In this document: in pieces, positions 1-64,000 of the stretch | Numbering within the stretch: the first letter of the stretch is position 1 | Layout of the letters: each line of letters begins with the position of its first letter | From: Tsukamurella paurometabola DSM 20162 | GTDB taxonomy: Bacteria; Actinomycetota; Actinomycetes; Mycobacteriales; Mycobacteriaceae | Reading direction: 5' to 3' | Length of the DNA: 64,000 bases | Assembly: GCF_000092225.1 (NCBI RefSeq) | Contig: NC_014158.1 | Span: 2,852,001-2,916,000 of the forward strand | The notes under the pieces: model-generated | The model's database searches: none | The model's input: only the letters and a program-made list of their open reading frames with translations | Told to the model about the DNA's origin: nothing | Made by a program: the position numbers and the translations under genes

Positions 1-443
1 AGAGTAAGACCGATCTGACTGATCAGGCTCAGGCCCCCTCCGCTGGCGTAGACGCCGCCGAGCCACGTGAGGTTGTCGGCCGTGAGGAAGTAGCACATGG
101 CCACCAGCGAGGCGAGCTGGAAGGGCAGGAAGATGTAGGTCAGCCAGCGGTAGTACCGGGAGTTCTCGAGCGCTTCCATCACCTCTTCCGGCGGGTTCTC
201 GCCGTCGTCGCCGGCCTTGATGTCGACGATCGGGAGGATCACGTACAGCAACAGCGGGCCGATCCACCACAGCACCGGAGCGAGGTACATCAGCGGGGTC
301 TGCCCGAGGCCGAGCAGCCACATCACGCCCACGGCGAAGAACAAGGCGGTGGGAACGAACAGCCCCCACAGCCAGAGCCGCTTCTTGTGGTCGGTCCAGA
401 CGGCTTCCCTGCCGTCGGCGTCGATATAAGCCAGGCCCTTCAC
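1..443 (-). CDS. alkB: Alkane 1-monooxygenase AlkB, 5' part (runs off the left edge)
   Basis: Membrane diiron hydroxylase that oxidises n-alkanes at the terminal carbon using rubredoxin electrons. The visible 147 residues read like the AlkB N-terminus: a charged start (WTDHKKRLWLWGL), a hydrophobic segment near residues 23-46, another near 50-65, then ENSRYYRWLTYIFLPFQ and a third hydrophobic stretch. The histidine boxes lie outside the window, so catalysis cannot be checked. The GTG start at 443 is chosen because AAGGAGG lies five bases upstream; an in-frame ATG at 491 would add 16 residues. It is divergent from ohrR across a region rich in inverted repeats. The family assignment rests on recognised sequence similarity and is fairly firm. 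Confidence 0.85.
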   Translation of the reverse strand, partial: MKGLAYIDADGREAVWTDHKKRLWLWGLFVPTALFFAVGVMWLLGLGQTPLMYLAPVLWWIGPLLLYVILPIVDIKAGDDGENPPEEVMEALENSRYYRWLTYIFLPFQLASLVAMCYFLTADNLTWLGGVYASGGGLSLISQIGLT

Positions 444-509
444 GGTGCCCTCCTTACTGATAGCCCCTCGCGGGGCTGTGACTGAGGTCATAAGCTCTAT
501 CGCCAGTAT

Positions 510-534
510 TTGACACTTATCCATCAAATGTCAA
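510..534. promoter_or_regulatory. Inverted repeat upstream of alkB (possible operator/promoter)
   Basis: TTGACA (510-515) and TGTCAA (529-534) form a perfect 6-bp inverted repeat with a 13-base spacer. Read on the minus strand, TTGACA at 534-529 could also be the -35 box of alkB, with an AT-rich AAATACT about 17 bases downstream. This looks like an operator overlapping the alkB promoter; the regulator is unknown. Confidence 0.4.
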
Positions 535-545
535 GCGATCGATGG

Positions 546-564
546 ACATATCTTCAGAATATGT
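546..564. promoter_or_regulatory. Second inverted repeat in the alkB-ohrR intergenic region
   Basis: ACATAT (546-551) and ATATGT (559-564) are perfect inverted arms with a 7-base spacer, in an AT-rich patch unusual for this GC-rich sequence. A regulator site or promoter element for alkB is the natural reading, but no protein can be named. Confidence 0.3.
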
Positions 565-605
565 AAAGCCCGAGGCTGGACGGTACACCGAGAGCCGCAT
601 TTATG

Positions 606-630
606 TTGCGCACAATTGAATTGCGTGCAA
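606..630. promoter_or_regulatory. OhrR operator candidate
   Basis: TTGCGCACAATT (606-617) and AATTGCGTGCAA (619-630) form a near-perfect palindrome, 10 of 12 positions matching, around one central base. AATTG/CAATT half-sites with TTGC ends are the known style of OhrR operators. It ends 10 bases before the ohrR start, as expected for autoregulation by peroxide-sensitive repression of ohrR-ohr. Confidence 0.65.
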
Positions 631-640
631 TATTCGAGGG

Positions 641-1066
641 GTGGAAATCGAAGAGCTGCTGGACTCACAGGTGTGCTTCGCGCTGTACTCCGCATCCCGG
701 GTCGCCTCGAACGCGTATCGGGACGGGCTGGCCGCACTGGGACTCACGTACACGCAGTACGTGACGCTGCTGGCGCTCTGGGAGCGCGACGGGATCAGCG
801 TCTCGGCACTCGGCGAACGGCTCCGGCTCGACAGCGGCACACTCTCCCCTCTGATCCGGCGCCTGGAGGCGATGGACCTGGTGGAACGCCGGCGCGACCA
901 GGCCGATGAGCGCATGGTCACCGTGCACGTCACCGACAGCGGCCGCGCGCTGCGACCGCGAGTATCAGCGGTGCAACGCGAGGTCCGCGAGAAGTTCAAC
1001 CTCTCCCCCGACGAGGCCGTGCTGCTCCGCGATCTGGCCAAACGCTTCTGCGATGCCCACGAATAG
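641..1066 (+). CDS. ohrR: Organic hydroperoxide-sensing MarR-family repressor OhrR
   Basis: A 141-residue winged-helix regulator. Near the N-terminus QVCFALY carries the single reactive cysteine (Cys12) of OhrR proteins, whose oxidation by organic hydroperoxides releases DNA. The MarR core follows: a helix-turn-helix around LGERLRLDSGTLSPLIRRLE and a wing with the DERM motif. A GTG start is used; the upstream GAGGG is almost adjacent, so translation initiation is non-standard and the start could be wrong by a few codons. The gene lies 33 bases before ohr, on the same strand, and behind a palindromic operator. Family and role are strong; the ligand is inferred from family knowledge. Confidence 0.88.
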   Translation: MEIEELLDSQVCFALYSASRVASNAYRDGLAALGLTYTQYVTLLALWERDGISVSALGERLRLDSGTLSPLIRRLEAMDLVERRRDQADERMVTVHVTDSGRALRPRVSAVQREVREKFNLSPDEAVLLRDLAKRFCDAHE

Positions 1067-1099
1067 CCCCACGAGACTCGAAACCTTAGGAGTATCACC

Positions 1100-1525
1100 A
1101 TGATCGACGTCAAGTACACCGCCGAAGCCATCGCCACCGGAGCCGGGCGCGACGGCCACGTCCGCAGCGACGACGGACGGGTCGACCTGGATCTCGCGAT
1201 CCCTGTGGGCATGGGGGGCAGCGGCGAGGGTTCGAACCCCGAGCAGCTCTTCGCCTCCGGCTACGCCGCGTGCTTCCACTCCGCGCTGCAGTTGGTCGCG
1301 CGCACCCGGAAGGTCGCCATCGACGGCTCGAGTGTCGGGGCGCGTGTCGGCATCGGTCCGAACGGCGACGGGGGATTCGGGCTGACCGTCACCCTCGAGG
1401 TCGTGATACCCGAGCTCGACGCCACCACCGCGCAGGAGCTCGCGGACGCGGCCCACCAGGTGTGCCCGTACTCGAACGCCGTCCGCGGCAACGTCGACGT
1501 CACCGTGACCGTCGCCGACGACTAA
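1100..1525 (+). CDS. ohr: Organic hydroperoxide resistance protein Ohr (OsmC superfamily)
   Basis: A cytosolic thiol peroxidase that reduces organic and fatty-acid hydroperoxides, normally recycled by lipoylated proteins. The 141-residue length is typical. Both catalytic cysteines are present, Cys58 in YAACFHSAL and Cys122 in HQVCPYSNA, as is the NPEQLF glutamate motif. TTAGGAG provides a clear ribosome-binding site before the ATG. Position directly after ohrR gives the classical regulator-effector pair. Lipid peroxides arising near the alkane hydroxylase could be substrates, which is inference. Confidence 0.93.
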   Translation: MIDVKYTAEAIATGAGRDGHVRSDDGRVDLDLAIPVGMGGSGEGSNPEQLFASGYAACFHSALQLVARTRKVAIDGSSVGARVGIGPNGDGGFGLTVTLEVVIPELDATTAQELADAAHQVCPYSNAVRGNVDVTVTVADD

Positions 1526-1554
1526 CCACCCGATCCGATCAGGAGAAACTTCCC

Positions 1555-2550
1555 ATGCGCGCACTCATGCACGACGAATTCGGCGATCCCGCAACCGTGC
1601 TCACCGTCCGAGAGATCCCCGTACCGGAGCCCCGGTCCGGTCAGGTGCTGATCCGCACCCTGCTCGCCTCGATCCACAACCACGATCTGTGGACCGTGAA
1701 AGGCGACTACGGGTACAAGCCGTCGATGCCGGCCCGCAGCGGTTCCGAGGCGGTCGGCGTCATCGAGAAGCTCGGCGACGGCGTCACGGGCTTGGAGGTG
1801 GGCCAGCGGGTGATGACCGGCGGCGCGTTCGGTACCTGGGCCGAGTACTTCGTCGCGAACGCCGAGACCCTGCTCCCCGTCCCCGACTCGATCCCCGATG
1901 AAATGGCAGCGCAACTGTTCGCGATGCCCTTCAGCGCGGCCTCACTGCTCGAGTACCTCCAGGTGCAACCGGGCAGCTGGATCGTGCAGAACGCCGCCAA
2001 CGGGATGGTGGGCGGGTTGCTCGCACAGCTGGCCGCTGCACGAGGCATCAACGTCACCGGCCTGGTCCGGCGGTCGGCAGCCGTCGATGAGTTGGCCGGC
2101 CTCGGCATCGCCAACGTGATCGCCACCGACACTGACGGCTGGCGCGAGCGCGCTGCGGCCCTGGCCGGTGCCGACGGCTACGCCGCAGCGATCGATTCCG
2201 TCGGTGGCTCGGCGAGCACCGATCTCGCAGCGCTACTCGGCCGCCACGGCACCTTGGTCTCGTTCGGTGCGATGAGCGCGGCCGGGGCGGGCCAGACCGC
2301 CCTCCTGGAGATCCCGGTGAACGACGTGATCTTCAAGGAGCTCACCGTCAAGGGGTTCTGGGGCCGCACAGTGAGCCAGGAGATGGCGCCGGCCAAGCGC
2401 CGCGAACTGGTCGAGGAGATCGTCCGCGGCGCGGCCGGGGGCACGCTGAAGCTCCCGGTCGACGGTGTCTACGAGTTCGACCGCATCGCCGACGCGGCGA
2501 CGGCGAACACCCGGCCGGGACGATCCGGCAAGATTCTGCTTCGCCCGTGA
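1555..2550 (+). CDS. Zinc-independent medium-chain dehydrogenase/quinone oxidoreductase-like protein
   Basis: A 331-residue MDR-superfamily oxidoreductase expected to use NADPH. The N-terminal GroES-like half starts MRALMHDEFGDPATVL; the Rossmann half has an ANGMVGGLLAQLA nucleotide-binding loop near residues 143-156, resembling the AXXGXXG pattern of quinone oxidoreductases and enoyl-thioester reductases. No structural zinc cysteines are visible. AGGAGA lies nine bases before the ATG at 1555, which is why this start is preferred over longer in-frame options. It is 29 bases after ohr and is probably co-transcribed, suggesting a role in detoxifying reactive carbonyls or quinones; the substrate is unknown. 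Confidence 0.8.
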   Translation: MRALMHDEFGDPATVLTVREIPVPEPRSGQVLIRTLLASIHNHDLWTVKGDYGYKPSMPARSGSEAVGVIEKLGDGVTGLEVGQRVMTGGAFGTWAEYFVANAETLLPVPDSIPDEMAAQLFAMPFSAASLLEYLQVQPGSWIVQNAANGMVGGLLAQLAAARGINVTGLVRRSAAVDELAGLGIANVIATDTDGWRERAAALAGADGYAAAIDSVGGSASTDLAALLGRHGTLVSFGAMSAAGAGQTALLEIPVNDVIFKELTVKGFWGRTVSQEMAPAKRRELVEEIVRGAAGGTLKLPVDGVYEFDRIADAATANTRPGRSGKILLRP

Positions 2551-2600
2551 GCCACTAGGTCCTATGCTTAGGCAACGAACCGCGAGAGTGGGAGTCGCCC

Positions 2601-3383
2601 GTGAGCACCAGGACCGAGAACGAATCGCGCACGCTCGCTCGGGGCGGCACCCGTGACCGGACACGTCTGGCCGCGATAGGCCGGTCCTCGGATGACTTCT
2701 CGGTGGCGACGATCGCCCGCCTGCGCCCACCGTCGAGCGGGAACATCCTCGACGTGGGCTGCGGGACGGGCGACCTCGCACGACGGCTGGCGCGCGAGGT
2801 GGTGCCCCGCGGCAGCGTCACTGCGCTCGATCGGGACGTCTCCGCGATCGGACCCGATACCTGCGAGATCGACGTGGTGGCGGCGGATCTCACGGCGTGG
2901 CGGCCTCCCGAGGACGTCTCCTACGACGTCGTGCACGCCCGGTACGTGCTCGCGCACGTCGCTGACGCGGCAGAGGCCCTGGCCCGGGTCTGCTCGTGGG
3001 TCCGGGCGGACGGTCACATCGTGATCACCGAGCCGCTGGCGCTGCCGCTGGACCCGGCGACGCCGCGCGCGGTACGACGAGTCTTCGACGGCTACCACTC
3101 GTGGGCCGAGCGCGGCGGCATGTCGCTCACTTTCGCCGCGGCTGCCCCGGGCCTCATCGGGGCGGTCGGCGGCACCGATATCGTGGTGGAGACCCGCGTC
3201 TCACGGTTCGGCGGCGGCCCCGGTGTGGACCGATGGGCGGCGCTCATCGGTCCTTTCGCCGGCCAGCTGCGCGCGTCCGGTGTGCACGACGCAGACCTCG
3301 ATGAGTTCTTCTCCGCCGCTGCAGATCCTGGGATGTACGTGGCGCCGCAGCTGATCGTGACGACCTCGGCGCGCCTCCCCTGA
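2601..3383 (+). CDS. SAM-dependent class I methyltransferase
   Basis: A 260-residue protein with the class I methyltransferase motif I LDVGCGTGDLA at residues 50-60, an acidic residue after strand 2 (ALDRD) and a motif IV-like YDVVHARYVLAHV. This fits the Methyltransf_11/25 type acting on small molecules. Start is GTG at 2601 with GTGGGAG upstream. A TATGCT (2563-2568) 32 bases upstream could be a -10 box, so it may have its own promoter. The substrate cannot be deduced. It is convergent with the next gene, with one base between the stop codons. Confidence 0.8.
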   Translation: MSTRTENESRTLARGGTRDRTRLAAIGRSSDDFSVATIARLRPPSSGNILDVGCGTGDLARRLAREVVPRGSVTALDRDVSAIGPDTCEIDVVAADLTAWRPPEDVSYDVVHARYVLAHVADAAEALARVCSWVRADGHIVITEPLALPLDPATPRAVRRVFDGYHSWAERGGMSLTFAAAAPGLIGAVGGTDIVVETRVSRFGGGPGVDRWAALIGPFAGQLRASGVHDADLDEFFSAAADPGMYVAPQLIVTTSARLP

Positions 3384-3384
3384 A

Positions 3385-3792
3385 TCAGGCGACGAGACGC
3401 TTGCGCGCGTTCAATCCCTGCGAGAGCAGAAAGGCCACGAAGTCGCGCAGCGCATCGCCACCGAGTTCGCTCGCCGGGAACGTGTACTGCAACACCAGAT
3501 CTGCCGATACCTCGCGGCGCATCAGCCGCAGTGTGCCGAATTGCACCGATTCTCCCGCCGCCTCGACATCGGAGACCAGCTGGTCGGTGAGCGGAAGGTC
3601 CAGCGCGATCACCTGCGTCACCGCGTAGACGTCGATTCCGTCGGTGAGTTCGTAGACCTGCACGGATGCGGGCGCCTCACCGAATTCGATACGGATCGTG
3701 CCCTCGCCGTCCCGGCGCAGCGGGACGACGGTCCCGAGCGCTGATTCGAGCCGCCTGCGCAGGACATCGAACCGTGCGCCCGGATCACTCAC
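3385..3792 (-). CDS. Conserved hypothetical protein downstream of uppS (Rv2360c-like)
   Basis: A 135-residue soluble protein without signal peptide or membrane segment. I do not recognise a catalytic motif; composition and length resemble the small two-layer YbjN/chaperone-like proteins. The GTG at 3792 overlaps the uppS stop (GTGA), so it is translationally coupled; a longer in-frame start at 3846 would run into uppS. The position after uppS and recO is conserved in mycobacteria. Function unknown. Confidence 0.7.
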
Positions 3793-4604
3793 TTGGTACC
3801 GCCGAATCGCCGGTCCCGCTTGGCGTATTCGAGGCACGCCTCCCACAGGTTACGACGGTCGAAATCCGGAAACAGCGTGTCCTGATACACGTACTCGGCG
3901 TACGCGCTCTCCCACAGCAGGAAGTTCGATGAACGCTTCTCACCCGACGGCCGCAGAAACAGGTCCACATCGGGCATATCAGGCAGATAGAGGTAGTGCG
4001 CGAAGGACTGCTCGGTGATCCGATCCGGGCTGATCTCGCCGGCGGCCACCCGTCGGGCGATCTCCCTCGTCGCGTCGACGATCTCGGCTCGGCCTCCGTA
4101 GTTGACGCACATGGTCAGCGTCATCACGGAGTTGTCCTTCGTGAGCTCCTCGGCGACCTCGAGCTCCTTGATCACGCTGCGCCACAGGCGCGGTCGGCGC
4201 CCGGCCCAGCGCACCCGCACACCCATCTCGTTCATCTCGTCGCGGCGGCGGCGGATCACATCACGATTGAAGCCCATCAGGAAGCGGACCTCGTCCGGGC
4301 TGCGGGTCCAGTTCTCCGTGGAGAAGGCGTACGCGGACAGGTTCTTCACGCCCATCTCGATACACCCGCACACGGTGTCCATCAGCACGGCTTCGCCCTG
4401 CTCGTGGCCCTTGGTGCGGGGAAGCCCGCGCTCCTGGGCCCAGCGCCCGTTGCCGTCCATCACCAGCGCGACGTGGTTGGGTACCAGTTCGGCGGGGATC
4501 GCCGGGGGCGTGGCTCCCGACGGGTGCGGGTCCGGCGGGCGGACGGTGCTCGGTGGCGCAGTGGACGTGGCCTTGGCGGCCCTACCCCGTCGCAGTCCCG
4601 GCAC
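3789..4604 (-). CDS. uppS: cis-Prenyl diphosphate synthase (decaprenyl/undecaprenyl type)
   Basis: Makes the long-chain cis-polyprenyl diphosphate that carries peptidoglycan and arabinogalactan precursors. The 271 residues contain the catalytic Asp50 in [12 protein letters not shown], the GHEQG region, FSTENWTRS and the C-terminal [18 protein letters not shown] signature. A 40-residue charged, proline-rich N-terminal extension is typical of mycobacterial Rv2361c-like enzymes. The GTG start at 4604 lies inside the 3' end of recO, a 23-base overlap. It is probably co-transcribed with recO. Confidence 0.93.
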
Positions 4605-5385
4605 CGTCGACCTCCGTTCCCCCGGCGCCCATCGCCGAGACCTGGCTGTGCGGCGCGTGCCGCTCGATCATGGGCAGCGATCGCAGCTGCCGTCCCACAT
4701 GCCACTGTAGGTGCGCCGCGGCGAGGCCGTTCGCCTGGCGACGGACTCGATCGCCCGTGGTCTCGGCGAAATCGAAGTCGGCCCTGGCCAGGGCGGCGAG
4801 CAGATCCAGCACGCCGTGCGCCGGGACCGCCGACCCCGCGGGGCGGCAGTGCACGCAGACCGCTCCACCGGCCGCGACGTGGAAGGCACGATGCGGCCCG
4901 GTATCGCCGCAGCGGGCGCACAGGTCGAGCGCGGGCGCCCAGCCCGCGGCATCCATCGCACGGAGCAGGAAGGAGATGAGGATCAGATCGCGATCGCGCA
5001 GGCCCGCGGCGATGGCGCGCAGAGCGCCGACGGTGAGCCGGTGCAACTCGGGCGCCGGGGCGCGCTCCTCACCGGCGAGCCGTTCGGCGGTCTCGATCAC
5101 GGCGCAGGCGGTGGTGTACCGGCCGTAGTCGCCGGCCAGATCGCCGGAGTAGGCGGCGATGGAGTGCACCTGAGTCACGGTATCGAGATTGCGGCCGGGG
5201 TAGAGCTGCAGGTCGACGTGGGCGAACAGTTCCAGCCGTGCCCCGAACCGGGACCGCGGGCGCCGCACCCCCTTGGCGACGGCCCGGACCAAGCCGTTCT
5301 CCCGGGTGAGCAGCGTGAGGATGTAATCGGCCTCCCCCAGCTTGTGCTGCCGCAGCACCACAGCGCTGTCCCGGTACGACCTCAT
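4582..5385 (-). CDS. recO: DNA repair protein RecO
   Basis: Recombination mediator of the RecFOR pathway that loads RecA on SSB-coated DNA and anneals strands. The 267 residues show the N-terminal OB-fold start [20 protein letters not shown] and the zinc finger CARCGDTG...CVHC in the C-terminal half. The ATG at 5385 is chosen by comparison with the conserved mycobacterial N-terminus; in-frame ATGs at 5394 and 5397 are possible alternatives. It is followed by uppS, with overlap. Confidence 0.93.
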
Positions 5386-5510
5386 ACCCTCCATCATCCC
5401 ACCCCACGCCGACAACAGTCCCCTCGTCACCGTCGTGTCGCGCGTACTCCTGGCACAGGGTCGAGCGACCGTCATCGACACGGAGGCCGGCGGGCCCGGC
5501 TCACCGAGCG

Positions 5511-6467
5511 CTAGAAGCCCAGGCGGCCCAGCTGCTTCGGGTCACGCTGCCAGTCCTTGGCTACCTTCACATGCAGTGACAGGTACACCTTGCGGCCCAA
5601 CAGCTTCTCGATCTCGGTACGGGCCTCGGTGCCCACGGACTTCAGGCGTGAACCGCCCTTGCCGATGATGATCGCCTTCTGCGAGGGGCGCTCCACGTAC
5701 AGCAGCGCGTGCACATCGAGCATCCCGGGCTTGTCTGCCTTAACCTGCGCCTCGGTCTGCTCGCGCTCGATGACCTCCTCGATCACCACGGCCAACGAGT
5801 GCGGCAATTCGTCGCGCACGCCTTCCAGAGCGGCCTCGCGGATCAGCTCGGCCATCATGGTGTCGTCGTCGGTATCGGTGACCTCGCCGTCCGGGTAGAA
5901 CGCCGGACCGGGCTGCATCTTCGATGCGAGCAACTGCACCAAGTCCTCGACCTGCTCGCCCGACGCCGCCGACACCGGGATCACATCGCTGTTCTCGCCC
6001 AGGAACTTCGAGACGGCGAGTAGTTGTTCGGCCACCTTGTCGCGGCCCACCTTGTCGATCTTGGTGACCACACCCAACAGCGGCGTCCGGGGTGCCATGT
6101 GCCGCACCTGATCCAGGATGTACTTGTCGCCGGGACCGATCTTCTCGTCGGCGGGGATGGTGAGGCAGATGATGTCGACCTCGGAGTAGGTGTCGCGCAC
6201 CAGATCGTTGAGCCGCTGCCCCAGTAGTGTCCGGGGACGGTGCAGACCGGGCGTGTCCACGAGCACCAGCTGGCAGTTCGGTCGGTTGACGATCCCGCGG
6301 ATCGTCGACCGGGTGGTCTGCGGCCGCGAGCTGGTGATCGCCACCTTGGAACCCACCAGCGCGTTGGTCAGCGTGGATTTGCCGGTGTTCGGCCGGCCCA
6401 CGAAGCACACGAACCCGGAACGGAAATCTGTATCGGCGGGGCCGATGTTCTCGGGGGTATCGGTCAT
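5511..6467 (-). CDS. era: GTPase Era
   Basis: Ribosome-assembly GTPase that binds the 3' end of 16S rRNA. The 318 residues carry G1 GRPNTGKST (24-32), the switch region TRSTIRG, G3 DTPGLH, G4 TKIDK and a C-terminal KH domain with GKGGSRLKSVG. It overlaps the upstream deaminase-like gene by four bases (ATGA) and belongs to the phoH-ybeY-CBS-era run. Confidence 0.97.
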   Translation of the reverse strand: MTDTPENIGPADTDFRSGFVCFVGRPNTGKSTLTNALVGSKVAITSSRPQTTRSTIRGIVNRPNCQLVLVDTPGLHRPRTLLGQRLNDLVRDTYSEVDIICLTIPADEKIGPGDKYILDQVRHMAPRTPLLGVVTKIDKVGRDKVAEQLLAVSKFLGENSDVIPVSAASGEQVEDLVQLLASKMQPGPAFYPDGEVTDTDDDTMMAELIREAALEGVRDELPHSLAVVIEEVIEREQTEAQVKADKPGMLDVHALLYVERPSQKAIIIGKGGSRLKSVGTEARTEIEKLLGRKVYLSLHVKVAKDWQRDPKQLGRLGF

Positions 6468-6787
6468 CGTCGCGCCTCCCCCGCCGCATCGACGAGCAGG
6501 ACGTGCGCCTCGTGCGTCACCTCGCGCAGAGCCGCGACGCCCGGGTCGGCACCGTCGACTTCGCCGATCAGGACGGCGGCCTCGAAGCCCTGCGCACCGG
6601 AACTGACGGCGGTCGCCACCGCCACCTGCAGCGCGGTGAGCGACAACGCCGCCAACGCCACCGGTGCACCGGCATAGCTGCGGCCATCCAGATCCCGCAC
6701 GGCGGCACCGTGATCGGCGCCCGCACGAGCCATCGCGCCGCGCGCCAGGGTCATCAGTTTGCGGTCCTCCTCGCCGATCTCACTCAC
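6464..6787 (-). CDS. Small cytidine-deaminase-like conserved protein (Rv2365c-like)
   Basis: A 107-residue protein in the position of mycobacterial Rv2365c, which is annotated as deaminase-like. The sequence keeps a helix-strand layout ([27 protein letters not shown]) but I see no zinc-binding HAE or PCXXC motif, so a working deaminase is unlikely. The GTG start overlaps the stop of the CBS-domain gene and its own stop overlaps the start of era. This coupling suggests a role near ribosome maturation, which is inference only. Confidence 0.65.
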
Positions 6788-8097
6788 ACGCTCTCCTTCT
6801 CGTCCGCCTCATCGGAGGCGACCTCGTCATCTTCGTCGTCGGCGCGGCGCACCACGACGGTGGTAATCCGCATCCTCCCACGACGATCCGTGGACCCCTC
6901 GGCCTCCAGCAACAGGCCGTGCGCCTGCGCCTCGCTGCCGGGCAGCGGGACGCGCCCGAGCACGAGTCCGAGCAGGCCACCGACCGTGTCGACCTCGTCC
7001 TCCTCGATGTCCTTGTCGTACAGCTCGCCCAGCGACTCCAGGTCGAGCCGCGCGGACACCCGGTACACGCCGCCGCCGAGGTCCTCGATGGGAGCGATCT
7101 CGTCGGCGTCGTACTCGTCGGTGATTTCGCCGACGATCTCCTCCAGCACGTCCTCGATGGTCACCAGGCCGGCGATGGAACCGTATTCGTTGACCAGCAC
7201 GGCCATGTGGTTGTTGGTCAACTGCATCTCGCGCAGCAGCGCGTCCACCGGCTTCGAGTCCGGCACGAAAACCGCGTCGCGGGCCATCGTGCCCACCTCG
7301 ATGGCATGCCGATCGGCACCGTCGGGCAGCGCGACGAGGTCTTTGAGGTAGACCACGCCCCGCACATCGTCGACGTTCTCGCCGATCACCGGTATCCGGG
7401 AGTGGCCCGAGCGCACGGCGAGCCGAATCGCCTGGGAGACCGTCTTATCGGATTCGATCCACACGATCTCGGGGCGTGGCACCATCACCTCGCGGGCGGC
7501 GGTATCGCCGAGTTCGAAGACCGACTGGATCATCTTGCCCTCGTCCGCATCGACCACTCCGCGCTGCTGCGCCATATCGACGAGCTCACGCAGTTCGACT
7601 TCGGTCGCGAACGGGCCGTTGCGGAATCCGCGACCGGGGGTGACGGCGTTACCGAGCAGGATGAGCAGCCTGGTGATCGGGCCCATCAGTGTCGCGATCA
7701 CCTGCATGGGCAATGCCGCCGCGCAACCGAGCGAATAGGCGTGCTGGCGGCCGAGGGTGCGCGGCCCCACGCCGATCAGGACGTAGCTGACGACAGTCAT
7801 GGTGACGGCGGTGATCACGGCCGTCCACGCGGTGGACAGGTAGCGATCGAGCACCATGAACATCAGTACGGTGGCCGAGATCTCGCAGGCGGTCCGAAGC
7901 AGCACAGCGAGATTCACGTAGAGCGGGCGGTTCTGCAAGACCCGTTGCAATCGCTTCGCGCCCGGTCGGTTGTCCTCGACCAGGTCTTCGACGCGGGCCG
8001 GCGAAACGGTGAGTAACGCGGCGTCGACGGCGGCGAACAAGCCTCCCAGCAGGACCAGTGCGACGACGCCGATGACCAGGAGGATCGACGAGCTCAC
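6784..8097 (-). CDS. CNNM/CorC-type transmembrane protein with CBS pair
   Basis: A 437-residue protein of the hemolysin C/CorC (CNNM-like) family, linked to Mg/Co efflux or ion homeostasis. Order: DUF21 membrane domain with segments near residues 5-25, 60-85, 90-115 and 125-145; two CBS motifs around [17 protein letters not shown] and [17 protein letters not shown]; an acidic [11 protein letters not shown] stretch; and a C-terminal CorC_HlyC domain. It sits between ybeY and the small deaminase-like gene, as in mycobacteria. The transported ion is not evident. Confidence 0.88.
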
Positions 8098-8100
8098 GGA

Positions 8101-8640
8101 TCAGTCCCGCCGGCCGAGGAAGCCGGTGCGGCCCAGCAGTTTGTCATCACGGGCGCTCTGCTTGGCGCGTCGCTCGTTCTCGCGCAGCTCCGCGTAGTAC
8201 TCGGCGAGAATGCTGTCCTGCAGGCCGAACATCTCACGCTCCTCTTCGGGCTCCGCGTGATCGAAGCCGAGCAGGTGCAGCACGCCGTGCACGGTGAGCA
8301 CGTTCAGCTCGTGGGCGGTGGAATGCCCGGCGGCCTCGGCCTGTTCGGCCGCGAATTGTGGGCACAGCACGATATCGCCGAGGGTGGCCGGGCCCGCGTC
8401 GACCATATCCGGCCGCCCGCCCGGGGTGAGCTCGTCCATCGGAAAGCTCATCACGTCGGTAGGACCGGGCAGATCCATCCACTTCACGTGCAGATCGGCC
8501 ATGGTGTCCAGATCCACGGCGAGCATGTTCAGCTCGGCGCCGGGGTGCACGTCCATCGCGGCGATGGCGAAGGCGGCCACCGCAACCAGCTCGGCCTCGT
8601 CGACGTCGAAACCCGACTCGTTGGCGAATTCGATACTCAT
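8101..8640 (-). CDS. ybeY: rRNA maturation endoribonuclease YbeY
   Basis: Zinc-dependent single-strand RNase involved in 16S rRNA 3'-end processing and ribosome quality control. The 179 residues contain the zinc triad [11 protein letters not shown] (His118, His122, His128) and the conserved LNVLTVHG lead-in. Its ATG overlaps the phoH stop by four bases, the widespread phoH-ybeY coupling. The arginine- and lysine-rich C-terminal 40 residues extend beyond the minimal fold. Confidence 0.96.
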
Positions 8641-9686
8641 CGGCGGCCCGGTATCCGGCGCGCACCCAGTTGGGGGCGCACCTTGCTGGAGGCGAGTTGC
8701 TCCTCGAATTCGGAGTAGGCGTCCACGATCTCGGCGACCAGGCGGTGGCGCACCACGTCGGCACTGGACAGCTCGGCGATATGGATGTCGTCGATACCGC
8801 GCAGGATGTTGACTGCCGCACGCAGGCCGCTGGTGGCGCCGCCCGGCAGGTCGACCTGCGTCGCATCGCCGGTCACCACGATCTTCGAGCCGAACCCGAG
8901 ACGGGTGAGGAACATCTTCATCTGCTCGGCCGTGGTGTTCTGCGCCTCGTCGAGGATGATGAACGCGTCGTTGAGCGTGCGGCCGCGCATGTACGCCAGC
9001 GGGGCCACCTCGATCACGCCCGCCGCCATCAGCTTCGGGATCGCCTCGGGATCCATCATGTCGTGCAGCGCGTCGTACAGCGGTCGCAGATACGGGTCGA
9101 TCTTGTCGTTGAGCGTGCCGGGTAGGAAGCCCAGCCGTTCGCCGGCCTCGACCGCAGGCCGGGTCAGGATGATGCGGCTGACTTGCTTGGACTGGAGCGC
9201 TTGGACTGCCTTCGCCATCGCCAGATACGTCTTGCCGGTACCGGCAGGACCGACGCCGAACACGATGGTGTGCTCGTCGATCGCGTCGACGTACTTCTTC
9301 TGGTTGACGGTCTTCGGGCGCACCGTCTTCCCGCGGCGCGAGATGATGTCGAGCGTGAGGACCTCGGCGGGCGACTCCCCCGAGCCGTCGGTCATCATGC
9401 CGATCGAACGGCGGACCTCCTCCGGGCTCACCGCGACACCGCTGCGCACCGCCGCGAGCAACTCGGCGATCACGCGCTCGGCGAGCGCGACATCGGCGGG
9501 CGCGCCGGAGAGGTTGATGACATTGCCGCGGGCGTGGATGTCGGCGGTCAGGGCCGATTCGAGGGCACGAAGATTCGCGTCCGCGGGGCCGAGCAGCCCG
9601 AACGTGAGCTCGATGGGGATCTCGATCGTCGACCGCGCCCGGCCGACGGCCTCGGTACGGGTTTCGGAACTGGTTCGATCTACCAC
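8637..9686 (-). CDS. phoH: PhoH-like ATPase
   Basis: A 349-residue P-loop ATPase of the PhoH family, linked to RNA metabolism beside YbeY. Walker A is [10 protein letters not shown], Walker [10 protein letters not shown], with [18 protein letters not shown] as the sensor motif; the N-terminal 120 residues resemble a KH-like domain. The GTG at 9686 is chosen because the protein then begins like mycobacterial PhoH1; TTG 9698 and GTG 9722 are in-frame alternatives, so the start is uncertain. Product identity is firm. Confidence 0.92.
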
Positions 9687-9721
9687 GCGGTGGGTCAATC
9701 CTTCGTCGGAGAGGTGGGACA

Positions 9722-9739
9722 CCGCCCCTGCCGGGGCGG
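9722..9739. terminator. Hairpin between esterase gene and phoH
   Basis: CCGCCCC (9722-9728) and GGGGCGG (9733-9739) form a perfect 7-bp stem with a 4-base loop, just upstream of phoH. There is no T-tract, so it may slow or end transcription from the esterase gene or shape the phoH leader. Confidence 0.35.
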
Positions 9740-9799
9740 ATATCTCCAGTTTAGTCCCCCGGAGGGTGGTACCGCCTCTGAGATTCGCGTGGCGGACCG

Positions 9800-10516
9800 T
9801 CAGCGCGCGGAGAGCTCCTCGATCGCGGCGACCGTGGCCGCATGCCCCTTCGAGCCGGGCTCGAGGAAATCGTCGTGTCCCTCGCCCTCGATCATGGTCA
9901 GAGTGGCGTCCATGCCGTTCTCCTGCGCCTGCGAGAGGAACCACTCCGAAAGCTGATAGGGCACCTGCTCGTCGAGGCGGCCGTGCAGCGCCCGGACCGG
10001 GGTCTTGAAAGGCATCTGAGCGACGGGGCTGGCCTGCGCGAAGGTGCGCTTGATCAGCCGTGGGTTCGCGTTCGGTCCCAGATCGAAGAGCAGCCGCATC
10101 GACTGATCGCCGTCGCCACGCTCGATGAGGTCGAGCACACCGCCGCGGGAGATGACACCCAGCAGGTCGGGGCGCTGCGCCGCCGCCCACACGGCCAGCG
10201 TGGCCCCGGCGCTGTGCGCCGCGACGATGTGGCCGCTCTTGGCCAGCTTCTGGGTGCCGTAGTCGATGGCGGCAAGCACATCATCGCCCGGGATGGGCCA
10301 CACCACGCCGGGCTCGCCTACGCGCCGGTACTCGACGTTCCACACCGGATAGCCGCGGTCGTTGAGATCCTTCGCGACCTTGGACTCCATCGTCATCGAA
10401 TACAGGTTCCGCCAGTAGCCGCCGTGCACCAGCGTGATCAGCGGCTTCGCATCGTCGCCCGGGTAGAAGTGCCCGTGCTGCGATTCCTCGCTGCCGTAGA
10501 AGATGCGACGCGCCAT
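9800..10516 (-). CDS. Alpha/beta-hydrolase (esterase/arylformamidase-like)
   Basis: A 238-residue cytosolic alpha/beta-hydrolase. HGGYW near residues 31-35 is the oxyanion motif of hormone-sensitive-lipase/kynurenine-formamidase-like enzymes; the nucleophile sits in AAHSAGAT, the acid in HGRLDEQVP and the histidine in EGHDDF. All three triad members are therefore visible. No kynurenine pathway gene is nearby, so the substrate is open. It lies between rsmE and phoH on the same strand. Confidence 0.8.
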   Translation of the reverse strand: MARRIFYGSEESQHGHFYPGDDAKPLITLVHGGYWRNLYSMTMESKVAKDLNDRGYPVWNVEYRRVGEPGVVWPIPGDDVLAAIDYGTQKLAKSGHIVAAHSAGATLAVWAAAQRPDLLGVISRGGVLDLIERGDGDQSMRLLFDLGPNANPRLIKRTFAQASPVAQMPFKTPVRALHGRLDEQVPYQLSEWFLSQAQENGMDATLTMIEGEGHDDFLEPGSKGHAATVAAIEELSAR

Positions 10517-10544
10517 CGTGTAGGTGCCTTCCGTGGTCGAGCCC

Positions 10545-11303
10545 TCAAGCCGGCGGGGTCTGCGCCCACCTGTCGGTCAGGACGCCGATGGCCCCGAGTG
10601 CCACCGCCGCCGCGGTCGAAGTCCGCAGCACCGTGGGGCCGAGGAGTGCGGGCTGCGCACCCATCGCGACCAGGGCGTCCAATTCCTCGGGGCTGATTCC
10701 GCCCTCCGGTCCCACCACAATAACGACGGTTGTTGTTACTGAGAAGTCAACCTCACCCAAAGGCACCGCTGAACCTTCATGCAAGACAACTACATTCGCA
10801 TCCATACTGGTGAGTAGCGGGATGAGTTCGCGACCGGTCACCAGATCGTGGACTCGCGGAACATACGCTCTGCGAGCCTGTTTCGCGGCGGACCGGGCCA
10901 CCGCACGCCAGCGTGCGACCCCCTTCTCGGCCTTGCTCTTCGCACCGTCCCACCGCGCGACGCATCGTGCTGCCTGCCACGGCACGATCTCATCGGCACC
11001 GGCCTCGGTGGCCAATTCGACGGCGAGTTCGGCGCGATCGGACTTCGGGAGGGCCTGCACCACGATCACCCGTGGTGAGGGCGCGGGAACCGTCCAGGTC
11101 TGCGCACACCGCACCGTGACATCGGACTTTCCGACCGCCTCGGCCGCGCACCGGGCGAAGCCTCCGGCACCGTCGGAGAGCACCAGCTCCTCCCCTACCC
11201 GGATCCTGCGCACTGCGGCAGCGTGCCGCCCCTCGTCACCGTCGAGCAGGTACTCCTCGCCGGGCGCCGGCAACACCTCCGCGAGGAAGACGGTGGCCGC
11301 CAC
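10545..11303 (-). CDS. rsmE: 16S rRNA (uracil-1498-N3)-methyltransferase RsmE
   Basis: SPOUT-class methyltransferase that methylates U1498 in the decoding centre. The 252 residues have an N-terminal PUA-like domain (GDEGRHAAAVRRIRVGEEL) and the C-terminal knot signature VGPEGGISPEELDAL followed by LGPTVLRTSTAAAVALG. The GTG at 11303 is six bases after the dnaJ stop. The dnaJ-rsmE order is conserved across many bacteria. Confidence 0.95.
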   Translation of the reverse strand: MAATVFLAEVLPAPGEEYLLDGDEGRHAAAVRRIRVGEELVLSDGAGGFARCAAEAVGKSDVTVRCAQTWTVPAPSPRVIVVQALPKSDRAELAVELATEAGADEIVPWQAARCVARWDGAKSKAEKGVARWRAVARSAAKQARRAYVPRVHDLVTGRELIPLLTSMDANVVVLHEGSAVPLGEVDFSVTTTVVIVVGPEGGISPEELDALVAMGAQPALLGPTVLRTSTAAAVALGAIGVLTDRWAQTPPA

Positions 11304-11309
11304 CTGCGG

Positions 11310-12479
11310 TTACCGTCCGGCGAACGTGTCGCGGAGCCGGGAGAACAGCCCGCTGGACTGATCCGGTCCGCCGCGACGGGCCACGTGGGGTTCCTCGCCC
11401 GGGAACAACGCCTTGAACTCACGCAGCTTCTCGGCCTGCTTCTTGTCCAGGCGAGCCGGGACGACCACATCGAAGTGCACCACCAGGTTGCCCCGGTTCT
11501 GGGTGTTGACCTGCGGCATACCGTGCCCGCGCAGCACCTTGGTATCGCCGGGCTGAATACCGGCGGGGATCTCGACGCTGAGCTCACCGTCGATCACGGT
11601 GGGCATGGTGACCGCACCGCCGAGTGCAGCGTCGAACATCGGAACCCGCGCCGTGACGTGCAGTGTGTTGCCGTCACGCACGAGGAATTCGTGTTCTCGT
11701 TCGGTGACCTCGACGTACAGATCTCCGGCGGGACCGCCACCGGGGCCGACCTCACCCTGGCCGGCGAGCCGCACGCGCATACCGTCGCCGACACCCGCCG
11801 GGATCTTCACCGTGAGGGTGCGGCGGCTGCGTACACGGCCGTCACCGGCGCACTTGGAGCAGGGATTCTGGATGACCTCACCGGCACCGGAGCAGGTGGG
11901 GCACGGACGTGAGGTCATCACCTGGCCGAGGAAGGACCGCTGAACCGACTGGACCTCGCCCGCCCCCTGGCAGGTGGGGCAGGTCGTGGGCTTCGAGTCG
12001 CCCTCGGTACCGGCACCCTGGCACTTGTCGCAGAGCACGGCGGTGTCGACGGTGATCTCGCGGCTCACGCCGGTGGCGCACTCCTCCAGATCGAGTTCCA
12101 TGCGGATGAGGGCGTCATCCCCGGGACGCACCCGGCCACGCGGGCCGCGACCGCCACCACCCATTCCGCCGCCGAAGAACGCTTCGAAGACGTCGCCGAG
12201 CCCACCGGTGAAGCCGCCGGCACCGAAGCCGCCGGCGCCTCCCCCGAACCCACCCGGAGAGCTGTCGAGCGGATCGCCGCCCATGTCGACCACCCGCCGC
12301 TTCTCGGGGTCGCTGAGCACCTCGTAGGCGTCGGAGACGTCGCGGAACTTCTCTTGCGCCGCATCGTCGGGGTTCACATCCGGGTGCAGCTCGCGGGCCA
12401 GCTTCCGGTACGCGCGCTTGATCTCCTGGTCGGAGGCCTTCGAATCGACGCCCAGGATGCGGTAGTAGTCACGGGCCAC
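11310..12479 (-). CDS. dnaJ: Chaperone DnaJ (type I, DnaJ2-like)
   Basis: Co-chaperone that stimulates DnaK. The 389 residues have an N-terminal J domain with HPD at 32-34, a Gly/Phe-rich linker (many GGFG repeats), four zinc CXXCXGXG repeats ([32 protein letters not shown]) and the C-terminal substrate-binding domains. The GTG at 12479 fits the conserved [10 protein letters not shown] start, with GAGGA ten bases upstream. Coupling to hrcA marks it as the HrcA-linked DnaJ rather than the grpE-dnaK one. Confidence 0.96.
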
Positions 12480-12592
12480 AGCAGCTAATTCCTCACAACG
12501 AACTCGTACAGGTCTTTCGAGCGTGGAGACCAGAGCGGGCTCCACTCAACTCATGATTCCACCACGTCTGGCGATGGGACCATTCGGGCTGG

Positions 12593-13627
12593 TCAGCGAG
12601 CTCCCAGCACCTCTCCGACGTACCGGGCAACGGCGGCGACGGATGCGATCGTGCCTGGATAGTCCATCCGCGTCGGCCCGAGCACGCCGACGCCGCCGAA
12701 CACGGCGCCCGACGAGCCGTAGCCCGTGGACACCACGGAGGCGCCCCGCAGATTCTCGTCCTGCGTCTCGGAGCCGATGGCCACCGAGACCATGCCGGGC
12801 TGCTGGCGGGCGGTGAGGAGCTTGAGCACCACGACCTGTTCCTCCAGCGTCTCCAGCACGCTGCGCAGCGATCCGGAGACGGCGTCGAAATCACCGGCGT
12901 TCCGGGTGAGGTTCGCGGTGCCACCCAGCACGAGGCGGTCGTCCGCACGCTCGACCAAGGTCTCCACCAGCACCGTCGAGATCCGGATCACGGCATCGCG
13001 CATATCGCGCGGGGCGAGCGGGGCCAAGTCGGCGACCGCCATCGACGCATCGGGGATCACCTTGCCGTGCACGGCGGCGCCGAACAGATCGCGCAGCCGT
13101 GCGAGTTCCTCGTCGGACGCGGCGTCGCCCAGCTCGACCAGCCGCTGCTCCACCCGCCCGGAGTCCAGGATCACCACGAGCAGCAGCCGCGTGGGGGCCA
13201 GCGCCACCACTTCGAGGTGCCGCACCCGCGCCGAACTGATCACCGGGTACTGGATCACGGCGACCTGCCGGGTGAGCTGCGCCAGCAGCCGCACCGACCG
13301 CTGCAGCACGTCATCGAGGTCGACACCGGTCTCCAGGAATTGGAGGATCGCCCGACGCTCCGCCGACGACAGCGGCTTGACCTGTGCGATGCGGTCGACG
13401 AACTGCCGGTAGCCCTTCTCGGTGGGGATGCGGCCCGAGCTGGTGTGTTGCTGGGTGATGTAGCCCTCCGCCTCGAGCACCGCCATGTCGTTGCGCACGG
13501 TCGCGCTGGACACACCGAGTTGGTGCCGATCCACGAGAGCCTTCGATCCCACGGGTTCCTGCGTCTCGACGTAATCGGCGACGATCGCGCGCAGTACCTC
13601 GAAACGCCGGTCCTCGGTGCTCGACAT
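12593..13627 (-). CDS. hrcA: Heat-inducible transcription repressor HrcA
   Basis: Winged-helix repressor of class I heat-shock genes that normally binds CIRCE elements. The 344 residues show the N-terminal HTH ([20 protein letters not shown]) and the [17 protein letters not shown] motif. The ATG at 13627 has GGAGGTGA ten bases upstream; a GTG at 13639 is in frame. No CIRCE sequence is visible before hrcA or dnaJ here, so its targets probably lie elsewhere (groES/groEL). Confidence 0.95.
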
Positions 13628-13685
13628 CGAGCGCGTCACCTCCGTTCGGGCTGGGTTCTTCTTCGAAGGTCCAGCTTACGCGGGC

Positions 13686-13700
13686 TAGAGTCGAACGGTG
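13686..13700 (+). promoter_or_regulatory. Leaderless-type promoter -10 box before the 13698 gene
   Basis: TAGAGT (13686-13691) fits the TANNNT actinobacterial -10 pattern and ends six bases before the GTG at 13698. No Shine-Dalgarno fits in that space, so transcription probably starts at or next to the start codon. Confidence 0.4.
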
Positions 13701-14051
13701 ATCTTCAAGGGCGTTCTCGACGAAAAGCCGTACCCCGATCACGGCCTCACTCATCGCGAATGGTCGAAGATCCCGCCGCACAGAGTGCGCCTCGACCAGC
13801 TGGTCACCACGACCGCGGTCCTCGCTCTCGACCGGCTGCTCTCCGAGGACTCGACGTTCTACGGCGACCTGTTCCCGCACGCTGTCGAGTGGAACGGCGA
13901 CCTGTATCTCGAGGACGGCCTGCACCGGGCGGTCCGCGCCGCGCTGCGCGGCCGGCAGGTGCTGCATTGCCGCGTGCACGTGCTCGCGCCCGGTACCCCG
14001 CCCCGTCCGGCATCCTCGGTGAAGCACGGCAAGCACGCGCGGCGCGACTGA
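13698..14051 (+). CDS. Conserved small protein, Rv2375-like
   Basis: A 117-residue soluble protein conserved beside hrcA in mycobacteria. The core VRLDQLVTTTAVLALDRLL followed by GDLYLEDGLHRAVRAALRGR resembles the layout of ParB/sulfiredoxin-like folds, where a DGXHR motif binds nucleotide, but this is inference from pattern only. A charged tail (KHGKHARRD) follows. The GTG start seems leaderless. Function unknown. Confidence 0.75.
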   Translation: MIFKGVLDEKPYPDHGLTHREWSKIPPHRVRLDQLVTTTAVLALDRLLSEDSTFYGDLFPHAVEWNGDLYLEDGLHRAVRAALRGRQVLHCRVHVLAPGTPPRPASSVKHGKHARRD

Positions 14052-14062
14052 AAGGCACAGAC

Positions 14063-14695
14063 ATGACCCGTTCCATCCGTCAGACCGGCTCCGGTTCGGC
14101 CCCCGCGATCCCCGACGTCGTGATCGCCCGGATCGGGGTACAGAGCCGCGCGGGGGACGTGGCCTCCGCCTTCTCCGGCGCATCGGGTGCGGCCCACGCC
14201 GTGGTCTCGGCGGTCCACCGGGCAGGCGTCGCCGACGCCGATATCGCCACCACCGACGTCGGCCTGCAGCCGGTCGAAACGGGGCCATGGGAGGACCGGC
14301 GGCTGGAGGGTTACGCCGCGACCGAGTCCCTCACCGTCACGATTCGGGACACCGACCGCGCGGCCGCGGTACTGCAGGCCGCCGCGACAGCGGCGGGTGA
14401 CGCGGCCCGGATCGAATCGGTGAGCTTCGCGGTCTCCGACGGTGCGGGCCCGCTGGACCGGGCCCGGGAGGCCGCGTTCGCCGATGCCCGGCGCAAGGCC
14501 GAGCACTACGCCTCTCTGGCCGGCGTCACGCTGGGCGCCGTGGTGTCGATCGCGGACGAGCCGTCCGGGCACGGACCGGTGCCCGAGGTGATGTTCGCCG
14601 CGCGCCAGGCCGCCGACAGCGGACCGGCGATGGCCGTGGGCGAGCGGTCGGTCAGCGCACGCGTCGTCGTGGAATGGGAGTTGGCTCAGCGATAG
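14063..14695 (+). CDS. SIMPL-domain (DUF541) protein, cytoplasmic form
   Basis: A 210-residue protein of the SIMPL family (periplasmic/immunity-related BP26-like fold). VVIARIGVQSRAGDVASAFS, the VADADIATTDVGLQPV motif and a C-terminal REAAFADARRKAEHYASLAGV helix fit the family. Unlike the next gene it has no signal peptide or lipobox, so it should be cytoplasmic. It begins 11 bases after the Rv2375-like gene and precedes its lipoprotein paralogue. Molecular function of the family is poorly known. Confidence 0.8.
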   Translation: MTRSIRQTGSGSAPAIPDVVIARIGVQSRAGDVASAFSGASGAAHAVVSAVHRAGVADADIATTDVGLQPVETGPWEDRRLEGYAATESLTVTIRDTDRAAAVLQAAATAAGDAARIESVSFAVSDGAGPLDRAREAAFADARRKAEHYASLAGVTLGAVVSIADEPSGHGPVPEVMFAARQAADSGPAMAVGERSVSARVVVEWELAQR

Positions 14696-14756
14696 GTGCG
14701 TTGAGGTAACGGCCGAACCCGCGCGGGACGGCGACGGCGCTGGCACCATCGAGATC

Positions 14757-15500
14757 ATGTCGAACTCGAAATCCAGCACGGTGCGTCGGTGGCGGACCGC
14801 CGGGGCCGTTGCGCTCGTCTCCGTCGCGGCGGCCGGCTCCGTGGCGGCCTGTTCGTCGGGCGACTCGAACGGCTCCCCCCGCGAGATCACCGCGGTCGGA
14901 ACCGGCGAGGCCAGCGGCAAACCCGATGTGCTCACGGTGAAGATGGCAGTCCAGCATCAGGCGGGCGATGTCTCGTCCGCCCTGAACCAGTCTTCCGAGG
15001 GCGCCCAGAAGGTGATCGATACTGCCGCCGCGAACGGCGTGGATCGCAAGGACATCTCCACCGCGAACGTCGACGTCTCCGCCCGGACCGGTCCGGACCA
15101 GGCGATCACGGCCTACGAGGCGACGCAATCGCTGACCATCAAGGTGCGCAAGCTCGACACCGCGTCGAAGCTGCTCGGCGATCTCGCGACCGCGGGCGGG
15201 AACGGCACTCGGATCAACTCGGTGGGTTTCGACATCGAGAACGACGACGCCCTCAAGGCCACCGCTCGCGATAAGGCCTTCGCCGCGGCCAAGACCCGCG
15301 CGGAGCAGTACGCGAAGCTGGCGGGAGGCAAGCTCGGCGAGGTCCGGACGGTGAGCGAGGTCCCGTCGGCGCGCGCGCCGGGCACCCGCGACTTCTCGGC
15401 ACCGGGCGGCCTCCAGGGCACGGCTGCGGCGCCGGTTCCGATCGAATCCGGCGAACAGTCGCTGAGTGTGACCGTCACCGTGGTGTGGTCGCTGGCCTGA
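14757..15500 (+). CDS. SIMPL-domain (DUF541) lipoprotein
   Basis: A 247-residue exported paralogue of the preceding protein. Residues 1-31 are a lipoprotein signal: RRWR, a hydrophobic core, then lipobox VAAC with Cys at about position 32. The SIMPL domain follows (GEASGKPDVLTVKMAVQHQA; GVDRKDISTANVDV; KAFAAAKTRAEQYAKLAGG). It would be anchored on the outer face of the membrane. It is convergent with hemW, with three bases between stops. Confidence 0.85.
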   Translation: MSNSKSSTVRRWRTAGAVALVSVAAAGSVAACSSGDSNGSPREITAVGTGEASGKPDVLTVKMAVQHQAGDVSSALNQSSEGAQKVIDTAAANGVDRKDISTANVDVSARTGPDQAITAYEATQSLTIKVRKLDTASKLLGDLATAGGNGTRINSVGFDIENDDALKATARDKAFAAAKTRAEQYAKLAGGKLGEVRTVSEVPSARAPGTRDFSAPGGLQGTAAAPVPIESGEQSLSVTVTVVWSLA

Positions 15501-15503
15501 TCG

Positions 15504-16679
15504 TCAGTCGAGGATGCGGCGTACCACGCCATCGGCGAGGAGTCGCCCGGCGTCGGTGAGCACGTAGGCCGCACCGACGCGGTCGAGGTTGCCCTCGGCG
15601 GCCTCGGCGTCGGCGCGTTCGCGCTCCGCAGGGCGGAGGACCGCGAGCGGCAGGCCCGACCGCATCCGCACCCGCAGCATCACGTCCTCGACGTGCTGTT
15701 GCTCCGCGGTGAGTGTCTCGTGCCCGGCCAGTGGCAGTTCGCCGCGGCCGACGGCATCGGCGTAGCGGGCGGGGTGCTTGATGTTCCACACGCGGGTCCC
15801 GGCGATGTGCCCGTGGGCGCCCGGGCCGGCTCCCCACCAGTTGGCGCCCTCCCAGTACAACTCGTTGTGGTGGCACCGTGCGGCGTCGCTGCGCGCCCAG
15901 TTCGACACCTCGTACCAGTCGAAGCCGGCGCCGCGCAGCGCGCCGTCCACCTGCTCGTAGCGCCGCGCCAAGACGTCGTCATCGGTGTCGGGCAATTCGC
16001 CGCGGCGGATCCGGCGGGCCAAGGCGGTTCCGTCCTCGACGATGAGCGCATACGCCGAGACGTGGTCCACGCCCGCATCGAGCACCGCATCCAACGAGGC
16101 CGCGAGATCGGCATCGGTTTCCCCGGGGGTGCCGTAGATCAGGTCGAGGTTCACGTGCTCGAAGCCCGCCGCGCGGGCCTCCTTCGCCGCCGCGACCGCG
16201 CGTCCCGGTGTGTGCGTCCGGTCGAGCACGGTGAGCACGTGAGCGGCCGCCGACTGCATGCCCAACGAGACGCGAGTGAACCCCGCATCGCGGAGCCGTC
16301 GGAAGAACTCGGGTGAGGTGGATTCCGGGTTCGATTCGGTGGTGATCTCGGCGTTGTCGACGAACCGGAAGTGGCGGCGGGCGGTGTCGAGCAGCGCGGC
16401 GAGGCCGTCTCCGCCGAGCAACGACGGTGTGCCGCCGCCCACGAACACCGTGTGCACCGGCACATCGCCGACGGTCGCACGCGCCAGCGCCAGTTCCCCG
16501 TCGATGGCTTCGGCCCACGCCTGCGGCGACGAGGATCCGCCCAACTCACCCGCGGTGTAGGTATTGAAATCGCAGTATCCGCAGCGGGTGGCGCAGAACG
16601 GAACGTGCAGATAGAGCCCGAACGGCGCAGAGCTGCCCTCCAGCGAGGGCAGAGTGGGGGCGGCGAGGGACTGCGTCAT
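15504..16679 (-). CDS. hemW: Radical SAM heme chaperone HemW
   Basis: HemN-like radical SAM protein that binds heme and delivers it to client enzymes. The 391 residues contain CATRCGYCDF, giving the CX3CX2C cluster ligands Cys29, Cys33 and Cys36, and the conserved LYLHVPFC lead-in, GGGTPSLL and TTESNPES motifs. True coproporphyrinogen oxidases have an additional cysteine after the motif (CX3CX2CXC); here the residue pattern CDF supports HemW. The ATG at 16679 directly abuts GAAGGG, so initiation may be unusual. Confidence 0.88.
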   Translation of the reverse strand: MTQSLAAPTLPSLEGSSAPFGLYLHVPFCATRCGYCDFNTYTAGELGGSSSPQAWAEAIDGELALARATVGDVPVHTVFVGGGTPSLLGGDGLAALLDTARRHFRFVDNAEITTESNPESTSPEFFRRLRDAGFTRVSLGMQSAAAHVLTVLDRTHTPGRAVAAAKEARAAGFEHVNLDLIYGTPGETDADLAASLDAVLDAGVDHVSAYALIVEDGTALARRIRRGELPDTDDDVLARRYEQVDGALRGAGFDWYEVSNWARSDAARCHHNELYWEGANWWGAGPGAHGHIAGTRVWNIKHPARYADAVGRGELPLAGHETLTAEQQHVEDVMLRVRMRSGLPLAVLRPAERERADAEAAEGNLDRVGAAYVLTDAGRLLADGVVRRILD

Positions 16680-16738
16680 CCCTTCAGTCTGGCAGTCGCG
16701 GCGGCCAGGGCCGAACCGGTCGGTGGCGCGAGCGCAGT

Positions 16739-16752
16739 GTGGTTCGAACCAC
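16739..16752. promoter_or_regulatory. Perfect 14-bp palindrome upstream of the sulfate assimilation operon
   Basis: GTGGTTCGAACCAC is its own reverse complement. It lies between hemW and the sulfur operon, about 30 bases upstream of the putative -10 box, a plausible operator position for either divergent promoter. No regulator can be named from the sequence. Confidence 0.4.
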
Positions 16753-16781
16753 CCCGATTCCAACTTTCGTCCAGCCGGTGG

Positions 16782-16795
16782 CACAATGATCCCGA
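16782..16795 (+). promoter_or_regulatory. Promoter -10 box for a leaderless transcript of the sulfur operon
   Basis: CACAAT (16782-16787) is followed by seven bases and then the A of the leader ATG at 16795. This spacing fits transcription starting at the start codon itself. The -35 region is weak (TCCAAC around 16759). Confidence 0.45.
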
Positions 16796-16875
16796 TGGAT
16801 GGACAGGGTGAGCTGCTGGCTTCGCGCCGGCACATTGACTACCTGCGGGTCTGCAGCAGCAGCTGTCAGGCCTGA
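16795..16875 (+). CDS. Cysteine-rich leader peptide (putative cysteine attenuator)
   Basis: A 26-residue peptide ending RHIDYLRVCSSSCQA, with Cys codons TGC (16852-16854) and TGT (16864-16866) just before the stop. It starts without room for a ribosome-binding site, 79 bases before the sulfite reductase start. Mycobacteria are known to use leaderless polycysteine leader ORFs of this kind (Ms4533A/Ms5788A-type peptides) as cysteine-responsive attenuators of sulfur genes. The shared RHIDxLR and terminal Cys pattern identify it. An in-frame ATG at 16786 would add three residues. The peptide itself probably has no function beyond ribosome stalling. Confidence 0.8.
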   Translation: MDGQGELLASRRHIDYLRVCSSSCQA

Positions 16876-16889
16876 TTGAAGGCGTTTCT

Positions 16890-16949
16890 GCGCGCCGCAC
16901 CGCTCTTGCGCCACAGCCCGGCGCGCCATCTTCGTTAATCCACAGGAGT
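16890..16949 (+). promoter_or_regulatory. Attenuator-like hairpin and Shine-Dalgarno-masking element
   Basis: GCGCGCCG (16890-16897) pairs perfectly with CGGCGCGC (16919-16926). Inside the loop GCTCTTG (16902-16908) can pair with CAGGAGT (16943-16949), the ribosome-binding site of the sulfite reductase gene, by seven pairs including two G-U. A ribosome stalled at the leader Cys codons would sit about 25 bases upstream and could alter folding. The structure is read by eye and not computed. Confidence 0.5.
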
Positions 16950-16953
16950 CTTC

Positions 16954-18675
16954 ATGACGTCGACTGCCGACGCTCCCCTTTCCTCCGCTGACGCCGCTCC
17001 CGCGCGGCCCGCTCGCAAGCGCCCGGCACAGCGGAAGTCCGAGGGCCAGTGGAAGCTGGGCTACCGCGAACCGCTGAACGCGAACGAGCAGACCAAGAAG
17101 GACGACAACCCGCTCAACGTGCGGGCCCGGATCGAGAACATCTACTCCAAGCAGGGGTTCGATTCGATCGACAAGTCGGACCTACGCGGCCGGATGCGCT
17201 GGTGGGGCCTGTACACCCAGCGCGAGCAGGGATACGACGGCACCTACACCGGCGACGAGAACATCGACCTGCTCGAAGCCCCGTATTTCATGATGCGGGT
17301 GCGCTGCGACGGCGGGAAGCTCAACGCCGAGCAGATGCGGGTGTTGGGCGAGATCTCGACGGAATTCGCCCGCGATACCGCCGATCTCTCCGACCGCGAG
17401 AACGTCCAGTACCACTGGATCGAGATCGAGAACGTACCCGAGATATGGAAGCGCCTGGAGGCCGTGGGCCTCAAGACCACCGAGGCCTGCGGCGATTGCC
17501 CGCGCGTGGTGCTCGGCTCGCCGCTGGCGGGCGAGTCCTTCGGCGAGGTCCTCGATCCGTCGCCGGCGATCGACGAGATCGTGCGCCGCTACATCGGCGA
17601 TCCGAAGTACTCGAACCTTCCCCGCAAGTTCAAGACCGCGATCTCGGGCCAGCAGGACGTGGTCCATGAGATCAACGACGTGGCCTTCGTCGGCGTGGTG
17701 CACCCCGAGCACGGCCCCGGCCTGGATCTGTGGGTCGGCGGTGGCCTGTCGACGAATCCGATGCTCGCGCAGCGGGTGGGCGCCTGGATCCCGCTCGACG
17801 AGGTGCCCGACGTCTGGGAGGGCGTGGTCTCGATCTTCCGCGACTATGGCTACCGCCGGCTGCGCTCGAAGGCGCGACTGAAGTTCCTGGTCAAGGACTG
17901 GGGGATCGAGAAGTTCCGCCAGGTCCTGGAGGACGAGTACCTCGGCCGCACGCTGATCGACGGCCCCGCTCCCGCACAGCCGGAGCGTCCCATCGACCAC
18001 ATCGGCGTGCAGAAGCTGCGCAACGGCCTCAACGCCGTCGGCTTCTCCCCCATCGCCGGCCGCGTCTCGGGCACGGTGCTGAGCAAGGTGGCCGATGCGA
18101 TGGAGCGGGTCGGCTCGGACCGGGCCTCGTTCACGCCGTATCAGAAGTTGATCGTGCTCGACGTCCCCGACGACCAGGTCGACTCTCTGATCGACGAGCT
18201 GGCGCCGGTGGGCCTGCAGGGGCGCCCGTCGATCTGGCGGCGCAACCTGATCGCGTGCAGCGGCATCGAGTTCTGCAAGCTTTCCTTCGTCGAGACCCGC
18301 AAGCGCTCGCAGGTGCTGGTGCCCGAACTGGAGCAGCGACTCGCCGACATCAACGCCCAGCTGGACGTCCCGATCACGGTGAACATCAACGGCTGCCCCA
18401 ACTCGTGCGGCCGGTCCCAGATCGCCGACATCGGCTTCAAGGGCCAGCTCGTGGACGACCACGAGGGGAATCAAGTCGAGGGCTTCCAGGTTCACCTTGG
18501 TGGAAGCCTCGGGCTCGACAGCGGGTTCGGCCGTAAGCTGCGCCAACACAAGGTGCTGTCGACGGAGCTCGGGGACTACATCGAGCGAGTGGTGCGGAAC
18601 TTCGTGGCACAGCGCGAGGGCGACGAACGCTTCGCGCAGTGGACGCTCCGGGCCGCCGAGGAGGATCTACGGTGA
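16954..18675 (+). CDS. sirA: Ferredoxin-dependent assimilatory sulfite reductase (NirA/SirA type)
   Basis: Reduces sulfite to sulfide with six electrons from ferredoxin, using siroheme and a [4Fe-4S] cluster. The 573 residues contain two nitrite/sulfite-reductase repeats; the cluster ligands are in CSGIEFC and CPNSCGR in the C-terminal half. TEACGDCPR and WGLYTQR hold the cysteine and tyrosine that are cross-linked near the active site of mycobacterial NirA, favouring sulfite over nitrite. It is first in the operon with cysH, cysD and cysN, behind the Cys leader. The stop overlaps the cysH start. Confidence 0.94.
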   Translation: MTSTADAPLSSADAAPARPARKRPAQRKSEGQWKLGYREPLNANEQTKKDDNPLNVRARIENIYSKQGFDSIDKSDLRGRMRWWGLYTQREQGYDGTYTGDENIDLLEAPYFMMRVRCDGGKLNAEQMRVLGEISTEFARDTADLSDRENVQYHWIEIENVPEIWKRLEAVGLKTTEACGDCPRVVLGSPLAGESFGEVLDPSPAIDEIVRRYIGDPKYSNLPRKFKTAISGQQDVVHEINDVAFVGVVHPEHGPGLDLWVGGGLSTNPMLAQRVGAWIPLDEVPDVWEGVVSIFRDYGYRRLRSKARLKFLVKDWGIEKFRQVLEDEYLGRTLIDGPAPAQPERPIDHIGVQKLRNGLNAVGFSPIAGRVSGTVLSKVADAMERVGSDRASFTPYQKLIVLDVPDDQVDSLIDELAPVGLQGRPSIWRRNLIACSGIEFCKLSFVETRKRSQVLVPELEQRLADINAQLDVPITVNINGCPNSCGRSQIADIGFKGQLVDDHEGNQVEGFQVHLGGSLGLDSGFGRKLRQHKVLSTELGDYIERVVRNFVAQREGDERFAQWTLRAAEEDLR

Positions 18676-19394
18676 CTGCCCCATCGAATTCCCTGACCGA
18701 CGCCACTGCTGACGAGCTGCGCGCCCTCGCGGAACGCGCCTCGAAGGAGCTGGAGGGCGCCGATGCACTCACCCTGCTGCGGTGGACACTGGATACCTTC
18801 GGCGAGGACTTCGTGGTCGCGTCGAACATGCAGGACGGGGTGCTCGTGCACCTCGCGAAGCAGGTCCAGGACCGGCCGAAGGTGCTGTTCCTGGACACGG
18901 GCTACCACTTCCCCGAGACCATCGGCATGCGTGATGCGGTCGAGGCGGTCTACGACGTCGAGTTGCTCAACGTGACACCGGAGCACAGCGTCGGCGAGCA
19001 GGACGCTCTGCTCGGCAAGGACCTGTTCGCGAGCGATCCGGCGCAGTGCTGCAACCTGCGCAAGGTGGTGCCGCTGCGGGAGACTCTCAAGGGCTACCGC
19101 GCCTGGGTCACCGGTATTCGCCGGGTGGAGTCGCCGACGCGCGCGAACGCGCCGTTCATCTCGTTCGACGAGGGCTTCGGCCTGCTCAAGGTGAATCCGA
19201 TCGTCGACTGGTCCGACGAGCAGATGCAGCAGTTCATCGACGCGAACGGTGTCCTGGTGAATCCGCTGGTCGACGAGGGCTATCCGTCGATCGGGTGCCA
19301 GCCCTGCACGAAGAAGCCGGCTCCCGGATCCGATCCTCGAAGCGGCCGCTGGGCCGGTTCGACCAAGACAGAATGCGGACTGCACGCCTCATGA
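18672..19394 (+). CDS. cysH: Adenylylsulfate (APS) reductase CysH
   Basis: Reduces adenylyl sulfate to sulfite with thioredoxin. The 240 residues have the PP-loop-like VASNMQDGVL motif, the tandem CC of QCCNLRKV and CXXC of GCQPCTKK that ligate a [4Fe-4S] cluster, and the C-terminal catalytic ECGLH. The cluster cysteines mark it as using APS, not PAPS. GTG at 18672 overlaps the sulfite reductase stop, and its stop overlaps the cysD start (ATGA). Confidence 0.95.
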   Translation: MTAPSNSLTDATADELRALAERASKELEGADALTLLRWTLDTFGEDFVVASNMQDGVLVHLAKQVQDRPKVLFLDTGYHFPETIGMRDAVEAVYDVELLNVTPEHSVGEQDALLGKDLFASDPAQCCNLRKVVPLRETLKGYRAWVTGIRRVESPTRANAPFISFDEGFGLLKVNPIVDWSDEQMQQFIDANGVLVNPLVDEGYPSIGCQPCTKKPAPGSDPRSGRWAGSTKTECGLHAS

Positions 19395-20317
19395 CCATTT
19401 CCGAGAATCCTCCGGCTACGAGCACCGAATTCAGCACCCTCGACGCGCTCGAGTCGGAGGCGATCCACATCTTCCGCGAGGTGGCCGGCGAGTTCGAGCG
19501 TCCGGTGATCCTGTTCTCCGGTGGCAAGGACTCGACCGTGCTGCTGCACCTCGCGGTCAAGGCCTTCTGGCCGGCGCCGCTGCCCTTCGCCCTGCTGCAC
19601 GTGGACACCGGTCACAATCTGCCGGAGGTGCTGGCCTTCCGCGACAAGATGGTCGAGAAGTACAACCTCCGCCTGCACGTGGCGTCGGTGGAGGACTACC
19701 TCGCCGATGGCCGGCTCGAAGAGCGCGCCGATGGCATCCGCAATCCGCTGCAGACGGTGCCGCTGCTGGATGCGATCACCGAGAACCGCTTCGATGCGGT
19801 GTTCGGCGGCGGCCGCCGTGACGAGGAGCGGGCCCGCGCCAAGGAGCGGATCTTCTCGCTGCGCAACGCTTTCGGCCAGTGGGATCCGAAGAAGCAGCGG
19901 CCCGAACTGTGGAACCTGTACAACGGGCGGCACGCACCGGGTGAGCACGTGCGGGTGTTCCCGATCAGCAACTTCACCGAGCTCGACATCTGGCGTTACA
20001 TCGCCCGCGAGGACATCGAGCTGGCCTCGATCTACTACGCGCACGAGCGCGAGGTGTTCGACCGTGACGGCATGCTCATGACCTCGGGCGTGTGGGGCGG
20101 CCCGCGCGACGGCGAGCAGGTGCGCACCCTGTCGGTGCGGTACCGCACCGTGGGCGACGGTTCCACCACCGGCGCGATCGAGTCGACCGCCTCGACGAAC
20201 GAGCAGATCATGGCCGAGGTCGCGGCATCGCGCCTCACCGAGCGCGGTGCCACCCGCGGCGACGACCGGGTCTCCGAGGCCGCGATGGAAGACCGTAAGA
20301 AAGAGGGCTACTTCTGA
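19391..20317 (+). CDS. cysD: Sulfate adenylyltransferase small subunit CysD
   Basis: ATP sulfurylase catalytic subunit; forms APS from sulfate and ATP with CysN. The 308 residues contain the PP-loop SGGKDSTVLLHLA, HVDTGHNLPEV, GGGRRDEERARAKER and the C-terminal RTVGDGSTTGAI region. It overlaps cysH by four bases and cysN by one, so the three are translationally coupled. Confidence 0.96.
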   Translation: MTISENPPATSTEFSTLDALESEAIHIFREVAGEFERPVILFSGGKDSTVLLHLAVKAFWPAPLPFALLHVDTGHNLPEVLAFRDKMVEKYNLRLHVASVEDYLADGRLEERADGIRNPLQTVPLLDAITENRFDAVFGGGRRDEERARAKERIFSLRNAFGQWDPKKQRPELWNLYNGRHAPGEHVRVFPISNFTELDIWRYIAREDIELASIYYAHEREVFDRDGMLMTSGVWGGPRDGEQVRTLSVRYRTVGDGSTTGAIESTASTNEQIMAEVAASRLTERGATRGDDRVSEAAMEDRKKEGYF

Positions 20318-21594
20318 TGAGCAGCGCCCCCGCGCTTCTGCGTCTCGCGACGGCCGGTTCGGTCGATGACGGTAAGTCGACCCTGGTCGGGCGATTGCTG
20401 TACGACACGAAGTCGGTACTCGCCGATCAGATCGACGCCGTGACTCGCGCGTCGGTCGATAAGGGCCTCGACACCCCCGACCTGTCGCTGTTGGTCGACG
20501 GTCTGCGCGCCGAGCGCGAACAGGGCATCACCATCGACGTGGCCTACCGGTACTTCGCCACACCCAATCGGTCGTTCATCCTCGCCGACACTCCGGGGCA
20601 CGTGCAGTACACCCGGAACACGGTGTCGGGCGCGTCCACCGCGCAAGTGGTGATCCTGCTGACCGATGCGCGCAAGGGTGTCATCGAGCAGACCCGCCGG
20701 CACGCCGCGGTGCTGTCTCTGCTGGGTGTGCCGCGCGTGGTCTTGGCGGTCAACAAGATCGATCTGGTCGACGATCCGGCTTCGGTGTTCCACGAGATCT
20801 CGGCCGAATTCCGGTCGCTGACAGCTTCATTGGGCTGGTCCGACGATTCGGTGCACGCCATCCCGGTCTCGGCGCTGCACGGCGACAACGTGGCATCGCG
20901 CTCGGAGACCACTCCGTACTACGACGGTCCGTCGCTCATCGAACACCTGGAGTCGATCCCCACGGATCCGGATATCACGCCGATCGGTTTCCGCTTCCCG
21001 GTGCAGTACGTGATCCGGCCCCGCACCCCCGAGTACCCCGACTACCGCGGGTATGCCGGGCAGGTGGCGGCCGGAACGGTCGATGTGGGCGACGAGGTGT
21101 TGGTACTGCCCGCGGGTACACGCAGCCGAGTCGAGCGGATCGACACTCCCGACGGCGAGCTCGCGTCCGCGCACACCGGCCGGTCGGTGACGGTGATCCT
21201 CGCCGATGACGTCGATGTCTCTCGCGGCGACGTGATCGTCTCCGCCGCAGACGCTCCCGAGCCCCGACAGCAGTTCGAGGCAACGGTGTGCTGGCTGGCC
21301 GAGAAGCCGCTGCGCATCGGCGCCCGACTTCTGCTCAAGCACGGAACGAAGACCACGCAGGCGATCATCGGCGGGGTCGATGCGGTCTTCGACGAGCAGA
21401 ACCTCAAGGTTGTTCCGGGAGAAGGACTGGAGCTCAACCAGATCGGTCGGATCGGCGTGCAGACGGCGGAGCCGATCGTGGCCGACGACTACGACAAGAA
21501 CCGCGAGATGGGCAGTTTCCTGCTGATCGATCCACAGAGTGGAAACACCCTCGCCGCCGGCCTTGTCGGTGACGCACTCGCGCATCTCGTCTGA
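20317..21594 (+). CDS. cysN: Sulfate adenylyltransferase large subunit CysN (GTPase), not fused to APS kinase
   Basis: GTPase subunit that drives ATP sulfurylase. The 425 residues have G1 GSVDDGKSTL, switch region EREQGITIDVAYR, G3 ADTPGH, G4 NKID and EF-Tu-like domains II and III. In M. tuberculosis the homologue is fused to an APS kinase (CysNC); here the protein ends after domain III. This fits a pathway where APS is reduced directly by CysH. It is the last gene of the operon. Confidence 0.95.
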   Translation: MSSAPALLRLATAGSVDDGKSTLVGRLLYDTKSVLADQIDAVTRASVDKGLDTPDLSLLVDGLRAEREQGITIDVAYRYFATPNRSFILADTPGHVQYTRNTVSGASTAQVVILLTDARKGVIEQTRRHAAVLSLLGVPRVVLAVNKIDLVDDPASVFHEISAEFRSLTASLGWSDDSVHAIPVSALHGDNVASRSETTPYYDGPSLIEHLESIPTDPDITPIGFRFPVQYVIRPRTPEYPDYRGYAGQVAAGTVDVGDEVLVLPAGTRSRVERIDTPDGELASAHTGRSVTVILADDVDVSRGDVIVSAADAPEPRQQFEATVCWLAEKPLRIGARLLLKHGTKTTQAIIGGVDAVFDEQNLKVVPGEGLELNQIGRIGVQTAEPIVADDYDKNREMGSFLLIDPQSGNTLAAGLVGDALAHLV

Positions 21595-21713
21595 CCTTCT
21601 CAGACGGTGGCCCAGGTCGCGCTCGGTCTCCTACGGAACGCCGACCCGGGGCAGAGCCGAGGACGTGTGCCCCAAAGGCCCGCCCGCAAGCAGCTGCCCG
21701 ATGATCCCCTCGT

Positions 21714-21760
21714 TCGCGCGGAGGTTTCCCACTCCTCATCGAGTTGCATCCTCCGCGCGA
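21714..21760. terminator. Long stem-loop between convergent cysN and the 21784 gene
   Basis: TCGCGCGGAGG (21714-21724) and CCTCCGCGCGA (21750-21760) are perfect 11-base inverted arms with a 25-base loop. Without a T-tract it is not a classical terminator, but its position between convergent genes suggests two-way transcription termination. Nothing else is recognisable in 21595-21783. Confidence 0.45.
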
Positions 21761-21783
21761 GGCAGGAGCCTCCGCGGGAACAG

Positions 21784-22188
21784 CTATCGTCCGGCCGGCA
21801 ACTCGCCGATGCGGTGGAGCTCCGTGCCATCCGTGCTTTCCCATACGGCGAGACCGTCGCGCAGTCGCGCCCACAGCGGACTTCCGCCGCGCTCGGCACG
21901 CGGCCAGGTACGCAGTGTGGCGACCTGCCCGGAGTCGAGGACGGCGACCTGCACCTGATCCGCGACTCGGTGGGTTCGCTCCTCCTCGTCACCGCCGTCA
22001 TCGAATCCGATCCCCACGATGCCCGCGCCCGGAATCGACAACCACAGTCCACGCGATTGCGCGACGTCGATCGGCGCACCCCGGGGCAGCAGGTCCGCGT
22101 TCGGCGGTCCGAACTCGTAGCGCAGACCGCTGACGTGCATGTCCCGCTCCACCCGCACGTACTCGGGTGAGATCGAAGGATCGGTCAT
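21784..22188 (-). CDS. Hypothetical protein coupled to the Eis-like gene
   Basis: A 134-residue soluble protein with many Asp/Glu residues. I recognise no domain; strands such as GLWLSIPGAGIVGIGF and VQVAVLDSGQVATLRTWP suggest a beta-rich fold. The ATG at 22188 overlaps the last base of the Eis stop (TGATG), so it is made together with the acetyltransferase. Confidence 0.65.
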   Translation of the reverse strand: MTDPSISPEYVRVERDMHVSGLRYEFGPPNADLLPRGAPIDVAQSRGLWLSIPGAGIVGIGFDDGGDEEERTHRVADQVQVAVLDSGQVATLRTWPRAERGGSPLWARLRDGLAVWESTDGTELHRIGELPAGR

Positions 22189-23426
22189 CAGAACATCTCG
22201 ACGGTCCACGGACGCCGCGGGCTGAACAACAGCAGATCCGCGCGGGCGGCGGCACCGTCGGCCTGCTCACGGATCGCACCGATCGCGACCCGTCGCGACA
22301 CCGGCTCGTCGGACAACCACAACCGTCCCAGGTCTGCGACGTCGACGGCGAGATCGGCAGATTCGTTTGTGGGCGTACAGGTTCCGGCCGCACCGTCGAT
22401 AAGGAAACGGCCCTGCGCCGGGCCGGGGTTGGAACCGTCGTATCCGGGGTCGGTTACCTCCAGTACCAGCCGATCGTCCGTGGCGTATGTGCGCGACGAG
22501 AACAGCGCGGGGACGTCGAAGGGCCGGATCCACAGGAAATCGGTGCGGTTAGACACCTGCACCGCGCGCGGGTCCGCGGGCACGGTGGTCACGAGGTCGT
22601 CCAGTGGCCGCTGGGCTGCCTCGACCCATCGCACCCAGTCGATGCTCATCGCGAAGGCCCACAGGTCACGCTCAGCGGCAGCGTCGATTCCGAGCAACTC
22701 GGTGATCTTGAGCGTGGAATCAGGCCTACCGTCGGTCCACTTGTTCTCGACCGTGTACACCAGCACGCCCGCCACCTCAACACCGCGCCGAAGGACCACG
22801 CGCAGCGTCGTGTCAGGGCCGTCGCCTCGGATCAGCCCGGCAGTCCGCCGCTGGTTGATATCGAGCTTGGATACCCTCCCCGCGAAGGCGAGCACCTCGC
22901 GGATCCGCGTGGAGGCCGCCAGGTACTCCTCGCCGTCGACGTACAGCACCTGGTCAACAGGCGGATTCGGCAGCGCAGCGCGGTCGACGGCGATCCGGTA
23001 GTCGACGGTCTCGGTGCTCTGCCCGAAACCATAACGACCGTAGATCGCGAACTCCGCCGCGATCAAAGTGGCAGCCGCGACACCGTTGGCGCGGGCCTCG
23101 TCGAGACAGTCGCGCATGTGGTTACCGAGAATTCCGCGTCGGCGATGAGTAGGCAGTACGGTGACTGCCGATATCGCACGCACGGGCACCGTTGCACCGC
23201 CGACCGCGGTGAGCCCCTGATCGAACGACAGGAAGGTTCCCACCGTGCGGTCGCCGTCCATGGCGATCCGAAAGTCGAGCGAATCCAGCTGCGCCGATAC
23301 CGCTTCCATCCACGACTCCTGATCGGGCATGTGCCCTTGGAAGCCGATCGACGCGCACTGCTGAAAGCCCTCCAACTGCTCGCGAGTGGTCACGCGCTGG
23401 AACTTGATGGCAGAGGATCCGGTCAT
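22188..23426 (-). CDS. eis: Eis-family GNAT N-acetyltransferase
   Basis: A 412-residue protein of the Eis (enhanced intracellular survival) family: N-terminal GNAT domain with the acetyl-CoA loop LPTHRRRGILGNHM (V/L-xx-HRRRGI type), a second GNAT-like domain and a C-terminal SCP2-like domain ending in the conserved free carboxylate region PWTVEMF. Family members acetylate amines, including aminoglycosides in M. tuberculosis. The ATG at 23426 begins at the conserved domain. Its place here beside cysN differs from M. tuberculosis, where eis is near degV. Confidence 0.85.
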   Translation of the reverse strand: MTGSSAIKFQRVTTREQLEGFQQCASIGFQGHMPDQESWMEAVSAQLDSLDFRIAMDGDRTVGTFLSFDQGLTAVGGATVPVRAISAVTVLPTHRRRGILGNHMRDCLDEARANGVAAATLIAAEFAIYGRYGFGQSTETVDYRIAVDRAALPNPPVDQVLYVDGEEYLAASTRIREVLAFAGRVSKLDINQRRTAGLIRGDGPDTTLRVVLRRGVEVAGVLVYTVENKWTDGRPDSTLKITELLGIDAAAERDLWAFAMSIDWVRWVEAAQRPLDDLVTTVPADPRAVQVSNRTDFLWIRPFDVPALFSSRTYATDDRLVLEVTDPGYDGSNPGPAQGRFLIDGAAGTCTPTNESADLAVDVADLGRLWLSDEPVSRRVAIGAIREQADGAAARADLLLFSPRRPWTVEMF

Positions 23427-23466
23427 ACCGCCCACGTTACCTGCGTCCGCAAACGGTTTTCGGCGG

Positions 23467-24465
23467 TTACGAGGCTGTGGGTATCTCCGGGACGTGGGTG
23501 GCGCGGACGTACACGATGTCGCCATCGGACAGATCGAGAGCGGCCGCGTCACCACGGGTGATCTGAGCGTGGAACCGTTCCCCCGTCGCCGAATTCTTCA
23601 ACTCGACCCGCACCTCGAAGCCGAGGTACACCACGCGCTCGACTTCGGCCCGCAGTACGCCCGCCTCCTCGGAGGTCTGCTCGCCCTGGCGGGCCAATTC
23701 GGGGGTGCGACCCACGCGGATGTCGTGGGGACGCACCATGATCCCGTTGAGTTTGGCGACGGAGCCGAGGAAGGACATCACGAACGGTGTCTCGGGACGG
23801 TCGTAGACATCACCCGGGGTGCCGACCTGCTCGATCCGGCCGCGGTTGAGCACGGCGATCCGGTCGGCGATATCGAGCGCCTCCTGCTGATCGTGCGTGA
23901 CGATCACGGTGGTCACGTGCACCTCGTCGTGCAGGCGGCGCAGCCAGGCCCGCAGCTCATCGCGGACCTTCGCATCGAGCGCGCCGAAGGGCTCATCGAG
24001 CAGCAACACCTTCGGATCGACCGCGAGGGCGCGGGCGAGCGCCATGCGCTGGCGCTGGCCGCCGGACAACTGTGCCGGGTAGCGCTTCTGGAAGCCGGCG
24101 AGCCCCACCACCTCGAGTAGTTCATCGACCTTGGCGTTGACCTCGGCTGCCGGACGCTTGCGGATCTTCAGGCCGAAGGCCACGTTCTCGCGGACCGTCA
24201 TGTGCTTGAAGGCCGCGTAGTGCTGGAAGACGAATCCGATGTCACGGTGCTGCGGCGACGCGTCGGTCACATCGCGCCCGTCGATCTCGACCCGACCGGA
24301 ATCGAGACGATCGAGGCCGGCGATGGACCGCAACAGCGTTGACTTGCCGGAGCCCGAGGGGCCGAGCAGCGCGGTCAGGGAGCCGTCCGGAATCTCCAGC
24401 GACACATCGTCCAGGGCGGCGAAGTCGCCGTAGCGCTTGTTCGCGCCCACCACGTTAATCGTCAT
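23467..24465 (-). CDS. cysA: Sulfate/thiosulfate ABC transporter ATP-binding protein CysA
   Basis: Energises sulfate import. The 332 residues contain Walker [10 protein letters not shown], signature LSGGQRQR, Walker [12 protein letters not shown], the switch histidine in [10 protein letters not shown] and a C-terminal TOBE-like regulatory domain ([14 protein letters not shown]). The start overlaps the cysW 3' end by 11 bases. Last gene of the sbp-cysT-cysW-cysA run. Confidence 0.95.
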
Positions 24466-25273
24466 CTCGGTTCCTCCGCCGGGTCGCTTCGAGCAGGGTC
24501 ATCACCACGAGCGTGACGAGCGCGAGGCCCATCAGCAGCGTCGCCGCCGCGTACGCACCGAAGGTGTTGTAGTCGTCGTGGTTGCGGGAGCTCACCAACA
24601 GGGTGAGGGTCTGGGAGATGCCCGGGAAATTCGACGAGACCATGAGCACCGCACCGTATTCACCGAGTGCGCGCGCCACCGTCAGGACGACGCCGTAGGT
24701 CAGGCCCCAGCGAATCGCGGGCAGCGTGATCCGCCAGAAGGTCTGCCAGCCGTTGGCTCCCAGGGTCGCGGCGGCTTGCTCCTGTTCGGTGCCGATCTCG
24801 TGCAACACCGGCTCCACCTCGCGCACCACGAAGGGAAGTGTCACGAACACGGTGGCCAGCACCATGCCGGGAAGACCGAAGATCACCCGGAAGCCGAGCG
24901 ACTCGATGCCGCCGAACCAGCCACCGACGCCCCACAGCATGATCAGGGCGACGCCGACCACGACGGGCGAGACGGCGAAGGGCAGGTCGACCGCTGCCTG
25001 AAGCGCTGCCTTCCCACGAAACGTGCCGCGGGCCAGTGCAAGTGCGGTGAACACACCGAAGATCACGTTGAGCGGCACCACGATCGCAACGATCAGCAGT
25101 GACAATTGCAGAGCGGAGATCGCAGCGGGTGTGGTGATCCAGGACCAGAACTCGCCGAGACCACGCTCGAACGATCGGTACAGAATGATCGCGATCGGAA
25201 GCACCAGCAGCAGGAACAGGTACACCAGCGCGATGGTGCGCAGTCCGAGTACGGATTTGGTGGACAGTCTCAT
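24455..25273 (-). CDS. cysW: Sulfate ABC transporter permease CysW
   Basis: Inner-membrane permease of 272 residues with six predicted helices and the EAA-type loop [20 protein letters not shown] that contacts CysA. The [15 protein letters not shown] motif is characteristic of sulfate permeases. It overlaps cysT by four bases. Confidence 0.93.
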
Positions 25274-26061
25274 TCGGCCGTCTCCTCCCGCTTGGCGCTG
25301 CGACCGCCGACGAACCGCATCACCGCGAGCAGGACGAACGCGATGGCGAGCAGCGCCACCGAGACCGCGGACGCGGCGGTCTGATTGTCGATTTCGAGCT
25401 GCTGCTGGATGTACTGCGAGGCCACTTGCGTTTCACCCGGGATGTTGCCGCCGACCAGGACCACGGAACCGAACTCACCGATGGCCCGCGTGAAGGCGAG
25501 TCCGGCACCCGAGAGGATCGCGGGCAGCAGCGTGGGGATGATGATCTTGCGCACGATGATCCGGTTCGGAGCGCCGAGCGATGCCGCCGCTTCCTCCACT
25601 TCTCGGTCGAGCTCGATGAGCACGGGCTGCACCTGCCGGACCACGAACGGGAGGGTGACGAAGGCCAGTGCGATGACCAGGGCCGGCTGCGTGGCGTTGA
25701 GAGTCAACCCGATCGGACTGTCCGGCCCGTACAGCGAGAGCAGGACGATCGAGGCCACGATCGTGGGAAGGGCGAAGGGAAGGTCGATGAGGGCGTTGAC
25801 GATGCCCTTACCGGGGAAGTCATCACGCACCAGCACCCAGGCGATGATGGTTCCCATCACCACGTTGATCAGCGTGACGAGGAGCGAGACCCAGACCGTG
25901 ATCGCTAGGGTCGATACCGCGTTCTTGGCAGTGAGCGCCGCCCAGAACCCCGACCAGCCGTTGTCGAAGGCGGTGGCGGTGATCGCGGCGATCGGCAGCA
26001 GCACGATGAGCGAGACCCACAGCCACGCGACGCCGATACGGAGCGGATTGATCGTGCGCAT
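25270..26061 (-). CDS. cysT: Sulfate ABC transporter permease CysT (CysU)
   Basis: Partner permease of 263 residues with six predicted helices. EVEEAAASLGAPNRIIVRKI is the coupling loop and GEFGSVVLVGGNIPGET the sulfate-permease motif. ATG at 26061 overlaps the last base of the sbp stop (TGATG). Confidence 0.93.
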   Translation of the reverse strand: MRTINPLRIGVAWLWVSLIVLLPIAAITATAFDNGWSGFWAALTAKNAVSTLAITVWVSLLVTLINVVMGTIIAWVLVRDDFPGKGIVNALIDLPFALPTIVASIVLLSLYGPDSPIGLTLNATQPALVIALAFVTLPFVVRQVQPVLIELDREVEEAAASLGAPNRIIVRKIIIPTLLPAILSGAGLAFTRAIGEFGSVVLVGGNIPGETQVASQYIQQQLEIDNQTAASAVSVALLAIAFVLLAVMRFVGGRSAKREETAE

Positions 26062-27179
26062 CACTTGCCCCCGGACTTGTAGGCGGCGGCGATGGTGCCC
26101 TTCTCGCCGAACAGTGCCGCGTCCACGGCGGGCCATCCCGCGAGATCCTTGCCATTGTTCTTGGCGGCGGTGCCCTTCCCCAGCTCGGCGCCGAGCTGCT
26201 TGATGGTCCACACCTGCTGCGGCTGCGCACCGAAGAGCCCGCTGGTGGCGGCGGCCACCTCCGGATCGGAGGCCCGGAACCCCGATTCGGGGAGTGCGCG
26301 CTGCGCCTCCGGTGTGAACAGGAATTTCACGAACCGCTCGGCGGCGTCGGGATCCTGTGCGGTGTTCACCACGGCGACCGGCAACTCGATCCGGAAGGTC
26401 TGCGGCGGGAAGAGGTACTCGACGGGCGGCTTACCGTCCGCCTTGTTCTGCCGCTGCATCAGTACCGCTTCGCTCTCGTAGCTCAGCAGGACATCGCCCT
26501 GCCCGGAGTCGAAGGCAGCGGTGGCATCGCGTCCGGAGCCGGGACTCACAGTGGTGTGGTCGCGGATGAGTTCCTTGACGAAGTCGAGGCCCTGCTTGGG
26601 GTTCTTACCGCCGTCGGACAGCGCGGCGTAGGGCGCGAGCAGGTTCCATTTGGCCGATCCGGAGCTGGCGGGGTTCGGGGTGACCACCTCGACTCCGGGC
26701 TTGAGAAGGTCCTTCCAGTCCCGGATGTTCTTCGGATTGCCCGGACGCACGACCACCGCGACCAGCGAGGTGAAGGGCACCGAATCGTAGGGATAGGCCT
26801 TTTCCCACGTCTTGTCGATCACGCCGGCCTTGACATCGCGGGTCACGTCCGGCTGGACGGAGAAGTTCACCACGTCGGCGGGGACGTGCCGCGCCACCTT
26901 CCGGCTCTGGTCGCCGGAGGCGCCGTACGACTGGGAGAAACCCACATCGGGGTTGGTCGCCCGGAACAGCGGGATCGCCACGTCGAAGGCCGGCTTAGCG
27001 GCGGCGAAACCGACGAGGTTCACCTGGTAGCGGCCGCTGGAGATGTCGGCACCGTGCGGTACATCGGTGGATCCGCCTCCGCACGCTGCGAGCAGCAGGC
27101 TGAGGGCGATCACCACGATGCCCTGCGCTCGGCCGCGCTGCGACAGTGCGGCGGCGCCGCGGCGGGTCTTATCGATCAT
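26061..27179 (-). CDS. subI: Sulfate-binding lipoprotein (SubI/Sbp)
   Basis: Extracytoplasmic sulfate receptor of 372 residues. The signal peptide ends in lipobox LLAAC (Cys about residue 33) for lipid anchoring. SYGASGDQSRKV, NPASSGSAKWN and LLSYESEAVL are the anion-binding motifs of sulfate-binding proteins. First gene of the transport operon; no Cys-rich leader ORF is visible directly upstream, unlike the assimilation operon at 16.8 kb. Confidence 0.94.
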   Translation of the reverse strand: MIDKTRRGAAALSQRGRAQGIVVIALSLLLAACGGGSTDVPHGADISSGRYQVNLVGFAAAKPAFDVAIPLFRATNPDVGFSQSYGASGDQSRKVARHVPADVVNFSVQPDVTRDVKAGVIDKTWEKAYPYDSVPFTSLVAVVVRPGNPKNIRDWKDLLKPGVEVVTPNPASSGSAKWNLLAPYAALSDGGKNPKQGLDFVKELIRDHTTVSPGSGRDATAAFDSGQGDVLLSYESEAVLMQRQNKADGKPPVEYLFPPQTFRIELPVAVVNTAQDPDAAERFVKFLFTPEAQRALPESGFRASDPEVAAATSGLFGAQPQQVWTIKQLGAELGKGTAAKNNGKDLAGWPAVDAALFGEKGTIAAAYKSGGK

Positions 27180-27231
27180 GCTCGCCGTTCTCGTCGTCGG
27201 GCTGGACAGGCGAGAATCGTACGGAGTCAGA

Positions 27232-27342
27232 TCAGCGGGTGAATGCCCACGCGACCACGAGCAGGATCAGCAGGGCGATCAGCGCGAGGGTGACCTTCGA
27301 TTTGGGCAGGTAGGACCGCCACCCGCCACCGCTGTCAGACAC
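27232..27342 (-). CDS. 36-residue single-pass membrane peptide (Rv2401-like)
   Basis: GTG at 27342 opens a 36-residue frame: a short polar N-terminus (SDSGGGWRSYLPKSK) followed by one hydrophobic helix, ALIALLILLVVAWAF, and a TR end. Its start overlaps the stop of the upstream 78-residue membrane gene, and the pair sits between subI and the GH15 gene as similar tiny genes do in M. tuberculosis. The coupling and clear transmembrane helix support a real gene. Function unknown. Confidence 0.6.
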   Translation of the reverse strand: MSDSGGGWRSYLPKSKVTLALIALLILLVVAWAFTR

Positions 27343-27571
27343 CGCTTCGCTCCTCTTCCGCAGGGACGTGACCTGCGTCTTCTTCCTCCCCCGCCGACCC
27401 CAGCGGGCCGTGGAGGGCGTCGCCCACCCGATTGATGAGTGCGGTGAGCACCTGTACCACCAGCATTGCGATCATCGAGAGTACAACCAGCACCAGGGAA
27501 ACCTGCAGGACAAAGGGCAGACCGGTGAGCCACAACTCCACCGCATCGACCGATCGCGCCAGCACGTCCAC
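27335..27571 (-). CDS. Small membrane protein (Rv2401A-like)
   Basis: A 78-residue protein with one long hydrophobic segment near residues 18-45 (LPFVLQVSLVLVVLSMIAML), then an amphipathic stretch and an acidic C-terminus (AGEEEDAGHVPAEEERS). It overlaps the 36-residue peptide gene. Divergent from the GH15 gene across 58 bases. No function can be given. Confidence 0.7.
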   Translation of the reverse strand: MDVLARSVDAVELWLTGLPFVLQVSLVLVVLSMIAMLVVQVLTALINRVGDALHGPLGSAGEEEDAGHVPAEEERSGV

Positions 27572-27629
27572 CGGGCCAGCCTAGCGCCCGACGCGCACAG
27601 GACGGTGGTCGTGCCTCATCATTGTCTGC

Positions 27630-29618
27630 ATGGCCCCGAAGCAGAACGCAGTAGCAGACAGCGCCGATGCCGTCGTCACGGCAGCGGCAGCCGAGGTCGC
27701 GGCGGTGGTCGTCGGCGACAACGCCTTCCCGCCGATCCACGACTACGCCTTCCTCTCGGACTGCGAGAACACCTGCCTGATCGCGCGGGACGGCAGCGTC
27801 GAGTGGATGTGCATCCCTCGCCCGGACTCCCCCAGCGTGTTCGGCGCCATCCTGGATCGCGGTGCGGGATCGTTCCGGCTCGCCCCGTACGGGGTGCGAG
27901 TCCCGGTCGACCGCCGCTACCTGCCCGGCAGCCTGATGTTGGAGACCACGTGGCAGACCTCCACAGGCTGGCTCATCGTGCGGGACGCCCTGGTCATGGG
28001 GCCGTGGCACGACACCCAGACACGGTCCCGCACGCACCGTCGCACTCCCACCGACTGGGATGCCGAGCACATCCTGCTGCGCACCGTTCGGTGCGTTTCG
28101 GGCACGGTGGAGTTGCAGCTCAACTGCGAGCCGGCCTTCGATTACAACCGGGCGGGCGCGAAATGGGAGTACTCCTCGGACGGCTACGGCGAGGCGATCG
28201 CCCGCGCGCGATCGGAGACGGACCTGCATCCCGAGCTGAAGCTCACCACCAACATGCGGCTCGGCCTGGAGGGCAGGGAGGCCCGCGCGCACACCAGGAT
28301 GCAGGAGGGCGACGAGGCATTCGTCGCACTGTCGTGGAGCAAGCATCCGGTGCCGCAGACCTTCGCGGAGGCTGCGAAGAAGATGTGGTCGACGGCGGAG
28401 TCGTGGCGGCAGTGGATCAACCGGGGCCAGTTCCCCGACCACCCGTGGCGCTCGTATCTGCAGCGTTCGGCGCTCACACTCAAGGGGCTCACCTACTCGC
28501 CGACGGGTGCCTTGCTCGCGGCGTCGACCACGTCGCTGCCCGAGACCCCGCACGGGGAGCGGAACTGGGACTACCGCTACGCCTGGGTGCGCGACTCGAC
28601 GTTCGCACTGTGGGGCCTGTACACACTGGGCTTGGACCGGGAGGCCGAGGACTTCTTCGCGTTCATCGCCGACGTCTCGGGGGCGAACAACGGTGAGCGA
28701 CATCCGTTGCAGGTGATGTACGGCGTGGGCGGCGAACGCACGCTGATCGAGGAGGAGCTCCCGCACCTGTCGGGGTACGACGGTGCGCAGCCCGTCCGGA
28801 TCGGCAACGGCGCGTACAACCAACGCCAGCACGACATCTGGGGCACGATGCTGGACTCGGTGTACCTGAACACCAAGTCCAGTGAGCGCATCCCGGAGAC
28901 CCTGTGGCCAGTGCTCAAGGAGCAGGTCGAGGAGACGCTCAAGCATTGGCGTGAGCCCGACCGTGGCATCTGGGAGGTGCGGGGCGAACCGCAGCACTTC
29001 ACCTCGTCGAAGGTGATGTGCTGGGTGGCGCTCGATCGCGGCGCCAAGCTGGCGGCGATGCACGGTGAGGACGATTACGCCCGCAAGTGGGCCGAGCAGG
29101 CCGACGTCATCAAGGAAGACATCCTCGAACACGGCGTGGACGAGCGCGGGGTGTTCACCCAGCGGTACGGCAACGACGCGCTCGATGCCTCGCTGCTACT
29201 GGTGCCGCTGCTGCGCTTCCTGCCCTCCGACGATCCGCGGGTGCGGGCGACGGTGATCGCCATCGCCGACGAGCTCACCGAGGACGGCCTGGTGCTGCGG
29301 TACCGCGTGGAGGAGACCGACGACGGACTCTCCGGCGAGGAGGGAACCTTCACGATCTGCTCGTTCTGGCTGGTGTCGGCGTTGGTGGAGATCGGCGAGG
29401 TGGCCCGCGGCCGGGCGCTGTGCGAGCGGCTGCTGGCCTACTCGTCACCGCTGAAGCTGTACGCCGAGGAGATCGACCCGAAGTCCGGCAAACACCTGGG
29501 CAACTTCCCGCAGGCGTTCACGCATCTGGCACTGATCAACGCCGTGGTGCACGTGATCCGCGCCGAGGACACCGCGCACGACGCGTCGGCGTTCCTCCCG
29601 GCGCATCACACGCCGTAG
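27630..29618 (+). CDS. GH15 family trehalase/glucoamylase-like hydrolase
   Basis: A 662-residue cytosolic glycoside hydrolase. The N-terminal beta domain (DYAFLSDCENTCLIARDGS; PRPDSPSVFGAI) is followed by an (alpha/alpha)6 barrel with GERNWDYRYAWVRDSTF, the GH15 substrate-binding signature, and the C-terminal EEGTFTICSFW motif. Homologues in this position in mycobacteria (Rv2402) hydrolyse trehalose. A broad role in trehalose turnover is therefore likely. The stop is four bases from the convergent peptidase gene. Confidence 0.88.
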   Translation: MAPKQNAVADSADAVVTAAAAEVAAVVVGDNAFPPIHDYAFLSDCENTCLIARDGSVEWMCIPRPDSPSVFGAILDRGAGSFRLAPYGVRVPVDRRYLPGSLMLETTWQTSTGWLIVRDALVMGPWHDTQTRSRTHRRTPTDWDAEHILLRTVRCVSGTVELQLNCEPAFDYNRAGAKWEYSSDGYGEAIARARSETDLHPELKLTTNMRLGLEGREARAHTRMQEGDEAFVALSWSKHPVPQTFAEAAKKMWSTAESWRQWINRGQFPDHPWRSYLQRSALTLKGLTYSPTGALLAASTTSLPETPHGERNWDYRYAWVRDSTFALWGLYTLGLDREAEDFFAFIADVSGANNGERHPLQVMYGVGGERTLIEEELPHLSGYDGAQPVRIGNGAYNQRQHDIWGTMLDSVYLNTKSSERIPETLWPVLKEQVEETLKHWREPDRGIWEVRGEPQHFTSSKVMCWVALDRGAKLAAMHGEDDYARKWAEQADVIKEDILEHGVDERGVFTQRYGNDALDASLLLVPLLRFLPSDDPRVRATVIAIADELTEDGLVLRYRVEETDDGLSGEEGTFTICSFWLVSALVEIGEVARGRALCERLLAYSSPLKLYAEEIDPKSGKHLGNFPQAFTHLALINAVVHVIRAEDTAHDASAFLPAHHTP

Positions 29619-29622
29619 CGCA

Positions 29623-31653
29623 TCAGTTCAGGCCGCGGCGCGCCAGCAGCGGGCCGATCTCCGGGTCGGCGCCGCGGAAGTCGCGGTAGGCCTGCGAGGC
29701 GTCGACGCTGCCGCCACGCGAGAGCACGGAGGCTCGTAGGCGCTCCCCGTTCTCCCGAGTCGGTCCGTCATGCGCGGTGAACCAGGCAGCGGCGTCGGCG
29801 TCGAGTACTTCGGACCAGATGTAGCTGTAGTACCCGGCGCTGTAGCCGCCGGAGAAGATGTGGTTGAAGAACGGCCCGCGGTAGCGGGGCGGTACACCGG
29901 GAACATCGAGTCCGGCGGCCGCGAGCGCCTCGGCTTCGAACGCGGCCACATCGTCGACCACCGTGCCCGGGGCGATGGTGTGCCACGCCATGTCGATGAT
30001 CGCGGCACCGAGATACTCGACGGTGCTGAATCCCTCACCGCGGGTTCCGGGTTCGAGGATGGATTCGCGCAGCCGCTGAGGCAGGGGCTCACCGGTCGCG
30101 TGATGCCGGGCGTACCCGTCCAGGACTGTCGGCCAGGCGGCGAACATCTCATTGAACTGGGAGGGGAACTCGACGAAGTCGCGGGGCACGCTGGTTCCAG
30201 AGAAGTACGGATACGTCACGTCCGAGAGCAGCCCATGGAGGGCGTGGCCGAACTCGTGAAAGACGGTGCGCACCTCGTCGCGGGTGAGCAGCGCGGGACG
30301 TCCCGGGGGCGGCGCCACGAAGTTGCAGACGTTGATCACCACCGGCAGGGCATCGAGGAGGTGGGATTGATCGACGAAGCTGGTCATCCACGCTCCCCCG
30401 CGCTTGCTGGGGCGCGCGAAGTAGTCGCCCACGAACAAACCGATCGGTGTGCCGTCGGGCCCGTCCACCTGCCACGCGCGGGCGTCGGCGGTATGCAGGG
30501 TGAGATCGCTGCGTTCGGTGAAGGTGATGCCGTACATGCCGGTCGCAGCCGCGAAGATGCCGAGGGTGATCACGGTGTCGAGTGCGAGGTAGTCGCTGAG
30601 GGCGGGGCCCGGCTCGCCCTCGCCGGCCTGGGCGCGCTGCTCGGCGAGTCGGGCGTAGAACGGCCAGTCCCAGGCTTCGACGGGGTGCCCGGCGATCGCC
30701 TCCAGTTCGGCGCGCTCGGCGCGGGCGTTGCGTGCCGCCGGCGCGGCCAGGTCGAGCAGCATGCGCTGTGCCGCTTCGGCGGTCCCGGCGGTCTGGTCGG
30801 CGATCTGATACGCCGCGTGATGCGGGTAGCCGAACAGGGCAGCGCGTTCTGCCCGGAGGCCGGCGATCCGGGCGATCAGTTCGCGGGTGTCATTGTCATC
30901 GCCGCGCGTGTTACGGCCCGACGATGCTTCGAACACCCGGCGCCGCGCCTCACGGTTCGTGAGCCGGGCCAGGTTCGGCTGGTTGAGCGGATACCCCAGG
31001 GCGAGTACGTAGCCCGTTGTCCCTGCGTCCTCGGCAGCCTTCCTCGCGGCGGCCACGGCATCGGGGTCGAGGCCATCGAGATCGTCCGCGGAGTCGAAGT
31101 GGACGGCGCACGCGTTGGTATCGGCGAGTGTGCGGCGGGAGAACTCGGTGGTGAGCTCGGCCAGGTGGGTATTGATCTGCTTGAGCCGATCCTGGGCGTC
31201 GGCGCCCAGCGCGGCGCCCGCACGGGTGAACCGGGAGTGGTATCGCTCCAGCAACCGGAGAGACTCCGGGTCGAGGTCGAGTGCCGCCCGCCGGTGGTAC
31301 AGATCGTCGATCCGTGCGAACAGTTCGCGATCCATCAGGATCGCATCGTAGTGTGCCGACCACGCGGGCGAGACCTTCGCCTGAACGTCCTCGAGTTCAT
31401 CGGTGCGGTCGGTGGAGATGATCGAGAAGAACACGGCCGCAACACGTCCTAACTCCATTCCGGCGCGTTCCATGGCCTCGACGGTGTTCGTGAAGGTCGC
31501 CGGATCGGGGTTCTGGGCGATCGTCGCGACCTCGGCGCGATGCCGCGCGAAACCCTCCGTGAAGGCCGCCTCGTAGTCGGCGGCAGCGAAGGCCGCGAAG
31601 TCCGGGAGAGCGAAGGGCAGGGTGCTGGGTGCGAGAACGGCATCGACGGTCAC
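29623..31653 (-). CDS. dcp: M3 family zinc metallopeptidase (peptidyl-dipeptidase Dcp-like)
   Basis: A 676-residue oligopeptidase. The zinc site HEFGHALH lies in the last third, with the downstream glutamate in the EFPSQFNEMF helix, and the conserved GYSAGYYSYIWSEVLDAD C-terminal motif for substrate binding. Length and motifs match the Dcp/oligopeptidase A type, cleaving short peptides in the cytosol. The GTG at 31653 is preceded directly by GAGGG; a longer frame to 31776 exists but has no conserved sequence. Confidence 0.92.
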   Translation of the reverse strand: MTVDAVLAPSTLPFALPDFAAFAAADYEAAFTEGFARHRAEVATIAQNPDPATFTNTVEAMERAGMELGRVAAVFFSIISTDRTDELEDVQAKVSPAWSAHYDAILMDRELFARIDDLYHRRAALDLDPESLRLLERYHSRFTRAGAALGADAQDRLKQINTHLAELTTEFSRRTLADTNACAVHFDSADDLDGLDPDAVAAARKAAEDAGTTGYVLALGYPLNQPNLARLTNREARRRVFEASSGRNTRGDDNDTRELIARIAGLRAERAALFGYPHHAAYQIADQTAGTAEAAQRMLLDLAAPAARNARAERAELEAIAGHPVEAWDWPFYARLAEQRAQAGEGEPGPALSDYLALDTVITLGIFAAATGMYGITFTERSDLTLHTADARAWQVDGPDGTPIGLFVGDYFARPSKRGGAWMTSFVDQSHLLDALPVVINVCNFVAPPPGRPALLTRDEVRTVFHEFGHALHGLLSDVTYPYFSGTSVPRDFVEFPSQFNEMFAAWPTVLDGYARHHATGEPLPQRLRESILEPGTRGEGFSTVEYLGAAIIDMAWHTIAPGTVVDDVAAFEAEALAAAGLDVPGVPPRYRGPFFNHIFSGGYSAGYYSYIWSEVLDADAAAWFTAHDGPTRENGERLRASVLSRGGSVDASQAYRDFRGADPEIGPLLARRGLN

Positions 31654-31728
31654 CCCTCGAAAGTACCCGGGCGGGTGTGAGTAGTTCCACGGATCCGCGG
31701 GCTCACGGCGACGGCCATGCTGACGTGT

Positions 31729-32121
31729 ATGACCCCCACTGCCGCCTTCGCCGCACCCGCTGTGCCTCCCGCACACAACCGCTCCTCGGCACTCGTCCTC
31801 CTCGACTCCGTGGTCGCGGGCGTGCTGTGGATGGTGCTGCTCACCGGCGGAGGGATCTGCGCGTTCTTCAGCCTGTTCTTCGGGATGAATCTCAACGGAT
31901 GCCAGGCGAACCGGGACTGTCCGCAGTGGGATCAGGTCCTGCGCGCTACCTGGACGGTGTGGGGCGGCGTCACCCTGGCGCTGGTGGTGGCCCTGATCGG
32001 GACCATCGTGTGCGCCGTACGCCGGCGGTACGTCAGCTACTGGCCGCTGATCGGCATGGTGATCGTCGCGGGCGCCATGTATCTCGGGGTCTACCTGGCG
32101 GACCAGGCAGGTGGACTGTGA
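31729..32121 (+). CDS. Small integral membrane protein
   Basis: About 130 residues with three hydrophobic segments (VVAGVLWMVLLTGGGICAFF; TWGGV-type LALVVALIGTIVCAV; PLIGMVIVAGAMYLGVYLA) and two cysteines in the loop MNLNGCQANRDCPQW that could form a disulfide outside the cell. An in-frame ATG at 31717 adds four residues. No family recognised. It is divergent from the peptidase gene and convergent with the pentapeptide gene. Confidence 0.65.
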   Translation: MTPTAAFAAPAVPPAHNRSSALVLLDSVVAGVLWMVLLTGGGICAFFSLFFGMNLNGCQANRDCPQWDQVLRATWTVWGGVTLALVVALIGTIVCAVRRRYVSYWPLIGMVIVAGAMYLGVYLADQAGGL

Positions 32122-32128
32122 TCTGTGG

Positions 32129-32782
32129 TCAATCGGTGACGGAGATTCCGAGGTGGGCGGCGAACGATTCGGCGAGCCCCATCACCTGCATCGGCGACAT
32201 CGTGGCACCGGCGATGCCCTCCACACCGCGGATCCGCTCGATCCGCAGGCCGCGCAGATCCACGTGCTGCAGCGTCGCCCGGGTCACATCCAGATCCCCC
32301 ACCGAGCATCCGTCGAACGAGACCCGGATCGCGGAAGCATCGCCGAGATCGAGCCCGTCCAGCACGCAGTCGACGAACCGCACATCGCGGATGTCGGCGC
32401 CGCGAAGGTTCAGGAATCCGAGTCGGCTGTCGCGCACGGTGACCGACCGGATCTTGGCGTCGAACAACTCCATCGCGCCGATTCGCGCACCGTCGAACTC
32501 CACCTGCCGCAACGATGCCCGCGGCGCCGAGAATCCCGTCGCGAAGATCCGCGCGATGCGCGTCTCCAACAGGGCCGCATCGGCGAGCGCAGTGTCGCGC
32601 AGTTCCCAGTCGGCGAGTTCGCACTCGCTGAACGTGATCCCGCCGAGGTCGCGATCCTCGACCACCGCGTCCGCGAACCGCACCCGGTCGTAGGTCTCTC
32701 CCGGAACCAGGTCCGCGACGTCTCCGTCGTCGAGTGCCGCGAGTTTCACCGCGGGCACCTTGGGCGCCACCGGGTTGATCAC
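32129..32782 (-). CDS. Pentapeptide-repeat protein
   Basis: A 217-residue protein with irregular A(D/N)LXX-type repeats, for example ITFSECELADWELRDTALAD, VEFDGARIGAMELFDAKIR and LNLRGADIRDVRFVDCVLDG, predicted to form a right-handed quadrilateral beta-helix. Some such proteins mimic DNA and protect gyrase, but many do not; no specific claim is made. GTG overlaps the stop of the upstream oxidoreductase gene (GTGA), so they are co-translated. Confidence 0.82.
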   Translation of the reverse strand: MINPVAPKVPAVKLAALDDGDVADLVPGETYDRVRFADAVVEDRDLGGITFSECELADWELRDTALADAALLETRIARIFATGFSAPRASLRQVEFDGARIGAMELFDAKIRSVTVRDSRLGFLNLRGADIRDVRFVDCVLDGLDLGDASAIRVSFDGCSVGDLDVTRATLQHVDLRGLRIERIRGVEGIAGATMSPMQVMGLAESFAAHLGISVTD

Positions 32783-33756
32783 GCGTCGAACAATTCCGCT
32801 GTGGCCCGCAGCCGGCGCTCGGCATCGGCCACGATCGACTCGATCACCTCGCGTGCGGGTCTCACCGAGTCGACCAGCCCCGCACCTTGGCCGGCATAGA
32901 CGACACCGTTGCGGGGATCGTCACCGTCGTAGCTGGCACTGATCTCCTCCTCCGCGCCGGACGAGGCCTCGACTCCGTCGCCGTCGTGCCACCGGTCGGT
33001 GAAGTCGTTGCTGAGCGCGCGCCCGAACCACCGGGTGGGCCAGGGCTGGTGCCGAGCCTTATCGAAGACATCGGTGTACACCGTGTCCGTGCTCCGTGCT
33101 TCGAGAAGCGCCTTGATCGCGTAATCGGGTCCGACGGTCTCCGGCGACGCCAGCAACGCGGTGCCGACCAACGCTCCCTGTGCGCCCGCAGCGAGTACCG
33201 CGGCGAGGCCCGCGCCGGTGCCGATACCGCCCGCGGCGAGCACCGGAAGGTCGGTGGCACCCAGCACCTCCTGCAGGAGCGGGAGCGTGGCGATCCGGCC
33301 CGTGTGACCGCCGGCTTCACCGCCTTGCGCCACCACGGCGTCGACTCCGGCCGCTTCGACCTCACGTAGGTCTTCGACCGTATTGATCTGCGAGATCACC
33401 ACGGCACCGGAATCTTTGACGCGCTCCACGTAGGGCGCCGGGTCACCGAACGACAGGGACACCAGTTTCGGCTTCGCCGCCAGCACGGCGTCCAGTAGCT
33501 CGCCGTCGCCGAGCGACCAGGTCTGCAAGCCGAAGGCGAGCGGCGCATCGTCGCCGGCGGCCGCGCCGATCACTCGCAGTTGTTCGCCGATCCACCCGGG
33601 CGTGGCGTACCGGGCGGCCCCGATCATGCCCAGACCGCCCGCGGCGGTCACCTGTCCCGCGAGTTCCCCGCCCGCCCGGCCACCCATCGGTGCTCCGAGG
33701 ATCGGCAGATCGATGTCCAGTGCGCGCGTGAGCCAGGTGTTCCACACGCCTTCCAC
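32779..33756 (-). CDS. Nitronate monooxygenase-family FMN enzyme (2-nitropropane dioxygenase-like)
   Basis: A 325-residue TIM-barrel flavoenzyme. LPILGAPMGG at the N-terminus, VAQGGEAGGHTGR with the catalytic-type histidine, LPVLAAGGIGTG and GALVGTALLAS for the FMN phosphate are family motifs. It could oxidise nitronates or act as an enoyl reductase-like enzyme. GTG at 33756 is chosen, GTG 33747 being close by. Coupled to the pentapeptide gene and divergent from the AlkZ-like gene. Confidence 0.85.
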   Translation of the reverse strand: MEGVWNTWLTRALDIDLPILGAPMGGRAGGELAGQVTAAGGLGMIGAARYATPGWIGEQLRVIGAAAGDDAPLAFGLQTWSLGDGELLDAVLAAKPKLVSLSFGDPAPYVERVKDSGAVVISQINTVEDLREVEAAGVDAVVAQGGEAGGHTGRIATLPLLQEVLGATDLPVLAAGGIGTGAGLAAVLAAGAQGALVGTALLASPETVGPDYAIKALLEARSTDTVYTDVFDKARHQPWPTRWFGRALSNDFTDRWHDGDGVEASSGAEEEISASYDGDDPRNGVVYAGQGAGLVDSVRPAREVIESIVADAERRLRATAELFDA

Positions 33757-33793
33757 GCTACGCCCGGCCGACACCGTGGCATGATCCGGATCC

Positions 33794-34903
33794 ATGGCCA
33801 CCGTCGATCCCGAGATCCGGATGATCCGCGCCCTCCGACTGCGCGCGCAGGGACTCGTGCCGGGCGTGCGGCAGTGGCGCACCGCGCCCGATGTAGCGCG
33901 CGGAATGCTCGCCATGCAGGCCCAGGATGCCGCGGCCGTGCGTTTCGGACTGTCCTTGCGGGCCGCCGATCGTCCCGACGATGCCGCAGTGCTCGCCGAT
34001 CTCGCGGAGCGGCGGATCGTGCGGAACCGGCCCGCCCGCGGCACTCTCCAGGTTGCGGCGCCGGAAGACCTGCACTGGCTCAGCGCGTTGCTCACCGAGC
34101 GCTCCCGTGCGGAGGCGAAGAAGCGGCGCCCCGACCTCGGGATCTCCGAGACCACGATGGCGAACGCCGAGCGGGTGATCCGTGCGGCACTGGCCGGCGG
34201 GCGCACCCGGACCCGGCCGGAGCTCGTCGAGGCCTGCGCCACAGCGGGAATCGAGCTCGACGGTACGCAGACCGGTCACGTCCTGCGGGACCTGACCGAG
34301 CTCATGGCGATCGTGTTCGCCGATCCTCGCTCGAAGGCGGACAGCTTCGCCCTGGCGGACGAGTGGATCACCGACCGCCGAGAACCGGAACACGCCCTGG
34401 GCGAGGCGGTGACCCGGTTCGTTCGAGGCCGCGGCCCCGTGACCCGGCAGGACATCGGCAAATGGTGTTACCTCGCCATGGGCAGCGTCGACGCAGGACT
34501 GGAGGCGGCGGGCTCGGCCCTGGAGCGAATCACCCTCGCCGGTACCGAGTACCTGCTAGCTGCGGGCGCGGCCGACATTGACGACGACCAGGTGTCGGAA
34601 GCGCTCCGCACGCCTCTCCTGCTTCCCGGGTTCGATGAGTACATCATCGGATACGGCTCGCGGGCACCGCAGTTGGACGAATCCTTCTTCAGCCGGATCG
34701 TTCCCGGCCGCAACGGCGTGTTCAAGCCGATCGTCGTGATCGACGGCGAGATCGTGGGAACCTGGAGTCGCAAGGCCACGACCACACGGGTGTCCATCAC
34801 CGTCGAGCCGTTCACCAGGATCTCCGCCGCGAACATGCGGGGGTTGAGCCGGGTCGCGCGCGGGTACGGCGAATTCCTCGGCCTGGAGGCGGTGCTGGCC
34901 TGA
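33794..34903 (+). CDS. Winged-helix DNA-binding protein of the AlkZ-like (HTH_42) family
   Basis: A 369-residue protein of three winged-helix domains. MLAMQAQDAA near residues 37-46 contains the Q-x-D/Q type element seen at the catalytic site of AlkZ-like DNA glycosylases, and RPARGTLQVAAPEDLHWL and LLLPGFDEYIIGYGSR are family hallmarks. Some relatives unhook interstrand crosslinks or protect against antibiotics; actual activity here is inferred. A CATGAT box ends seven bases before the ATG, suggesting a leaderless message. Confidence 0.8.
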   Translation: MATVDPEIRMIRALRLRAQGLVPGVRQWRTAPDVARGMLAMQAQDAAAVRFGLSLRAADRPDDAAVLADLAERRIVRNRPARGTLQVAAPEDLHWLSALLTERSRAEAKKRRPDLGISETTMANAERVIRAALAGGRTRTRPELVEACATAGIELDGTQTGHVLRDLTELMAIVFADPRSKADSFALADEWITDRREPEHALGEAVTRFVRGRGPVTRQDIGKWCYLAMGSVDAGLEAAGSALERITLAGTEYLLAAGAADIDDDQVSEALRTPLLLPGFDEYIIGYGSRAPQLDESFFSRIVPGRNGVFKPIVVIDGEIVGTWSRKATTTRVSITVEPFTRISAANMRGLSRVARGYGEFLGLEAVLA

Positions 34904-34907
34904 CCGA

Positions 34908-34946
34908 CGCCTCGGACCTTCCGTCGGTGAGACGCGGTCCGAGGCG
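34908..34946. terminator. Bidirectional terminator-like hairpin
   Basis: CGCCTCGGACC (34908-34918) and GGTCCGAGGCG (34936-34946) are perfect 11-base inverted arms around a 17-base loop, between the convergent AlkZ-like and secreted-protein genes. A T-tract is lacking. Confidence 0.5.
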
Positions 34947-34962
34947 GCGCCCGGAGAGCCGG

Positions 34963-35361
34963 TCAGTTCCGCGCGACGAAGTAGTTGTTCGAATAGTTGA
35001 TGTCGAACGAGCTGGTAGCGGTGTGCGCCCAGGTAGCCCGGAAGGGGCATCCCCAGGTGGGCACGGTGCGCGTCACCGCGAAGCCCTGTCCGGGCGCCAG
35101 GCTCGCGCGACCGTCGCCACCGCCTCCGCCGAAGCCCAGCCATACGTTCTGCGCTGGCACGTTGCCGTTATTGCGAACGTAGCCGTGATCGGTTTGCGAG
35201 TTGGTCTCGGCCCGTCCGGGCAGCTGTCCGCCGCACGAGATTCCACCCGTCACCTGCAAGTCGACCACCGGAATGAATACCGCGTTCGCCGCGGGGGACG
35301 CGATCAATGATGCGGCGCTCGCCACTGCGATGGATGCCGCCGCCAGTGCAATCTTCCTCAT
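34963..35361 (-). CDS. Small secreted protein, possible CARDB-like fold
   Basis: A 132-residue exported protein. MRKIALAAASIAVASAASLI...ANA is a Sec signal peptide, cleaved near residue 26. The mature part has two cysteines (ISCGGQ and TWGCPF), a glycine run (FGGGGGDG) and the order VDLQVTG ... VRNNGNVPAQNVWLGF ... LAPGQGFAVT ... NYSNNYFVA, which resembles CARDB-type adhesion or scaffold beta-sandwiches. That resemblance is pattern-based. GGGGAG precedes the ATG. Confidence 0.7.
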   Translation of the reverse strand: MRKIALAAASIAVASAASLIASPAANAVFIPVVDLQVTGGISCGGQLPGRAETNSQTDHGYVRNNGNVPAQNVWLGFGGGGGDGRASLAPGQGFAVTRTVPTWGCPFRATWAHTATSSFDINYSNNYFVARN

Positions 35362-35743
35362 GATGAAACTCCCCGTTCCGTCGATCTCGGACGGCCGCCG
35401 TTGCGTGACGGCCCGCGTCGTATGACGCTGATCACCTTGTCGCACAACGGAAACAGATCGTTACCACCCATCCGAATGGCCGATGGAGTTAGTTCATCAC
35501 GGGTTACCCTGAGGAACCGCAGAGGATGCACAGACGAGAACGCCGACCCGCACCGGCGGATCGGCATTGCCGGTGTGCCCGGATCACTTCCGCGCGATAC
35601 TCACCCTGTCCGATCGGCCGCCGCCTCCGCGGTCGGCCAATGTGACGTAGATCACGATATGCCCGCAATGGGCTGAACGTCCAGGCGCCGAGGCATGAGA
35701 GGGCCTGAGTGGCGTACGTCCACCGCCGGGACACAGGAGGCGG
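35362..35743. other. 382-base intergenic region between lepA and the secreted-protein gene
   Basis: No gene with convincing support is seen. The part near 35400-35520 is relatively AT-rich and probably holds the promoter of the secreted protein (minus strand). A CRP-like site lies at 35641-35656. Frames in this stretch have no start signal or family resemblance. Confidence 0.5.
35641..35656. promoter_or_regulatory. CRP-like binding site candidate
   Basis: TGTGA-CGTAGA-TCACG matches the TGTGA-N6-TCACA consensus of Crp-family regulators (mycobacterial Rv3676 type) at 9 of 10 defined positions. It is about 280 bases upstream of the secreted-protein start, which is far, so its target is uncertain. 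Confidence 0.35.
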
Positions 35744-37597
35744 TTACTTGCCCTTCGGCTTATCCGCGGAGGCATCCGAAGACAGCGCCGCTACGAAAGC
35801 TTCCTGCGGGACGTCGACCCGGCCGATCGTCTTCATCCGCTTCTTGCCTTCCTTCTGCTTCTCGAGCAGCTTGCGCTTACGGCTGATATCGCCGCCGTAG
35901 CACTTGGCCAGCACGTCCTTGCGGATCGCCCGGATGTTCTCACGGGCGATGATCTTCGAGCCGATCGCGGCCTGCACCGGCACCTCGAATTGCTGGCGCG
36001 GGATCAGCTCCTTGAGCTTGACCGTCATCTTGTTGCCGTAGGCCTGTGCGCCGTCGCGGTGCACGATCGCACTGAACGCGTCGACGGCCTCACCCTGCAG
36101 CAAGATGTCGACCTTGACCAGATCGGACTGCTGCTCACCGGCCTCCTCGTAGTCGAGCGAGGCGTAACCGCGGGTGCGCGACTTCAGCGAATCGAAGAAG
36201 TCGAAGATGATCTCGGCCATCGGCAGCGTGTAGCGCAGCTCGACGCGACTCTCCGACAGATAGTCCATGCCTCCGAGCTCGCCCCGGCGCGCCTGGCACA
36301 GCTCCATGATCGTGCCGACGAACTCGCTGGGCGCAATGATCGTGGTCTTGGTGATCGGCTCGTAGGTCTCGCGCAGCTTGCCGTCGGGCCAGTCCGATGG
36401 ATTGGTGACGATCTGCTCCTTGCCGTCCTCGCCGACCACGCGGTAGACCACGTTCGGCGAGGTGGAGATCAGGTCGAGCCCGAACTCGCGCTGCAGCCGC
36501 TCGCGAGTGATCTCCATGTGCAGCAGGCCCAGGAAGCCGCACCGGAATCCGAAGCCGAGCGCCACGGAGGTCTCCGGCTCGTAGGTCAGCGCGGCGTCGT
36601 TGAGCTGTAGCTTGTCCAGCGCCTCGCGCAGCGCCGGGTAATCGGACCCGTCCACCGGATACAGGCCCGAGTAGACCATCGGTCGCGGCTCCTGATACCC
36701 GGTCAGCGCCTCCTCGGCGCCGCCCCGCGCGGTGGTCACGGTGTCACCGACCTTCGACTGCCGCACGTCCTTCACGCCGGTGATCAAATAGCCGACCTCA
36801 CCGACGCCGAGCCCCTTGGTCGCCTTCGGTTCCGGTGAGACGATGCCCACCTCCAGCAGCTCATGCGTCGCCCCGGTCGACATCATCTTGATCTTCTCGC
36901 GCGGGATGATCTTGCCGTCGACCACACGGATGTAGGTGACCACGCCGCGGTAGGTGTCGTAGACCGAATCGAAGATCATCGCCCGGGCCGGCGCATCGGG
37001 ATCGCCCACAGGCGCGGGCACCCGCTCGATCACGCGGTCCAGCAGCGCACCCACGCCCTCGCCGGTCTTACCGGAGACGCGCAGGACGTCGTCGGGCTCG
37101 CAGCCGATGATGTGCGCGATCTCGTCGGCGTAGCGATCCGGATCAGCAGCGGGAAGGTCGATCTTGTTGAGAACCGGAATGATCTCCAGGTCCTTGTCCA
37201 TCGCCAGATACAGGTTGGCCAGCGTCTGCGCCTCGATGCCCTGGGCCGCGTCCACCAACAGCACGGCACCCTCGCAGGCCTCCAGCGCGCGGGAGACCTC
37301 GTAGGTGAAGTCCACGTGGCCGGGGGTGTCGATGAGATGGAGGACGTACTGCTCATCCCCCACCTTCCACGGCAGGCGGACGTTCTGCGCCTTGATGGTG
37401 ATGCCGCGCTCGCGCTCGATATCCATCCGGTCGAGGTACTGGGCCCGCATGGCGCGTTCCTCCACCACGCCCGTGAGCTGCAGCATCCTGTCGGCCAGGG
37501 TGGACTTCCCGTGGTCGATGTGGGCGATGATGCAGAAGTTACGGATCCGTGCGGGGTCCGTGAACGTCTCGTCGGCGAAGCTGGGAATCTGACTCAC
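35744..37597 (-). CDS. lepA: Elongation factor 4 (LepA)
   Basis: Ribosome back-translocase GTPase that acts under stress or in ribosome biogenesis. The 617 residues contain G1 AHIDHGKST, switch [14 protein letters not shown]3 DTPGHVD, G4 NKID and the LepA-specific C-terminal domain with [28 protein letters not shown] at 37597 starts the conserved region; GTG at 37627 would add ten residues. Confidence 0.96.
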
Positions 37598-37645
37598 TCC
37601 TCGGGCGGTGGGCCGGTTTCCCGGCACAGGTCACCCTCCAGTTTC

Positions 37646-38284
37646 TCATGCCCCGCCTGACGGCCGCACCATGGTGAGCTGGTGCACGCGCGCACCGAGG
37701 TATCGCACGCCCGGCACCGTCGGTGTCGGACCGTGCGGGACGAACCCCGCACGGTCGAAGAAGCGCACCGCCCGCGGGTTCTCGACGAGCGTCTGGAGGT
37801 AGCAGCCGGCACCGTCCAGCCGTGCCAGCCACGCGTCCATGAGCGCCTGCGCCGCCCCGGTCCCGCGAGCCTCGGGTAGGAGGTCGATGTGCAGGTGTGC
37901 GGGCCAGCGCGGGTCTCGCAGCTCACCCGACGACGCCCCCTCACCCCGGGATCGCAGTGCATCGACGGCGGCACGTCCGAGGAAGCGCATTGTTGCGGGT
38001 CGCAGGAGTACGGCGGGGCGCATCAGCGCGCCGACGATCCGGTCGTCCTCCGGTGGCAGAGTCGACCCGGGTGGGCATCCAGTGAGGTATCCGACCATGT
38101 CGCCGCGGTCCTCGGCGACGTACACCGTGTCGGCGCAGTGATCGATGTACGGGTCGAGATAGACCGCGCGTTCGGACTCCGCGTGGCCCCACAGCACCCC
38201 GGACGGCGATCCGGCGCCGGCGCGCAGGAAGAGGGCGTCGAGCGCGGCTCGATCGGAGGCACGGTACCTGCGGATCTCCGTCAC
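37646..38284 (-). CDS. GNAT family N-acetyltransferase
   Basis: A 212-residue acetyltransferase. The acetyl-CoA loop is LLPEARGTGAAQALMDAWL, followed by TLVENPRAVRFFDRAGF, the standard motif A/B pair. Substrate unknown. GTG at 38284 begins the domain; it is divergent from betT across 75 bases and lies upstream of lepA on the same strand. Confidence 0.82.
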   Translation of the reverse strand: MTEIRRYRASDRAALDALFLRAGAGSPSGVLWGHAESERAVYLDPYIDHCADTVYVAEDRGDMVGYLTGCPPGSTLPPEDDRIVGALMRPAVLLRPATMRFLGRAAVDALRSRGEGASSGELRDPRWPAHLHIDLLPEARGTGAAQALMDAWLARLDGAGCYLQTLVENPRAVRFFDRAGFVPHGPTPTVPGVRYLGARVHQLTMVRPSGGA

Positions 38285-38345
38285 GACGCGCCGCCTGAAC
38301 TGTGGGGAGAACCCCCGAGTAGGTCCGGGTGCACACCAACCACGG

Positions 38346-38360
38346 TAGCGTTGAACCACA
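38346..38360 (+). promoter_or_regulatory. Leaderless-type -10 box before betT
   Basis: TAGCGT (38346-38351) matches TANNNT and ends eight bases before the betT ATG. No Shine-Dalgarno is present between them. Confidence 0.35.
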
Positions 38361-40495
38361 TGAGTGATCCTGAATCCTCACACACATCGAAACCAGTAGA
38401 CGACGATTCGACACCGACGAGCTCCTTGAACCGCCGAGTCTTCTTCGCCGCCGCCGGCTCGGTTCTGGCCTTCGCCCTCTGGGCGCTCGCCTCTCCCGGG
38501 ACCGCGGAGGGCGTGATCAGCGGCGTGGTCGACTTCATCACCACCTGGTTCGGCTGGTGGTACTTCCTGCTGGCCACGGTGATCGTGGGCGTGGTGGTGT
38601 TCATCGCGGTGAGTCGGTACGGCAGATACCGCCTGGGCCCCGAGGAATCACGACCCGAATACAACCTGTTCACCTGGACCGCGATGCTGTTCGCGGCGGG
38701 TATCGGCATCGACCTGATGTTCTTCTCGGTCGCGGAACCGGTGAGCAACTACCTGAATCCGCCGGTGGGCGCTGGCGAAACCAACCACGCGGCGCGCGAG
38801 GCGGTCACCTGGACGGTGTTCCACTACGGCCTCACCGGATGGGCGATGTACGCGCTGATGGGCGGAGCCCTCGCGTATTTCGCCTTCCGGCATAACCTTC
38901 CGCTCACCATCCGCGCAGCGCTGTATCCGATCCTGGGCAAGCGCGTGCACGGCCGGTTCGGCGACGCGGTCGATGTGGCCGCCGTGCTCGGCACGATCTT
39001 CGGGATCGCCACATCGCTGGGTATCGGCATCGTGCAGCTCAACTACGGTCTGCACCAGCTGTTCGGCATTCCGCAGGGCAAAGCGGCGCAGATCGGTCTC
39101 ATCGTGCTGTCGGTGGTGATCGCCACGGTCTCCGCGACGACGGGCGTGGACAAGGGAATCCGGCGGCTCAGCGAGCTCAACGTGATCATGGCGGTCGCGA
39201 TGCTGGTGTACATCCTGGTAGCCGGGCGAGCCGACTTCCTGCTCAACGGACTGGTGCAGAACACCGGCGACTACCTGTCCACGTTCCTCGATCGCACCAT
39301 GGACACCTTCGCCTGGGACCAGGTCAACCCGGAGACCGCGGGCGATGCGCGCGGCTGGCTGAACTCGTGGACCCTGTTCTTCTGGGCCTGGTGGGTGGCC
39401 TGGGCGCCGTTCGTGGGCCTGTTCCTGGCACGGATCTCGCGCGGACGTACTCTGCGCCAGTTCATCTTCGGTGTACTCGTGGTGCCGTTCAGCTTCATCC
39501 TGGTGTGGATCTCGGTATTCGGCAACAGCGCTCTCGAGGTGGCGCGCGGCGATAAGGACTTCGCCGAGGCCACCGCCTCCGCACCCGAGGTCGGCTTCTA
39601 CTCGCTGCTCGAGAAATACCCCGGCGCACCGATTCTGCTGGCCATCGCCACTTTCACGGGACTGCTGTTCTACGTGACCAGCGCCGACTCGGGATCACTG
39701 GTGATGGGCAACTTCACCTCGAAACTGTCCGACCCCATGGCCGACTGTGCCCGGAGCACCCGCATCTTCTGGTCGTTCGCGATCGGCCTGCTCACCCTCT
39801 CGATGCTGTTCGCCGGCAACGAAGGATCGATCGAGACACTGCAGAAGGCCACGATCATCATGGGCCTGCCGTTCTCGTTCATCCTCGGGCTGGTGGGACT
39901 GTCCCTCGTGCGCGCGCTGCACACCGAGTCCTACAAGCTGGACAGTTACCGTGCAGCCCTGCCGAAGTCGCTGGCCGCGGGCCGCGGACCCACCGAACCG
40001 GGAAGCTGGCGGCGTCGGCTGTTGTCGACCATCCACTATCCGGGACGCGCAGCGACGCAACGCTTCCTGGAGAACACCGTGGCTCCGGCCATGCGGGAAG
40101 TGCGCGCGGTCTTCGACGGTGAGGGGATGACCGCCACCGTCGACGAATCCGGGCGCAGCGAATCGCTGCCGTCGCCGACGCTCCGCGTCGATCTCGCCGG
40201 TGAACCGCACTTCGAGTACTGCGTCTGGCCCGTCTCGGCGCCGGCGCCGAGCTACGCGGTGCTCGCGCAGCGCTCCGCCGACCGGTACTTCCGCTGTGAG
40301 GTTTATCTGGCCGAGGGCTCGCAGGGCTACACGCTCAACGGCTATACCCGCGAGCAGATCATCGGCGACATCCTCGACCAGTACGAGCGTCACCTCGGAT
40401 ATCTCCACCTGCGGCGGTCCGCCGTCGATCACTACTCCGAATCCAGCGACTCCACTCCCGAGTCCAGCACCGAACCGGAAGGGACACCCGCATGA
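38360..40495 (+). CDS. betT: Choline/betaine BCCT-family transporter BetT-like
   Basis: A 711-residue secondary transporter for choline or other quaternary ammonium compounds. About 12 hydrophobic segments span residues 20-530, with the BCCT signature WAWWVAWAPFVGLF in the eighth helix and GIGIDLMFFSVAEP earlier. The hydrophilic C-terminal region of some 170 residues resembles the osmosensory tail of BetT. It overlaps betB by four bases, which points to choline as substrate. The start lacks a ribosome-binding site. Confidence 0.9.
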   Translation: MSDPESSHTSKPVDDDSTPTSSLNRRVFFAAAGSVLAFALWALASPGTAEGVISGVVDFITTWFGWWYFLLATVIVGVVVFIAVSRYGRYRLGPEESRPEYNLFTWTAMLFAAGIGIDLMFFSVAEPVSNYLNPPVGAGETNHAAREAVTWTVFHYGLTGWAMYALMGGALAYFAFRHNLPLTIRAALYPILGKRVHGRFGDAVDVAAVLGTIFGIATSLGIGIVQLNYGLHQLFGIPQGKAAQIGLIVLSVVIATVSATTGVDKGIRRLSELNVIMAVAMLVYILVAGRADFLLNGLVQNTGDYLSTFLDRTMDTFAWDQVNPETAGDARGWLNSWTLFFWAWWVAWAPFVGLFLARISRGRTLRQFIFGVLVVPFSFILVWISVFGNSALEVARGDKDFAEATASAPEVGFYSLLEKYPGAPILLAIATFTGLLFYVTSADSGSLVMGNFTSKLSDPMADCARSTRIFWSFAIGLLTLSMLFAGNEGSIETLQKATIIMGLPFSFILGLVGLSLVRALHTESYKLDSYRAALPKSLAAGRGPTEPGSWRRRLLSTIHYPGRAATQRFLENTVAPAMREVRAVFDGEGMTATVDESGRSESLPSPTLRVDLAGEPHFEYCVWPVSAPAPSYAVLAQRSADRYFRCEVYLAEGSQGYTLNGYTREQIIGDILDQYERHLGYLHLRRSAVDHYSESSDSTPESSTEPEGTPA

Positions 40496-42009
40496 CCGAA
40501 CCCACACTCTTCATCGACGGGATATGGCGCAACGCCGCCGAGGGCGGCACCCGCACGATCGTGTGCCCTGCCGACGGCACCGAGGTCGCCGTCGTCGACG
40601 AAGCCACCGCCGTCGACACCGAGGCAGCGATCACCGCGGCCCGTCGCGCCTTCGACACCGGGCCGTGGCCGCATACTCCGGCTGCCGAGCGCGGCGACCT
40701 GCTGCTCCGCGTCGCCGACGAGATCGACCGCCGCGTGGCGGATTTCGCCCGCGCCGAAACCTTGGATACCGGCAAGAGGCTCTCCGAATCGGAGATCGAC
40801 ATGGCCGATATCGCCGCCTGCTTCCGCTACTTCGGCAAGCTCGCCGCGCAGGACGCCGGCCGGGTGGTCGACGCCGGCTCGGCCGATGTGAGCTCTCAGA
40901 TCGTGTACGAGCCGGTGGGCGTGTGCGGGCTGATCACGCCGTGGAACTACCCGCTGTTGCAGGCCGCGTGGAAGGTCGCACCGGCCCTCGCTGCGGGAGA
41001 CACCTTCGTGCTCAAGCCCTCCGAGCTCACCCCGCACACTTCGATCCTGCTGATGCAGGTGTTGCAGACGGTAGGCCTGCCGGACGGGGTGGCGAACCTG
41101 GTGCTCGGTGCGGGAGCCGGCGCCGGTGCGCCGCTGTCCACGCACCCCGACGTCGATCTCGTCTCGTTCACCGGCGGGCTGGTGACCGGCCGGCTCATCG
41201 CCGCGAACGCCGCGGGCACCGTGAAGAAGGTCGCGCTGGAACTGGGTGGCAAGAACCCGAACGTGATCTTCGCGGACTCCTGCGCCACCCCGGAGGGCTT
41301 GGCCGCCGCGGTCGACAACGCGCTCAACGCCGCCTTCCTGCACTCGGGCCAGGTCTGTTCCGCGGGCGCCCGCCTGGTGATCGAGGAGACGGTGCACGAC
41401 GTCTTCGTCGACGAACTCGTGCGTCGGGCCGAGGGCATTCGCCAGGGCCTACCGTTCGCCGACGGCACCGAGACCGGGCCGCTGATCTCGGCGGCGCATC
41501 GGGACAAGGTGCACGCCTACGTCGAGCGGGCCCGTGCCGACGGTGCCGTGGTGCGCACCGGTGGGGCCTTCGCCACGGGCGATCAGGGGTCGGGCGCGCT
41601 CGACGACGGCTTCTTCTACCTGCCGACCATCCTCGATCGCTGCGATCCCTCGATGGCCTGCGTCCACGATGAGGCCTTCGGTCCCACCGTCACCGTCGAG
41701 ACCTTCCGCACGGAGGACGAGGCCGTGGCCATCGCCAACGACACCGAGTACGGCCTCGCCGGGGCGGTGTGGTCCGCCGACGGCGGCCGCGCACGCCGTG
41801 TGGCCCGGCGGCTGCGGCACGGCACGGTGTGGATCAACGACTTCGGGCCCTATCTGCCCCAGGCCGAATGGGGCGGATTCGGCGCCTCCGGCATCGGCCG
41901 GGAGCTCGGGCCCACCGGTCTCGGGGAGTACCTGGAGGCCAAGCACGTGTACGAGAACCTGCGGCCGTCCGTGACCGGATGGTTCGCCGAGCGGAAGGAT
42001 GATCTGTGA
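40492..42009 (+). CDS. betB: Betaine-aldehyde dehydrogenase
   Basis: NAD(P)-dependent aldehyde dehydrogenase of 505 residues that converts betaine aldehyde to glycine betaine. TPWNYPLLQAAWKVAPALAA binds the cofactor, the general base is in LELGGKNP, and the nucleophile cysteine is in HSGQVCSAG. The position between betT and betA supports the substrate. The stop overlaps betA (GTGA). Confidence 0.9.
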   Translation: MTEPTLFIDGIWRNAAEGGTRTIVCPADGTEVAVVDEATAVDTEAAITAARRAFDTGPWPHTPAAERGDLLLRVADEIDRRVADFARAETLDTGKRLSESEIDMADIAACFRYFGKLAAQDAGRVVDAGSADVSSQIVYEPVGVCGLITPWNYPLLQAAWKVAPALAAGDTFVLKPSELTPHTSILLMQVLQTVGLPDGVANLVLGAGAGAGAPLSTHPDVDLVSFTGGLVTGRLIAANAAGTVKKVALELGGKNPNVIFADSCATPEGLAAAVDNALNAAFLHSGQVCSAGARLVIEETVHDVFVDELVRRAEGIRQGLPFADGTETGPLISAAHRDKVHAYVERARADGAVVRTGGAFATGDQGSGALDDGFFYLPTILDRCDPSMACVHDEAFGPTVTVETFRTEDEAVAIANDTEYGLAGAVWSADGGRARRVARRLRHGTVWINDFGPYLPQAEWGGFGASGIGRELGPTGLGEYLEAKHVYENLRPSVTGWFAERKDDL

Positions 42010-43583
42010 GCTCGACCCACGCCAACGAGACCTACGACTACGTGGTGATCGGCGCCGGCTCGGCCGGCGCTGCGGTCGCATCCCGGCTGTCGGAGGATCC
42101 CGCGGTCACCGTGTGCCTGCTGGAGGCGGGGCCCTCGGACGTCGGCGACGAGGCGATCCTGCGGCTGGACCGGTGGATGGAGCTGCTGGAGTCCGGCTAC
42201 GACTGGGACTACCCCATCGAGCCGCAGGAGAACGGCAACTCCTTCATGCGGCATGCCCGCGCGAAGGTGCTGGGCGGCTGCAGCTCCCACAACAGTTGCA
42301 TCGCCTTCTGGGCGCCGCGCGAGGACCTCGACGCGTGGGAACGTGATCACGGCGCGGTCGGCTGGGGTGCGGACTCGGTGTACCGGATCTATCCCCAGAT
42401 CGAGACCAACGACGCGCCGGGTGAGCACCACGGCCGGTCGGGTCCGGTACACATCATGACGGTACCGCCGAACGATCCGTGCGGCGTGGCCCTGCTCGAT
42501 GCCTGTGAGCGCGTGGGTATTCCACGTACCACCTTCAACGATGACCACACGGTGACCAACGGCGCCAACTTCTTCCAGATCAACCGCCGTGCCGACGGTA
42601 CCCGCTCGTCGTCGTCGGTGAGTTATCTGCACCCCGCGCTCGACCGCCCGAACTTGACGATCCGCACCGGAGCGTGGGCCAAGGAGATCGTGTTCGACAC
42701 CTCCGGCGAGACACCACGCGCGACCGGTGTGGACATCACCGACAACGCCTTCGGCCGCACCACCCGGGTACACGCCGACCGTGAGGTGGTACTCAGCGCC
42801 GGCGCCATCGACTCGCCGAAGCTGCTCATGCTATCGGGCATCGGTCCGGCGGATCACCTGCGCGAGAACGGCATCGATGTATTGGTCGATTCGCCCGGGG
42901 TGGGCTCGCATCTGCAGGACCATCCCGAGGGGGTCATCGGCTTCGAAACCACCATGCCCATGGTGCGTGAATCCACGCAGTGGTGGGAGATCGGCATCTT
43001 CACCACCACCGAGGACGGATTGGATCGGCCCGATCTGATGATGCACTACGGCAGCGTCCCGTTCGATATGCACACCGTGCGCCAGGGATACCCGACCGCG
43101 GAGAACACCTTCTGCCTCACCCCGAATGTGACGCACGCGCGCTCGCGCGGCACCGTCCGGCTCCGGACCCGGGACTTCCGGGATAAACCCCGGGTGGATC
43201 CGCGCTACTTCACCGACCCGGAGGGGCACGACCTGCGGGTCATGATCGCCGGCATCCGCAAGGCCCGCGAGATCGCGGCGTCGGCACCGTTGACCGAGTG
43301 GGTCAAGCGAGAGTTGTACCCCGGTCCGGCGGCGCAGACCGACGAGGAATTGGCAGACTACATCCGGCGCACGCACAACACCGTCTACCACCCGGTGGGC
43401 ACGGTTCGGATGGGCGCGGCCGACGATCCGCTCTCCCCACTGGATCCCGAGCTCCGGGTCAAGGGCACCGCGGGCCTGCGGGTCGCGGACGCGTCCGTGT
43501 TCCCCGAGCACACCACGGTGAATCCGAACATCACGGTGATGCTCGTGGGCGAGCGTTGCGCGGAGCTGATCACCGCGGGCTGA
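42006..43583 (+). CDS. betA: Choline dehydrogenase (GMC oxidoreductase)
   Basis: FAD-dependent GMC oxidoreductase of 525 residues, oxidising choline to betaine aldehyde. The dinucleotide motif GAGSAGAAVASRL begins near residue 16; LGGCSSHNSCIAFWAPREDL matches the GMC FAD-contact region, LSAGAIDSPKLLMLSGIG is GMC signature 2, and the active-site histidine lies in VYHPVGTVRMG. Context in the bet operon makes choline most likely, although other alcohols are possible for the family. Confidence 0.88.
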   Translation: MSSTHANETYDYVVIGAGSAGAAVASRLSEDPAVTVCLLEAGPSDVGDEAILRLDRWMELLESGYDWDYPIEPQENGNSFMRHARAKVLGGCSSHNSCIAFWAPREDLDAWERDHGAVGWGADSVYRIYPQIETNDAPGEHHGRSGPVHIMTVPPNDPCGVALLDACERVGIPRTTFNDDHTVTNGANFFQINRRADGTRSSSSVSYLHPALDRPNLTIRTGAWAKEIVFDTSGETPRATGVDITDNAFGRTTRVHADREVVLSAGAIDSPKLLMLSGIGPADHLRENGIDVLVDSPGVGSHLQDHPEGVIGFETTMPMVRESTQWWEIGIFTTTEDGLDRPDLMMHYGSVPFDMHTVRQGYPTAENTFCLTPNVTHARSRGTVRLRTRDFRDKPRVDPRYFTDPEGHDLRVMIAGIRKAREIAASAPLTEWVKRELYPGPAAQTDEELADYIRRTHNTVYHPVGTVRMGAADDPLSPLDPELRVKGTAGLRVADASVFPEHTTVNPNITVMLVGERCAELITAG

Positions 43584-43590
43584 TTGGTCC

Positions 43591-43604
43591 TATCCTGGGG
43601 ATCA
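43591..43604 (+). promoter_or_regulatory. Possible leaderless promoter of the PemK-like gene
   Basis: TATCCT (43591-43596) lies seven bases before the ATG at 43604, just after the betA stop. This would give the downstream gene its own transcript, independent of the bet operon. Confidence 0.4.
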
Positions 43605-44221
43605 TGGCGAACGATTTCACGAGGTTCGCGGCCGTAGCCCGCAAGCTCGCCCGCGAGCACGGCCCCCGGCTCGCAGGCCAGGTCCTCGACAGCGCCCCCG
43701 TGCGGGCGGGACGCGAGGCGCTCACGCAGGTGGTGACGCAGACCGTGAACCAGGCGCTCGGGCTGGAGCAGCCGGCCGCTCCGGCGAAGGAGTTCACCCC
43801 GGGGCGGCCGGTGACCCGCACGTCCACGCGGACCGAGCTGATGGCGCGTGCCATCGCCTACGCACCGCAGCTCGATGGCCGGGCCGATCCGGGTGAGGTG
43901 GTGTGGACCTGGGTGGAGTTCGAGGAGACCACCGGCCCCAACGCGGGCCAGGGCAAGGACCGCCCCGTGCTGGTGGTCGGGCGATCGGGTGCGTCGCTGC
44001 TCGGTCTCATGCTGTCCAGCCAGGCCAAACACGATGGCGACCCCGAGTGGGTGTCGATCGGCACCGGCACCTGGGACGACGATCGGCGTCCCTCCTGGGT
44101 GCGCCTGGACCGCGTTCTCGACGTTCCCGAGGACGGCATCCGCCGAGAAGGCTCGGTGCTCGACCGCACCCGGTTCGAGTTGGTGGCCGCCCGGCTGCGT
44201 GCGGACTACGGCTGGAGCTGA
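43604..44221 (+). CDS. PemK/MazF-like domain protein (Rv2405-like)
   Basis: A 205-residue protein: an N-terminal helical 70-residue extension, then a beta-barrel with VVWTWVEFEETTGPNAGQGKDRPVLVVGR, reminiscent of the PemK/MazF opening strand and GKxRPVLVV motif, and SWVRLDRVLDVPEDGIRREGSVLD. No antitoxin gene is adjacent and the gene is conserved in mycobacteria at this place, so a housekeeping role rather than a toxin role is more likely. Confidence 0.65.
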   Translation: MANDFTRFAAVARKLAREHGPRLAGQVLDSAPVRAGREALTQVVTQTVNQALGLEQPAAPAKEFTPGRPVTRTSTRTELMARAIAYAPQLDGRADPGEVVWTWVEFEETTGPNAGQGKDRPVLVVGRSGASLLGLMLSSQAKHDGDPEWVSIGTGTWDDDRRPSWVRLDRVLDVPEDGIRREGSVLDRTRFELVAARLRADYGWS

Positions 44222-44222
44222 G

Positions 44223-44627
44223 TCAGTCCACCACGGCCGCGACGGCCTCGATCTCGACCAATTGGTCGTCGTAGCCGAGCACGGTGACGCCCATCAGCGT
44301 GCTCGGCACATCGTGGTCGCCGAACGCTGCTCGCACCACTTCCCAGGCGGCTACGAGGTCCGCCTGCTGTGACGACGCCACCAGGACGCGGGTGGTGATC
44401 ACGTCCGCGAGCGTGGCGCCCGCCGCATCGAGTGCGGTGCGCAGGTTGTCCACGCATTTCGCCGCCTGCCCGGCGTAGTCACCCACCGCGGCCGTACTGC
44501 CGTCGAGCTCGAGCGGGCAGGCACCCGCGAGGAAGATCAGGCGAGCGTCCTTCGGCGCGGTGGCGGCGTAGGCGTAGTCGGCGACACCGCTCAGCGCGGC
44601 CGTCCGGATCATCGTCACGGCGCTCAT
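44223..44627 (-). CDS. RidA family protein
   Basis: A 134-residue protein of the YjgF/YER057c/UK114 family; family members hydrolyse reactive enamine/imine intermediates. FLAGACPLELDGSTAAVGD, CVDNLRTALDAAGATLADV and the C-terminal VEIEAVAAV are family motifs, but the conserved RXXV arginine appears as TTRVLV. It overlaps the transglutaminase stop by four bases, and is convergent with the PemK-like gene. Confidence 0.82.
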   Translation of the reverse strand: MSAVTMIRTAALSGVADYAYAATAPKDARLIFLAGACPLELDGSTAAVGDYAGQAAKCVDNLRTALDAAGATLADVITTRVLVASSQQADLVAAWEVVRAAFGDHDVPSTLMGVTVLGYDDQLVEIEAVAAVVD

Positions 44628-45466
44628 GCGAGGCGGGTGATCTCCACGACCACATCGAGATCGGAAGCGCCACCGCCGGCGATGATGCCTTTGAGCGGCG
44701 GCACATCCGCGTAATCGCGGCCCACACCCACGGACACGTGGCGTTCGCCGATCGGGACGTCGTTGGTGGGGTCGTAGGCGTTCCAATGCCCCGTCCATGC
44801 CTCGATCCAGGCGTGTGACTCCCCCGCCACCGTCGAGCCGATCTCAGCCTCCCGATGCGGGTGCAGATAGCCGGAGACGTAGCGGCCGGGGATGCCCACG
44901 CTACGCAGCATGAGCAGCGTGAGGTGGGCGTAGTCCTGGCACACGCCCTTGCGTTCGTCCCAGGCGTCGATCGCCGAGGAATGCACGCCGGTGGTACCTG
45001 GCACGTAGTCCAATTCGCCGTGCACCCAGCGACACAGCTCCAGCACCGCCTCATCCGGGCTGAGCCCCTTCACCAGCTTCTTCGCCTGCGCACCCAGCTT
45101 GCGATGCCGCGGAACATAATCGGTGAAGCCCAGCAGCTCGTCGTAGCGGTCGCGCACGCGAGCCGATTGCAGCTCGTCCCAGCCCACCGACTCCTCGGCG
45201 GGCTCGGGTGCCTCGGTCTCGACCACCGACGCACCCGTCACTTCCAGCGCGGTGTGCGGGGCGTGCAGGTCGAACGCGGTGACGGCAGTGCCCCAGTAAT
45301 CGGTGTACCGATACGCACGCGTGGCGGGCACGGTCTCCACGCGATTGAGGATCACGTTCTGCCGCTGGTCGCTGCGCGGCGTGAGCCGGGCCTCGTTGTA
45401 CGACGAGGTGACGGGCGCGTTGTAACCGAATCCGGTGGAGTGCACCACGCGAAGACGCCAGCTCAT
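44624..45466 (-). CDS. Transglutaminase-like cysteine protease-fold protein
   Basis: A 280-residue protein with an N-terminal beta domain (bacterial transglutaminase-like N region) and a papain-fold core. The triad is visible: Cys in GVCQDYAHL, His in GESHAWIEAW, Asp in AYDPTND. It belongs to a three-gene set with an alpha-E and a circularly permuted ATP-grasp protein, widespread and suspected to make or process a peptide. ATG at 45466 overlaps the alpha-E stop. Confidence 0.88.
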   Translation of the reverse strand: MSWRLRVVHSTGFGYNAPVTSSYNEARLTPRSDQRQNVILNRVETVPATRAYRYTDYWGTAVTAFDLHAPHTALEVTGASVVETEAPEPAEESVGWDELQSARVRDRYDELLGFTDYVPRHRKLGAQAKKLVKGLSPDEAVLELCRWVHGELDYVPGTTGVHSSAIDAWDERKGVCQDYAHLTLLMLRSVGIPGRYVSGYLHPHREAEIGSTVAGESHAWIEAWTGHWNAYDPTNDVPIGERHVSVGVGRDYADVPPLKGIIAGGGASDLDVVVEITRLA

Positions 45467-46446
45467 AGCTCCCCCTCCAGGATGGTGTCGATGTCGCCGC
45501 GGGCGCGGGCATCGGTCCACGCCACGTACGGCGTCACGTGGAAATAGCGGGCGGTGATCGCCTCACCGGCCTCATGTCCCAGTTCCTGCAGAGCGACGAG
45601 GCGCCGCTGCAGGTCATCGAGTAGTTCACCGGGAGCGAGGAATTCGAGCTCACCACGCGCCCGCCCCAGGAGACGCTGAGCCTCGGTGCGGGTTCCGAGC
45701 CGACCTTCGCGGCCGCCCTCGATGGCGCTGAGGCAATCCTCGGCGGTGGTGAGCGCGTGGATCACCGAACGGGGGAACAACCTGTCCACCAGGATGAACT
45801 CCACTACCCGGCTGGCGTCCAGGACGCCGCGGTAGGTGCGCAGGTAGGTGTCGTGCGCGCCGGTGGCGCGGAGCACCGTGACCCAGGTGGGCGAGCTGGC
45901 GCGGTCGCCGGCGCGGGAGAGCAGCAGCCGGATCGCCATGTCCATCCGCTCGATCGACCTGCCCAGCAACAAGAACCGATAGCCCTCGTCTCGCGAGAGC
46001 GTGGAGTCGGTGAGGCCGGAGAACATGGCGGCCCGATTCTTGATGTAGTTGAGGAACTCGTGCGGGCCCAGGCGCCGCGCCGCGCGCTCACGTTCGGCGA
46101 GCCCGTTGTACGTGGAGTTCAGGCACTCCCACATCTCCGAACTGGTGACCTCCCGCGCGCCACGGGCGTTCTCGCGCGCCGCGTAGATGGTGGCGGCGAT
46201 CGAACCGCTGCCCGGATCCCGGTTGTAGGCCACCACCTCGGTCACCGACCGCAGGTCGAGGGGTTGATCGGCGGGCGGCTCCGGAATGCCCAACACGCGC
46301 ACCAACTGTCGTGAGACCCGGTCCTCGTCGACGGTGGCGTCCTCCAGGAATTGGTGGGCGGTCACGTCCAGCATCCGGGCGGTGTCGTCGGCGCGTTCGG
46401 AATACCGGCCGATCCAGTACAGCGCTTCGGCGTTACGCGCGAGCAT
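45463..46446 (-). CDS. Alpha-E domain protein
   Basis: A 327-residue mostly helical protein starting MLARNAEALYWIGRYSERADD, the typical alpha-E opening. Later RDEGYRFLLLGRSIERMDM and the helices around LLSRAGDRASSPTW match the family. The biochemical role is not known; it always accompanies circularly permuted ATP-grasp proteins. Overlaps both neighbours. Confidence 0.85.
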   Translation of the reverse strand: MLARNAEALYWIGRYSERADDTARMLDVTAHQFLEDATVDEDRVSRQLVRVLGIPEPPADQPLDLRSVTEVVAYNRDPGSGSIAATIYAARENARGAREVTSSEMWECLNSTYNGLAERERAARRLGPHEFLNYIKNRAAMFSGLTDSTLSRDEGYRFLLLGRSIERMDMAIRLLLSRAGDRASSPTWVTVLRATGAHDTYLRTYRGVLDASRVVEFILVDRLFPRSVIHALTTAEDCLSAIEGGREGRLGTRTEAQRLLGRARGELEFLAPGELLDDLQRRLVALQELGHEAGEAITARYFHVTPYVAWTDARARGDIDTILEGEL

Positions 46447-48094
46447 GCGGTGCCTCCGTCCAGGTCGCCTGTTGCTGTTGCTGATCCTGCTGGCTCAGAT
46501 CGGGCCCCAATTCCACGTGCGGCTGCTCGGCCAGATCGCGGGAGGGCACCAGCGCCTCGCCCTCCAGCTCGGCCTCCGCGACGGACGATCGCGCCGCGAG
46601 CACCCAGGTGTCCTTGGAGCCACCGCCCTGCGAGGAGTTCACCACCAGCGAGCCCTCGGGGAGGGCGACGCGGGTGAGGCCGCCGGGCAGCACCCACACA
46701 TCGTCTCCGTCGTTGACCGCGAACGGGCGCAGGTCCACGTGACGCGGACGGGCGCTCTCCCCGATCTTGGTGGGCACCGTCGAGAGTTGGACGACCGGCT
46801 GCGCGATCCAGCCGCGCGGATCGGCGGCGACCTTGCGCCGCATGGTCGCAAGCTCCTTGTCGCTGGCGTCGGGGCCGAAGACGATGCCGTAGCCGCCGGA
46901 CCCCTCGACCGGTTTGATCACCAGTTCGTCGATCCGGTCGAGCACCTCTTCGCGTTCCTCGTCGAGCCAACAGCGCAGCGTGTCGACGTTCTGCAGCAGG
47001 GGCTTCTCGCCGAGGTAGTAGTCGATGATCTCGGGCACGTAGGTGTAGGTGAGTTTGTCGTCGCCCACGCCGTTGCCGACCGCCGAGCTGATCACCACAT
47101 TGCCCGCGCGGGCGGCATTGAGCAGGCCTGCCACGCCGAGCACCGAGTCGGGCCGGAACTGCATGGGGTCGAGGAAATCGTCGTCGATGCGACGGTAGAT
47201 CACGTCCACCTGTTGCTCACCGCCGGTGGTGCGCATGTAGACCACGTTGTCGCGGCAGAACAGGTCGCGGCCCTCGACCAGTTCGACACCCATCTGCCGG
47301 GCGAGCAGGGAGTGCTCGAAGTAGGCGGAATTCGCCATACCCGGCGTGAGCACCACGACCGTGGGGTCGGCCTCGTTCGAGGCGGCGGAGCGGCGCAGCG
47401 CGCGCAACAGGTGGGAGCTGTAGTCGCCGACGGCACGCACCCGGTGGCGCAGGAACAGGTCGGGGAAGACCTGCGCCATGGTTCGGCGGTTCTCCATCAC
47501 GTAGCTCACGCCCGACGGGGAGCGCAGATTGTCCTCCAGCACGCGGAAAGTGCCCTCGGCGTCGCGGATGAGGTCGATACCCGCGACGTGGATCCGCACG
47601 CCGTTCGGCGGGCGGATGCCGGCTGCCTGGCGATGGAAGTGCGCGCACGAGGTGACCAGGCGTTTGGGCACCACCTGGTCGCGCAGGATCTCCTGCTCGG
47701 AGTAGATGTCGTCAAGGAACATCTCCAGCGCCCGAACGCGCTGTTTGATGCCCTTCTCCAGCCGGTTCCATTCGCCGGCGGCGATCACGCGGGGCACCAG
47801 GTCGAGCGGGAAGGGGCGCTCGCGGCCCTCGAGCGAGAAGGTCACACCCTGGTCGATGAACGCGGCACCGAGGGCATCGACGCGGGCGGCGAGGTCGGAC
47901 TCGTCGGCCGACGAGAGTGCCTCGAAGACTCGCTTGTAGGGCGAGCGGACCGTGCCGTCATCGGCGAACATCTCATCGAAGGCGGCGCCGAACGACGGGG
48001 CGTCGTCGTATCCCGCGAACAGCCGCGCGTCGTCGGACAGTCGGGGGGCGGCCGGTCGCCGGGTATGGGACTTGGCCTGTTTCTGCGGGGTCAC
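46433..48094 (-). CDS. Circularly permuted ATP-grasp protein
   Basis: A 553-residue predicted ligase. Motifs typical of the family include RALEMFLDDIY, HVAGIDLIRDAEGTFRVLEDNLRSPSG (ATP-grasp acidic/phosphate parts), VLTPGMANSAYFEHSLLARQMG and VIKPVEGSGGYG for ATP. It probably forms an amide bond on an unknown substrate, working with alpha-E and transglutaminase neighbours. GTG start at 48094; an overlap of 14 bases with alpha-E. Confidence 0.88.
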   Translation of the reverse strand: MTPQKQAKSHTRRPAAPRLSDDARLFAGYDDAPSFGAAFDEMFADDGTVRSPYKRVFEALSSADESDLAARVDALGAAFIDQGVTFSLEGRERPFPLDLVPRVIAAGEWNRLEKGIKQRVRALEMFLDDIYSEQEILRDQVVPKRLVTSCAHFHRQAAGIRPPNGVRIHVAGIDLIRDAEGTFRVLEDNLRSPSGVSYVMENRRTMAQVFPDLFLRHRVRAVGDYSSHLLRALRRSAASNEADPTVVVLTPGMANSAYFEHSLLARQMGVELVEGRDLFCRDNVVYMRTTGGEQQVDVIYRRIDDDFLDPMQFRPDSVLGVAGLLNAARAGNVVISSAVGNGVGDDKLTYTYVPEIIDYYLGEKPLLQNVDTLRCWLDEEREEVLDRIDELVIKPVEGSGGYGIVFGPDASDKELATMRRKVAADPRGWIAQPVVQLSTVPTKIGESARPRHVDLRPFAVNDGDDVWVLPGGLTRVALPEGSLVVNSSQGGGSKDTWVLAARSSVAEAELEGEALVPSRDLAEQPHVELGPDLSQQDQQQQQATWTEAPHARA

Positions 48095-48193
48095 TCGCCA
48101 TATCGTGCCGTACTACGCCCGATTCGGCAGCGCACTCGTTCATGCCGTGGCAAGGTTTCGGCTAGGCGGCGTTCGCCCCGGCAGCGCTGCGAT

Positions 48194-48222
48194 TTGGGTT
48201 GTCCCCGCCGCGCTGGTAACCT
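48194..48222 (+). promoter_or_regulatory. rpsT promoter
   Basis: TTGGGT (48194-48199), a 17-base spacer and TAACCT (48217-48222) match a housekeeping sigma-A promoter with TANNNT -10 box. It lies about 60 bases upstream of rpsT, leaving a short leader that contains a small GTCGG/CCGAC stem. Confidence 0.5.
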
Positions 48223-48284
48223 GGTACGTCGGCAGTCAGTACCGACTGTTCTATTGCCTTTCGAGTGACAAGAGAGTTTGACGC

Positions 48285-48545
48285 GTGGCCAACATCAAGT
48301 CCCAGATGAAGCGGATCAAGACCAACGAGCGCAACCGCCTGCGCAACCAGTCGGCGAAGTCGTCGCTGCGTACCGCCATCCGCCACTTCCGCGAAGCCGT
48401 GGATGCGGGCGACAAGGACAAGGCCACCACCCTTCTCGCAAGCACCAGCCAGCAGCTGGACAAGGCCGCGAGCAAGGGCATCATTCACGCCAACCAGGCG
48501 GCCAACAAGAAGTCGGCCCTGGCACTGGCGCTGAACAAGCTCTGA
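48285..48545 (+). CDS. rpsT: 30S ribosomal protein S20
   Basis: An 86-residue lysine- and arginine-rich helical protein binding 16S r[23 protein letters not shown] and [18 protein letters not shown] are diagnostic. GTG start with GAGAG upstream. It lies divergent from the ATP-grasp gene and is followed by a strong terminator. Confidence 0.97.
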
Positions 48546-48567
48546 TCCTCCGCTAGACGCGCGTATC

Positions 48568-48625
48568 ACCGCGCCGAACCGTCCCCCCGGCACCACGCGA
48601 GCCGGGACCGGATCGGCGCGGTTTT
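48568..48625 (+). terminator. Intrinsic terminator after rpsT
   Basis: ACCGCGCCGA (48568-48577) pairs with TCGGCGCGGT (48613-48622), enclosing a second stem of GTCCC-CCGGC with GCCGG-GAC, and is followed by TTTT. This is the clearest Rho-independent terminator in the window. Confidence 0.8.
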
Positions 48626-48675
48626 CGCGTATCCGGGGCCGACGGTGCGGCTCCTGTGATTCGGTACGGCGACCG

Positions 48676-49656
48676 TCAGCTCGCGAGGGTGGCAACCCTG
48701 CGGACCGCGAGTTCGAGGGCGTAGTCCGGATCGGCCGCCTGCCCTTTCACATCGGCATTCGCATTCGCCACGGCGTCGAGCGCCTGCGCTACGTTCTCGG
48801 CGCGCCAGCGGCGAGCCACCTGAGTCATCTTCTTGACTTTCCACGGGGCCATGCCCAGCTCCCCCGCGTCCCGGTACTGATCGGGGGTGCGACCGAGTCC
48901 CCGGATGCGGGCCACGGAGTGCACCGCATCGGCGAGCGCGTCGGCGATGAGCACGTGGGGCGTGCCGCGGTGCTGCGCCCAGCGCAGGGCCTCCATGGCC
49001 GCAGACACCTGTCCGGCGACGGCCTTGTCGGCGATCTCGAAGCCGGTGACCTCGGCGCGGCCCGCGTAGTAGCGGTTCACCGCCGCCAGATCGACCCGGC
49101 CGCCGGTATCAGCGACGAGCTGCGCGATGGCCGCGGCGAGTTCGCGCAGATCTTTACCGACGGAGTCGACGAGCAGCTCGACGAGCTCGTCGGAGACCCG
49201 CACCTTCTGCGCCCGGAACTCGGATTTCGCGAAGTCCATACGGTCACGGGCGTTGCTGATGGCGGGCACCTCGACCATGGTGGCGCCGGCCTTCTTGAGT
49301 GCCGCGACCATCGATTTCGCGCGACCGCCGCCACTGTGCTCGATCACCAGCGTGATGCCGTCCGGCGGGTTCTGCGCCGCCTCGACGATGAGATCGACCG
49401 GCGCCTTCCCGGCCTCTGCCGCCGACTCCAGCACCACGATCCGCTCCTCCGCGAACAGCGAAGGGCTCAGCAGCTCGGCGAGCTCAGACTGATCGACATC
49501 GCCGGCGCGCAGACGAGTGACCGGCACGGCTTCACCGCCCAGACCTCCCCCGTCACCGGCGTTCGCCCGCGCGTCCTCCACGATCGCGGAGACGGCCCGC
49601 TCGACCAGGAGGTCCTCGGTCCCCACCACCACGTGCACCCGCGCGCTCTCTGCCAC
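48676..49656 (-). CDS. holA: DNA polymerase III subunit delta
   Basis: Clamp-loader subunit of 326 residues that opens the beta clamp. VHVVVGTEDLLVERAV at the start, FAEERIVVLESAAEAG, and DLRELAAAIAQLVAD with the clamp-binding/lid helices match HolA. GTG at 49656 is used; ATG 49665 or GTG 49638 are possible. The 5' end overlaps the comEC 3' end by about 104 bases in another frame. Confidence 0.92.
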   Translation of the reverse strand: MAESARVHVVVGTEDLLVERAVSAIVEDARANAGDGGGLGGEAVPVTRLRAGDVDQSELAELLSPSLFAEERIVVLESAAEAGKAPVDLIVEAAQNPPDGITLVIEHSGGGRAKSMVAALKKAGATMVEVPAISNARDRMDFAKSEFRAQKVRVSDELVELLVDSVGKDLRELAAAIAQLVADTGGRVDLAAVNRYYAGRAEVTGFEIADKAVAGQVSAAMEALRWAQHRGTPHVLIADALADAVHSVARIRGLGRTPDQYRDAGELGMAPWKVKKMTQVARRWRAENVAQALDAVANANADVKGQAADPDYALELAVRRVATLAS

Positions 49657-51127
49657 GCCCCACATGCTGCCAGATCGCACCGACGAGGCCGAACCCTACG
49701 ACCAGCAGCAGGCCCGCCACCGTCCCTCCAGGGACGACCAACACCGGCAACTCCGCGCACCATCGCGCGACATGCAGCACCCACCACAGCTCCGGCCCCG
49801 TCGCCCGCGCCCCCACCTCCGCAAGCAACGGCGCCACCGGCGACCACATCGCCGCCACGGTGCCCACCACCGTGATCACCGGAACCACCGGGCCCGCGAG
49901 CAGATTCGCGGGCAGCGCGCCCAGCGGCACCCTCCCCGACAACGCCAGCACCAACGGCAGCGTGACCACCTGTGCCACCACCGTCACCGCCAGCAACCCC
50001 GCGAGGGTGTCCGGAACCCGCCGCACCACCAGTCGATCCCGCACCACCGGTGCCCATACGATCAGGCCCGCCGTCGCCGCCACCGACAACGCGAACCCGA
50101 TGTCCAGCGCCAGTGGGGGCCGCACCAGCAGCAGTATCACGATCGCCGCGAGCAGCGCCGAGAACGGCTGCCTGCCACGCCGCAATGCCAGCGCCGCGAT
50201 ACCGAGCAAACCCATCACCGCCGCCCGCACCACCGACCCCGTCGGCCCCACCAACCCGACGAACGCGACGATCGCCACCGCGGTCACCGCGGCCCGCGCG
50301 GATACCGACAACCCCAGCACGGCACACATCCCCAACACACAGAGCGCGACGATGGCGAAGTTCGCACCCGAGACCGCGGTGAGGTGGGTGAGGCCGGAGT
50401 CCTGGAAATCGGCGCGCACCGTGGGCAGGGTGCGCGATTCGTCGCCCAGCACGAGTGCCGGGAGCAGGCCCGCGGCATCGACGGCGAGCGCCTCGGCCGA
50501 GACCTCCGCGAAATCGCGACGCACCCGAGCGGCGGCTCGGAAATGCGGCGGGGCGCGTTCGAGGACCGTCGGCTCCCCTGAACCGACGAGCACGGCGGCC
50601 ACCAGCCCCGGCCGAGTGCTGCGGAGCACGGTGGCGCGCATCGCGATCCGCTCTCCCGGCACCACGGAGCCGAGGTCGACCGTGGATCCGAGCAGCAGCA
50701 CCGAGCCGCGAGCGGGCACCGTCGCGGATGTCTGGACCGACACGGCTGTCGCGGGCACCAGCACCCGCGACGCATCGAGGTGACCGCCCGGATCGCCGCT
50801 GCGCTGGCGCGGCCACTCGTCGATGTCCAGCGTCACGAGAACGCTTCCCGCGCCGTCGAAGTGAGCGATCGGAGCGCGCTCGCGATCGTGCACCCGTACC
50901 GCCACCGCGGCGGCGGCTCCAGCGCCGAGACCCGTCGCGGCCACGAGCACGAGGCAGGCGGTGCGAACCGTGGACGAGGATCGGCCGAGTACCGCCGCAG
51001 CCGAAGCCACGACGACCAGGAAACCTGCCGTGGCCCACGCCGCGGCCACTGACCGCAGTGCGACGGCCGTCGCCGGCCAGACCACCACCGCGGCGGGCAC
51101 CAGCCGCACGTCGATGTGCTCGCGCAT
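49553..51127 (-). CDS. comEC: ComEC/Rec2-family membrane protein lacking the metallo-beta-lactamase domain
   Basis: A 524-residue polytopic membrane protein: OB-like DUF4131 region near 80-200, then the competence domain with LPALVLGDES, GLTHLTAVSGANFAI and about eight helices (LGALPANLLAGPVVPVITV). It ends soon after the last helix in a basic tail, so the C-terminal nuclease-like domain of full ComEC is absent, as in the mycobacterial homologue. A channel role in DNA uptake is the family expectation; natural competence is not shown. Confidence 0.85.
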   Translation of the reverse strand: MREHIDVRLVPAAVVVWPATAVALRSVAAAWATAGFLVVVASAAAVLGRSSSTVRTACLVLVAATGLGAGAAAAVAVRVHDRERAPIAHFDGAGSVLVTLDIDEWPRQRSGDPGGHLDASRVLVPATAVSVQTSATVPARGSVLLLGSTVDLGSVVPGERIAMRATVLRSTRPGLVAAVLVGSGEPTVLERAPPHFRAAARVRRDFAEVSAEALAVDAAGLLPALVLGDESRTLPTVRADFQDSGLTHLTAVSGANFAIVALCVLGMCAVLGLSVSARAAVTAVAIVAFVGLVGPTGSVVRAAVMGLLGIAALALRRGRQPFSALLAAIVILLLVRPPLALDIGFALSVAATAGLIVWAPVVRDRLVVRRVPDTLAGLLAVTVVAQVVTLPLVLALSGRVPLGALPANLLAGPVVPVITVVGTVAAMWSPVAPLLAEVGARATGPELWWVLHVARWCAELPVLVVPGGTVAGLLLVVGFGLVGAIWQHVGRGRERAGARGGGDRGPPGRAGRLRDRGGRAGERR

Positions 51128-51128
51128 C

Positions 51129-51962
51129 TCACACCGTGGCCATCGGTGTGATCTTCGCGAGTTTCGCGTCGCCGATACCCGCGACCTTGCCGAGATCGTC
51201 GACGGTCTTGAAGGGCCCGTTCTGCTCCCGGTAGGCGATGATCGCGGCAGCCGTCGCCGGCCCCACACCGGGCAATCGGTCGAGCTCCGCGGCGCTCGCG
51301 GTATTGATATTCACCTGCGCGCTCGGCGCCGGCCCGCTCGCCGATGCCCCACCGGCCGCGGAGCCCGTCCCCGCCGGCACTACCGAGCTCCGGAGCTTCA
51401 CCGGGGATTTGCCGTCCGCGACCCCGACCACCACCTGGTCGCCGTCGCGGAGTAGCTGAGCGAGGTTCAGACTCGCCGTATCGGCATCGGCGAGTGTTCC
51501 GCGTGCCGCGGTGAGCGCATCGGCCACCCGTGAGCCGGGCGCGATCCGGTGCAGGCCGGGCGCGCGGACCAGACCGACCACCGCCACCACCAACTCCCGC
51601 GGCGAGGCGGACGTCGAAGCCGCCGCAGAGGCGGAGGAACGGGGTGCAGCCGAGGCCGAGGCCCCGGCGAAGTCCACCACCGGGTACGCGCCCGTCTTCC
51701 CGCCATCGGAGGACCCGAACACCGCGACCGCGGCAACGACAGCCGCGACCAGGCCGACTGCGCACAGGGCCAGCGCCGCACGCGGCGTGGTGCGCACCCG
51801 GTCGACCGTGGAACGCCATCCCGTGGGTTCGGCATCCCACGGGTCGTCATCGTCGGTGCGGGCACCGCGCGGCGGGTCCGCGAACTCGTCGAGCCACTCG
51901 GGCCGTGCGTATGCATGCTCGCGCGTCTCGTCACCGTCGCGCCCATCCCGTATGCCGTCCAT
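51129..51962 (-). CDS. comEA: ComEA-like helix-hairpin-helix DNA-binding protein
   Basis: A 277-residue protein: hydrophilic N-terminus, one membrane segment near residues 60-80 (LALCAVGLVAAVVAAVAVF), a SLBB-like beta domain (LVRAPGLHRIAPGSRVADAL) and a C-terminal HhH pair VNINTASAAELDRLPGVGPATA. It would bind DNA outside the membrane for ComEC. ComEC begins one base after this gene. Confidence 0.9.
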   Translation of the reverse strand: MDGIRDGRDGDETREHAYARPEWLDEFADPPRGARTDDDDPWDAEPTGWRSTVDRVRTTPRAALALCAVGLVAAVVAAVAVFGSSDGGKTGAYPVVDFAGASASAAPRSSASAAASTSASPRELVVAVVGLVRAPGLHRIAPGSRVADALTAARGTLADADTASLNLAQLLRDGDQVVVGVADGKSPVKLRSSVVPAGTGSAAGGASASGPAPSAQVNINTASAAELDRLPGVGPATAAAIIAYREQNGPFKTVDDLGKVAGIGDAKLAKITPMATV

Positions 51963-52025
51963 GCCCGCACGCTAGGGCCGGCCCCCACCGAGGCCCCCGA
52001 ACACGAGGCGCGAAACGATGCTGCC

Positions 52026-52052
52026 TGTGGATAACCCCGAACCTGTGGATAA
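52026..52052. repeat. Two perfect DnaA-box-like 9-mers in a 14-base direct repeat
   Basis: TGTGGATAA occurs at 52026-52034 and 52044-52052 (TTATCCACA on the minus strand), each within CCTGTGGATAACCC, 18 bases apart. They lie between degV and comEA. Either DnaA-binding sites or a common actinobacterial promoter-region motif. Confidence 0.5.
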
Positions 52053-52088
52053 CCCGCCGATTCCGGCAAGAGCTATCGGCCCGACGTG

Positions 52089-52928
52089 TTAGTCGGCGAG
52101 GGCCGGCGCCACCGCCACACCCACGGCGCCGGGACCGAGGTGCGCGGCGATCGTGCCGCCGAAGGGCCCGATCACCAACTCCACCAACTGGGGGAACTCG
52201 GAGCGCACCTGATCGGCCACCTTCGCCGCCGCATCGGGCGCCTCCACATGATGCACCGCCACCCGGGCTGGGCGATCGCCGAGATGCTGGGAGGCCAAGG
52301 CCGCCAACTGATCCCGGGCGCGACTCACGGTGCGGGTCTTACGCTCGGAGACGATGCGACCATCCGCGAGCCGCAGTACCGGGACGATCTGCAGGGCACC
52401 GCCGAGCAGTGCCGCGAGCGCGCTGACCCGGCCCCCCGCGCGCAGGTGGTCCAACGTCGCGACGCAGAAGAAGCCCTCCGCCGAGCCCAGCACCGCGTGC
52501 GCGGCCTCGGCCACCTCGTCGGCGGTGGCGCCCGTGGAGGCGAGCCGCGCGGCTTCCAGCACGCCGAATCCCATCGCCATATCGATGCAACGGGAGTCGA
52601 TCACGGTGATCGAGTCGTCGATGAGGGCGGCCTGCGAGACCGCCGTCGAATACGTGGAACTCAGGTGCGAGCTCATGGTGATCACGACGACGCCGTCGCC
52701 GTTCGCCTCGGCCACCGCGGCCTCCAGCACCTCACGGACCTCACCGACCGACGGCCCCGAGGTGGTCACCCCCTCCTTGACGAAGCGCTCGGCCTCGTAC
52801 CCGGTGCCGTGGTCGATGAATTCGCCCTCGGAAGAGAGCACATGCAGCGGCAGGATGTGGATTCCCGCCTCGCGCACCCGCTCCGGTGCGATCGCCGCGG
52901 AGGCGTCGGTCACGACGACCACGCTCAT
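52089..52928 (-). CDS. DegV family fatty-acid-binding protein
   Basis: A 279-residue protein of the DegV/FakB type that binds fatty acids. VVVTDASAAIAPERVREAGIHILPL, the TSGPSVGEV loop, TMSSHLSSTYSTAV and the C-terminal IGPFGGTIAAHLGPGAVGVAV are hallmarks. In Gram-positives FakB presents fatty acids to FakA kinase; no FakA gene lies here. Confidence 0.9.
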   Translation of the reverse strand: MSVVVVTDASAAIAPERVREAGIHILPLHVLSSEGEFIDHGTGYEAERFVKEGVTTSGPSVGEVREVLEAAVAEANGDGVVVITMSSHLSSTYSTAVSQAALIDDSITVIDSRCIDMAMGFGVLEAARLASTGATADEVAEAAHAVLGSAEGFFCVATLDHLRAGGRVSALAALLGGALQIVPVLRLADGRIVSERKTRTVSRARDQLAALASQHLGDRPARVAVHHVEAPDAAAKVADQVRSEFPQLVELVIGPFGGTIAAHLGPGAVGVAVAPALAD

Positions 52929-52931
52929 GCC

Positions 52932-53648
52932 CTACTCCCCTCCCGCGCGCAGCGAGCGCAGCACCCGCTGCGCCACCTGCTCGTGCATCTCGAACGACCA
53001 GTGGATCCCGTCGATGTTATTGATCCCCAGGTCGAACGACCACTCGCACAGGTCACGGACCGGCACGTAGGGCACGTCGGCATCGTCGGCCCACGCGCGC
53101 ATGGCGGCGTCGGTACGCGTCCAGCCGGGCTGCGCGAAGGCGTAGGCGCGCGTGCGGTGCACCGCCGGACCTAGCACGGCGGTGCTCGCGTGCGGGCGGA
53201 GCGCGGTGATCGACGCGTGAGTCCGATCCAGGTAGTCGACGGTCACCTCGGGCGGCAGCGCCATCGGCCAGCCGACGGGCGCGAAGAGGCGTTGCACCAC
53301 CGCGTAACCGTCGCGGGCACGCGCGCGCAGCGACGCGGGCCGCAGGTACCGGATCTGCTCGCGGAGGGCAGTGGGGATCGGCGAGGGTAGCGAGTCCATA
53401 CCGCCGAGAGCGAGGACCACGGCATCGACGCCCGGGATCGCTGCCCACACCCGCGGGTCCTGGCTCACGCACCACCAGCCGTCCCGGGTGGTCCAGCCGA
53501 CGCGTCCGAACAGCTCGCACCGCATGCCGAGCTCGGCGGCCACCAGATTGGGCCAGATCCGCGGATCCGAGGTGGGCAGCGCCCCCTCGGGGCCGTAGAA
53601 GCCGAGCGAATCGCTGAGCACGAACAGCGTCGACGTGGATTCCGTCAT
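52932..53648 (-). CDS. octT: Diglucosylglycerate octanoyltransferase OctT-like SGNH hydrolase
   Basis: A 238-residue SGNH-fold acyltransferase. LFVLSDSLGFYGPEG carries the GDS-like serine (here SDS), FGRVGWTTRDGWW block II, ALGGMDSLPSP block III, and DGIHWSFEMHEQVA the Asp/His block V. Its place between degV and gpgP matches Rv2418c (OctT), which octanoylates diglucosylglycerate in methylglucose lipopolysaccharide synthesis. Its ATG overlaps the gpgP stop. Confidence 0.83.
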   Translation of the reverse strand: MTESTSTLFVLSDSLGFYGPEGALPTSDPRIWPNLVAAELGMRCELFGRVGWTTRDGWWCVSQDPRVWAAIPGVDAVVLALGGMDSLPSPIPTALREQIRYLRPASLRARARDGYAVVQRLFAPVGWPMALPPEVTVDYLDRTHASITALRPHASTAVLGPAVHRTRAYAFAQPGWTRTDAAMRAWADDADVPYVPVRDLCEWSFDLGINNIDGIHWSFEMHEQVAQRVLRSLRAGGE

Positions 53649-54349
53649 TGGACCTCGGGCACGGGGGCGGCGGTTTCGACGTCCGCAGACGCATTCCATA
53701 CGTCCAGCCGCCAGCGGGGCGCGTCGCCGTGACCGCTGAGTTGCACCCAACTGCAATTCCCGAGGCCCCCGAGCACCGGCCACGACGATACGGGCAGGTC
53801 CAGCAGGCGGGCGGTCAGGGCGGCGACGAGGCCGCCGTGCGCCACGAGCACCACGGGGCGTTCCGCCTCGCCCCATTCGGGCAGGGCGTCGATGAGCTCG
53901 GTGACCACGGGATACGACCGAGCAGCCACGTCGACCCGGGCCTCGCCGCCGGGCGGCGCCCACTCGGGGGCATCGCGCCAGCGCAGCCGAGCACCGGGCA
54001 TGTAGGCGTCGACCTCGGTGTGGGTCAGGCCCTGCCACTCGCCGAGCATCGTCTCGCGCAGGCGCGGGTCCGTCTCCACACCGACACCGGTGGCCACGCT
54101 GAGCGCCTCGGCGGTATCGCGGGCCCGCCGCAGATCGGAGCTGATGATGGTGAGTGGCTCCCGGTCGGCCAGCGCCCCGGCTGCGGCGACGGCCTGTCTG
54201 CGGCCGAGCTCGGTGAGATCCGTGTCGAGCTGGCCCTGCATCCGCCCCTCGGCGTTCGATGCGGTCTGGCCGTGGCGCAGCAGGATGAGCCGGCGCACCG
54301 TCGGGGTGAGCCGCTCGACCGACGAGTCGAGCCCGTCCTCCACCCGCAT
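53645..54349 (-). CDS. gpgP: Glucosyl-3-phosphoglycerate phosphatase (histidine phosphatase family)
   Basis: A 234-residue phosphoglycerate-mutase-fold phosphatase. LILLRHGQTASNAEGRMQGQ gives the RHG nucleophile; ISSDLRRARDTAEAL, the ETMLGEWQG glutamate and VLVAHGGLVAAL the second histidine. Synteny with Rv2419c supports GpgP, producing glucosylglycerate for methylglucose lipopolysaccharide. ATG at 54349 overlaps the rsfS stop. Confidence 0.88.
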   Translation of the reverse strand: MRVEDGLDSSVERLTPTVRRLILLRHGQTASNAEGRMQGQLDTDLTELGRRQAVAAAGALADREPLTIISSDLRRARDTAEALSVATGVGVETDPRLRETMLGEWQGLTHTEVDAYMPGARLRWRDAPEWAPPGGEARVDVAARSYPVVTELIDALPEWGEAERPVVLVAHGGLVAALTARLLDLPVSSWPVLGGLGNCSWVQLSGHGDAPRWRLDVWNASADVETAAPVPEVQ

Positions 54350-54756
54350 CACTCGCCCTCGGGCGCGTCTCCGGCGTCCCCGGCCGCGGTGCGTTCTCCG
54401 AGCCCTTCGACCTCGATGTGCGGGCAGTCCTTCCACAGCTTCTCGAGGGCGTAGTACTCACGCTCCTCCTGGTGGAAGACGTGCACGACGATATCGAGGA
54501 AGTCCAACAGGGCCCACCGACCCTCCCGGGTGCCCTCGCGGCGGGTGGGTTTGACGCCGATCTCGCGGAGCTTGTCCTCGACCTCCTCGACGATGGCGTT
54601 CACCTGCCGCTCATTGCTCGCCGAGGCGATCACGAAGGCCTCGGTCAGTACGAGCTGTTCGGAGACGTCGAGCACCACGACGTCGGTGGCGAGCTTGTCG
54701 TCGGCGGCCAGCGCGGCCACGGCAGACAGTCGGCGGGCGTTCTCGGATGCGGTCAT
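54349..54756 (-). CDS. rsfS: Ribosome silencing factor RsfS
   Basis: A 135-residue protein that binds L14 and blocks subunit joining in starvation. [31 protein letters not shown] and [31 protein letters not shown] are diagnostic. The acidic C-terminal tail is short. It overlaps nadD by four bases. Confidence 0.95.
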
Positions 54757-55436
54757 GATCCTCCTGGGTTCAGCGTGCTGCCCGGGTTCTCCGGGTCGCT
54801 CTCGTACAGCCGGCGCTTGGCGATGTACTGCACGACGCCGTCGGGCACGAGGTACCACACCGGCCTCCCGGCGTCGGCGCGCGCGCGACACTCGGTGGAC
54901 GAGATGGCCAGCGCGGGCACCTCCACGAGGAACAATCTATCCCGCGGCACGTTCGTCAGGTGATCGGCCGCCAGCTGGTAGCCCGGCCGGGAGACACCGA
55001 CGAACGTGGCGAGCCCGAACAGCTCCTCCCAGTCCTGCCAGCTGAGGATCGATGCGAGCGCGTCAGCACCGGTGATGAAGTAGAGATCGGTGTCGGGTGC
55101 CTGCGCCCGCAGATCGCGCAGCGTATCCACGGTGTAGGTATCGCCGCCGCGGTCGATGTCGACGCGGCTCACCGAGAACCGCGGGTTCGACGCGGTCGCG
55201 ATCACCGTCATCAGGTAGCGGTCCTCGGCCGGCGTCACCCCGCTCTTCTGCCAGGGCTTGCCGGTGGGCACGAACACCACCTCGTCGAGATCGAACCGAT
55301 CCGCCACCTCGCTGGCCGCGACCAGGTGGCCGTTGTGGATCGGGTCGAAGGTCCCGCCCATGACACCGACGCGGCGGCGTCGGGTGTCACCGGCGCGGCG
55401 GCTACCGGCGGCGCTGGACTCGCGTGCGGTGGGCAT
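54753..55436 (-). CDS. nadD: Nicotinate-nucleotide adenylyltransferase
   Basis: Forms deamido-NAD from nicotinate mononucleotide and ATP. The 227 residues contain [15 protein letters not shown] (HXGH motif), [20 protein letters not shown] and the SSTECRAR motif, an ISSTXIR variant with Glu-Cys. The N-terminal 20 basic residues are not conserved, so the start may lie further in. Confidence 0.93.
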
Positions 55437-55470
55437 GAGAGTTGATCCTATTGCGTGCGACGGCGCCGGT

Positions 55471-56949
55471 TCAGACCGGCAGCAACCGACCGATCACATC
55501 CGCGAGCTGGCCCGCGGTGCGGCACTCGTACATGTCGATGACGGTCCGGTACCTGTCGGCAACGGAATCACCGGTCCCCCACGACACTTTTCGTTCGGGA
55601 TTGAGCCAGAACGCGTGCCGCGCGCGCTCGACGAGCTCGTTCAGCTCGGCCAGCGCGGGGTCGGTGTGATTGCTGCGCGCGTCGCCGAGGATGAGCAGAG
55701 TGCCGCGGTGGGTGACGGCGTCGGGGAAGTCGCTCAGGAAGGTGCGCAGCATGTTCCCGTAGTCCGAGCCGCCGAACCGTGCCACCTTCGTCTCCCGGAT
55801 CACCCGATCGAACATGTCGACCACGGTGTCCACGGTCAGCGTGCGGCTGGTGTCGATGTAGTCGGTGATCTCGTCCACGGAATCGACGAAGCCGAACACC
55901 CGGATCTTGGAGAACTCGGCACTGAGCGCGTGCGTGAGTAGCAGCGTGAAGTTGGAGAAGCCGGCGACCGAGCCGGACAGATCGCACAGCAGTACCAGTT
56001 CGGGCTTGGTGGGCCGGGGCCGACGGTGCGCCAGATCGATCGGTACGCCGCCGGTCGACATGGACTTGCGGAGCGTGCGCCGCAGGTCGATCGGGCCGCG
56101 GCGGGCGCGGCGCCGGCGCACCAGCAGCCGGGTGGAGAGCTGCCGGGCCAGCGGGCGCACCGTCTGCTCCATACGATGCAGCTCGCTGCGGGTGGCGGCG
56201 AAGAAGGCGACGTTCTCCGGCAGCTGCGGCGCGGCGTAGTCGACGACGGCCTCCGGGCCCCGTCGGGCGGCCATGGCGACGGAGGTCAACTCCCGGACCC
56301 GCTCGGATAGACCGGCGACGCGGTCGCGCGCGACGCGGCGGGCGGACTCGTACTCGAAGCTGCCCGGCTGGGCACCGTCTTCGCCCGCGGCCGAGAGCAT
56401 GCCGTTGGCGATGGCCGCGATCAGCGTCTGCGGGTTGAGCGCCTTGAGCGCCTGATACGAGGAGAACGCGGTCCCGGTGGCGGATTGGTACTCCCCCAGC
56501 TGCTCGACGATCTGGCTGGCGATGCCGTCGTGATCGCCGCCCGCGACGAGGGCCGCGACGGCCTCCTGCCGCAGTGCCTCACGCACCGCGTCGGGGTCGG
56601 GCGGAGTATCGGCGGCGGGCATCCGCATCGGGTCCGGTTCGCCGGGCGCGCCTGCGCATCCCTCACCCCCGGAGCCGTTCCCGCTCCCGGCGGCGGGGAA
56701 ACCGATGCCCCCACGGACCGGGAAGTACAGATCGAAGATCACGTCGAACGACTTGCGGTGCATCTGCTCCCGCAGCAGCACCGCCGCGAGGCCTTCACGG
56801 AGCTGGCTGCGGTCCGCGAGGTCGAGCACCGTCAGCACCTCGGCCGCGGTGATGGCCTCACCGGGCCCGATCGACATGCCCTTGCCGCGCAGCGCGCGTA
56901 CGAACGCGTGCAGGTGGCCGTCGAGCGGGGTCCCGGCGTGTGTGGTCAT
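55471..56949 (-). CDS. VWA domain protein, CoxE-like
   Basis: A 492-residue protein with N-terminal helical region and a C-terminal von Willebrand A domain. The MIDAS motif is [12 protein letters not shown], with [13 protein letters not shown] and [12 protein letters not shown] completing metal binding. The Gly-rich linker near residues 80-115 is low complexity. It pairs with the upstream MoxR AAA gene (4 bases between genes), the CoxD/CoxE-like chaperone pair used to insert metals or remodel enzymes. Confidence 0.86.
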
Positions 56950-56953
56950 CGCT

Positions 56954-57853
56954 TTACAACCCCAATGCGGCCGACGCGGTCTCGATGTCGACCTGGTGCT
57001 TGAGCACCACACCGAGCGTCGCGGCGAGCGCGGCCTTGTCGATGGAACCGTTGGCGGAGCCGGTGACGCCGAGCGCGAGCAGGGTGCGGCACCAGTCGAG
57101 GGTTTCGGAGACCGAGGGCTTCTTCTTCAGGTCGAGACCACGCAGTGTGGCGATCACCCGGAGCAACTGCTGCGCCACCTCGGTGGAGAGATCGGGCACC
57201 CGGCTGCGGATGATCGACAGCTCCAACTCGGCGTCGGGGAAATCGATGTGCAGGTACAGGCAACGCCGCTTGAGCGCCTCGGACAGCTCGCGGGTGGCAT
57301 TGGAAGTGAGGAACACCAGCGGTTTACGTTCGGCGACGATGGTGCCCAGTTCGGGCACCGTCACCGCGTAGTCGGAGAGCACCTCCAGCAGCAATCCCTC
57401 GAACTCGAGATCGGCCTTATCGGCCTCGTCGATCAGGAGCACCGACGGCCCGCTCTCCCGGACCGCCTGCAGCAGCGGCCGCGGGAGCAAGAACTCCTCG
57501 GAGAAGACGTCCTGTTTGGTGTCGTCCCAATCACCGCCGTTGCCGGAGGACTGGATGCGGAGGATCTGCTTGGCGTGGTTCCACTCGTACAGGGCACGCG
57601 CCTCGTCGATGCCCTCGTAGCACTGCAGCCGCACGAACCGGGCCGCGCGGGCCTGGGCGCAGGCGCGGGCGAGTTCGGTCTTACCGACACCCGCCGGTCC
57701 CTCGACGAGCAACGGTTTGCCGAGGCGGTCAGCGAGGAAGACGGCCGTCGCGGTGGCGGTCGACGGGATGTAGCCGGTCTCGCGCAGGGCGGCGGCCACA
57801 TCGTCGACGCTGCTGAACAGCGCCGTGGGTGCGGGTGTGACCGCCGCGGTCAC
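56954..57853 (-). CDS. MoxR-type AAA+ ATPase, CoxD-like
   Basis: A 299-residue AAA+ ATPase. Walker A GPAGVGKTELA, Walker B LLIDEADKAD, sensor 1 FLTSNATRELSEAL and an arginine finger region EALKRRCLYLHI. MoxR ATPases act with VWA proteins as chaperones for metalloenzymes. GTG at 57853 overlaps the stop of the SRPBCC gene, coupling the two. Confidence 0.9.
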   Translation of the reverse strand: MTAAVTPAPTALFSSVDDVAAALRETGYIPSTATATAVFLADRLGKPLLVEGPAGVGKTELARACAQARAARFVRLQCYEGIDEARALYEWNHAKQILRIQSSGNGGDWDDTKQDVFSEEFLLPRPLLQAVRESGPSVLLIDEADKADLEFEGLLLEVLSDYAVTVPELGTIVAERKPLVFLTSNATRELSEALKRRCLYLHIDFPDAELELSIIRSRVPDLSTEVAQQLLRVIATLRGLDLKKKPSVSETLDWCRTLLALGVTGSANGSIDKAALAATLGVVLKHQVDIETASAALGL

Positions 57854-58302
57854 TGCGCTGCCTTCCGCTTGAGGACCTCCTTGGTGAAGCCCTTCGAGGC
57901 GATCTCGGCGGACATCTTCACGCCCTTCTTCACGACGAAGCCGGGCAGCTTGACCTTGAGATCGATGTGCATGTCGACCACGACGTGCACCTTGTCGTCG
58001 CCGATCGGCGTGAGCTGGTAGAAGCCGCCCTGCGACTTCACCGCCATACCCTCGCCCTCGGACTGCCATGCCACCTTCGTCTCCGGGGTGAACTCGTAGC
58101 GGAACGTGAGGCTGTCGCTGATGCCCATCAGTCCGGCCTCGACCTTCACCAGACTCGGGTTGCCCGCGGCATCGCGCTCGACGACCGTCGCGCTCTTGTG
58201 GGAGGACGACCACTCGGGGAGCGCCTCGACGTCCAGCAGCGTCGCGTACGCGAGCGAGGCGGGGGCGTCGATGTCGAACTCGACCTTCTCGTTGATTGCC
58301 AT
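57850..58302 (-). CDS. SRPBCC (CoxG/START-like) protein, copy 2
   Basis: A 150-residue ligand-binding-fold protein: AINEKVEFDIDAPASLAYATLLDVEALPEWS is the START-like opening, with later SQGGFYQLTP and the C-terminal helix GFTKEVLKRKAAQ. It resembles the CoxG/polyketide-cyclase-like group, but the ligand is unknown. About half identical by eye to the next protein; tandem duplicates. Stop overlaps the MoxR start. Confidence 0.82.
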   Translation of the reverse strand: MAINEKVEFDIDAPASLAYATLLDVEALPEWSSSHKSATVVERDAAGNPSLVKVEAGLMGISDSLTFRYEFTPETKVAWQSEGEGMAVKSQGGFYQLTPIGDDKVHVVVDMHIDLKVKLPGFVVKKGVKMSAEIASKGFTKEVLKRKAAQ

Positions 58303-58308
58303 GGCGAC

Positions 58309-58314
58309 AACCTA
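58309..58314 (-). promoter_or_regulatory. -10 box of the second SRPBCC gene
   Basis: TAGGTT on the minus strand ends six bases before the ATG at 58302; the same box and spacing stand before the paralogue. This suggests a leaderless promoter copied with the gene. Confidence 0.4.
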
Positions 58315-58360
58315 CCCCCGTGTCGAGAACCCGTTCATCCGCAGCCGCCCGGATCTCGGG

Positions 58361-58810
58361 TCAGGCGGCGGCCTTGCGCTTGAGGACTTCCTTGCTCAGG
58401 CCGTTCTTGATGATGTCCATCGCGATCTTGATGCCCTTCTTCACCACGAAGCCGGGCGCTTTGACCTTCGGATCGAGGTACATGGTGACCTTGACGTGGG
58501 TCTGGGCATCGCCCGCGCTGGACAACTCGTAGATGCCGCCCTGGCTGCGTACCGCGGTGCCCTCGTTGCGGGTGTCCCACTTGCAACTGGTATCGGTGAA
58601 GACGTAGTCGAAGGTGAGGTCGTCGCTGAACATCAACAATCCCACCGAGGCGTCGACCACGCTGGGCCGGCCGTTGGCGTCCCGCTCGACGACGGTGACG
58701 TTGCTGTGTGCGGACGACCAGTCCGGCAGCGCCTCGACGTCGGCCAGGGTGTCCAACACGAGCGACACCGGCGCGTCGATATCGAATTCCAGGGACTCGT
58801 TGATCGCCAT
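58361..58810 (-). CDS. SRPBCC (CoxG/START-like) protein, copy 1
   Basis: A 149-residue paralogue of the downstream gene, AINESLEFDIDAPVSLVLDTLADVEALPDWS at its start and GLSKEVLKRKAAA at its end. The hydrophobic-ligand fold is predicted; role unknown. It heads the run SRPBCC-SRPBCC-MoxR-VWA, following proA. Confidence 0.82.
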   Translation of the reverse strand: MAINESLEFDIDAPVSLVLDTLADVEALPDWSSAHSNVTVVERDANGRPSVVDASVGLLMFSDDLTFDYVFTDTSCKWDTRNEGTAVRSQGGIYELSSAGDAQTHVKVTMYLDPKVKAPGFVVKKGIKIAMDIIKNGLSKEVLKRKAAA

Positions 58811-58816
58811 GCCGAC

Positions 58817-58822
58817 AACCTA
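58817..58822 (-). promoter_or_regulatory. -10 box of the first SRPBCC gene
   Basis: TAGGTT on the minus strand, six bases before the ATG at 58810, with CTAACA 17 bases further upstream as a weak -35. Confidence 0.4.
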
Positions 58823-58841
58823 CCGCGCAAGGAGCCCGCTG

Positions 58842-60116
58842 TTAGCGGGGTCGGATATGTCCGTCGCCCCAGGCGATCCACTTGGTCGACGTGAGCTCCG
58901 GCAGGCCCATCGGGCCGCGGGCATGCAGCTTCTGGGTGGAGATTCCGATCTCGGCGCCGAAGCCGAACTGTTCGCCGTCGGTGAAGGCGGTCGACGCGTT
59001 CACCATGACGGCGGCGGCGTCGACGCGGGCGCTGAACGCGCGAGCCGCGGCGAGATCGCCGGTCACGATCGCCTCGGTGTGACCGGTGCCGTAGCGGTCG
59101 ATGTGCTCGATCGCGGCATCGAGACCGTCGACCAGTTTCACCGCGACATCGAGGCTGAGGTACTCGTCGGCCCAGTCGGACTCGGTGGCGGGCACCATCT
59201 CGGCCTCGTCGCCGTGCACGATCACCCCCTCGGCCTGGAAGGTGCCCAGCAAGCGCGGCAAGAACGAGTCCTTCACAGCGGAATCGATGAGCACGGTCTC
59301 CACGGTGTTGCACACGCTGGGGCGGCGGGTCTTGGCGTTCACCACTAGGCGTTCGGCCATATCCAGGTCTGCGGCCGAGTGCACGTAGATGTGGCAGTTG
59401 CCGACGCCGGTCTCGATGGTGGGAACGGTGGCGTCGCGGACGACGGCGGCGATGAGGCCCGCGCCGCCGCGCGGGATCACCACATCGACCAGGCCGCGGG
59501 CGCGGATCAGCGCGGTGACGGTGGCTCGGGACGCGGCGGAGAGGAGGGAGACCGCATCGGGGGTGATGCCACTGGCCTGGAGGGACTCGCGGAGCACGGC
59601 GACCAGGGCGGCGTTCGACGAGGCCGCCGAGCTGGAACCGCGGAGCAGCACGGCATTGCCGGACTTGAGGGTCAGTCCGAAGGCGTCGACGGTGACGTTC
59701 GGCCGCGCCTCGTAGACGATGCCGACGACGCCGAGCGGCACGGCGACCTGCCGCAGCTCGAGACCGTTGGGCAGGGTGGAGCCGCGCAGGACGGTGCCGA
59801 TCGGATCGGGCAGTCCGGCCACCTGACGCAGCCCGGAGGCGATGCCGTCGACGCGGGAGGCGTTGAGCGCCAGGCGATCGATGAGCGACTCCTCGGTGCC
59901 GGTGGCGCGAGCCCGGTCGATGTCCTCGGCGTTCGCTGCGAGGATGCGCTCCTTGTTCGCGAGCAGCGCGTCGGCCGCGGCGTGCAGGGCGGCGTTCTTC
60001 TGCTCGGTGGTCAGGGTGACCAACTGCTTGGACGCGGCGCGGGCGGCGCGGGCCGCCTCCTGGACCGCCTCCGTCGCGACGGTGAGATCGGCGTCCTGCG
60101 CGGTGGGCGTGCTCAT
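58842..60116 (-). CDS. proA: Glutamate-5-semialdehyde dehydrogenase (gamma-glutamyl phosphate reductase)
   Basis: Second step of proline synthesis: reduces gamma-glutamyl phosphate with NADPH. The 424 residues contain the [27 protein letters not shown] region, [14 protein letters not shown], and the catalytic Cys in [11 protein letters not shown]. proB is not in the window. Its ATG overlaps the stop of the monooxygenase gene by four bases. Confidence 0.96.
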
Positions 60117-61726
60117 GGTCCGAGAATACGTGTCCGGCTGATCCCGCCGGGCCGCGGTACGGACGAGGGAACTGGAACCGGTCTCGTGGACGGGACGAGC
60201 CCGCTCCCGACTCTCTGACCTGGTGCGGCGGACATGACAGGTATGTGGGTGTAGATCTCGCCGAGGGAGCGACCGGCGATCATGACGGTGCCGTCGGGTC
60301 TCACCAGAGCGGCGATCGCGCCGTTGTCTGCCAACCAGTGACTCAGCCCGCCTTCGGATTCGACGATGATCGCGGCGCCACGCCGGGTGATCTCGAATCG
60401 TTGCTCGGCCGTCGGCTCGTGCCGGGTCACGATGATGAACCCGGGCGAGCTGGTGTCGAGCCGACGCCCTTCCTCGTCCACCGGGACGTTCGGAGCGAGC
60501 GTTCCCGTCAACGAGGCGCCGCCACGGACGTAGTAAGACCGCCGGAGCGGTGGTGTGGCGCTGGTGGTGAGGCGAGTGGCGATGGCGGGCACCCGCGCGA
60601 GGATCGGGGCGACATGGCGTCGCAGGCGGTCGCCGCAGCGCCCGCCACCCGTCATGAGCACGCCCGTGGCTTTGGCCATCCGGATCAGACCGACGGCGTG
60701 TGGTTTCCGTTCGTCCTCGTAACTGTCGAGGCTCGCCTGCTCCACACCTCCGTTGAGGACGGCGGCAAGCTTCCAGCTGAGGTTCATCGCATCCCGGATA
60801 CCCGCTCCCATTCCCTGTCCGATGAACGGCGGGGTGAGGTGGGCGGCGTCACCGAGTAGGAAGATGCGGCGTTCACGCCACCGCTGCGCCACGCGGGCGG
60901 TGAACGTGTACTCCGCGCAGCGGACCAGCCGCAGGTCGGGGTCGACCAGACCGTCCAGCCACGGGCTCATCAGCGGGAGTACTGCGTCGAGATCAGGGAA
61001 ATCAGAGGCGGTTTCTCCGGCGAGGAGTTGGAACTCCCACCGGTACCGGGTGTCTCCGATACGCATGTACGTAGCCGCACGCCGGGCATCGCAGACCTGT
61101 TGTATGCCGTCCCATTGCTGGAGGTCGGCGGTGGTCTCGATGTCGATCACCAGCCATCGCTGACTGAATCCGAGGTCCCGCCAACACGTATCGATGACCG
61201 ACCGCGTCGTGCTCCCTGCACCGTCGCAACCGAGGACGTAGGAGCCCTCGACGGAGAAGGATGCGCCCGTGGCGCGATCGGTGGCGTGGACGGTCACCGA
61301 CGTATCACTCTGAGTGATGCCGTGGACCTCCGCACCGCTGCGCAGCGCGACCAAACCGCTGCGTTGCGCCACCGCACTGCGAAGCAGCCGTTCGAGTTCG
61401 GGTTGGTCGAACATCGACGCGGCGGGGTATCCGTGCACGCCCACCCCGGGGTTGCGCGGGAATTCGGCGATGAGGTCGAGGGCGCCGCCCACCAGGCGGA
61501 GGCCATGGGCCGGACGGGAGATCGCGGCGAATTCCTCTGCGAGGCCGAGTCGCGCGAGAACCCGATAGACCTCATCGTCGAGATGGACGGCGCGGGGCTG
61601 CGGGTAGACGTCGTCCCAGCGCTCGATGATGACGGAGGCCACCCCGTAGTCGGCGAGTAGCGCCGCAGCGGTGAGTCCGGTCGGCCCCGCACCGATGATG
61701 ACGACGGTCGCGTGCGGCACGGTCAT
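60113..61726 (-). CDS. FAD-dependent aromatic monooxygenase (MhpA/PHBH-like)
   Basis: A 537-residue flavoprotein hydroxylase for phenolic substrates. [17 protein letters not shown] at the N-terminus binds [15 protein letters not shown] is the DG motif for [26 protein letters not shown] is the GD motif. The C-terminal thioredoxin-like region has no cysteines. It resembles 3-(3-hydroxyphenyl)propionate hydroxylases and heads towards ring cleavage with the two next genes; the substrate is not proven. Overlaps the FAH-family gene. Confidence 0.86.
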
Positions 61727-62661
61727 GTGTACCGCACAACCGTGCGCTGCGTTCCCGAATCGAGGGCCCCATCGCCGGAGCGGACGGTGGCTTCCACGAT
61801 ATCGCCGTCGCGGAGGTACTTCGGATTTGCCGCCTGGCGCTTGAAGAAGGCATTCCACTTCAGATGCGGCGGCAACAGGGATCCGAGGATCTCGATGGGC
61901 TTGGCCGGTGCGGTCAACGCCGTGCCGCCGGGTGTGCCGGTGAGAAGCAGGTCACCGGGATCGACCTGCTGGAAGCGGGCCAGTGTTCGCGCGGCCTCGA
62001 GCGGACCGTAGATCATGTCCGCGACGGTGCTGTTCTGCCGGGTCACACCATTGACTCGCAGTTCCAGTGTAAGGGTGGGGAACTTCTCCCAGTCGCCCCG
62101 TTCGAGGAGTATCAGCACCGGCCCGACCGGGGTGAAAGTCGGATAGGACTTCGACTCGTAGAATTGCGTTTTCGGCAGCTGCACATCGCGCGCGGACACG
62201 TCGTTGGTGACGACGATGCCCGCGACTGCATCGGCCAGGCCGGCGGCATCGATCGACGCTCCGACGGGAATCGTCCTTCCGAATACGATTCCGATCTCGA
62301 CCTCATAGTCGAGCAGGGATACGTGGGCGGGCTTGACGATGTCATCGAACGGACCGGAGATCGATCCCGAGGACTTCCGGAAGAACGTCAGGGGCACCTT
62401 GTCCGGGTCCATCCCCGAATCCCTCACGTGAGAGATGTAATTCGTCATCTGCGCGATCACCCGGCACGGTGCGGTCACGGGAGAGATCAGCGTGAGAGTA
62501 GTCGGATCCACCACGTCACCGTCGCCTGAGGCAGCGGTTGCGACCGCTGCGGCGTCGGCGATCAATTCGGCGGTCGTGGTGGCGAGGGTGTCGACACGGC
62601 GGACGCCGGCGGGTACCGATACCCACCACGCATCGGCAGTGCGAAGAACGGAAAAGCTCAT
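61723..62661 (-). CDS. Fumarylacetoacetate hydrolase (FAH) family protein
   Basis: A 312-residue enzyme for C-C bond hydrolysis, hydration or decarboxylation of ring-cleavage products. The FAH core has KSSGSISGPFDDIV, LLDYEVEIGIVFGR (the metal-binding DxE-x-E pattern), TNDVSARDVQ, KSYPTFTPVGPVL and LTGTPGGTA. Probably processes the product made by the VOC dioxygenase. ATG 62661 overlaps its stop. Confidence 0.88.
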   Translation of the reverse strand: MSFSVLRTADAWWVSVPAGVRRVDTLATTTAELIADAAAVATAASGDGDVVDPTTLTLISPVTAPCRVIAQMTNYISHVRDSGMDPDKVPLTFFRKSSGSISGPFDDIVKPAHVSLLDYEVEIGIVFGRTIPVGASIDAAGLADAVAGIVVTNDVSARDVQLPKTQFYESKSYPTFTPVGPVLILLERGDWEKFPTLTLELRVNGVTRQNSTVADMIYGPLEAARTLARFQQVDPGDLLLTGTPGGTALTAPAKPIEILGSLLPPHLKWNAFFKRQAANPKYLRDGDIVEATVRSGDGALDSGTQRTVVRYT

Positions 62662-63830
62662 GAGCGTGCAACTTTCAGTAGGCCACGAAGGCGTTGGACA
62701 TCGAATTCGTTGTCGGACTCCCGCAACGATGAGAGGATCGAAGCGAACTCCTGCACGGCGGCACGGCCGGGCCTGACTCCGAGGAAGTCCGCTGTCGCGG
62801 GCGGGCCCCATTGGTTGAGGCCGGATGCGGTCATCGCGGCCCAGCCGGTGGAAACCGTGTGGTCGAAGTGGTCACCGTCGGTGAAGTGCTCGACGAGGAG
62901 ACCATCGGGGTCGCGCCAGTAGTCGAAGATTTGACTGCCCTGAATGTGGCGCCCGACTCCCCAGGAACGGCGGTAGCCCCGTTCGACGAGGAACTCTCCG
63001 CCCGCGGCGAGCGCATCCAGGTCGCTCACCTGGTACGCCGAGTGCACGTAACGGTTCGCCGGTCCGAGCGCCATCGCCAGGGTGTGATGATCCGATGCTT
63101 CGGTGCCGCGGTCGCAACGGATGAAGCTCATGACCGGGCCGCGATCACGCTGCCCGGGGTAATAGAGGAAGTCACTCACGATGAGCCCTAGGTGCTTCAG
63201 ATACCAATTCAGCGACTCCATGTACCGGTTGGACTGCAGGACGATATGGCCGAGCCGTTCGACGACCGCCGGCGCCCGAGGCGGTCGTTGGGTGGCGTTC
63301 ACCCTGCGCACCGCCCGGGCGAAATTGAACGATTCGTGCGCCGCTTGCAGAGGCAGCGCAGGCCATTCGGTCGCATCGGAGACCACCCGGACGCGACATC
63401 CACTCGGATCACGGGTGGTGACGGCGTTACCGCCGAGCGCGTCCCCCAGGGGATGGACGCTGCGTCCCCACGCAGCCCCGATGGCCATGAGGTCCGACCG
63501 GTCAGCGGCGCGGAAGGCCAGGCCCGTGAAAGCACTGCGCGGAGCGCGCCGCACGATCGCACAGGGAGGACCCGCGAGCGCGCCGCGCAGATGCAGTTCG
63601 TCTGTGGTCTGGAGGACCGGCGTGAGGCCGAAGTCGACCGCGAACGCGGCGGTGCGTACCAGGTCGGGTTTATCGAACTCGAGCCACGCGATATCGCGGA
63701 CCTTGATCACGGGATTCGGATGCCGGCCGGGGTGCTCACCCGGTAGGGCCCCTTCGTCGGTGTGCAATCCATCGTGCACGTCGCGGGTGATGGTCACATC
63801 GAAGCTCCGTTTCATCTGTTCTGACTTCAT
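62658..63830 (-). CDS. VOC-family extradiol ring-cleavage-type dioxygenase
   Basis: A 390-residue two-domain type I extradiol dioxygenase-like protein. Ligands of the metal site are visible in the second domain: His in RLGHIVLQSNRYM, His in SDHHTLAMAL, and Glu in GLLVEHFTDGD; tyrosine and histidine catalytic positions lie between. The first domain (VIKVRDIAWLEFDKPD) is the structural copy. ATG at 63830 is preferred to the GTG at 63851, which sits next to the operator; ATG 63815 is another option. Confidence 0.85.
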   Translation of the reverse strand: MKSEQMKRSFDVTITRDVHDGLHTDEGALPGEHPGRHPNPVIKVRDIAWLEFDKPDLVRTAAFAVDFGLTPVLQTTDELHLRGALAGPPCAIVRRAPRSAFTGLAFRAADRSDLMAIGAAWGRSVHPLGDALGGNAVTTRDPSGCRVRVVSDATEWPALPLQAAHESFNFARAVRRVNATQRPPRAPAVVERLGHIVLQSNRYMESLNWYLKHLGLIVSDFLYYPGQRDRGPVMSFIRCDRGTEASDHHTLAMALGPANRYVHSAYQVSDLDALAAGGEFLVERGYRRSWGVGRHIQGSQIFDYWRDPDGLLVEHFTDGDHFDHTVSTGWAAMTASGLNQWGPPATADFLGVRPGRAAVQEFASILSSLRESDNEFDVQRLRGLLKVARS

Positions 63831-63840
63831 TTGTTCTGAC
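63811..63840. repeat. 15-base tandem repeat over the dioxygenase start
   Basis: TTCAT(C/T)TGTTCTGAC occurs twice in direct succession (63811-63825, 63826-63840), differing at one base. It doubles the possible start codons (63815 and 63830) and codes for a repeated SEQMK. Confidence 0.85.
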
Positions 63841-63894
63841 GATATCGTCACTCACGACGGTATCGTCAGTCAAGAGGGCCTGATGTTTTCGTCA
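63837..63894. promoter_or_regulatory. Triple operator between the dioxygenase and TetR genes
   Basis: TGACGATATCGTCA (63837-63850) is a perfect palindrome. CGACGGTATCGTCA (63855-63868) matches it at 12 of 14 positions and TGATGTTTTCGTCA (63881-63894) at 11 of 14. The copies start 18 and 26 bases apart. This is the obvious binding site for the adjacent TetR protein, covering the divergent promoters. Confidence 0.65.
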
Positions 63895-63939
63895 GAGTTG
63901 AACGCATGCGACGATGGACGTTCCGAAGGGAGCATCGTG

Positions 63940-64000
63940 ATGACGGAAACCGAGACGCTCAGCCGGACGGAGCGGCGCAAGCTACGCACCCGGCAGGCGC
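63940..64000 (+). CDS. TetR-family regulator, 5' end (runs off the right edge)
   Basis: Only 20 residues are visible: after MTETETLSRT comes ERRKLRTRQA, typical of the basic arm before a TetR helix-turn-helix. AAGGGAG lies upstream of the ATG. Divergent to the catabolic operon and probably its repressor. Confidence 0.6.
   Translation, partial: MTETETLSRTERRKLRTRQA

Follow-up and report, generated by a model that had tools for sequence, protein, structure and literature searches.

The 64,000-nt stretch of Tsukamurella paurometabola DSM 20162 DNA analysed here (the window, to which the positions below refer) carries a sulfate assimilation block in which sirA, encoding a sulfite reductase, is followed by cysH-, cysD- and cysN-type genes (Table 1). 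The name cysD for the third of these is suggested by gene order and protein family. Directly before sirA lies a short ORF, and further upstream, on the opposite strand, a radical-SAM gene (by Pfam) which we take to be of the HemW/HemN type. The sequence-only reading had described the short ORF as having 26 residues and a start seven bases after a CACAAT, and direct reading bears this out; its 79 bases to sirA hold when the distance is measured from 16875, where the stop codon ends, the gap itself being 78 bases. The peptide had also been called cysteine-rich, and cysteines do lie near its stop codon, but there are only two, at codons 20 and 24, separated from each other (CSSSC).

Table 1. Features of the leader-sirA region and the genes behind it (positions in the window)
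Feature	Position	Strand	Remarks
-10-like hexamer CACAAT	16782..16787	+	Spacer 16788-16794 (7 nt) before the leader ATG at 16795
Leader ORF	16795..16875	+	26 sense codons, MDGQGELLASRRHIDYLRVCSSSCQA, to 16872; TGA at 16873-16875; read directly
Candidate anti-Shine-Dalgarno, codons 15-17, GACUACCUG (doubtful)	16837..16845	+	CAGGAGUC is its partner when 16795-16980 is folded
Cys codon 20, TGC	16852..16854	+	Read directly
Cys codon 24, TGT	16864..16866	+	Proposed sensor codon
Hairpin, loop ACAGCCC	16907..16925	+	Arms 16907-16912 and 16920-16925
sirA Shine-Dalgarno AGGAG	16944..16948	+	Read directly
sirA, sulfite reductase, 573 aa	16954..18675	+	ATG at 16954; PF01077 and PF03460
cysH-type PAPS/APS reductase ORF, start codon uncertain	18639..19394	+	PF01507 on 18666-19391
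cysD-type sulfate adenylyltransferase small subunit, start approximate	19406..20317	+	PF01507 on 19406-20314
cysN-type sulfate adenylyltransferase large subunit	20317..21594	+	PF00009 and PF22594

A further ATG in the same frame, at 16786, lies partly within the -10-like hexamer. Across 94 related loci the equivalent place reads ATG in 46, ATA in 32, AAT in nine and other triplets in the rest; since it is a start codon of this kind in only those 46, the start at 16795 is favoured. These 94 leader loci represent 87 unique regions, the remaining seven being duplicates, with some named loci sharing contigs with genus loci. A hexamer of the form [TC]ANNNT stands 6-8 nt before the start at all 94, as compared to 76 of 3310 other ATG or GTG codons of the same loci, a contrast to be read knowing that the start picker preferred starts preceded by such a hexamer. 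The spacing is 7 nt in 82 of the loci, and 86 of them have CACAAT itself. When 16600-17000 was scanned with a plain sigma-70 consensus, nothing promoter-like emerged and CACAAT was not picked up. A transcript starting at the ATG, as the hexamer spacing would have it, could not hold a ribosome-binding site ahead of the ORF, and the natural inference from this arrangement is that the leader would be translated leaderless, from a transcript beginning at its own start codon.

The leader precedes sirA in all 16 Tsukamurella genomes, that of T. paurometabola DSM 20162 included, and it was present at 78 of the 80 named sirA loci retrieved; the other two (L064 and L121) begin at or near the sirA match, where the contig ends. 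Among 70 loci picked for their match to the leader, the sirA match starts 48-364 nt behind the leader in 63. Eleven of the 70 were left out for want of a sirA match or of a usable start, and after removal of further duplicates the set comprised 136 regions, 127 of them unique as leader ORFs; leaving out L158 and L170, which have no GGAG, gave 134 regions, 118 of which show CAGGAG before sirA. The sirA start in L095, L110 and L119 was set by an AGGAG rule. In L139 and L140 (501 onward), both of genus label g2, the leaders are of the Ms4527A type and the downstream match covers only the last part of sirA, and another gene may follow the leaders there.

At the peptide level, the C-terminus reads CSS[SG]C in 14 of the 16 Tsukamurella genomes, NSCSC in one and CSCCC in one. 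The cysteine-bearing C-terminus on which the sequence-only reading had built is not lost in these close relatives, all of which keep at least two Cys. In 60 windows drawn at random from 115 unique ones, the leader frame showed 0.185 nonsynonymous and 0.552 synonymous differences per site, while the two other frames of the same windows gave 0.285/0.237 and 0.303/0.216; within Tsukamurella, the leader frame had 0.040 nonsynonymous and 0.147 synonymous differences per site. These ratios indicate that the leader peptide is under purifying selection specific to its frame. The ORF is short and the frame around it stays open for 86 codons, as might be expected of a chance ORF in the 5' region, but the conservation and the frame-specific selection make such an origin hardly credible. 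A small protein functioning in trans would also have a conserved amino-acid sequence; against it stand the fixed place before sirA, N- and C-termini that vary among relatives and the absence of any Pfam match above cut-off for the leader ORF, and we regard this explanation as very unlikely.

In hmmscan, the leader matched NF042936 (leader_Ms4527A) with an E-value of 9.8e-7 and 28.3 bits, below the cut-off of 45, and NF042934 weakly, with 13.6 bits against a cut-off of 27. The Ms4527A model itself found a match (E up to 0.1) in 129 of the 151 genomes sampled from this GTDB family, and in 31 of these the match exceeds the cut-off. Of 14 control genomes one gave a match, and none passed the cut-off. 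The motif RRH[VI]D..RV[CN]S and the place before sirA mark the leader as a diverged relative of Ms4527A. In seven loci (L017, L060, L146, L150, L159, L172 and L173) Asn replaces the first Cys of this motif (RVNS) and the later, TGT-coded Cys is kept. Because the curated cut-off is not reached and the Cys codons, 20 and 24 (CSSSC), are not contiguous as in a polycysteine stretch, we file the leader neither under NF042936 nor with the 'polycysteine' leaders. We place it instead, by its layout, in the broad kind of leaderless Cys leader ORFs of actinobacterial sulfur operons, as it is short and conserved, immediately precedes a cys/sir operon and has its Cys codons close to the end. Taken together, the occurrence in 16 of 16 genomes of the genus and at 78 of 80 loci, and the signature of selection, sustain the claim of a conserved, coding, leaderless-type leader before sirA-cysH-cysD-cysN that is related to Ms4527A. 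An Rfam scan of 16500-17100 gave three matches, all far below their gathering scores.

Leaders of this kind have a history. Leader peptides of cys operons were predicted by comparative analysis in 2005 (PMC1262725), likewise as short ORFs with Cys codons near the stop before a cys operon; the accessible part of that paper names Mycobacterium, P. acnes and B. longum, and Tsukamurella is not among the organisms named there. A 2015 paper includes the leader before nirA/Msmeg_4527 in its list of conserved small ORFs on leaderless mRNAs; its accessible text states robust ribosome occupancy for the leader locus of Msmeg_5788 (cysA2-type) and has the Msmeg_4527 leader in the same figure (PMC4633059). 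The title of Canestrari 2020, as given in the reference lists of citing papers, speaks of a polycysteine-encoding leaderless sORF. The sequence-only reading had seen in the present ORF an extension of the cysteine-responsive attenuator to this genome. A member is indeed found here, but the news is modest, since the Ms4527A model already matches most of the family genomes sampled and the kind was both predicted and listed in the two papers above.

Several resemblances can be drawn. The Tsukamurella leader shares with the Ms4527A leader of the Mycobacterium nirA/sirA operon the position before sirA/nirA, the leaderless-type start, Cys near the stop and the core RRH[VI]D..R, whereas many Ms4527A relatives end in CSCCC and similar runs and the Tsukamurella peptide has two separated Cys. 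The Ms5788A leader before cysA2 (NF042933) is laid out in the same way, and its aligned Cys is likewise mostly encoded by TGT, but its peptide and its downstream gene are different. With the actinobacterial 'putative leader peptide' NF042934 the Tsukamurella leader has in common the core motif and, in the same position, a Cys that is mostly UGU-coded, although those leaders often have a single Cys. Further afield, uORFC-8-2, the Cys leader of cysS in Rhodobacterales, is likewise predicted to sense Cys through the ribosome, but according to the available text it has an intrinsic terminator and is dominated by UGC codons (PMC8632094).

Another Cys leader of the leaderless type, MRNHCELLLTRRLAVDLCRMAGCRCLG, stands elsewhere in the genome, outside the window, in front of a gene with a rhodanese domain (C1 3658658-3658741; L131 1483-1566); here TATTCT is followed by six bases and then the ATG. 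It matched Ms5788A with an E-value of 3.9e-7 and 29.6 bits, below the cut-off of 45, and NF042934 with 28.3 bits, above the cut-off of 27. These matches indicate that at least two sulfur loci of the T. paurometabola genome carry such leaders. Among ten genes standing behind other leaders and this second one (ten of the 14 ORFs listed), six have Pfam types that would suit sulfur metabolism, namely sulfite reductase, PALP, FMN reductase, luciferase-like monooxygenase, NMT1-type and rhodanese; for most of them we infer the sulfur link from the type. The remaining four were an SDF symporter and a 2OG oxygenase, which have no obvious sulfur fit, and two genes without a match.

The fixed place of the leader before sirA in relatives, the purifying selection on its peptide and the similar second leader argue for a leader that senses cysteine. 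We therefore consider it likely, with a probability of roughly 0.8 and by analogy with the mycobacterial systems, that a leaderless leader peptide couples the progress of the ribosome over its Cys codons to the expression of sirA and of the genes that follow. Transcription would start at the leader ATG, as the -10 spacing suggests, and ribosomes would load on the leader at once, as would be expected from leaderless mycobacterial mRNAs. When cysteinyl-tRNA is short, ribosomes would pause in the Cys region of the leader and the pause would hold the mRNA in a form favouring sirA; when cysteine is plentiful, the ribosome would finish at the TGA, the leader-sirA RNA would refold and less sirA would be made. 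The sensing step appears well supported by the sequence comparisons. As for the level of control, the translation of sirA is our first choice and Rho-dependent termination the second.

Codon usage points to where the sensing may take place. The Cys found nine residues after the conserved Asp is encoded by TGT in 122 of the 127 unique sirA-linked leaders and by TGC in two, with no Cys in three, as compared to 1.7% TGT among the 771 Cys codons of the sirA genes of the same loci. In T. paurometabola this position is Cys24 and not Cys20 of the RVC motif, and the codon-20 equivalent has 81 TGC and 34 TGT in the same 127 leaders. The same aligned Cys is TGT in 29 of 30 unique leaders of the Ms5788A set, 27 of 27 by script and, among three rows that the script pattern missed, two by eye, the third having TGC. 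A further 25 leaders of NF042934 all carry TGT there, while their other Cys codons are TGC (25 of 25). A class-wide sample of 84 unique leaders, three of which could not be read (L248, L266 and L269), gave 73 TGT and eight TGC among the 81 readable; this sample consisted of the best-scoring loci and 40 places chosen for the spread of family labels and is thus not a random draw, and up to 29 and 22 candidates per genome were scored in its first look. Seven of the eight TGC leaders (L288, L315, L316, L317, L318, L320 and L321) carry the same family label, f83; other f83 members use TGT at the aligned Cys, which provides a natural contrast for the role of the codon.

Codons ending in G or C make up 10% at the UGU position in the class-wide sample and 4% in the sirA set, as compared to 42-100% at the remaining positions displayed. 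A strict reading is weakened by the frequency of TGT at other Cys positions of the sirA set (126 of 272), and further codons are skewed in the sirA-linked leaders, with AGC for 118 of 126 Ser (18% expected) and CGA for 79 of 86 Arg (4% expected). Since such unusual codons are frequent in the leaders, the RNA itself may be under some of the constraint, and since the leaders are related to each other, the codon counts are not independent events. UGU is read by wobble by a single tRNA-Cys. The bias suggests that UGU at codon 24 would be the main sensing codon.

The conserved peptide could itself take part, the nascent RRHIDYLRV helping in the exit tunnel to arrest the ribosome at Cys24, a contribution that would add to the coupling proposed above and is compatible with it. 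The maintenance of [HA][VI]D..R at the amino-acid level across leaders that differ in their number of Cys, the frame-specific selection and the odd codon of the Cys24 equivalent even where this is the sole Cys are all consistent with such an active chain; the bias of Ser AGC and Arg CGA, in which the RNA may be what is constrained, tells against it, and we regard the active chain as possible but not probable. A wider proposal, equally tentative and in our judgement on balance doubtful, is that the sensor of actinobacterial Cys leaders would be one Cys codon nine residues past the Asp rather than a run of them, nearly always UGU in genomes where that codon is rare, read with [HA][VI]DxxR in the tunnel. 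The slower, wobble-read codon and the nascent chain would together make one residue enough, and a CAGCCC hairpin would belong to the output in the sirA branch. The literature text examined, which covered Canestrari 2020 through citing passages, contains no mention of the UGU position bias or of the CAGCCC hairpin, and we do not claim either as unreported.

The hairpin lies in the gap between leader and sirA. CAGCCC occurs in 115 of 133 such gaps against 18.4 expected from dinucleotide shuffles, and a flanking stem of at least five pairs is found at 65.5% of its 116 copies, many of them from related species (68 distinct forms), as compared to 9.3% at random places in the same gaps. The stems are unrelated in sequence, being TGCGCC/GGCGCG in T. 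paurometabola and GAGGA/TCCTC, GGGCGCGAG/CTCGCGCCC, CGGTCC/GGACCG and others elsewhere. About one third of the copies have short stems, so that the hairpin is not universal. In T. paurometabola, a rival helix of eight pairs between GCGCGCCG (16890-16897) and CGGCGCGC (16919-16926) excludes it and is preferred in the best folds of 16795-16980 and of 16873-16965; when 0, 9 or 20 nt of sirA are included, the CAGCCC hairpin forms instead. The fold of 16795-16980 was mildly better than its shuffles (z -1.63, 16 of 200 as good) and that of 16873-16965 no better (z 0.15). No partner for the CAGCCC loop was found in the leaders of 115 regions: five-base matches in three registers numbered 46, 13 and 0 of 115, as compared to 26, 23 and 23 for the reversed loop, and six-base matches 2 and 0, as compared to 2 and 9.

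Pairing that would mask the Shine-Dalgarno sequence of sirA was also considered. In T. paurometabola, folding 16795-16980 brings together GACUACCUG of codons 15-17 and CAGGAGUC; the pairing has a value of 0.98 in the set of 87 unique regions. This candidate was rejected, as the pairing is lost with other 3' ends and is not general, a predicted pairing above 0.5 between the leader and the sirA Shine-Dalgarno being confined to 27 of the 87. The cost of opening the site in T. paurometabola was 0.13, 4.18, 0.87 and 7.07 kcal/mol with 0, 9, 20 and 30 nt of sirA; predicted masking thus varies with the length of sirA folded, and clear masking is not established. When a ribosome was modelled on the leader in 118 regions outside Tsukamurella, the opening cost fell by more than 1 kcal/mol in 38 with the ribosome at the later Cys and in ten with it at the stop codon. 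Placing it at the first Cys lowered the cost in 22 and raised it in 15. In the 16 Tsukamurella regions, the first Cys lowered the cost by more than 1 kcal/mol in two and raised it in one, and the later Cys lowered it in none. The 38 as compared to ten speak for the proposed coupling, but the model of opening by a stalled ribosome brought no gain in Tsukamurella beyond two of 16 and mixed results outside the genus.

Two further candidates were not retained. In the window beginning at the conserved His, leaders paired with their own Shine-Dalgarno at a mean of -6.03 kcal/mol versus -5.31 with that of other species (134 regions), but other windows differed less and with either sign, a preference too weak to claim. 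A covariation scan of 122 unique 69-nt leader windows (effective number 28.5) found no helix, and for this reason the leader helices given by RNAalifold in two subgroups of 14 and 52 sequences are not claimed.

These results bear on an alternative with the same sensing and a transcriptional output, in which transcription would be terminated within the 78 nt between leader and sirA, by Rho or by an RNA hairpin, unless a paused ribosome prevents it. In its favour, no conserved pairing over the ribosome-binding site of sirA was demonstrated that would mask it, a hairpin common to many relatives sits in the gap, and Rho has been suggested for mycobacterial cys leaders, although the same source, in its accessible part, calls its own Rho motifs not conserved (PMC1262725). 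Against it, no terminator-like site was found in 16600-17000 and no U run follows the CAGCCC hairpin, unlike in a classical attenuator with an intrinsic terminator; and papers citing Canestrari 2020 report, in the passages available, translational control in M. smegmatis (PMC9031893, PMC13236596). We consider a transcriptional output rather unlikely. Our preferred reading remains the coupling of ribosome progress over the leader Cys codons to sirA expression, acting first of all on translation. For M. smegmatis, the mechanism reported by Canestrari 2020 is that stalled ribosomes prevent the ribosome-binding site of the following gene from closing.

The T. paurometabola leader is very probably a member, in another genus, of the known kind of cysteine-responsive leaders, and it suggests that the sulfate assimilation block of this organism could be set by the supply of cysteine at the ribosome. 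If a change from UGU to UGC alters induction, a synonymous codon would be a regulatory part in a large bacterial class, and if one UGU codon does the sensing, leaders with a single Cys would become understandable.
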